This document shows, in pieces, positions 1 through 30,549 of a stretch of DNA of 30,549 nt (position 1 is its first letter; every line of letters begins with the position of its first letter). The stretch is from the IMG/VR virus record IMGVR_UViG_3300006917_000098, positions 1-30,549 of that record. One strand, written 5' to 3'. The stretch is from a virus. The notes beneath the pieces are model-generated. The model was not told the origin of the DNA, did no database searches, and saw nothing but the letters and a program-made list of their open reading frames with translations. The translations under genes and the position numbers were made by a program.

Positions 1-117
1 ATACTTTCTTGGTAAGTAATATACTTCAACACCATACATTCTCAACTGCTCATTGATTAAGTCTTGTATAAGACTCTGCTCTGTTCTTGATCCTTGTTGA
101 AAAAATGGATTTAACAT
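1..117 (-). CDS. gp14: Neck protein gp14, N-terminal part (cut by window edge)
   Basis: The ATG at 117 opens a frame that stays open for 39 codons to the window edge. It begins MLNPFFQQGS and contains LINEQLRMYGVEVYYLPR, which I recognise as the start of the cyanophage version of T4 gp14. In T4, gp14 joins gp13 in the neck complex that closes the filled head and provides the surface for tail attachment. It starts 5 nt after the gp13 stop, so the two are very likely co-transcribed and perhaps translationally coupled; I see no clear Shine-Dalgarno sequence. Only the N-terminus is visible, so the rest of the protein cannot be assessed. Confidence 0.85.
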   Translation of the reverse strand, partial: MLNPFFQQGSRTEQSLIQDLINEQLRMYGVEVYYLPRKY

Positions 118-122
118 TTGAA

Positions 123-971
123 TTATCCGATCATATCTAGTGGTGGTAGTTCATATGTATTGGACATTTTTTCCATAATAGAATCAATTTCTCTTTGTGC
201 ATCATCATATATTTGTCTGCCATTAAGCTCAACACCACCTGGAAGTTTTACTCCCTGGAACTTAATTAAATTCTGTCCCCATTGCTTTTTAATCAATGAT
301 GTCAAATACATTTTCAAGAAAGAGTCATTCCAAACTCTAGAGTAGTCATTTGGATCAAGAGATCTATAACAATCAATAATAATATAATCCCCAATGGATA
401 TACTTCCCCAATCAATATCCAGATATAATCTATCTTGACGTTTATTAAATCTAATTTGTTTTTGGGTAGTCAAAAGAAATTCTATATCTTCAAGATAAGT
501 CTTTGTCATTGCGTAAGTTAAAATTTCAGTTGATCCCCAATAATAAATGTCATTGAGGAATAACTGATATTTGACACTAAACATATTATTTGTTGTTGTA
601 TTAGTGCCATCAAAATGATATATTTTTGTTACCCCAATTACCGATGGTGGTATTTGTAAGTAATTACTATTCTCTTTATATGTAAATGTCGTTGCTGTAC
701 CTACAATATTTGCCGTTGCTGTTGTTGTTGCTATTCCTGCAGTTGGTGATTTTCCGTTAGGTGCTTGTCCTCTATTAATATCATCTTGTGTTACTTGATA
801 TTTTAAAAATACTTGCCCAACACCATCAAAATGTCTTTCTTGAAAGAATTGAATAGCATCATCAACTAAATCATCTATTTGTTCTTCCGCAACATTAATC
901 TCCAATACTGGCGCACCAAGTTTTCTCTTACAATAATCTATTAATTCTTGCCTAGATGCTGGTTGCGCCAT
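123..971 (-). CDS. gp13: Neck protein gp13 (head completion)
   Basis: This 282-residue protein matches the cyanophage form of T4 gp13, which pairs with gp14 to make the neck between portal and tail. The N-terminal block (about residues 6-45, with CKRKLGAPVLEINV and DDAIQFFQERHFDGVGQ) is the recognisable family signature; T4 gp13 is about 309 residues. Residues about 70-100 form a low-complexity Thr/Ala/Gly stretch (GIATTTATANIVGTATT) that looks like an inserted loop. The ATG at 971 is supported by an AGAGGAA ribosome site about 8 nt upstream and by a late-promoter-like box at 990-996. gp14 follows immediately. Confidence 0.92.
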   Translation of the reverse strand: MAQPASRQELIDYCKRKLGAPVLEINVAEEQIDDLVDDAIQFFQERHFDGVGQVFLKYQVTQDDINRGQAPNGKSPTAGIATTTATANIVGTATTFTYKENSNYLQIPPSVIGVTKIYHFDGTNTTTNNMFSVKYQLFLNDIYYWGSTEILTYAMTKTYLEDIEFLLTTQKQIRFNKRQDRLYLDIDWGSISIGDYIIIDCYRSLDPNDYSRVWNDSFLKMYLTSLIKKQWGQNLIKFQGVKLPGGVELNGRQIYDDAQREIDSIMEKMSNTYELPPLDMIG

Positions 972-989
972 TTTTGTTTCCTCTCAAAA

Positions 990-996
990 TATTTAG
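990..996 (-). promoter_or_regulatory. Putative T4-type late promoter box before gp13
   Basis: On the minus strand the sequence reads CTAAATA, ending 18 nt before the gp13 ATG. T4 late promoters use a lone TATAAATA -10 box, and CTAAATA-like variants are known in T4-like cyanophages. The same heptamer at nearly the same distance precedes gp8 and the fibre gene. It lies just past the stop of the 56-residue gene. Short AT-rich matches can arise by chance, so the constant spacing is the main support. Confidence 0.55.
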
Positions 997-999
997 GTT

Positions 1000-1170
1000 T
1001 TACTTTAACATTGTAGAAAGAACTTCTTGTTGCTTCATATAAAGTTTCATATATGCCTTAGATATATTTCGTAAGTCTTCAATATCATCTATGGCATCTA
1101 TTTCAATACAAGCTTTAGCATATTCAAAGTTTTTAGATAAATTTTCTAATTCTATGTCATTTGGATTCAT
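1000..1170 (-). CDS. Small conserved cyanophage-type protein, 56 residues, unknown function
   Basis: A complete short gene reads MNPNDIELENLSKNF at its start and ends KLYMKQQEVLSTMLK. It is predicted to be largely alpha-helical, acidic in its first half, with no membrane segment. Its start lies inside the last codons of the upstream 75-residue gene (14-nt overlap, different frame), which suggests translational coupling. It fills the space between that gene and gp13 almost completely. I recall similar short acidic helical proteins with a KLYxKQQE tail in T4-like cyanophage structural blocks, but know no function. A role in neck or head-tail joining is only inferred from position. Confidence 0.75.
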   Translation of the reverse strand: MNPNDIELENLSKNFEYAKACIEIDAIDDIEDLRNISKAYMKLYMKQQEVLSTMLK

Positions 1171-1384
1171 TTACAAGACTCCTAAGTAAAAATTTAATTT
1201 CATTCAAATCATCTTTCATATTAGCAACATCAGATTCCAAATTTTGTATCTTTTGATTCTCTTCAATTTTTAGTTTTTTTCTAGAAACATACTCTTGATA
1301 TTCCGACATATTTGTATTAATTATTGAGTTTGTATTTGGATCACGAATTAATCCATCATAACCTTTTACTCTTATGTAATCCAT
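1157..1384 (-). CDS. Small coiled-coil protein of the neck/baseplate block, 75 residues
   Basis: The protein begins MDYIRVKGYDGLIRDPNTNS and ends in a heptad-like helix (residues about 35-72, EENQKIQNLESDVANMKDDL) that looks like a coiled coil. A TTG at 1399 would add five residues and overlap the upstream gene; I chose the ATG at 1384 because it starts one base after the TGA of the DUF4815 gene (TGATATG), a typical coupled junction. Short proteins with this N-terminus and a coiled-coil tail are common beside neck genes in cyanophages. It could be a virion component; T4 has the fibritin gene wac at this map position, but no sequence similarity to fibritin is visible. Confidence 0.8.
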   Translation of the reverse strand: MDYIRVKGYDGLIRDPNTNSIINTNMSEYQEYVSRKKLKIEENQKIQNLESDVANMKDDLNEIKFLLRSLVNESK

Positions 1385-1385
1385 A

Positions 1386-4300
1386 TCAAGCAAGTGCAAT
1401 AACTCTCAAGTCTTTAATTCTTGGAACATAAACTTGATTTGTTGATGTTGCAACAATTTTAATTCTATAATTTCTAAATGATGGAAGATTATCTGCAGTA
1501 AATGAATACTCCTTAAAATCTAAGAAATTGGATTCAAACTTAAGAGATGATGATGGAGTAATAAATTTATCAGGTCTTCCATCACTATCTTCCACCGAAA
1601 TTATTTGTGATCTGAAATCTAAATTCATGTATCCTGGGAATGGTACAAATATTGGATCAAATCCAGAATTTTCACTAATTGAATAGAATGCTCTTATATC
1701 ACAATAAGAATTAATATATGCATTTAAAATTAATTTTAAGGAAGTTGCTGGAGATTCTAAAGATATCTCTTTAGAAATATATTGGAATGCTGTTGGGTCA
1801 TCTAAGATTGAATTTGGTCTTGCATCGGATGCATAATTAGAAATTGCACTATTAACTCTATTTGAAGTTAAAATTGCACTAACACGTTGTGTATCAATAA
1901 CCGGAGAAAGATATGTATTAGATGTATCCAATCTCAATCTCAAATTCATTGATTTATTACCTGGAACATTTTGTAAGTTATTTTCTTCATTAACTATAGA
2001 ACAAACCATTCTTGGAGATGTAAAATAATTTGGATTGTTTATTGAAATATTTTCAAACCCAGCATCTACAAAAGGAATTTCATTTCCACTAATACTCTTT
2101 CCAGTAATTGTTCTAATTTCAGAACTTATAGATGTTCCTTGTACAGTTAAGTTTTGAACGATTGGGGTTATAATTTCAAATGGAATATTTTGAGTTGCTT
2201 TTATTGAATATCCTCCACTAGACTTTGTTTGCTTTTGATATAGATTTTGATATCCAATTCCAGAAGATCTATCAATACCATCCGAAGACATATCAAGTTT
2301 AATGTGATAATAATCAAAGTCAACTGCATTTTCAATTGTAACATCATTCAAATCATGTGTTTTATTGATTCTTCTCAGTGAAACACCATTATTTTCATAC
2401 TTATAAACTCTAGATCCTATTGGGTAGGTTAATGGATTTAATCCTCTTGTTATATTTCCACCTATAACATTTCCAGAAACTGAGGTATATTCAATAATTT
2501 CGTTACCTATTTTTAAATAACCTGGATTTGTAGTACCAACACCAACCCCCTCAAAAGTTCCAAATTCTGATGCATTATCTACTGATATAGATCCATTTGA
2601 ATCAGAATCATAAGAAACCGTTAGTTTTGTTGGGTTAATATCAGATTCTACATCAGATATAGCAACAAAATTATTTTCCGAGTACATTCCATGATTTTTA
2701 TGATTAACTTTAATATGAAGACCATCACTTTCGGTAATTATTTCATCAATATAAACTCCTCCACCAAGAGATGCATTAAGATCTGTAGTTATTCCAGAAT
2801 TGTTCACATATCTAATTGTATTGGATGAACCAACAATAAAATCACCTTGAACATTATCAATTATCAATTGATTTGTATTTGCAATTGAAACTATAGTAAA
2901 TCTTGCGTCTCTACCAACAGTTATAGATCCTAATGAGGTTATACCTACAGTATCTCCCACTTTATATCCATTTCCACCGTCAACTATAGTTGCGGCAATT
3001 GCCACTCCATTCCTTACCGTAACGTTAGCAAGAGCACCTAAACCATTACCTGTTACTCTTGAAAGAATTACATTACTATAAGTTAAAGAACCAGATGATG
3101 GTGTATATCCAATTCCGGAGTTGGTTATTGTAAGAGAACCAGTTGCAATACCAGCACTTCCAACGTAATTTCCTGTAGCACCTGAACCAAATTGTGTAAT
3201 TGTATTGCCGAGAGTTAAATTTGGATCATTAATGGTAGATGCTAAACTTACTCTTATTTTCTTTGAATTAAAATTCAATGAATTTGGTAAAAGTTTTGCA
3301 ACTTGACCATTACCTTCAGATAGTTGTGGACTGTAGAATTCAACAGATCCATTTTCAATAAAGTTTGCTCTATAAAGAGTAAATTTCAGATCTTCCCATT
3401 GACTTGGCTCCCATGTTGAAGCATTTTGTGATTTAAATAGAGAACCCAGGTATGGTTGGTTCGAAATAAATGTCTGAGTTATTAAATCATTTTCACCAAT
3501 TCTGGATATATAAACACTGTATTTTGTTGAATTGGATGCCAAACATATGCAATATTCCTTTCCACCTTCCAAATAAATTGGAGCTTTAAATTGAATATTT
3601 GTTGCAACACTTCCATCACCAGATGTATTAACTTCACCTGGTTCCAACACAATTTCTGAGAAAGGAATAACATTCTGGGTTGGGAACCCACCCTGCATTG
3701 TTCTTAATTGGAAAGTTACTGGAATATCAGCATCATCTTTTGATCTAAAGAATACATCACAACTTGTTAGAAATACTCCGGTTTCATTATCAACCAGGAA
3801 AGATTGGGCGAGAGGATCATACCAACCAGTAATTCCTTGTCTTTGAGTTTGGGAAATAACTCTACTGTTAACAAGTTGACTTCCTGTTGTTCTAGAAACT
3901 GCTTGCTCTTCAAAAACTTGTTTATTTTCAATTCTAGCGTTTCTAACCGAAATAATATTTTCTTGAACCGTTTCTAAGGTTCCACTTGAGGTAAATAACT
4001 CTTCGGCTATTGTAGTTGCCAAATTCTGATCATTAGTATTATCATTTACAATGGTGAAAGACTTTGTTCCTGCTTCAAATCTTGGATGAATATTTAGATT
4101 TGGATTTGGAATGTAGAAGCTTCCTATTAAAGTTGCAGATAAGTCAGAAACTAATCTTACATTACTAATTGATGCTTGGGCTTGACTTGTCTTTCCAACA
4201 AGAATCATTCCTGGTTCTACCCAACCACTAAACTCACCTTGCGGTGCGTTAGATAGTGAGAACGTATCAATGTTTAATATTGTAGATGTTGAAGAATATG

Positions 4301-7300
4301 ATTCTGGTAAAATTTGAGAATTGTATGGGTTTTGTGAATATGTGGATGATGGTACATTATATGGACCTTCCTTATGATTTGCTTGAGCAACTCTAAATGT
4401 TATTTTAGCCGAAACATCTTCAGTTCCTTGACCAAGACCTGTTGCTTGAACATATCCGGTAACGGTTTCTCCTACCTGGAAAACTCCAGACAGCATGGAA
4501 ATTTCGAGTAATTTTGGAATACAATATTTTGTTACGTCAACTCCATCAAAGAAAGCATACAGTTGAGTAAGAGGTTTTACTTTTTTAGAAACAAATTGAA
4601 CGTTTCTAGATCTCATATATGGAACTAGATCTCTACTTACAACTCTATCTCCAACTGAAGTATTATCAAATTGTTCAGTAATTATTGTTTTAGTTCCTGT
4701 TCTTGTGTTAACTCCAACGTCTCTTACTTCCGTGTAAGTATCTTGGAAAGTGGTATCAGTTACTGTTCCCCATCTTGCCACTCTTGCTGTTTGTTGTGCA
4801 TCACCAAGCACAGTTCTTGTTCTAGTTGTTGTTATTACCTCTTGACCGGTCCAATTAGTAACCCAAGCATTCCATACTGTTGGGGCAAATCCAGTTTGTG
4901 GGTCAACATTCAATGTTCTTGCAGCGTTTGCAAGTGTTTCTGCATAATTTCCTTCTGTATTAATAATTTTTGCTTCAATTCTTGTAGTATCAATCCAAGT
5001 ATCAGTTGCTGGAGTTAATTCGACTGTTCCTTGCCAGAAACTAATTAGGAATGGTGTTACACTCTCCGATCTTGTTGCGAATGATTGCTTTAACCATTCA
5101 ATTTCTGCATAGTCTAAGGTTAAAATATCTCCTGTTTTTCTTACATTTATTCCTTCTACTGGTTCAAATGCAAGATCTGCATTCGGATCGACACCAACTA
5201 TTGGACCTTCTATTAAATCAATAGAAGTTGTATAATGCCTTGGTCTTAACTCTTTAGTTTGGATATCAATGCTATTTTTTATTGGTATTCTATCTTCTTG
5301 TGGTAAGAAAGATGAGAAATTATCAACAAAGAAACCAGATTTAAATCTATTCAATCCATCTGAATCTGGAACAAATAAATTAGATGTATTTGTTTCCAGT
5401 AGAGAAAGGGTCGTGTAATACTCTAAATTTTTAATTCTATTTTCAAGTTGCTTAATATCAACCATTCTATATCTCTTATGCTCTAAGAATTCTATAGAAG
5501 CTTGAGATGGTGAATACAAATAAGGTGGTAAAGATACAGTTGCAATTTCTAAAGAATCGTCAACTGAAACTGGTTTTTCTGGTTTTTCTGCTGGAGTTCC
5601 ATATTTGACCTGAATTTTACCATCTTTTCCTAGATAAATTCTATCTATTCTTCCCAAATAGAAGGAAAAAGTAGTTAAAATTGTCTCATCAGATGCTAAA
5701 ATGCTTGTAGAAGAATTTTCAGTTGAATTAAAGGATCTACCATAAAACTCTAGAGGGGAACGAGAACCTTCGGAAAGGCTATACTCAGAAACTCTAGGTC
5801 TGATATCAAAAATATCAGTTACTCTTGTTCCATCAATAGATGGTATTTCTAAAGAATAATCAAATGTATTATAGGAACTTGCGGTTGTGATATCTCCATC
5901 ATCAGTAGAGTCATAATATCCACTACTGAAATAAACTTTTATTTTTTTGCTTGGCTCAGAAACAGTAGATTTTCTAGTTAAATAACCATGGGAGTAACTT
6001 GTTCCAGACTGTCCATTATTAAAAGTGTAATTAAATGATACATCAAAACTTGAAGTTTCTAAAGTAACAGATTGTGCTTGAATTGCACTTTCTCTGAAAG
6101 ATATAATTTCACCTTCATTGAAAGTATTTTGATTCTTATAAATGAAAGAAATTTGAGACGCAGTTAATTTTTCTGCAACAATTGCAATAGCTCCACTGGT
6201 TTGTCCAACCATTTCTTCACCAATAATTAATTCTGAAGTCGTTGAAGATGGGCTTGTAATAGAAGCGAGAACAACTTTTGGTGGAGATGGATCTGTAGTG
6301 TCTGCGGACTCATAAATGCCGTGTATTTCAATAATATCTGGTGTGTTCAAAGAAATATTTTCATCTTGAACTCTAGTTCCGTATGGATAATCTCCATAAG
6401 TTAATCCATCGTCTAAGGTTGTAGCACCAATTCCAGAACTTTCATATTTTGAGTTATTAATTAGAAGGGATTTTACTCTGTTCTTTCTTTTTATCTTTGA
6501 TTTTGGATTAACTTTTTCCAGCGTTGCGATCAAAGTTGCACCAGTATCATTAGATCCAAGATTATAAATTTGTAATTGTGTGCCTCCACCAATGAAAGCA
6601 AACATATCAGATGTTAGTGTTTCAGTAGTTCCATCAGATCTAATTAAAGAATATCTCTCAATATCAAATGCAGAGAAAGTCTCATTTGTTCCGGCAACTA
6701 GATTTGTTGATAGTTGATTTCCGGAAATATTTACTGTAAATGTTTTTCTAATTTTTAAAATTGAATTTGATATCTCAACACTAGAAACATTAGTTTTTGG
6801 TAATTTTGTGTATAATGTATTATCTTGTGATGACTCTAAATTAGTTCCAATTACCTTTAAGTCGGTAACTTCTAGAGATGATGAAGAAGGTAAACGTGAA
6901 GAAGTTATTCCCGATACAGTTTGAATATTAGTAACCTCTATAGAAGTAGTGCCAATACTAACAATTCTAGCAAAAACTGGATCTGGAAGTGTAGTATCTG
7001 TATAAGAAACTAGATTGTTTTTAAATAATCTATTAGTTCCAGGGAATAAAGAATTTGCTGGTCTTATTGTACTTGTTAAGAGGGGATTTGATATTATAAC
7101 CTCATCTCCACTGACTAATCTAGAAATTCTGGAAAAAGTTACAGCAGTTCCAGTTATCATTGAAGATACATTTGTAAATGTAACTGCAGTTCCAGCAGCA
7201 ATGGAAACGTTAACAGTATTTCCAGTTCCAATATTAAAGAAAGTATCTCCTACAGAAACAACTCTTACATTTGTTAATGCAGCTCCAACAGAAACCGAAC

Positions 7301-9575
7301 TTATTCCAGATACAAGTCCTGTAACTATTCCAACAAAAATTGAAGAAGATCCAGCACCAACAGTCGAAGTAACTGTTGTTTTCAATTGTGAATTTGATGT
7401 TGAACCAGATGAAATTACAACAAAAGTATTACCAACTGCCACAATAGGGGCTGATGTCAATCCAGTTCCAACAGTAATACTACTACCAATTGTAACTCCG
7501 TTTGGTATTGTATTAACATAAATTGTAGCAGAACCAAAACCAACTGTCGTTGTGATTCCGGAATTTATCGTTGAAGTTATTCCAATGGAGTCAACGTTAC
7601 TTGAATTTATTACAATAAATGTGCTGCCTACTGAGACTATTGGTGCGTTAGTTATTCCTATTCCATTTATTTCGCCAGCAGTAATAGAATTTCCTATAGA
7701 AATTGATGTATTATCAATTCCATTTGCACTATATTGAGTCGAATCTAAGTAAATAACTGTAGAACCGACTCCGACTGTATGTGTTATTGATGTTCTGAAT
7801 AATTCTTCATTTCTAAAATAAGTTTGAACACCAACAGTTGCAAGTCCGATAAAACCATTTGACAATGTAGATTGAATTACATCAGCATTGAAAGTATTTG
7901 CTGCACCGACTTTTCCATATACTGATTTTACGTCTGATATTCCATATGCAGTTACTGCTATGCCTATTAAACCAGACTCAATTCCATTGAAAGATAAAGA
8001 TTCATTTGGAATAAATTTTCCTTTGACATCATATAAAGTTAATGATTTACTTGAAGAAACATTATCCTTTAAAAATCCAGATGCTCCACTATTATTACCT
8101 TTTACATAAGTTGGGAATGATAAAGTTGTTTCGTAGTTTAAATATATTTTTGTGAATGGTTGGATATCAAAAAGAGAAACATGCCATTCATTTAAATTTT
8201 TGTTTGATGAGTTGTATGAACCAGATTCTAATTTAAAATCATAAACTCTTGCTAAACCGATTTCAGATCCAGATGCCGTTATTCCTGAAGATCCTACTCT
8301 TTGGTCTCTTAAACTAAGAACAAAAGTATTTCCGAGACCAACTTGGGGAGTTCCATAAACTCTATTAAGTCTAAATGTTGGACCTGTGTTATAAACTAAC
8401 GATTGGTTTTCTAATGTTTTTGTTGTTCTTGGTTTTTCAACATCTAAAAATGTTGAAGAAATTAAATCTACCTCATATCCTCTAACAAAAGCTTTTCCTG
8501 GTGAAATTTGATATAGAGCTAAATTGTCACTTGGAGTTGCTCCACCATATGTAAATTGACCTCTGTTAAAAATACCACGATTTCCTTTATTATTGTTTAA
8601 AGAATCTTTTACGGATATGTCGAATGGAGAAACTATATAATCTCCAGATTCTGAGTATGTTCTTCTAGCTAGTTCGTCTGCAATTAGATTATACGCAGTT
8701 GTAGATTGTTTTGTACGTATTGCACCATCTACAATTGTTGCAAGTTCAATAAAATTATTATCATCAAAATCAGTTAAACTCTTTTTAAACAGGAAAGTTG
8801 ATATTTTTAGTCTATCTGCTCCTGGAGCAGCATAGTTATTCTCTCCTTGAGAATTATCTGTTAAAGATTCGTCAATATCTGGTGTTATTATTTGTTCATC
8901 AATAAAAAGACCAACTCTATAATTTGGTCTGTTAGAATACTGATCTAAAATTAATGTCTCAGTACTTACATTTACAAAATTACCACGAATAAAATATACA
9001 CCCTCAGATATATTGAAAGAAGATCCAACTGCTGCAGCACCACTAGATAAAGTGATTGCAAAAGGTTCACCTGCTTGTATAGTTGTATTTCCTAAAAGAC
9101 CTGATGTAATTGTAATATTGGATGTTAAAATCTCACCATCTGAAAATTGTTGAGTTGAATTATTTTGCGTATTTGAATTTAGATAATTAATATATAAGGT
9201 TAAATTTCCTCTTTCTGAGTCTTGAGGTAAAAGAATTTTATCTACTACAGCAGTGACGCCAGAAGTTCTGCCAGTTATCTTTGCTCCAACTAATTGATCG
9301 GCATATGCAGATACTGGAACTCCAAGGTAATTATTTTGTAATTGAATGGCATAGTATATGGCATTATATCCAGTATTTCCTGGTATAACTTTTGCCCCTT
9401 CTTTAAAAAAGTGTTGACCAAATCTTTCAATCTGATTCTGTAAAATAGACTGTAAAGTTGTCAGTTCTCTCGCTTGTACTGGATATCCTGGCTTAAATAG
9501 GACCCTATGATAATCATTATTAGGATTAAAGTCATCGAAATACGGTGCTACATTGAGATTTGTTTGCTGGGCCAT
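1386..9575 (-). CDS. Giant DUF4815-type virion structural protein, probably baseplate or tail fibre
   Basis: At 2,729 residues this is the second giant gene. The N-terminal ~80 residues (YFDDFNPNNDYHRVLFKPG, then GYPVQARELTTLQSILQNQI and GQHFFKEGAKVIPG) match the DUF4815 family I recall from cyanophage structural proteins. Residues about 599-795 hold three imperfect 60-75-residue repeats starting TVGxGS. Around residues 1370-1400, RYRMVDIKQLENRIKNLEYY is a family-typical helical segment. Around residues 1910-2060, DPLAQSFLVDNETGVF and EGGKEYCICLASNS belong to a module common in phage tail-tip proteins. A GxGY repeat lies near residues 2130-2210. The gene follows gp8 by 6 nt and sits where T4 carries genes 9-12, so it probably supplies the outer wedge or fibre-attachment parts; that is inference. 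No Shine-Dalgarno is obvious. Confidence 0.82.
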   Translation of the reverse strand: MAQQTNLNVAPYFDDFNPNNDYHRVLFKPGYPVQARELTTLQSILQNQIERFGQHFFKEGAKVIPGNTGYNAIYYAIQLQNNYLGVPVSAYADQLVGAKITGRTSGVTAVVDKILLPQDSERGNLTLYINYLNSNTQNNSTQQFSDGEILTSNITITSGLLGNTTIQAGEPFAITLSSGAAAVGSSFNISEGVYFIRGNFVNVSTETLILDQYSNRPNYRVGLFIDEQIITPDIDESLTDNSQGENNYAAPGADRLKISTFLFKKSLTDFDDNNFIELATIVDGAIRTKQSTTAYNLIADELARRTYSESGDYIVSPFDISVKDSLNNNKGNRGIFNRGQFTYGGATPSDNLALYQISPGKAFVRGYEVDLISSTFLDVEKPRTTKTLENQSLVYNTGPTFRLNRVYGTPQVGLGNTFVLSLRDQRVGSSGITASGSEIGLARVYDFKLESGSYNSSNKNLNEWHVSLFDIQPFTKIYLNYETTLSFPTYVKGNNSGASGFLKDNVSSSKSLTLYDVKGKFIPNESLSFNGIESGLIGIAVTAYGISDVKSVYGKVGAANTFNADVIQSTLSNGFIGLATVGVQTYFRNEELFRTSITHTVGVGSTVIYLDSTQYSANGIDNTSISIGNSITAGEINGIGITNAPIVSVGSTFIVINSSNVDSIGITSTINSGITTTVGFGSATIYVNTIPNGVTIGSSITVGTGLTSAPIVAVGNTFVVISSGSTSNSQLKTTVTSTVGAGSSSIFVGIVTGLVSGISSVSVGAALTNVRVVSVGDTFFNIGTGNTVNVSIAAGTAVTFTNVSSMITGTAVTFSRISRLVSGDEVIISNPLLTSTIRPANSLFPGTNRLFKNNLVSYTDTTLPDPVFARIVSIGTTSIEVTNIQTVSGITSSRLPSSSSLEVTDLKVIGTNLESSQDNTLYTKLPKTNVSSVEISNSILKIRKTFTVNISGNQLSTNLVAGTNETFSAFDIERYSLIRSDGTTETLTSDMFAFIGGGTQLQIYNLGSNDTGATLIATLEKVNPKSKIKRKNRVKSLLINNSKYESSGIGATTLDDGLTYGDYPYGTRVQDENISLNTPDIIEIHGIYESADTTDPSPPKVVLASITSPSSTTSELIIGEEMVGQTSGAIAIVAEKLTASQISFIYKNQNTFNEGEIISFRESAIQAQSVTLETSSFDVSFNYTFNNGQSGTSYSHGYLTRKSTVSEPSKKIKVYFSSGYYDSTDDGDITTASSYNTFDYSLEIPSIDGTRVTDIFDIRPRVSEYSLSEGSRSPLEFYGRSFNSTENSSTSILASDETILTTFSFYLGRIDRIYLGKDGKIQVKYGTPAEKPEKPVSVDDSLEIATVSLPPYLYSPSQASIEFLEHKRYRMVDIKQLENRIKNLEYYTTLSLLETNTSNLFVPDSDGLNRFKSGFFVDNFSSFLPQEDRIPIKNSIDIQTKELRPRHYTTSIDLIEGPIVGVDPNADLAFEPVEGINVRKTGDILTLDYAEIEWLKQSFATRSESVTPFLISFWQGTVELTPATDTWIDTTRIEAKIINTEGNYAETLANAARTLNVDPQTGFAPTVWNAWVTNWTGQEVITTTRTRTVLGDAQQTARVARWGTVTDTTFQDTYTEVRDVGVNTRTGTKTIITEQFDNTSVGDRVVSRDLVPYMRSRNVQFVSKKVKPLTQLYAFFDGVDVTKYCIPKLLEISMLSGVFQVGETVTGYVQATGLGQGTEDVSAKITFRVAQANHKEGPYNVPSSTYSQNPYNSQILPESYSSTSTILNIDTFSLSNAPQGEFSGWVEPGMILVGKTSQAQASISNVRLVSDLSATLIGSFYIPNPNLNIHPRFEAGTKSFTIVNDNTNDQNLATTIAEELFTSSGTLETVQENIISVRNARIENKQVFEEQAVSRTTGSQLVNSRVISQTQRQGITGWYDPLAQSFLVDNETGVFLTSCDVFFRSKDDADIPVTFQLRTMQGGFPTQNVIPFSEIVLEPGEVNTSGDGSVATNIQFKAPIYLEGGKEYCICLASNSTKYSVYISRIGENDLITQTFISNQPYLGSLFKSQNASTWEPSQWEDLKFTLYRANFIENGSVEFYSPQLSEGNGQVAKLLPNSLNFNSKKIRVSLASTINDPNLTLGNTITQFGSGATGNYVGSAGIATGSLTITNSGIGYTPSSGSLTYSNVILSRVTGNGLGALANVTVRNGVAIAATIVDGGNGYKVGDTVGITSLGSITVGRDARFTIVSIANTNQLIIDNVQGDFIVGSSNTIRYVNNSGITTDLNASLGGGVYIDEIITESDGLHIKVNHKNHGMYSENNFVAISDVESDINPTKLTVSYDSDSNGSISVDNASEFGTFEGVGVGTTNPGYLKIGNEIIEYTSVSGNVIGGNITRGLNPLTYPIGSRVYKYENNGVSLRRINKTHDLNDVTIENAVDFDYYHIKLDMSSDGIDRSSGIGYQNLYQKQTKSSGGYSIKATQNIPFEIITPIVQNLTVQGTSISSEIRTITGKSISGNEIPFVDAGFENISINNPNYFTSPRMVCSIVNEENNLQNVPGNKSMNLRLRLDTSNTYLSPVIDTQRVSAILTSNRVNSAISNYASDARPNSILDDPTAFQYISKEISLESPATSLKLILNAYINSYCDIRAFYSISENSGFDPIFVPFPGYMNLDFRSQIISVEDSDGRPDKFITPSSSLKFESNFLDFKEYSFTADNLPSFRNYRIKIVATSTNQVYVPRIKDLRVIALA
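7190..7778 (-). repeat. Three imperfect 60-75-residue repeats inside the DUF4815 protein
   Basis: Three consecutive units begin TVGVGSTVIYL, TVGFGSATIYV and TVGAGSSSIFV. Each continues through a Gly/Ser/Thr-rich stretch to a second strand motif: APIVSVGSTFIVI, APIVAVGNTFVVI and VRVVSVGDTFFNI. The units start near 7778, 7546 and 7362. The copies have diverged in length and sequence, so this is an old protein-level duplication, probably of a small beta domain. Boundaries are approximate. Confidence 0.7.
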
Positions 9576-9581
9576 AATTCT

Positions 9582-11132
9582 TTAGAACTGCAAAATGACT
9601 TTAATATCTTCTTTTTGGTTTGATGACCTTGTAATTGCGGGTCTGTTGTCAACGTAAATAATATTTCCCGAATGTCTTTTTACTTCTGGACTTGAAACTC
9701 CATTAGAAAAAGTCTGACCAAGGTAGTAGGTTCTATTATTTATTACGGTAGATATACCAGTAAAAGTACTGTCAATGGTTAAATTTCCTATAGAACCACC
9801 GGAAATAGTCAACGAACCACCCGTTCCAGGTGAGGATGTAAATTCAGTTAAATCAAATCCATAAGATGGATTTGTTTGTGCTGTTCCAACAGTACTAAAT
9901 CCAGCAAGAGTTCTATCTTGCCAATATTTTAAAACGCCTGTTGTTTGATTATAACTTATAACCCTACCTACTGCTGTTGTTCCAGTGGAAACTGTTTGCG
10001 TAATAAATGAATCTGAAGTAAATACTGCCGAATTATATCCAGTTCCAGTTAAACGAAGAGCATTAACCGCACTGGCTCTATCTGAAGTTAAAAGAGTTCC
10101 GGTAGTTACTTCTGGATTTTCTACAATTCCAATTCTAGAAATTTGGTTTCCAGTAATAAAATCTGGATTTTCATTATTATTCTCTATTCTGGAATAAAGT
10201 AAAACATTATATGCACCAAGTTCTCTGTAAATATCATACCCATGACCACCTTTTGGTGAAATAATTACATCAAAAGTAGGTCTAGTTGTTCCAGTTGGAA
10301 CATTTCCCGCATCTAAGTCAATATTTGCATAGGTATACCCAGAACCTTGATTTGATACTGTTACGGATTCTACTTCCTGATCATTATTAATGACTATTGT
10401 ACACTCAGCACCACTTCCGTCACCTTTGATCGGAACTCTTGTATATGTTGTATTTGCTGTTCCTAATCCAACACCTCTATTTGTAATAGTTACTATTTTT
10501 ATTGATCCATCTTGGGCATTTCCTCTTACTGCCGCATTATCTGTAGAGGTATCCCAATTTTGAGGAACTGGGATGAAATCAGTTGCTTCAAATTTTACTA
10601 CGTCAACTGGTTTAATTGTATATAAGTACTTCCATATGTACCCATCACCACTTGAACCTGCTGCTCTCGGTTCTAAGTCAGTAAAAAGTGGTTCATCTAA
10701 AGATGGTTTTCCATTTGGAGTTTCCGGAGTTGTTCCATTTTGGAGACAGATATAAACTCTGTACTCACTATTCATTACAAAATAAAAAGATGAATATAAA
10801 TTTGTTGCACCAGAAACTTTAGCAGTATTTGTTCTGCTATAGTCGTGGCGATACATATCGTAAGTATTTCCTGAAGTCCAAACTCTCTTTGGAACCACTT
10901 GGCGAACATCTGAAGAGTTAATTTTCTTCAGAGCAATCATTGTATCCCAATAACTGTTTTCTTCATCAAAATTATCTTTTGGTGCAGGGGGACTTTCATC
11001 CCAATCAGTTTGATAATCAGTAGAATTTGGTAGACCTATAAAAGTATAATAAGAATTAGTTGAGGATTCTACTCCAGCAACAAAATTCTTAGCATTTAAT
11101 ATTCTGATTTGATCAGTTATAATCGCAGCCAT
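9582..11132 (-). CDS. gp8: Baseplate wedge protein gp8
   Basis: This 516-residue protein is a gp8 homologue. Its last residues (KRHSGNIIYVDNRPAITRSS then EDIKVILQF) align with the C-terminus of T4 gp8 (RHSGEMIYMENRPPI ... EEINILFTF). VVPKRVWTSG and the GDGYIWKYLYTI block (about residues 163-174) match the corresponding T4 positions. T4 gp8 is 334 residues; the extra length comes mainly from a central insert (about residues 205-460) with GxGY beta-repeats (SNQGSGYTYANIDLD). gp8 dimers build the inner wedge with gp6, gp7 and gp10 in T4. The ATG at 11132 has no clear Shine-Dalgarno but is preceded by a late-promoter-like box; it is followed after 6 nt by the DUF4815 gene. Confidence 0.92.
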   Translation of the reverse strand: MAAIITDQIRILNAKNFVAGVESSTNSYYTFIGLPNSTDYQTDWDESPPAPKDNFDEENSYWDTMIALKKINSSDVRQVVPKRVWTSGNTYDMYRHDYSRTNTAKVSGATNLYSSFYFVMNSEYRVYICLQNGTTPETPNGKPSLDEPLFTDLEPRAAGSSGDGYIWKYLYTIKPVDVVKFEATDFIPVPQNWDTSTDNAAVRGNAQDGSIKIVTITNRGVGLGTANTTYTRVPIKGDGSGAECTIVINNDQEVESVTVSNQGSGYTYANIDLDAGNVPTGTTRPTFDVIISPKGGHGYDIYRELGAYNVLLYSRIENNNENPDFITGNQISRIGIVENPEVTTGTLLTSDRASAVNALRLTGTGYNSAVFTSDSFITQTVSTGTTAVGRVISYNQTTGVLKYWQDRTLAGFSTVGTAQTNPSYGFDLTEFTSSPGTGGSLTISGGSIGNLTIDSTFTGISTVINNRTYYLGQTFSNGVSSPEVKRHSGNIIYVDNRPAITRSSNQKEDIKVILQF

Positions 11133-11150
11133 TTGATACTGTTTTTTATA

Positions 11151-11157
11151 TATTTAG
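11151..11157 (-). promoter_or_regulatory. Putative T4-type late promoter box before gp8
   Basis: Minus-strand CTAAATA ends 18 nt before the gp8 ATG, in the 41-nt gap after the chaperone-like gene. The heptamer and spacing are the same as before gp13. It would start a transcript covering gp8, the DUF4815 gene and the two small genes. Confidence 0.6.
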
Positions 11158-11173
11158 TTGATCATAAAAAGAT

Positions 11174-11521
11174 TTATAGTGGAATCTCCGGAAACACAAC
11201 TTTACCTGGAGAAGAAAATGATGTTGTAATATCCCTCAATTGTTGTCTATATTCTTTCCACTCATCAGGAACTGGTGTGTTTTTTTCTAAAGAGGAAATT
11301 ACAACCCAGTCAGTCAAATTTAACATTTTATTTCTTAATGATCTCACCGTTTCCCAATCGTCAAAATTATTTTCTTTTTTAATAAATTTTCCATTTTTAT
11401 AACGATCACCAATTGATGCCTGTTCGGCAAAAACCCATTTATTTACTTTTGCTTCTTCATCGGAGCAAAGAACAATATTAGTGACTATACCTTTTTCTAG
11501 AATTGCGTATCTTTTAGACAT
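11174..11521 (-). CDS. Phage tail assembly chaperone-like protein, 115 residues
   Basis: The C-terminal half carries the pattern I associate with the Phage_tail_APC family: RSLRNKMLNLTDWVVISS, a short linker, then PDEWKEYRQQLRDITTS and a proline-containing end. These residues (R..LRxxML..TDW ... W..YRQ.LRD) are the family hallmark. The N-terminal part (MSKRYAILEKGIVTNIVLCS) resembles the domain preceding it in many tailed phages. It starts at an ATG with a strong AAGGAG site, 10 nt after the fibre gene stop. Proteins of this kind usually sit directly downstream of a tail-fibre gene and help the fibre fold or attach. Chaperone function here is inferred from motif and position. Confidence 0.78.
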   Translation of the reverse strand: MSKRYAILEKGIVTNIVLCSDEEAKVNKWVFAEQASIGDRYKNGKFIKKENNFDDWETVRSLRNKMLNLTDWVVISSLEKNTPVPDEWKEYRQQLRDITTSFSSPGKVVFPEIPL

Positions 11522-11531
11522 TTGTTTCTCC

Positions 11532-12500
11532 TTAATATTCTATTATAATAGCGCCCTGTTGTCCATTTTGGCTGCTCTTTCCACCAAGACCATAACCACT
11601 AAGTTGTGGAGTCACTACTGATGTATTTTGGTAATCTGTTTCAGTAACAGATCCACCATAAAGATTTACCTGACCACCAAGAGCAATTTGTACGTCATTA
11701 TTAGTTCCTTTTCCACCAACTCCAGTGATAGCCACACCAACATAAGTAAATGTAGTATTACCACCATCAGTGCCATTTCCACTAGCAGTTCCTATTCCTC
11801 CAGCTCCTATTGTGTATGACGCTGAAGTACCTGGAGTAACTTGATAATATCTAATTGCAGTTGCTCCAGATCCACCATAGATTCTTATATATCCAGATAA
11901 ACCTCCTCCTCCACCACCACCTGTTGCATATACTTTTATTAGTCTAACTCCAGTTGGTACTGTCCAAGATGTTCCTGAGGTTAAAGTTTGATATGTACTA
12001 AACCCAATATATCCAGTTCCTGCAGACAATGAAAAGTTTGATGCAGTTATAATACCACTAGTATTAATACTTGAAGTGGATCCTAATCCTACTGCTATTG
12101 TGGCAATACCTGCAGTACTTGCATAAGTTGCTATTCCGGAACTAGAAGAATAAGTTGAAATACCAGCAGTACTTGAATAAGTTGCAATACCTGCAGCATT
12201 TGCATATGACGAACTTGTTGCATTACCACTAAAAGATGTAGCCGTAACAACACCAGAAAATAACCCATTACCAGAAACAGTCAATTTTGATGTAGGATTA
12301 GTAGTTCCAATACCAATATTAGAAAGTGTGTTAACACCAACGGAAGTTTTATTTAAAACACCAGAAGTTAAATCATTACTATTTCCAAAATAATTATATA
12401 TTTCATTGAAATTACTATTAATTTTAATCGCACCTTCTAATAAAGTATCTCCAAGATTATCATTAGGTGATACGCCAGTAATTATTCCTAACTTTGCCAT
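11532..12500 (-). CDS. Tail-fibre protein with glycine-rich C-terminal adhesin domain
   Basis: The 322-residue protein has three zones. Residues 1-40 (GVSPNDNLGDTLLEGAIKIN) form an attachment-type N-terminus I recall from cyanophage fibre genes. Residues 63-92 (GIGTTNPTSKLTVSG ... VVTATSFSG) match the shaft motif of phage fibres, followed by 9-residue repeats (103-138). Residues about 175-322 form a glycine-rich domain: a WTVPTGVRLIKVYATGGGG entry strand with seven glycines at 194-200, many GG pairs, and a closing GAIIIEY strand. Such domains form the host-contact tip in other fibres. No S74 peptidase chaperone domain is present; the next gene is chaperone-like instead. There is no clear Shine-Dalgarno, but a late-promoter-like box is nearby. 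Confidence 0.8.
   Translation of the reverse strand: MAKLGIITGVSPNDNLGDTLLEGAIKINSNFNEIYNYFGNSNDLTSGVLNKTSVGVNTLSNIGIGTTNPTSKLTVSGNGLFSGVVTATSFSGNATSSSYANAAGIATYSSTAGISTYSSSSGIATYASTAGIATIAVGLGSTSSINTSGIITASNFSLSAGTGYIGFSTYQTLTSGTSWTVPTGVRLIKVYATGGGGGGGLSGYIRIYGGSGATAIRYYQVTPGTSASYTIGAGGIGTASGNGTDGGNTTFTYVGVAITGVGGKGTNNDVQIALGGQVNLYGGSVTETDYQNTSVVTPQLSGYGLGGKSSQNGQQGAIIIEY
12102..12194 (-). repeat. 27-nt tandem repeat coding a 9-residue unit in the fibre shaft
   Basis: Residues 103-133 of the fibre protein read as AGIATYSST, AGISTYSSS, SGIATYAST and a partial AGIAT. The period is nine residues (27 nt). The unit suggests an intertwined beta shaft; repeat number may vary between related phages and change fibre length. 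Confidence 0.8.
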
Positions 12501-12521
12501 CGTTTAGTAATATATTTTAAA

Positions 12522-12528
12522 TATTTAG
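12522..12528 (-). promoter_or_regulatory. Putative T4-type late promoter box before the fibre gene
   Basis: Minus-strand CTAAATA ends 21 nt before the fibre ATG and overlaps the stop codon region of the giant gp7-like gene. It is the same heptamer as before gp8 and gp13. It would let the fibre and chaperone be made independently of the 12-kb gene upstream. Confidence 0.55.
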
Positions 12529-15500
12529 ATTGCATAATTTCTGTATTTTAATGATGGCGTTCTATTTACCAAAGATGATGTTGTAATACCATTTGTTCCA
12601 TTATTTGTATATGAATTAAATGATATTTCTTTTGTTCTTGATTGTAAAACAATTTTACCCCAACTATAATTAGCATAGATATCGGATGGGCAACTATAAA
12701 TGTTCGGAATAAAATTATCAAAGGTATATGCGGTACTATCAAAAGTAGTTTGTGTAGAATCAAAAGAAATAGCAGTGCATGGTTGAGGAGTCGTAACTGT
12801 CATTGCGGTCGAAACATTAGTAAAAATATTAACAATATCTACGACACCAATACCAGTTAATCTAAATTTTGATAATTCTTTACTTTCAACTTGATAGACA
12901 GTATCTATAAATTGTGTTGAAACCCCTATTGAATTACCAGATAGTCCCAGAGATGAGAAATACGTAGTTGCATAACCTACATTGGAATTATAAATTACAA
13001 AAAAGTCTCCAACAGATAATGAACTTACATCATAAGGATTGCTACTTACCAATGAGTCTTTTAAGAAAGAATCTTCTGGTATGTAAAAACTGAACATAAG
13101 TTGATTGTAAGATCCATTGAAAGTATTTGCCACACTTACCACAATACCAGAGTCGCCAGAGTATGAATAAACTTCGTTTCTTTCAATATCAATAGATGGA
13201 TCTTCAATTAAAATTGAAGGTGGATTTTGTTGAGAATAACCAGTTACAACACCAATAACTGAAATAGAAGTTACTATTCCCGAAGTAATTGAAGAAATTG
13301 CAGTTGAAGACGTAGTTCCTATTCCTATGGGACTTTGAATACTAACAATTGGTTGAGATTCATATCCAAATCCACCATTATTGATAATAATAGAAGAAAT
13401 AGTTCCAGCAGATGATACTACTGCAGTTGCACTAGCAGAAACCTTTATATCTTGAGAAATAAATGTAATATTATTTTGAAAATCTAATGATATTTGATTT
13501 TCATTTGCTGGATCAAAAAATGGTCTTATATTATCAACAAATAATACAGTGGAACCTACACCCACAGGTTGTATCAAGTAACTAGATGGATAAATTTGTG
13601 GTTCATATAATGATCTATCCTTGGTTATTTCCCTTTCATTTATAATCTTATCTTCTGTTTGACGACACCAAGTAATTGTTCTTTCTAAAGATTCATCTTC
13701 AGTATTTCCTGGACCAAAATATGGATTTGTATCAACCAAATCAGTTGCCAAAATTGAAGTAACAGTTCTATCATCTTCTTGAAGTGTCGGATCCTGACCA
13801 ATAGAAGAATCATATCCTAAGATTAACTGATCACCAATCTTAACTGTTTCTAAGATATCTTTTTCTATGACATCAACAGATCCACTTCCCTTATAGAATA
13901 GAATTTTGCAGGTATCATTTGTTCCCGGAATCCCCAAACTTATTCCCTTTGGTGCCTCAGTAAATGTGATAATACTTCCACCCTCAAAAATGTATCCTTC
14001 ACCTGGAACTTGTAAAATATCGTTTACAAAGACTAAAAGAAGATCTTGAACGTTAATATTTGAACCTTTAGCCGCTTTAATAGATACTAAATTACTATTA
14101 ATTGTAAGTGGGAAAGTGGTTGTTTCTCCATCAAAAAGATCAGAAATATCATCAAAAGGTTGAAGTTCACCTATTGACCATCCAGTAAATTTATCAGAGA
14201 AAATATTTTGTATTGTAATTTGAAACTCTTTGAATGAAGATGTTGTTGGTATTCCAGTTAATCCACCAATTGGTACAGTCAGTACTTCACTTTCTCTATA
14301 TCCATAACCAGTATTTTTGATTTCAAAATCAATTACACTAGATCCTTGTCCAACTACAATGTCAACCGTTGCCGCTGTACCAATTCCAATCGATGAAGAA
14401 GAACTATAAATTAATGGAATGTCAGAATATGACAATGGATCATCAAAAATAACTTTAGGTGGATTTGTAGATGTATACCCAACACCAGGATTTGTGATGG
14501 CAACACTTACAATATTTCCCCCACTTACTGCCGCTGTTCCTATGAAATTCAAGTAAAAACCATTAGAATCATATGTTTGAACACCAACTCTAACTGTCTG
14601 AACACCGACTCTATATCCAGATCCACTATTTCCAATACTAATAGAAGCAATTGTCCCAGCAGCAGAGACTATTGCTGTTCCGCCAGCAGAAACTAATGGT
14701 TGATAACCAAATCCCTCTGTTGAACCAACAGAAATAATAATACCACCAGTTGGTAAGTTTGATGAATTTACATCATAAGCGACAGAGGTTGCAGTTCCAG
14801 TAAATGTTATTGACGTTACACCAAGACTTTCTGATAATGTGTAATTTATATTTGAACCAGGTCCTTGGAAAACATCATTAATTAAAATAATTGCATTTTC
14901 ATCGGAAATTCCTGTTATGTTTTCTCTAGAACTTTTTAGGGTAAATAATCTATTTGTTCCAGTAAATCCATCCGATATATCATCAAAAATATAATTTTTA
15001 TAATAAGATTCATTAGAAGTATTGACAATACCAGATCTCATGAAAGATCTTCCATGGAAGTGTGAACTTGTTGATATTCCAGACCAATCTCTTTCATCTG
15101 GTGGGTTAGTTATACTTCCAATTGGAACATTACCATAAGGAGCTTCTACAAAGTTTAAAGTATTATCAATGATGTTATAAGTTCCTCTTACTTTTGTAAC
15201 TACCGCACCAGTAGAATATCCAGCAACCGAAGTGCCTAGCCAAGGTCTTCTAACTCTTATTGCATTAGTGCTGCCAATTCCAACACCTTCAATTTTCATT
15301 ATTTCGCTTCCAATTCTTATTAAATCACCTCCAAAGAATGAAGTTATTCCGGTGAAATAAAGTAAATCATCTGTCGTGAAAACATTAGATGCCAAAGTTG
15401 TTGTTTGTGATGTAGCAACAACTGGTGATTGAATAATATTATCAAGTGAAATTAAAACCTTGGCATTTTGATTATGGGAAGTAAATTTGTGAGTTGTTCC

Positions 15501-18500
15501 TGTCCCAACTGATGTTAAATCAAGAACATTCGGAATAGACTTTAATGAGTCTGTCGCTGAAGTTGCTACCTTTACCTTATTCTCATTTACTTTGACTATG
15601 TAAAGAGTTGATGGAAGTTTGTCCGTTAAACCAATACCAGTTATTGATGTAGTTGCAATTCCAATTGCTGTTGTAGTACCGGCACCAGCATTGGTGTAAA
15701 TCACCTTTTCTCCAGTAACAAAGAAATGACCCGGAATTTCTATTGTATCATCTGTTAGATTTACAACACTAGCACTAGATCCATCAAAATATCTTTCAAA
15801 AATTTGAGCTCCCTTATGAGTAAGGTTAAATGCTCTCTTCAAATCGCTTTCTGTTCCATAATAATTTGCATAATTGGTTTCAATAGTTCCATTATTCAAG
15901 TCAACAACATCTCTTGAATCATCTTGGATTCTCAAAATGTTTGCATATACTTTAACTTGTGTTTCTATGTTTGGTAAAGGAGTGAACGTTAATTGGGTAG
16001 TTTGACCAATTCCGGTGATTGAACCACTAATACTTCCAAGACTACTATGAGTTTCTAGATTTCCAAACTCTGTTACATATGGTTCTGCATATGTATCATC
16101 ATCAATCATAACAACTTCAGATATTTGATGTCTGTTGTTTGTTATGTCTGTTACTTGAACTAAACAATATGCTGCACTATATTCCCCAGAATATTCCAAA
16201 ATAACTGATGAAGTTGGTGATGTTGAGGAAGATATAGATGTTGTTTTTGCCGTTAGAACTGCATGTTTCATTTCAAGAGTTCCAACACCTACACTAGAAG
16301 TGTTAGCAATTCCAATTGTAATTGTATTGATGTATGTTGTTGTTCCTATTCCAGCATTAGAAATAAAATCTACCTTTACCGTAGATCCAGAAATATATGG
16401 ATAATAAGTTCCATAACCACTAGAAGATAGTGGTGTTATTACTGATCCTGTTGTTAACTGACCATACTCAATCACTTCAACATTTGTTCCGTCATGAACC
16501 AAATTAAGTTCATCCAGTTCATATTGACCATCACCACCATTAATTTCAACAAGGATTTTGGCCGATCTGTATGTGGAAGCAAAACTTACAATAGTTACTG
16601 TTGATGCTGCCGCAACACTAGAATTTGTAGTGTTAATATTAACAATCGGACCTATAGACGTACTTCCAACTCCACTCAAATTATCTTTTATGTTATAAGA
16701 AAGAGTTGCTACATCATAGTCATTTACTGTAAATTTAGTTGGATAATAGTTTAAGATACCCTCAGAACCACTCACTGCAAAATCAAAAGAACCAAGATCA
16801 TACAATGTCTCAACTCTTCCATATTGATTTAAATAACCATTTATATTATCATGAATCAATGTGAGTAACATAACCTGTCTTTGACCGGTATATCTTCTAT
16901 CTTTAATATAAGTAATGTATTTTTGAGATCTTACGTCTCTAAGATCAAATCTATGAACTTCTGAATAATTAGTTGGTCTTGGATTGCTATTGAATTGTGG
17001 ACTAATATCATCAATTGATAAAACTCTATTGCCAAATGACTCAAAGTAATCAGTCAGAACTCGATTGCTGAAGGATATCCTATTCGAGAATACTCTTGAT
17101 CCTATCCTCAAAGAATTTTCTTTGGCTAAGTCAAAATCATAAAAACAATTTAGATCTCCAAAACCAATTACATCAACTATAGCATCTACACTAGTTACTT
17201 GAGTCGAAACTCCAACTGTTAATGAAGTATTTGTCTCCGGAGAAACTTTAGACTCCATCTGCAAATCTGAGAATTTTTTAAATCCAACTGTATGGTTTAA
17301 AGTGCTTACAGCATCATTCCATGTGTCAAATGGTATTTTTGACTTTATTGAATATGAGAAGTTTTGATAATAGAAATTATCCTGTATTCTTTGTTGCTCA
17401 TTGTTTAAAAATCCAGCACTTGTTTCCCACCCACTTTCAACTTTTGAAGTTGAATCTAAAACAGCATAATAATCAAATTCTGTAATCGAGGAGGCAAATC
17501 CCTGAGTTTTTGATGATAATCCCTCTATTTTATTGTTAACTTTAAATTCATCTTTGGTTGATATTTTTAAATAATTTGTAATTGGATCCCAACTCTCAAC
17601 CAAACCAGTTGAATTTTCTGATCTTACAATTTCTCCAACTCTATAATTATTTTTCTTTAAAGTTGAGACGAATTGTGGGAAAAACTTTTCAGGTATAATT
17701 CTACCAGCAGAATTTGCTGCATCAAAATTACCAGGAAACTCTGTTCCTGATAGGTAACCATCCAAACTATATGATACAGAACCTATACCACCAATATTTG
17801 CATCAATATCTGTTACTGTGAAAAGTTGATAGTTATAGTTTTCTGAGTTAAATCCTTTTGCAGTAGATCCTATTCCAACACTAATGTTTTCAATTAAAAC
17901 TTTGTCATTGATTTTGAATGGGAAAGCATCGGAAGTGTTAAACCCAGTTGATAAACCAACTGTTACTATCTTAGTTGAACTATTATAGGATATAGTTCTG
18001 ATACCAACACCATTTGAGTTTTGTATTGGTAAAATAACTGGGGTTGTATTATACATCCCATAACTATTATTTCTAATTTCAACATTATTTTTCCCAAGAT
18101 CATATTTTAAATCAACTTCCGGAACCAAGTTTCCTGTTTTTCCGTCAAAAACCAACAGTTTTGGTGCAGATACGTATCCTCTACCAAAAGACGAAACACC
18201 AACCGATTCAAATGATGTTAGGCTATCAATTTTTATAATTTTTGGTAGAGAAACTTTTGGTTTTAGTGTATAATCTGATGGATAATCAAATCCAATATCA
18301 ACTATTCTTGTTTTTTTAATTTTTCCTATTGATCTACTTTGAGTTTCTAAAACAGCTCCAGATCCAGTTTCGGATAAAACTCTATCTATAGAGGGAAGTG
18401 AATAGTATCCTGACCCCCTATTCAATATTTTAACTTCTTTTATTGGTCCAAAAGCAGTTTTTGAATCTGTATAATATTTCAAATCAGAAATAGATGATGT

Positions 18501-21500
18501 ATATGAAGATGTCTCTGGTTCTTTTGGTAAGAAGTAATTAAAAGAAGTTGTGGATGATATTGAAACTTTATGTTTTCCGTTATAAAAACTATTTACAATT
18601 TGTAATTCATTGAAAGAACTTACAGTATCATCTGATGTTATTTCTCCTTTTTCAGAGGGTAAAACACTTTCATAAATGGGGACTAAATTGTAATATAAAG
18701 TTTTTGGTACATTTTCATTTACACTTATGATAACCTTAGCATCACTTGAAATTCCAACGACTCCAACTCTTTGAACATTAAAGGAAGAATCATACTGTGA
18801 AGTATCAAAAATATTTTTAAATTTACTATCTTTATAAATTTCAAATCTAAAAGCAGAATATCTAGTTGATTGATAGTTGTAAGATAGTGAAGAATCTGAC
18901 AAGTCAAATTGAACTAAAGAATTCTTGTATAATTTTAGTGGTGGATTTACTTTGGATAAAGATCCTGAAGAAGCACTTGTAATATCAATTACGCTTGGTG
19001 CTCTTTTTGTTGCATTAAAGTAAGTGTCTGATAGTCTAATATTATTTTTATCAACAAAAATTACATAATAGCAATTTTCATTTACAAGACCACCTGATGG
19101 GGATGGTGAAGTGTAAATTACTTTGTCTCCAGCAATAAATCCATGATTAAAAATAGTTATTGTATTTGTTGTAGTGTTTACGTCACCAGAAGAGAATGAC
19201 TGTGTGTTTATAACTATTTTTCTATTATAATCATCATACTTTACAGTTATAGATGTTGTAATAGATGGATTTACATCAATATCAACATAATCATTATTTA
19301 AAAGTCCATGAGTTTGTGCAGTAGAAACAGTTACAATATTTCTTGAAATTTGCCCCGTAATTACTGAATAATTAGTAACAAAACTATGATAAACACCAGT
19401 ACCAATTCCAGTAAAAAGTAATGGTTTTATATTATTAGTCGTGCTGCTGATTCCGGCAAAAAATCCAGTTGTTCCTAGTCCAACTTTTACTGTGGAAATT
19501 CCAATAAAGTTATCATCAAATTTTGCAACATATACATTTGAATTATTGGAAAGTGTTGTTGTTCCAGATCCAATAGAATAAACTGTTATTGGGGTTCCAC
19601 TATTTGTTTTATATGTTAACAGATCTCCAGTATTTAATTGGTGATTAGGAAGATAAATTGATCCATTATTGACAAATACTTGGGTAACACCAGCACCAGG
19701 ATTGGAAATACTAATTGTCGTTCCTGCACCCAGAGAGGTATTAGTTCCTATAGCAACAGACTCTTTTGGATCAAAATATATTTCTTTATTAATAGAATAT
19801 GAATAATCTGTTTTAAATCCAGAATTTATTTTAATTTTTCTTGGATTTTCATATAAAACTGTAGTTACACTATGTGAAACACCAACGGTGCCATCAATTT
19901 GTCTTAAAATTCTTAAGCGAGATGAAGTTACATCAATATTAAGAACTTTTATTTTTTCATCATCTAAAGTTAAAATATCATTTTCTCTTATATTTGAAAA
20001 ATCTAAAGATCCTCTCACAGAAATATATGTAACTATTCCAGTTACATTAATAGATCCTATACCAATTGATGTTGTACCTAATCCAACAAGAGAAAATCTA
20101 CTTGTTTCTACACCAGCAATATAATTTCCTTCTATTAAGGTAGAAGAAGTGCTTAACCCCGATATTGATATTAAATCAAAATTTGAAAAATTATGTGGAT
20201 TTTCGGTATATGTAACATACTCACCTTTGTTTCCAATAGGATAAAATTCCACATTGTTTAATGTACTACTGGCAACACTTATGTTAGTTATTGATTTACC
20301 TAATAGTTTTGAAACAACTGCAGAGGCAGAATTTCCTCTTATGTTTGCGTCATAATCTAGATTATTAAATGATAGTGGATCGTTTACTCTATAGTTGTTT
20401 CCACCAGTCAAAATACCAATACTTTCAATATAGCCAGGAGAAACCCCAACCACATCAATAGTTTGATTCAATTTATTTGGTATAGTTATGTATTCATAAG
20501 TAGATTCATTCTCTATAATATTGTATGGATACGTATTTCTAATCCAATTGGTTTTATTTAAGTCAATTACATTTTGATTGGAAAATCTATCAAAATTAAA
20601 TTTATTTGGCTTTGACTTATAATTATCCCCAATTAGATATGGGAAAACAGGTTTTTTATATTTTGCAAACGGACCAGAAGAATCTGTACCCGAATTATCA
20701 ATAGTTGCAAAATATGCATATGTTCCTTTTGGATAATCTGGAGTAATACAAAATCTTCCATTGTTTTCATCCAAAACTGTTTCATCATCAGAATTATAAT
20801 AAACATAATCTTCGATGAAAAATCCCTCTGGAAAATAGTTTAGAGATGGTCTAAATGAACTTAACTCTAATCTATATCCACTCTTCATTTGGGTGACAAC
20901 TCCACCTGATTTTGTAGAGTAACCATATGGGCCATAAATTGGATTGCCATCATATGCCCACCCAAGTATTGGTGAGTGATCAGAAGAACTTATTTCTACT
21001 GAATTTGATATTCTTAAATCTGAATTTGAATATAAAGTTTTACCACCTTGATCTTTAGAAAATAGTAATTCTCTTAACTTTCTTGGTGCATATAAGTGAG
21101 TGTACTGCAATCCAAAATCTTTTTCCGTTCCATTGTATAAAAATCCATCATCTTCTGAAATTTTGCTTATATATTTTTGGAATAGATTGACAGTCCAAGA
21201 TTTTATTTTTGCTCTAAATAATGCACCAATCCCTGCAGGAATTGCTGTAACTTCTGTCGAATTTTGAAGATATCCACCACCACCATCAATAACCTTAACT
21301 TCAATAATCTGGTTATTTGAAATAATTGGTGTTAAAACGGCTCCGGTTCCGGATCCAGAAACTATTAAGTCTGGAACTGAAGTGTAATTTTTTCCAACAT
21401 TATTAACTAAAACTTGAATAATTTTACCGTTTGATATAACTGGTTGAAATTCTACATTAGACCCAGTGGCAATTGTTATTAATGGTTGCCTATCCAAATT

Positions 21501-24500
21501 AAATATATCTTCTACTCCATAAGAAGAACCACCAGTGGCAAGATGAACTGATTTAATAGATCCCCTAAAGATCGGTTGAATTTGTGCTTTATATTCGGTA
21601 GAAATTCCTATGTTACCTAGTATTTCTACACTTATTTCGGGGTAATTAAAAAAGTGAGTATCTAAATTTGAAGAAGTTACATTAACATACTGCTTGGTTT
21701 TATAATAAAAATCGGAATCAAGATTTCCAGTCCCAACTTGAGATATTCTAAAATTGTCATTGTCTATCTTTGTAATTATGTAATTTGTATTATTCGAAAG
21801 ACCCCCTATTACAGACCCAAGTGTTGAATATGTTACAGTTTCTCCAGAGGAAAAATCATGATTTCTAATGTAAAATGAATTGGATGATGTATTAATTCCT
21901 GCAAATGAAACTGCTCTTTTTTTATTCTGGTATCCGTCCCCAGAACTTTCTACAGTGACTGAAGCAAGAACAGACTTCTTGTTTATAGATTCAAATGAGT
22001 GATTTCCAATACCATAATTAGTCAAAGATATTGTGTTTATGCCTAAAACAGCATCATTGAAATTTTTATGTAACTTTATTTTTGTCGCAGATACATTTGA
22101 AACATAATAAGTTGCATTAGTTGTTAGACCAGCGACAGATTTTTGTCCAAATGTTTTATAAATTACACTTTCACCATTTCTAAATTTATGGGAAGTTGAA
22201 AATCCAATCGTTGATACTGTGATACCAATTCCAACTAATGCTGATTTTAATTCTGAGCTGATTGAAACTTCATGAGTGACTAATTTCATGTTGGCTCTTG
22301 CTCTAGCACCAACACCATTTCCCCCGGTTATTTTTATTGTGGGGATATCAAGATAATCAAATCCAGAATTTACAATACGAATTTCTCTTAAAGAACCAGA
22401 AACTGCACAATATCCAGTAGCACCAGTTCCCACTGAGTCACTTATTATAATTTGTGGTGGATTAATCACATCATATTCAGATCCCTCTGATAAAACTTCA
22501 ATATCTTCTATTGGACCATAAAATATTTTATCCTTTCCCTTATAATTTAATATTTCTACGCCATTTACTAAAATTCCAGTAAATCCAGGAGTAGTTTTTT
22601 CTGGTAAAGTGGTGGTTTCTGTTGGAGAAATTTCTCTTAGGAGATTTTGTGATTCTAAGGTTTTGCCAAAAAATTCATAAGGTATTAGAGTATTGTCATT
22701 AACTACAGTTTCATTTTCTACGTTTACAAAATCACCATTTAAAATATTAGATTTGCTTCTTGCAAATTTTACATTATTTGAGTCAACTCTTTTTATAAAA
22801 TAAATTCCTTCTTCAAATAAAGAACTTGCTACAATATCAGACGTTGATGAGTTACCATCAATATCTACTGATGTTACAGTAGTTTTTTCAGGTACATAAT
22901 AAACCGAATCTCCAGTATAAAATCCATGATCTTCCAAAGATGTTATGGAAAATGTACTACCTTGAAAAACACCAGAAAAAACTACAGAACGATCAGTTAC
23001 TTTTAATTGCTGATTAACATAACTTGGAATAGAGGGAGATGCAATTAAAGTTTTTTCTCCATCTTTATATACATTTTGAACGTTTGCTGATAATATATTA
23101 GATTCTAAAAATTTTAATGTGTTTACTTTTAAGATGTTTCTTCTAATCTTAAATCCAATTCTTTTAAGTTCCCCTTGACCAATAACAACTATTGTTTTTT
23201 CTGATAACACATCCAAAACAGTAGAATTTGAAATGACAACATCATTTTCTAGGATTTCTAATTTATCACCTATTTGGAATGTGTGCTTATTTTTTAATGT
23301 AACACTATAAGTCTGATCAGAAGAATCAACTACTGAATAGGATTCAACATCATATGTTGGTGATGTATTGAAGATCCAATCATTGTCTAGAGCAGATTTT
23401 CCTTGATATCCTAGAGTAGGAATAGTAGCAGTGTCGCCTTTATTGTAAAAATAATTCTCAGAATCAAAAGAAACATTATTTAAAATTGAGTTAATTCTAA
23501 CCTTAATTTCTTCACCAAGTTCAGTGACTGCTGACGCATATGTATTAATACAAATTCTTGAATTATTTGGTATTGTGTAATTTACATCACTACATCCCAA
23601 AAACTGAGTTAAATTCTTTGAAGTGTATTTTACAATGCCCGTCGTTTCATTATTAAACTCAACAGAAATCTCACCTTCATTTGGAAATCCTACAGTGGAA
23701 TCTACATCTATCACTGTTGATCCTACCGGAAATTCTCCAATAGATCTAGTTTTGGGGTGAACTGAAAATTTTCCATAAATTGCACCATCAAAAGATGAAT
23801 CTCTATTGTATCCACCGTCAATTTTTAATTTATAGAATATTCTCTCATCATTTGAGACAATTGTTTCAATTTCAGAAACAGTACCATAAGATTCTGTTAT
23901 ATTTTGATATGGTTTTTGGAATAATGTAAGATTTTGTATTTTATTAATAGGACCGGAAATTAATTCAACTACTAAATCATTCGTTACCTTATATTGTGCA
24001 TCAGATGGTCTAAAAAGGAAATCTTTAGGACGTATTATGTTTACTTCTTCTCCATATAATGCTTTAAATAAAATTTCGAAAGATCTATCAGTACCTTTAC
24101 TTCTGTAAAAATCTTTAATCTGCTTTAATAAAGTTGACTCATTTACTTTTTCAGTAAAACTTCTATTTTCAAATCCAGGTGATATTTGATACTTTGTTTT
24201 AATTAAAAATTCTTTAAGGAAAAGATTGCTAAGGTTGTATACTAAAGTTCCAGATGTATGAGATTCTGCATATGAATCTTTAAAAACTAATTGATCTGAT
24301 GTTTTTAATTTGTAAGTGGAAGCTATACCAACATTCGTATTCTTATATGCTACAATTCCACTAAATCCTCTGTAACAATTATTAAATCCATTGGAAGTTT
24401 TTGTTTCATATACAATAACTTCATTGTCTATGGATATTAAACCATATTTTTCCGGGAATCCATCAGTCCCTGTTTCGGAATCTAAAAGATTTATTGTTAT

Positions 24501-24737
24501 ATCTCTATCAAAAGATGTTATATCAGTGCCTAAAACTGTCGAAGTTTTTAAATTCGTTATGGAGTCCAGTTTTACGTACTTATCAATATTCTGTAAAAGA
24601 TCAACAGATGCACCTTGAAACTCTTGGGCAAGATAATATTGAGTTAAAAACTCCCCCACAAGAGGAAAATCCTCTTTAACATATTGTGGGATTTGATTTT
24701 TTACAATATCTTTAAGTTGAATTCTTTTTTCTGTCAT
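12525..24737 (-). CDS. gp7: Giant gp7-like baseplate wedge protein (4,070 residues) with YHYH-like domain
   Basis: This gene covers 40% of the window. Residues about 20-240 correspond to the C-terminal region of T4 gp7: VGEFLTQYYLAQEFQG, then KDFYRSKGTDRSFEILFKAL and YGEEV (209-232), matching T4 YDFYSTKGIEASYKFLFKVLYNEEV. A second block near residue 2,480 (WNDAVSTLNHTVGFKKF) matches T4 RFVHPVGFGF. T4 gp7 is 1,032 residues. Between the blocks lie beta modules: H-x-F-x-x-G-(D/E)-x-V-x-Y repeats (near residues 596, 846, 954, 1,691, 1,860 and later 2,996), GxGY repeats, and a YHYH-like domain near residues 1,195-1,365 (SPILGWAYDGNPIYGPYGYS). About 1,590 residues follow the second block. It lies 4 nt after gp6, as 6-7 do in T4, and no in-frame stop breaks it. 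No clear Shine-Dalgarno precedes the ATG. Confidence 0.85.
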   Translation of the reverse strand: MTEKRIQLKDIVKNQIPQYVKEDFPLVGEFLTQYYLAQEFQGASVDLLQNIDKYVKLDSITNLKTSTVLGTDITSFDRDITINLLDSETGTDGFPEKYGLISIDNEVIVYETKTSNGFNNCYRGFSGIVAYKNTNVGIASTYKLKTSDQLVFKDSYAESHTSGTLVYNLSNLFLKEFLIKTKYQISPGFENRSFTEKVNESTLLKQIKDFYRSKGTDRSFEILFKALYGEEVNIIRPKDFLFRPSDAQYKVTNDLVVELISGPINKIQNLTLFQKPYQNITESYGTVSEIETIVSNDERIFYKLKIDGGYNRDSSFDGAIYGKFSVHPKTRSIGEFPVGSTVIDVDSTVGFPNEGEISVEFNNETTGIVKYTSKNLTQFLGCSDVNYTIPNNSRICINTYASAVTELGEEIKVRINSILNNVSFDSENYFYNKGDTATIPTLGYQGKSALDNDWIFNTSPTYDVESYSVVDSSDQTYSVTLKNKHTFQIGDKLEILENDVVISNSTVLDVLSEKTIVVIGQGELKRIGFKIRRNILKVNTLKFLESNILSANVQNVYKDGEKTLIASPSIPSYVNQQLKVTDRSVVFSGVFQGSTFSITSLEDHGFYTGDSVYYVPEKTTVTSVDIDGNSSTSDIVASSLFEEGIYFIKRVDSNNVKFARSKSNILNGDFVNVENETVVNDNTLIPYEFFGKTLESQNLLREISPTETTTLPEKTTPGFTGILVNGVEILNYKGKDKIFYGPIEDIEVLSEGSEYDVINPPQIIISDSVGTGATGYCAVSGSLREIRIVNSGFDYLDIPTIKITGGNGVGARARANMKLVTHEVSISSELKSALVGIGITVSTIGFSTSHKFRNGESVIYKTFGQKSVAGLTTNATYYVSNVSATKIKLHKNFNDAVLGINTISLTNYGIGNHSFESINKKSVLASVTVESSGDGYQNKKRAVSFAGINTSSNSFYIRNHDFSSGETVTYSTLGSVIGGLSNNTNYIITKIDNDNFRISQVGTGNLDSDFYYKTKQYVNVTSSNLDTHFFNYPEISVEILGNIGISTEYKAQIQPIFRGSIKSVHLATGGSSYGVEDIFNLDRQPLITIATGSNVEFQPVISNGKIIQVLVNNVGKNYTSVPDLIVSGSGTGAVLTPIISNNQIIEVKVIDGGGGYLQNSTEVTAIPAGIGALFRAKIKSWTVNLFQKYISKISEDDGFLYNGTEKDFGLQYTHLYAPRKLRELLFSKDQGGKTLYSNSDLRISNSVEISSSDHSPILGWAYDGNPIYGPYGYSTKSGGVVTQMKSGYRLELSSFRPSLNYFPEGFFIEDYVYYNSDDETVLDENNGRFCITPDYPKGTYAYFATIDNSGTDSSGPFAKYKKPVFPYLIGDNYKSKPNKFNFDRFSNQNVIDLNKTNWIRNTYPYNIIENESTYEYITIPNKLNQTIDVVGVSPGYIESIGILTGGNNYRVNDPLSFNNLDYDANIRGNSASAVVSKLLGKSITNISVASSTLNNVEFYPIGNKGEYVTYTENPHNFSNFDLISISGLSTSSTLIEGNYIAGVETSRFSLVGLGTTSIGIGSINVTGIVTYISVRGSLDFSNIRENDILTLDDEKIKVLNIDVTSSRLRILRQIDGTVGVSHSVTTVLYENPRKIKINSGFKTDYSYSINKEIYFDPKESVAIGTNTSLGAGTTISISNPGAGVTQVFVNNGSIYLPNHQLNTGDLLTYKTNSGTPITVYSIGSGTTTLSNNSNVYVAKFDDNFIGISTVKVGLGTTGFFAGISSTTNNIKPLLFTGIGTGVYHSFVTNYSVITGQISRNIVTVSTAQTHGLLNNDYVDIDVNPSITTSITVKYDDYNRKIVINTQSFSSGDVNTTTNTITIFNHGFIAGDKVIYTSPSPSGGLVNENCYYVIFVDKNNIRLSDTYFNATKRAPSVIDITSASSGSLSKVNPPLKLYKNSLVQFDLSDSSLSYNYQSTRYSAFRFEIYKDSKFKNIFDTSQYDSSFNVQRVGVVGISSDAKVIISVNENVPKTLYYNLVPIYESVLPSEKGEITSDDTVSSFNELQIVNSFYNGKHKVSISSTTSFNYFLPKEPETSSYTSSISDLKYYTDSKTAFGPIKEVKILNRGSGYYSLPSIDRVLSETGSGAVLETQSRSIGKIKKTRIVDIGFDYPSDYTLKPKVSLPKIIKIDSLTSFESVGVSSFGRGYVSAPKLLVFDGKTGNLVPEVDLKYDLGKNNVEIRNNSYGMYNTTPVILPIQNSNGVGIRTISYNSSTKIVTVGLSTGFNTSDAFPFKINDKVLIENISVGIGSTAKGFNSENYNYQLFTVTDIDANIGGIGSVSYSLDGYLSGTEFPGNFDAANSAGRIIPEKFFPQFVSTLKKNNYRVGEIVRSENSTGLVESWDPITNYLKISTKDEFKVNNKIEGLSSKTQGFASSITEFDYYAVLDSTSKVESGWETSAGFLNNEQQRIQDNFYYQNFSYSIKSKIPFDTWNDAVSTLNHTVGFKKFSDLQMESKVSPETNTSLTVGVSTQVTSVDAIVDVIGFGDLNCFYDFDLAKENSLRIGSRVFSNRISFSNRVLTDYFESFGNRVLSIDDISPQFNSNPRPTNYSEVHRFDLRDVRSQKYITYIKDRRYTGQRQVMLLTLIHDNINGYLNQYGRVETLYDLGSFDFAVSGSEGILNYYPTKFTVNDYDVATLSYNIKDNLSGVGSTSIGPIVNINTTNSSVAAASTVTIVSFASTYRSAKILVEINGGDGQYELDELNLVHDGTNVEVIEYGQLTTGSVITPLSSSGYGTYYPYISGSTVKVDFISNAGIGTTTYINTITIGIANTSSVGVGTLEMKHAVLTAKTTSISSSTSPTSSVILEYSGEYSAAYCLVQVTDITNNRHQISEVVMIDDDTYAEPYVTEFGNLETHSSLGSISGSITGIGQTTQLTFTPLPNIETQVKVYANILRIQDDSRDVVDLNNGTIETNYANYYGTESDLKRAFNLTHKGAQIFERYFDGSSASVVNLTDDTIEIPGHFFVTGEKVIYTNAGAGTTTAIGIATTSITGIGLTDKLPSTLYIVKVNENKVKVATSATDSLKSIPNVLDLTSVGTGTTHKFTSHNQNAKVLISLDNIIQSPVVATSQTTTLASNVFTTDDLLYFTGITSFFGGDLIRIGSEIMKIEGVGIGSTNAIRVRRPWLGTSVAGYSTGAVVTKVRGTYNIIDNTLNFVEAPYGNVPIGSITNPPDERDWSGISTSSHFHGRSFMRSGIVNTSNESYYKNYIFDDISDGFTGTNRLFTLKSSRENITGISDENAIILINDVFQGPGSNINYTLSESLGVTSITFTGTATSVAYDVNSSNLPTGGIIISVGSTEGFGYQPLVSAGGTAIVSAAGTIASISIGNSGSGYRVGVQTVRVGVQTYDSNGFYLNFIGTAAVSGGNIVSVAITNPGVGYTSTNPPKVIFDDPLSYSDIPLIYSSSSSIGIGTAATVDIVVGQGSSVIDFEIKNTGYGYRESEVLTVPIGGLTGIPTTSSFKEFQITIQNIFSDKFTGWSIGELQPFDDISDLFDGETTTFPLTINSNLVSIKAAKGSNINVQDLLLVFVNDILQVPGEGYIFEGGSIITFTEAPKGISLGIPGTNDTCKILFYKGSGSVDVIEKDILETVKIGDQLILGYDSSIGQDPTLQEDDRTVTSILATDLVDTNPYFGPGNTEDESLERTITWCRQTEDKIINEREITKDRSLYEPQIYPSSYLIQPVGVGSTVLFVDNIRPFFDPANENQISLDFQNNITFISQDIKVSASATAVVSSAGTISSIIINNGGFGYESQPIVSIQSPIGIGTTSSTAISSITSGIVTSISVIGVVTGYSQQNPPSILIEDPSIDIERNEVYSYSGDSGIVVSVANTFNGSYNQLMFSFYIPEDSFLKDSLVSSNPYDVSSLSVGDFFVIYNSNVGYATTYFSSLGLSGNSIGVSTQFIDTVYQVESKELSKFRLTGIGVVDIVNIFTNVSTAMTVTTPQPCTAISFDSTQTTFDSTAYTFDNFIPNIYSCPSDIYANYSWGKIVLQSRTKEISFNSYTNNGTNGITTSSLVNRTPSLKYRNYAI
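20640..21160 (-). other. YHYH-like domain within the giant gp7-like protein
   Basis: Approximate span coding residues 1,195-1,365. Key pieces are QYTHLYAPRKLRELL, then SPILGWAYDGNPIYGPYGYS, SGYRLELSS, and NNGRFCITPDYPKGTYAYF. The DGxPIYGP core is the strongest mark of the YHYH domain family. The His-rich YHYH signature itself is not visible; THLYAP may be its remnant. The function of the family is poorly known. Confidence 0.65.
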
Positions 24738-24741
24738 TTTA

Positions 24742-26667
24742 TTACGATCTTACTAGATTCCCGTTGGTGTAGCTTGAAGAAACAATGTATTTTGATGCTG
24801 AAGGATCTAATCCTGAGGCAATTTCATCAACAACCATTTCAAAATTGCTGCTATTAATATCTAGTTGCAAATAAAGATCCTGTTTTCCTATAACATCATT
24901 TGATTTTGGTACTGTTGAAATTTGAATTATTGTCTGTCCATCTTTAACCTTTCCTGATGTTATATTGATGGGATTCATAGTTATTATTCCATTTTTATAA
25001 TCTATTGTCCCAACACCTCTTCTTAGAATAGTTGGAGTTCTTGAATTTTCAGTAGAAACTGTAAATAAGAACAGTGATCCTGTTTCTCTATCAGTGTTTG
25101 GTATATCACCTAAGTATACTGTTTGTGTAATTCCTGTTACTTGAAATCCGGTTGATTTAATATTATATCCATTCATATTTGATATATGAAATTCATTTCC
25201 AAATCCAATTTGATATTCTGCAAAAGTATTCAAAACAACTCTCAAATCTCTTCTCATTTGAATAGTTGTAATATTTGATGTTATTGACTCGTGACTGTCA
25301 TCAATTAAGTTTAAAAATTTACTATATTTAAATCTGGCACCATAACGATTTAATTCTGTTGACTCTGAATATTTTGTAACGTTTGATTGAATAATACTCG
25401 ATACAAATGCTGATGATGGTGCAAGATTTGTATTGTAATAAACCTTCGAATCTACTTCAACATAAAGATATTTCAAGTCTAAAATTTCAGGAACAATACC
25501 GGCAACCGCATATTTTTTTAATTTTAGTTTTATGCTTTCTTTTTCTAGATTTGGTAAAAAATCACCAAATCTTGGTTTTATACTAATGAAAACTTTTCCA
25601 TATTGTGGCGGTATCAACTCTTCTCCACCAAAAACAGAAATAGCTTCAGTTTCTGGATATATTTTTGATGGAATCAGAGTCTCAAAATCATTTGCTGTTA
25701 AAGCTCTATTTTGAGATGCATAGATTCTTGGTGCATATTTTTTTATAGATTCTACACTTTCAATATTTTCTCCACCTCTGGTTGGTAGTTGTGTTGAGAG
25801 TAAAGAAATACCAGAGGTAACTGTATATTCAATGGAGTTTCTTGTATAGGTTAACCTACCAGAAAATGTAAAAGAGTTTACACCATTAGCACTATCACCA
25901 TTTGATGTTATATAATTTGCAGTAATAAAGTTCCCCTCTTCCAACTTTCTACCAAATATACCATCACCAAAAATTAATTCATATCTTTCATCTTCTATTT
26001 CTTGTAAAAAATATACGTTAGATGACCCATCTATATCAAATAAACTATCTTGATATGCATATTTTACCAAGGTCGTTGCATTTTCGTTACTTCTAACAGT
26101 TACTGATATTAATTCAGTATCAATACCTGCATTTGGTAAAATAAATCTTTGATTTGGATTCCTGGAAGAATAAGTAAAATTATTAGTTAACAGTATACCT
26201 TCGTTTATTTTTATATTATTAAAAGATGCAACCTGATTAAATACTGGAACTGTAATGTCATCGAGTATTGAAAATGCAAAAGATTGATTTCCAAAGTTTC
26301 CTGATGATGTTGCTACAATTCCTTTCTTTAAGGTTAATGATGCAGGTGCTGGTGATACATTAGAAACATCTACAAAAAAGGATATAGTAGCAGTTGCAGA
26401 CTTTCTAGAACGAGGTATATATCCAATATTTCTTGCAAGAGCAACAACATTTTCTCTTAGTGTTGCACTATCAATAAACACCTCATTTGCAACCATATTT
26501 GCATTATATGAAGTAATATAGGTATTATATGCCAAAACATCCAAAATTGTTGAGAGATTAGATCCCTCAAAGTCATAATCAGTAAAATTTGGATTTGCTT
26601 TTAGATAATCTCTAAGGGTTGTTTTAACCTGATCGAAATCTAGGTTAGAGAAGTTTACTAGTGGCAT
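24742..26667 (-). CDS. gp6: Baseplate wedge protein gp6
   Basis: The 641-residue protein is close in length to T4 gp6 (about 660). Its N-terminus carries the diagnostic block: DYLKANPNFTDYDFEGSNLS, TILDVLAYNTYI, NMVANEVFIDSATLRENVVA and ARNIGYIPRS (about residues 18-95). In T4, two gp6 chains clamp one gp7 and connect neighbouring wedges into the inner baseplate ring. The ATG at 26667 comes 2 nt after the gp25 stop; the AGGT spanning the end of gp25 could act as ribosome site. It runs directly into the gp7-like gene. No truncation or unusual insert is seen. Confidence 0.95.
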   Translation of the reverse strand: MPLVNFSNLDFDQVKTTLRDYLKANPNFTDYDFEGSNLSTILDVLAYNTYITSYNANMVANEVFIDSATLRENVVALARNIGYIPRSRKSATATISFFVDVSNVSPAPASLTLKKGIVATSSGNFGNQSFAFSILDDITVPVFNQVASFNNIKINEGILLTNNFTYSSRNPNQRFILPNAGIDTELISVTVRSNENATTLVKYAYQDSLFDIDGSSNVYFLQEIEDERYELIFGDGIFGRKLEEGNFITANYITSNGDSANGVNSFTFSGRLTYTRNSIEYTVTSGISLLSTQLPTRGGENIESVESIKKYAPRIYASQNRALTANDFETLIPSKIYPETEAISVFGGEELIPPQYGKVFISIKPRFGDFLPNLEKESIKLKLKKYAVAGIVPEILDLKYLYVEVDSKVYYNTNLAPSSAFVSSIIQSNVTKYSESTELNRYGARFKYSKFLNLIDDSHESITSNITTIQMRRDLRVVLNTFAEYQIGFGNEFHISNMNGYNIKSTGFQVTGITQTVYLGDIPNTDRETGSLFLFTVSTENSRTPTILRRGVGTIDYKNGIITMNPINITSGKVKDGQTIIQISTVPKSNDVIGKQDLYLQLDINSSNFEMVVDEIASGLDPSASKYIVSSSYTNGNLVRS

Positions 26668-26669
26668 TT

Positions 26670-27071
26670 TTACCTAGTTGGTTGCAAAACAAATTGTAAT
26701 TCTTGTGCAGGAACGTTGGCTCCTATAATTTGATATTGAATTAATACGTCAAAAGAGTTATTGTCATAATCGGGAGTCACTACAACATTTGTTAGATCTA
26801 CTCTTGGTTCATAATTTACAATAGAGGTTGCAATTTCATCTCTAATATTTGATGCTTCAATCTCATCTATATTCTCAAAAAGCATCTTTGATATTTTTGA
26901 TCCAAAATTTGGATTAAAAAACTTCTCACCGGGAAGGGTAAATACAATGTTTCGGATAGAACGAGAAATTGCACTTTCATTTTTAAGTGCAATCAAGTCA
27001 CTGTTCAGAGGATTACTCTGAAAAGTCATACTTATGTCTTTGAAACCTTGACTTACCCTTTCTAGAGGCAT
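26670..27071 (-). CDS. gp25: Baseplate wedge protein gp25
   Basis: The 133-residue protein equals T4 gp25 in length (132) and carries the family features: NIVFTLPGEKFFNPNFGSKI (residues 41-60), LFENIDE, and the conserved EPR motif at residues 88-90 (VNYEPRVDL), also seen in type VI secretion TssE. gp25 lies next to the sheath-gp6 junction and helps start sheath assembly. It is first in a compact 25-6-7 run with 2-nt and 4-nt gaps. There is no evident Shine-Dalgarno; a late-promoter-like box lies 20 nt upstream. Confidence 0.95.
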   Translation of the reverse strand: MPLERVSQGFKDISMTFQSNPLNSDLIALKNESAISRSIRNIVFTLPGEKFFNPNFGSKISKMLFENIDEIEASNIRDEIATSIVNYEPRVDLTNVVVTPDYDNNSFDVLIQYQIIGANVPAQELQFVLQPTR

Positions 27072-27091
27072 TGAGTATTATAATTCTATCT

Positions 27092-27100
27092 TATTTATTA
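27092..27100 (-). promoter_or_regulatory. Putative T4-type late promoter box before gp25
   Basis: Minus strand reads TAATAAATA, ending 20 nt before the gp25 ATG. It matches T4 TATAAATA in 7 of 8 positions over its last eight bases and overlaps the stop of the 84-residue gene. Position agrees with the boxes before gp8, gp13 and the fibre. Confidence 0.5.
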
Positions 27101-27352
27101 GAGATTTTTTGATTCGTAAAGAGGTTCAGTGCCATATTCCCAATCATCATAATCATTATCATTACGAATTTTTGCGTGAATTTCATTTTGATGGAAAAAA
27201 TCATGCTTCTTTGGAGTTAACTCATCGTTTGCAATCTCACGAAGCATTTTTTGCTTGTCAATTTTCTCTTCCCAACCATATTCACTTGATAAAAATTGAG
27301 TTCCCCATTGATTTTTCATAAAATTTTGATCTTTATCGACTTTTTTGGTCAT
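27098..27352 (-). CDS. Hypothetical protein, 84 residues, charged
   Basis: I do not recognise a family. The protein is hydrophilic with many Lys, Asp, Glu and Asn residues, Trp-containing segments (NQWGTQFLSSEYGWEEKIDK, DYDDWEYGTEP), and no membrane segment or signal peptide. The start is well supported: a strong AGGAG stands 6 nt before the ATG at 27352. A perfect inverted repeat overlaps the edge of that site. It lies 26 nt before gp25 but may belong to the upstream unit. Confidence 0.8.
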   Translation of the reverse strand: MTKKVDKDQNFMKNQWGTQFLSSEYGWEEKIDKQKMLREIANDELTPKKHDFFHQNEIHAKIRNDNDYDDWEYGTEPLYESKNL

Positions 27353-27361
27353 TTTTTGCTC

Positions 27362-27378
27362 CTGATTTAATAAATCAG
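27362..27378. promoter_or_regulatory. Perfect inverted repeat abutting the ribosome site of the 84-residue gene
   Basis: The arms CTGATTTA and TAAATCAG flank a single base; a real hairpin would have a 5-7-bp stem and a small loop. On the minus strand the 3' arm ends in CAG, and this AG is also the start of the AGGAG ribosome site, so folding could partly hide it. On the plus strand it is followed by AACTTTTT and resembles a weak terminator, but no plus-strand gene leads into it. Confidence 0.5.
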
Positions 27379-27387
27379 AACTTTTTA

Positions 27388-27403
27388 CGGGGTTGCTATC
27401 CCG
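27388..27403. promoter_or_regulatory. Short GC hairpin in the gap before the 84-residue gene
   Basis: CGGG and CCCG arms enclose an 8-nt loop, with flanking TTTT/AAAA able to extend the stem past one bulged base. On the minus strand no T-run follows it, so it is not a typical terminator. Together with the neighbouring inverted repeat it gives the 73-nt gap two stem-loops; an RNA stability or processing role is possible. Confidence 0.4.
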
Positions 27404-27425
27404 AAAACAGCAAAAAATATCTATT

Positions 27426-27932
27426 TTATGGTTTCCAGTGATTGTTTGGTTGCTCCCACCAGAAGTGTAAGTCTTCTACATTGTCATCATAGTAAAGAGA
27501 AACAAAATCACTCTTAAATTTACTGTGAATGTTTTCACATAATGATACTGTATGTATATTTGCAGAGGATATTGAACGAATTATATTGGTAATCCATGTA
27601 TAATTACCCCCTCTTATAACTCCTGCTTCAATTAACACAAAATTATTCCATTTTTTTGACCATCGTTTAAAGTTCTCAGTAAATTCTTCCATATACTCTT
27701 GAGAACTTTCATCTGGAAAGGGAACATTCACTGATTCGATATGAAAAATCTCTCCATCCATTGTCAATGAATGAGAGAGATGCTGTGTTACAATTGCAGA
27801 GTAATCAGGAGATACCATTAAAAAGCAAGTATTAGATGGATGAATATCTAAATTTGCAATTTTAAGTTTATAGGTCATCTCCTGAATCAGAGATTTTTCT
27901 TTATCTTCAGAGATAAAGAGTAATTTCTTCAT
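27426..27932 (-). CDS. Hypothetical cyanophage-type protein, 168 residues
   Basis: The protein starts MKKLLFISEDKEKSLIQEMT and looks like an alpha/beta soluble protein: a strand, a helix, FLMVSPDYSAIVTQ, then a strand-loop-helix NNFVLIEAGVIRGGNYTWI (about residues 94-112). That last piece faintly resembles the PRPP loop of phosphoribosyltransferases, but the acidic pair is replaced (EA instead of ED/DD), so I do not assign the activity. No membrane segment is seen. AAGG precedes the ATG, and its start overlaps the stop of the 47-residue gene (ATGA). It is the last member of the overlapping glycosyltransferase run. Confidence 0.85.
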   Translation of the reverse strand: MKKLLFISEDKEKSLIQEMTYKLKIANLDIHPSNTCFLMVSPDYSAIVTQHLSHSLTMDGEIFHIESVNVPFPDESSQEYMEEFTENFKRWSKKWNNFVLIEAGVIRGGNYTWITNIIRSISSANIHTVSLCENIHSKFKSDFVSLYYDDNVEDLHFWWEQPNNHWKP

Positions 27933-28072
27933 TTACCTTGTCCACGATACTTTTTCTTACGTCCATTACGAGACGTCGCGCTCAGTAGTGTACGAGCAGA
28001 ACGCCCTTGACGAGTTTTCTTTGGTGCTCCGGGTTCAAAAAGAGTCTTGTTACTTCCACCACCTTTAGCCAT
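27929..28072 (-). CDS. Small basic protein, 47 residues, conserved in cyanophages
   Basis: The protein starts MAKGGGSNKTLFEPGAPKKT and ends NGRKKKYRGQGK. It is strongly basic (many Arg and Lys) and probably disordered, suggesting nucleic acid or protein binding. I recall the same FEPGAPKKTRQG phrase in small cyanophage proteins of unknown role. A strong GGAGGAA site lies 7 nt before the ATG at 28072, inside the upstream gene. The start overlaps that gene by 8 nt and its TGA overlaps the next ATG, so the whole run is translationally linked. Confidence 0.85.
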   Translation of the reverse strand: MAKGGGSNKTLFEPGAPKKTRQGRSARTLLSATSRNGRKKKYRGQGK

Positions 28073-28220
28073 CTTTAATTTCCTCCAGTTCAATTAAATT
28101 AGGATCAACATCTTCACCCGAGAAAAAACGCTCAGAGAAGTCTTGAAGAATCTCACTACATTCTTCTGCAGTGAGATTCATATAAATTTTACGTCCTTGA
28201 TAAAGTACGTTATAGATCAT
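28065..28220 (-). CDS. Small hypothetical protein, 51 residues
   Basis: The gene starts MIYNVLYQGRKIYMNLTAEE and ends in an acidic tail (NLIELEEIKDG). An upstream in-frame start at 28271 would lie inside the glycosyltransferase gene; I chose the ATG at 28220 because it overlaps the upstream stop by one base (TGATG), the classic coupled arrangement. The protein looks like a short beta hairpin followed by a helix (LTAEECSEILQDFSERFF). No function is known to me. Confidence 0.82.
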   Translation of the reverse strand: MIYNVLYQGRKIYMNLTAEECSEILQDFSERFFSGEDVDPNLIELEEIKDG

Positions 28221-28984
28221 CAGATAATACGAGTTTTTTCGTGCCCAACGCGAATACGAGGATCGCACCAAATCTCAAAGCCTGCCTCTTTTGCATCAAG
28301 ACAGAAACTTACATCTTCTCCACACATATCCTGAACATTGCCAGATTCAAAGACTTGCATCTTTGGAGCAAACCAAGGATACTCAAGATTCTCAAAGACT
28401 CCATTCTTAATCAGAACCCAACCAAATCCAGTGTAATCCACTGTGAAAGGCTTTCTACGCTTGGAGATTGAATCCACGGTTTCATGATTCATCACACCAC
28501 CGTTCTTACGGAAATCATCCTCTTCCAACCAGTGTGCGACAGAAGTTGTGTGACCATCCTCAGTTGCATACCAACCTGCGACAACTTCACGCTCAGTACC
28601 ATCTTCACTGAGAGCTAGATCACAGAGTTGCCAAAACTTGTTTGTATCAAAAACAATATCACTATCAATCCAGAGTTGATAATCATATTGTAGTTTTCCA
28701 TCCCAAGGAATTTGCTTCGGTCCACGGAGAACATTTGCTCCAAGACACTTACAACGTGCAAAGTTAACCATTGAGGAATAGTCTTGCGAGATCTGAATAC
28801 TCATACCATTCTGTACCATATCAAAGCACAGTTGTACAAAGTTCTTCAGAAAAATGAAAGAACATCCTCTACCAGGTAGACAGAAGACAATACTCTTTCC
28901 ACGCATTCTTTCTTTAATTTCATCAATATCCCATTCTTCTTTGGGTTTTGGTGCTGCTGCTTTAACAGTAAATCCTTTTGCCAT
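28220..28984 (-). CDS. Glycosyltransferase family 2-like protein
   Basis: The 254-residue protein has a GT-A layout. A first strand SIVFCLPGRGC (31-41) is followed by a helix; LWIDSDIVF (104-112) supplies the Asp-x-Asp metal/nucleotide-sugar motif (D107, D109); VVAGWYA follows (134-140); and GEDVSFCLDAKEAGFEIW (222-239) with a later VGHEK is typical of the acceptor-side GED region. Residues 1-20 are Lys/Pro-rich and likely disordered. Similar enzymes are frequent in cyanophages; targets may be virion proteins, DNA bases or host sugars, which the sequence does not show. It is preceded by a near-consensus sigma-70 promoter and leads an overlapping four-gene run. Confidence 0.85.
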   Translation of the reverse strand: MAKGFTVKAAAPKPKEEWDIDEIKERMRGKSIVFCLPGRGCSFIFLKNFVQLCFDMVQNGMSIQISQDYSSMVNFARCKCLGANVLRGPKQIPWDGKLQYDYQLWIDSDIVFDTNKFWQLCDLALSEDGTEREVVAGWYATEDGHTTSVAHWLEEDDFRKNGGVMNHETVDSISKRRKPFTVDYTGFGWVLIKNGVFENLEYPWFAPKMQVFESGNVQDMCGEDVSFCLDAKEAGFEIWCDPRIRVGHEKTRII

Positions 28985-29009
28985 AAAGTTTAATAAACCT
29001 TCAAATTCA

Positions 29010-29038
29010 ATTTTAACAGTCTATATATGCGTTGTCAA
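29010..29038 (-). promoter_or_regulatory. Sigma-70 promoter before the glycosyltransferase gene
   Basis: On the minus strand TTGACA (perfect -35) is followed after exactly 17 nt by TAAAAT (-10, five of six). The -35 overlaps the stop codon of the upstream 72-residue gene. The start site would lie about 20 nt before the ATG. Host-type promoters drive early transcription in T4-like cyanophages, so this run is probably expressed early. Confidence 0.75.
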
Positions 29039-29253
29039 TATGATGGACTTCCTTGTGGATCTGATGACTCATTATTTCCACCACCTCCAATATTATTTGA
29101 GAGTTCTATGAAATTCAGATCATCTACACTATAATCAGTCTTCATTACTCCAACCATCTGATGTAAGGTATTCCAAGTCTTCTTAAACTCTTCTTCCTTC
29201 AAAGAATGAAATAAACACTGATTCTTTGCATATATGTGATAGATCTTTTCCAT
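29035..29253 (-). CDS. Small hypothetical cyanophage-type protein, 72 residues
   Basis: The protein begins MEKIYHIYAKNQCLFHSLKE and ends in a flexible tail with a GGGG run and SDPQGSPSY. The first part looks like a small beta-alpha unit (YHIYAKNQCLFHSL, then helix EEEFKKTWNTLHQMVG). I recall similar YHIYAKxxCLFHSL proteins in cyanophages without known function. A TTG at 29283 would add ten residues; the ATG at 29253 fits the family start I remember. There is no good Shine-Dalgarno, only a GGAA about 12 nt upstream. Confidence 0.75.
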   Translation of the reverse strand: MEKIYHIYAKNQCLFHSLKEEEFKKTWNTLHQMVGVMKTDYSVDDLNFIELSNNIGGGGNNESSDPQGSPSY

Positions 29254-29289
29254 ATAAAAAAAATATTTCCGGAATTTTTTCAAGTGAAC

Positions 29290-29448
29290 TTATTTCACTA
29301 TTGCATTATATATCAGTATTATCAAAAATCCAAGGGGGATGAATATAATTCTTCCCATTTGCTTTGGATATCTGATTATCCAACCTGCAAGTATAACTTT
29401 CCAGAAATTCCAGTAAGGTTCTCTGCGGCGCCTTTTAGATTCTTTCAT
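29290..29448 (-). CDS. Small putative membrane protein, 52 residues
   Basis: The gene starts MKESKRRRREPYWNFWKVIL and ends IILIYNAIVK. A basic N-terminus (KRRRR) is followed by an aromatic amphipathic stretch (YWNFWKVILAGWIIRYPKQM) and a hydrophobic segment RIIFIPLGFLIILIYNAIV (residues 33-51) fit to cross a membrane. Positive charges before the segment suggest an N-in orientation. A sigma-70-like promoter lies so close that the leader would be only about 6 nt. The function is unknown; it could act on the host membrane early in infection, but that is inference. Confidence 0.7.
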   Translation of the reverse strand: MKESKRRRREPYWNFWKVILAGWIIRYPKQMGRIIFIPLGFLIILIYNAIVK

Positions 29449-29460
29449 ACTTCCGGAAAA

Positions 29461-29489
29461 ATTTTAAGAGAGTGACATTTAGAGGTCAA
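29461..29489 (-). promoter_or_regulatory. Sigma-70-like promoter before the small membrane protein
   Basis: Minus-strand TTGACC (-35, five of six) and TAAAAT (-10, five of six) are separated by 17 nt. The -10 ends 12 nt before the ATG at 29448, giving a leader of about 6 nt. The -10 is identical to that of the glycosyltransferase promoter. Two alternative small stem-loops can form over the -35 and spacer (AGAGGT...ACCTCT and GTGACA...TGTCAC). Confidence 0.6.
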
Positions 29490-29534
29490 ATTGTCACCTC
29501 TGTAGGTTAGGGTAGTTTCGCTTTTTTATACGGG

Positions 29535-29555
29535 GGCGCAACGCCGCGCGGCGCC
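29535..29555. repeat. GC-rich nested palindrome
   Basis: GGCGC at 29535-29539 pairs with GCGCC at 29551-29555; inside lies the perfect palindrome GCCGCGCGGC (29543-29552). TATA stands on each side of the element. There is no T-run after it on the minus strand, so it is not a standard terminator. It could be a protein-binding site or an RNA structure. Confidence 0.55.
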
Positions 29556-29612
29556 TATAACAAACCGCCAGGATTAACTGCCGATTCGCATCACTGCCAA
29601 AGCATAACATAA

Positions 29613-29640
29613 GCGCCCTCCAGTGTCAACCAGAGGGCGC
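29613..29640 (-). terminator. Terminator-like stem-loop after the 46-residue gene
   Basis: GCGCCCTC and GAGGGCGC form a perfect 8-bp GC-rich stem around a 12-nt loop, starting 10 nt after the 46-residue gene stop on the minus strand. The following bases TTATGTTATG are only moderately T-rich, so termination may be partial or may need a factor. Confidence 0.55.
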
Positions 29641-29650
29641 ACAGTTGCTA

Positions 29651-29791
29651 TCAGAATTCAATCGGATTCAGAGTGCCCATGCTATCAGAATCATCAGCAA
29701 CATTATCAGCGGTGAGAGTATCCAGAATGGACAGAATCTCATCGCCAGTGTTACCTTGTGCCAGCAGGGAAAGCATCACAGACTTGGACAT
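29651..29791 (-). CDS. Small hypothetical cyanophage-type protein, 46 residues
   Basis: The protein begins MSKSVMLSLLAQGNTGDEIL and ends DSMGTLNPIEF. It looks like two short helices (SVMLSLLAQG; GDEILSILDTLTADN) joined at NTG, with an acidic tail. I recall MSKSVMLxLLxxGNTGxEIL proteins in marine cyanophages; no function is known. An upstream in-frame ATG at 29851 would add twenty residues unlike the family, so I chose 29791. No Shine-Dalgarno sequence is visible. A stem-loop follows the stop. Confidence 0.7.
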   Translation of the reverse strand: MSKSVMLSLLAQGNTGDEILSILDTLTADNVADDSDSMGTLNPIEF

Positions 29792-29852
29792 AATGAAGAA
29801 GAAAAGTGTAATGAACTGTGTGTGTTGTGAGGGCGCCCCTAGTTCCCTCATT

Positions 29853-29868
29853 CTAGCAGTTGTGCTAG
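29853..29868. repeat. Small hairpin CTAGCA-TGCTAG in the leader of the 46-residue gene
   Basis: A perfect 6-bp inverted repeat around GTTG, within the 126-nt spacer between the 61- and 46-residue genes. Just downstream on the minus strand is GGGCGCCC (29831-29838), a second palindrome. Both would lie in the leader if transcription starts at the TATAAA box at 29887-29892. Confidence 0.4.
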
Positions 29869-29886
29869 TTCCTGGAGCGTGCCTAG

Positions 29887-29917
29887 TTTATACTCATGTG
29901 ACAGGAGTATCAATCAA
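29887..29917 (-). promoter_or_regulatory. Candidate promoter with embedded inverted repeat before the 46-residue gene
   Basis: Minus strand has TATAAA (29887-29892) as possible -10; TTGATT or TTGATA upstream gives a 19- or 15-nt spacer, neither ideal. A perfect inverted repeat, ATACTC and GAGTAT with a 9-nt gap (29890-29910), lies between and partly over the two boxes, as a repressor operator would. Confidence 0.35.
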
Positions 29918-30103
29918 TTAGAGATAACCTTCCTCATCAACTTTGCCCCATTGAATACACCCATCATACAGACCAATGTAATAACGGAACAGAGAGATTT
30001 CTAGGATTGCAGTGTTCTCATCCTGCATCTTTGTCATAACATCACGCAGATCAACGTTGAAGTAGAACGTATCAGCAGGAGTGGAGGGAGTTGCGATCTT
30101 CAT
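29918..30103 (-). CDS. Small hypothetical cyanophage-type protein, 61 residues
   Basis: The protein begins MKIATPSTPADTFYFNVDLR and ends WGKVDEEGYL. It appears to be a compact alpha/beta protein: strand FYFNVDL, helix DVMTKMQDENTAILEISLFR, then strands around YYIGLYDGCIQWGKV. No membrane segment is present. I recall like-sized cyanophage homologues but no function. The ATG lacks a Shine-Dalgarno; the preceding bases instead contain a CTTAACTAACAAT motif shared with the neighbouring gene's leader. Confidence 0.75.
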   Translation of the reverse strand: MKIATPSTPADTFYFNVDLRDVMTKMQDENTAILEISLFRYYIGLYDGCIQWGKVDEEGYL

Positions 30104-30116
30104 TGTTAGTTAAGAA

Positions 30117-30159
30117 TGAACGGTAAGTGTCTTTATAGGGCGCATCTTATTCCCGTTCA
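30117..30159 (-). promoter_or_regulatory. Inverted repeat flanking a TATAAA box before the 61-residue gene
   Basis: TGAACGG (30117-30123) and CCGTTCA (30153-30159) are perfect 7-nt inverted arms 29 nt apart. Between them on the minus strand is GCGCCC followed directly by TATAAA (30132-30137), a possible -10 box. The -35 at 17 nt would be GTGAAC, a poor match, so the promoter call is tentative. Confidence 0.35.
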
Positions 30160-30173
30160 CTGATGCTTACTGA

Positions 30174-30386
30174 TCAGGAGTTAGCAACAGCACGGATACG
30201 AAGTTCCTGCTCAATGCCATTCCTACCCTTACCAGTTGCAGCATAGAATCGGGTGCCACATCCTCCAACCCGTGTCATCACAAGTTCGGATTTACGGGGT
30301 TTACGTGTTGCCAACCGTGTGACCTTAACTTTACCTTGTGCCTCAGCAATTGCCAGGTCCAGGTTAGTCATCTTGGTGATGTTCAT
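30174..30386 (-). CDS. Small basic hypothetical protein, 70 residues
   Basis: The protein begins MNITKMTNLDLAIAEAQGKV and ends GIEQELRIRAVANS. It is basic, with RLATRKPRKSELVMTRVGG in the middle, and may bind nucleic acid. No membrane segment or known domain is seen. A second in-frame ATG at codon 6 could also be used. No Shine-Dalgarno precedes the first ATG; the leader carries two copies of a CTTAA-N2-TACACT-like motif. Codon use and G+C are higher than in the structural genes. Confidence 0.7.
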   Translation of the reverse strand: MNITKMTNLDLAIAEAQGKVKVTRLATRKPRKSELVMTRVGGCGTRFYAATGKGRNGIEQELRIRAVANS

Positions 30387-30391
30387 GACGC

Positions 30392-30430
30392 AGTGTAATT
30401 TAAGGACTGAAGAAGTGAGTGTTACTTAAG
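30392..30430 (-). repeat. 13-nt near-identical direct repeat in the leader of the 70-residue gene
   Basis: On the minus strand CTTAAGTAACACT (30418-30430) and CTTAAATTACACT (30392-30404) match at 11 of 13 positions, 26 nt apart. A third related copy, CTTAACTAACAAT (30102-30114), runs into the start codon of the 61-residue gene. Confidence 0.5.
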
Positions 30431-30438
30431 CGGGCAAA

Positions 30439-30549
30439 TCAGCGCCCATCCCATACAGAACTCGTCCACCCGTCACGTTCTGCAGCACGGCGATCATAGT
30501 CCTCTGCAGTATAGTAATCGTCAAAGTCCTGATCATAAGCGGGAGTCTG
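30439..30549 (-). CDS. Partial C-terminal end of an acidic hypothetical protein
   Basis: An open frame enters from the right window edge and ends at a TGA at 30439-30441, giving 36 residues. It reads YDQDFDDYYTAEDYDRRAAE and finishes GWTSSVWDGR. The composition (Asp/Tyr-rich, then Arg/Trp) and uninterrupted frame support coding. No family is recognised; the start lies outside the window. Confidence 0.6.
   Translation of the reverse strand, partial: QTPAYDQDFDDYYTAEDYDRRAAERDGWTSSVWDGR

Follow-up and report, generated by a model that had tools for sequence, protein, structure and literature searches.

A giant DUF4815 protein in the gp9-gp12 position of a T4-related cyanophage locus, probably a peripheral baseplate scaffold of the phage 812 type

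Phage T4 carries gp9, gp10, gp11, gp12 and fibritin (wac) between gp8 and gp13, in agreement with the original prediction on the present locus, which had set these genes between gp8 and the neck genes. In the Ackermannviridae gp9-gp11 and gp12 are described as missing, and VriC has been likened to baseplate proteins of A511 and phi812 (PMC11721090). Sullivan et al. 2010 listed gp7, gp10 and gp12 in the non-cyanophage core (PMC3037559). Another study compared 35 genomes of cyano- and pelagimyophages, found VrlC in every one of them and predicted a two-layered baseplate with VrlC replacing gp7 (PMC7029224). The idea of a replacement is not new, the gene swap being common to the examined cyanophages and partly published. 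We found no baseplate structure of a T4-like marine cyanomyovirus in PDB searches or in the literature examined. The baseplate of Staphylococcus phage 812 presumably has RBP-carrying arms, and the exact place which we assume for its DUF4815 chain is taken also from the entry titles.

The window, i.e. the whole stretch of DNA analysed, is a record of 30,549 bases (IMGVR_UViG_3300006917_000098) which is itself a fragment, and genes were read only within it (Table 1). A single DUF4815 protein of 2,729 residues had been claimed and was indeed found, as one minus-strand open reading frame matching PF16075 (DUF4815) with 190.8 bits against a cut-off of 30, and covered end to end (residues 1-2729) by positions 1-2055 of the 2056 of phrog_358, a cyanophage family profile. 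This frame starts 6 nt past gp8 and, together with two tiny ORFs, fills the place between gp8 and the gp13-like adaptor, also as predicted. The 4,070-aa gp7-type giant gave no sequence match in the PDB search, and its hhalign alignment with T4 gp7 (89%) extends over 32 residues only. A further ORF of 254 aa at 28220-28984 matched phrog_1574 (E=8e-117) and, weakly, a glycosyltransferase family.

Table 1. Features of the 30,549-base window, in their order along the minus strand
Feature	Position	Strand	Evidence
Baseplate wedge gp25, 133 aa	26670..27071	minus	PF04965 E=1.5e-16
Baseplate wedge gp6, 641 aa	24742..26667	minus	PF21379, PF21387, PF21871; phrog_219
gp7-type baseplate wedge giant with YHYH domain, 4,070 aa	12525..24737	minus	phrog_2885 baseplate wedge subunit; PF14240 E=1.7e-22
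322-aa fibre (probable)	11532..12500	minus	PF07880 and PF21722; phrog_677; PDB T4 gp9, 9f4a gp9/gp10
Tail-fibre assembly chaperone-like, 115 aa	11174..11521	minus	PF16778 E=4.5e-10; phrog_4912 tail fiber assembly E=7.1e-18
Baseplate wedge gp8, 516 aa	9582..11132	minus	PF09215 E=1e-17; phrog_438 E=5.8e-169; PDB T4 gp8 chains
DUF4815 / VrlC protein, 2,729 aa	1386..9575	minus	ORF; PF16075 E=4.5e-56; phrog_358; PDB 9euf relative
Variable repeat-like insertion, ~residues 571-850 of the DUF4815 protein	7026..7865	minus	low model confidence
Tiny ORF 1, ~75 aa	~1157..1384	minus	read from sequence; no Pfam match
Tiny ORF 2, ~56 aa	~1000..1170	minus	read from sequence; no meaningful Pfam match
gp13-like neck protein (head-tail adaptor Ad2)	123..971	minus	phrog_211 E=2.5e-49

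The closest tblastn relatives of the DUF4815 protein were those of Synechococcus phages S-SM2 and Bellamy (~60% identity), while similarity to relatives at the DNA level was patchy. S-SM2, Bellamy and SynMITS9220M01 share the order gp25-gp6-gp7-gp8-DUF4815-small ORFs-gp13, and the annotation of S-SM2 names the DUF4815 gene VrlC. Since the distance from gp8 to DUF4815 did not exceed 60 nt in any of the 256 viral loci with both genes (median 6 nt), the layout is not peculiar to the window. DUF4815 matches were noticed in 1,541 phage records, including phages of Staphylococcus, Salmonella, Bacillus, Vibrio, Enterococcus and Listeria. In Twort the order is BmpA (gp25 family), BmpB (baseplate J), TmpF, BmpC and TmpG (DUF4815), followed by RBP genes, and the gp25-gp6-gp7-gp8-DUF4815 order of the window resembles this series from BmpA to TmpG; in Kuttervirus FEC14, VriC has tail-spike genes on one side and gp13 on the other. 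In one locus (L021), what looked like a DUF4815 match of 11 kb turned out to be an ordinary frame of 2,494 residues, upstream genes having been drawn into the match range. In S-SKS1 (L090, NC_020851) the DUF4815 frame looks split at ~125,000-126,300, with open frames of 286 aa and 2,169 aa and no CDS annotated there, possibly through a frameshift or a sequencing error.

Furthermore, we compared the giant with proteins of solved structure. A phmmer search of the PDB returned a single significant sequence, a 1,152-aa DUF4815 chain (u161488, E=1.7e-48) which occurs in 15 entries including 9euf, the baseplate of phage 812, and its matches run from residue 6 to 2081 of the giant. Structures were predicted (AF2) for slices 1-1150 and 1640-2729, with 127 slices aligned for each, and in profile searches with both slices the phage 812 DUF4815 chain alone was significant. 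Mean pLDDT was 72.5 for slice 1-1150, with values below 50 at 587-830 (the insert), and 84.7 for slice 1640-2729 (pTM 0.76). Foldseek against the PDB at E<=0.001 gave three matches per slice, all of them phage 812 baseplate chains covering pre- and post-contraction states, with best E-values of 2.1e-10 and 3.9e-12, respectively. Homology to the chain in 9euf, 9eui and 9euj was found by sequence and by Foldseek alike. TM-scores to this chain were low (0.12-0.20) because the multi-domain chains fail to superpose as wholes, and the fold claim is therefore drawn from alignment E-values only and not from global superposition.

The giant exceeds its 1,152-aa phage 812 relative in two regions, ~900 residues standing against ~135 from residue 398 to 1295, and ~650 against 200 past residue 2081. 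The insertion at 571-850 showed a gap fraction of up to 0.93 across 63 relatives, and the 560-880 stretch ranged in length from <10 to ~380 aa across 216 relatives. The insertion is repeat-like (VGxGSTxI). A few relatives have ~313-383 aa in this stretch (compare L006, L007, L008, L009 and L030) against ~70-90 aa in most, and other, different glycine-rich expansions of the protein were noticed in L198 and L238.

We also asked which members of the peripheral T4 set are present. In profile searches, gp11, gp12 and full-length gp10 were not found in the 30,549-base window. By the same kind of search, which a distant structural relative could escape, the GP11 family and phrog_910 (gp12) gave no match in any of the ten complete records with DUF4815 that were examined (S-SM2, Bellamy, SynMITS9220M01, P-TIM68, S-SKS1, S-PM2, S-RIM2, Melnitz-1, FEC14 and Twort), and Gp10_C gave none in 12 (the same ten, S-CREM2 and S-SM1), while T4 has all three. 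DUF4815 itself was present in 11 of 12 records searched, T4 being the sole record without it. The gp9/gp10 N-terminal domain was present in T4, S-RIM2, P-TIM68, Melnitz-1 and the window, and S-SM1 has an annotated gp9 with this domain; the profile search did not find it in S-PM2, S-SKS1, FEC14, Twort, S-SM2, Bellamy or SynMITS9220M01. The earlier statement that the window holds no recognisable gp9-gp12 thus stands for gp11, gp12 and full-length gp10, but has to be amended for the 322-aa ORF with its gp9/gp10-type N-terminus.

This 322-aa protein, encoded two genes upstream of gp8 with the 115-aa chaperone-like gene next to it, combines a gp9/gp10-type N-terminal anchor at ~residues 5-60 with a glycine-rich C-terminal domain. 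Its match to phrog_677 has E=2.8e-15, while that to PF07880 spans only ~55 of 175 positions and scored 28.9 bits in a six-frame search (cut-off 25) but 21.8 bits in hmmscan. Sequence matches in the PDB were limited to T4 gp9 and, within 9f4a, to the gp9-type and gp10 chains (E=0.004-0.013), and hhalign with T4 gp9/gp10 gave 92-94%. The gp9/10 C-terminal domain (PF23618) was absent from the protein in hmmscan, and PF21939 (Gp10_C) was absent from the window. Among 57 loci with a visible gp7 end, 39 have <200 nt before gp8 and 18 have more, and all 18 of the latter carry a gene with the gp9/gp10-type N-terminal motif. A wider search returned 26 ORFs with the motif, 121-1026 aa long, of which 25 lie between gp7 and gp8. 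The slot genes, noticed in the window and in loci L030, L037, L073, L102, L103, L106, L121, L123, L127, L129, L140, L151, L158, L160, L163, L164, L089 and L093, share this conserved motif of ~50 residues and have bodies of widely differing length, so that the gp7-gp8 interval is, as judged from sequence, an optional slot for a constant putative anchor with a variable body.

Evidence on the virion comes from relatives. S-CREM2 gp124, which sequence comparison identified as the DUF4815 orthologue (DUF4815 E=7.4e-57), stands at the top of the virion proteome table with 450 unique peptides and is listed there as hypothetical (PMC10665884). Taking unique peptides as a rough guide to copy number only, gp124 has 16.9 per 100 aa, compared with 18.1 for ORF121 (gp6-position), 11.0 for ORF123 (gp8-position) and 4.7 for ORF122 (gp7-position). 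VriC is likewise among the five most represented virion proteins of Sajous1 (PMC10892097). Fibre genes occur beside DUF4815 as well. In S-CREM2 a short fibre with a Collar domain is encoded two genes past DUF4815, and S-PM2 and S-SKS1 have Collar-domain frames elsewhere in the genome, so the presence of DUF4815 does not preclude a gp12-like domain. The original prediction that the giant replaces tail pins and short fibres is thereby upheld in part: the complete DUF4815-bearing records examined gave no gp11, gp12 or Gp10_C match, but separate fibre genes persist, the probable 322-aa fibre of the window with its chaperone-like neighbour among them. Since they persist, replacement of the gp10/gp11 scaffold fits better than replacement of the fibres, and DUF4815 more plausibly takes over that scaffold role.

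Combined together, these observations identify the giant as VrlC/DUF4815, a baseplate protein known from T4-related cyanophages, and make it probable that it serves as a peripheral arm scaffold of the phage 812 type. Its shared position with gp9-gp12 on the chromosome might instead suggest a fused, diverged descendant of these T4 proteins, but we give this hardly any credence, as the DUF4815 family, when compared by hhalign with T4 gp9, gp10, gp11, gp12 and wac (single sequences on the T4 side), reached a probability of <=1.6% against 100% each for Twort TmpG and FEC14 VriC, and neither slice of the giant found a T4 baseplate chain in Foldseek at E<=0.001. The likeness to T4 gp10-gp12 for which a profile comparison had been proposed was accordingly not seen. 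That VrlC stands in for gp7 in the wedge is the published proposal for cyano- and pelagimyophages (PMC7029224). We regard it as improbable in this detail, since the window has a separate gp7-type giant between gp6 and gp8 (phrog_2885), whose counterparts in S-SM2, Bellamy and SynMITS9220M01 are annotated as gp7/baseplate wedge initiator, and hhalign of DUF4815 with T4 gp7 remained at background (0.1%).

On the other hand, the giant could itself be a receptor-binding fibre or adhesin, as the variable repeat-like insertion would favour and as the annotation of homologues as 'receptor binding protein' (Listeria phage P100plus), 'tail fiber protein' and 'adsorption associated tail protein' would have it. 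Such annotations are no tests, however; dedicated fibre/RBP genes accompany DUF4815, and the C-terminal part of the giant keeps 50-85% identity to its relatives in every 50-residue bin, unlike typical receptor-binding tips. We therefore consider an adhesin unlikely, though less so than the two readings above.

For the window virus we infer the virion location and function of the giant from its relatives. As an arm scaffold, the giant would be a beta-rich multi-domain protein lying outside the gp6-gp7-gp8 wedges, where it would carry or position separately encoded fibres and relay to the wedge the signal that these have bound, and would so fill the role of T4 gp10/gp11 without being homologous to them. 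The 322-aa protein with its gp9/gp10-type anchor is probably one such fibre, with the 115-aa chaperone assisting its folding. We put forward tentatively, with chances a little short of even, a hybrid baseplate for marine T4-like phages, in which a T4-type inner wedge (gp25-gp6-gp7-gp8) is joined to Herelleviridae-type DUF4815 arms replacing gp10/gp11/gp12, and the optional gp7-gp8 slot, gp9/gp10-anchored, allows swapping of adhesins. A DUF4815-docking motif in the C-terminal tail of gp8, shared with Herelleviridae BmpC, was also considered after a weak BW3TFN match, and was rejected because this tail is found on T4 gp8 as well (hmmsearch E=1.6e-09), in a phage that has no DUF4815; the gp8-tail profile gave no significant BmpC match. 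The motif common to T4 gp8 comprises the last 35 residues of gp8 (window 9585-9689). Twort BmpC has a loosely similar C-terminal end (BW3TFN) and might be the Herelleviridae counterpart of gp8.

If the arm reading is true, Kyanoviridae, Ackermannviridae and Herelleviridae, with very different hosts, share one outer baseplate scaffold, the peripheral set of T4 is the exception in this comparison, and structural biologists are pointed to the host-recognition layer of cyanophages. The genes of the slot, with their gp9/gp10-type N-termini, would make up a small set of candidate adhesins for phages that infect abundant marine cyanobacteria.

Among known systems, the Kyanoviridae VrlC of S-SM2, Bellamy, S-SM1 and S-CREM2 is the same gene in the same place past gp8; S-SM2 and Bellamy, however, have no additional fibre gene in the gp7-gp8 interval, and most VrlC relatives have a shorter 570-850 region than the window giant. 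The 322-aa neighbour has the N-terminal anchor motif in common with T4 gp9/gp10, but has neither the gp9/10 C-terminal domain nor Gp10 C, carries a glycine-rich part at its end and is encoded before gp8 and not after it. Ackermannviridae VriC (FEC14, 1,584 aa) aligns with the giant's family over almost its whole length and is immediately followed by a T4-like gp13-gp20 block, but is shorter and neighbours a tail-spike cluster instead of gp8. ORF65 of phage 812 and TmpG of Twort (Herelleviridae) are homologous to the giant in the N-terminal, middle and 1915-2081 regions, belong to a baseplate that has been solved, and are encoded after the wedge genes and before the RBP genes. They differ in having 1,152 aa against 2,729 aa, the giant carrying two long insertions or extensions, in the Gram-positive hosts of these phages, and in that the neck genes do not come next.
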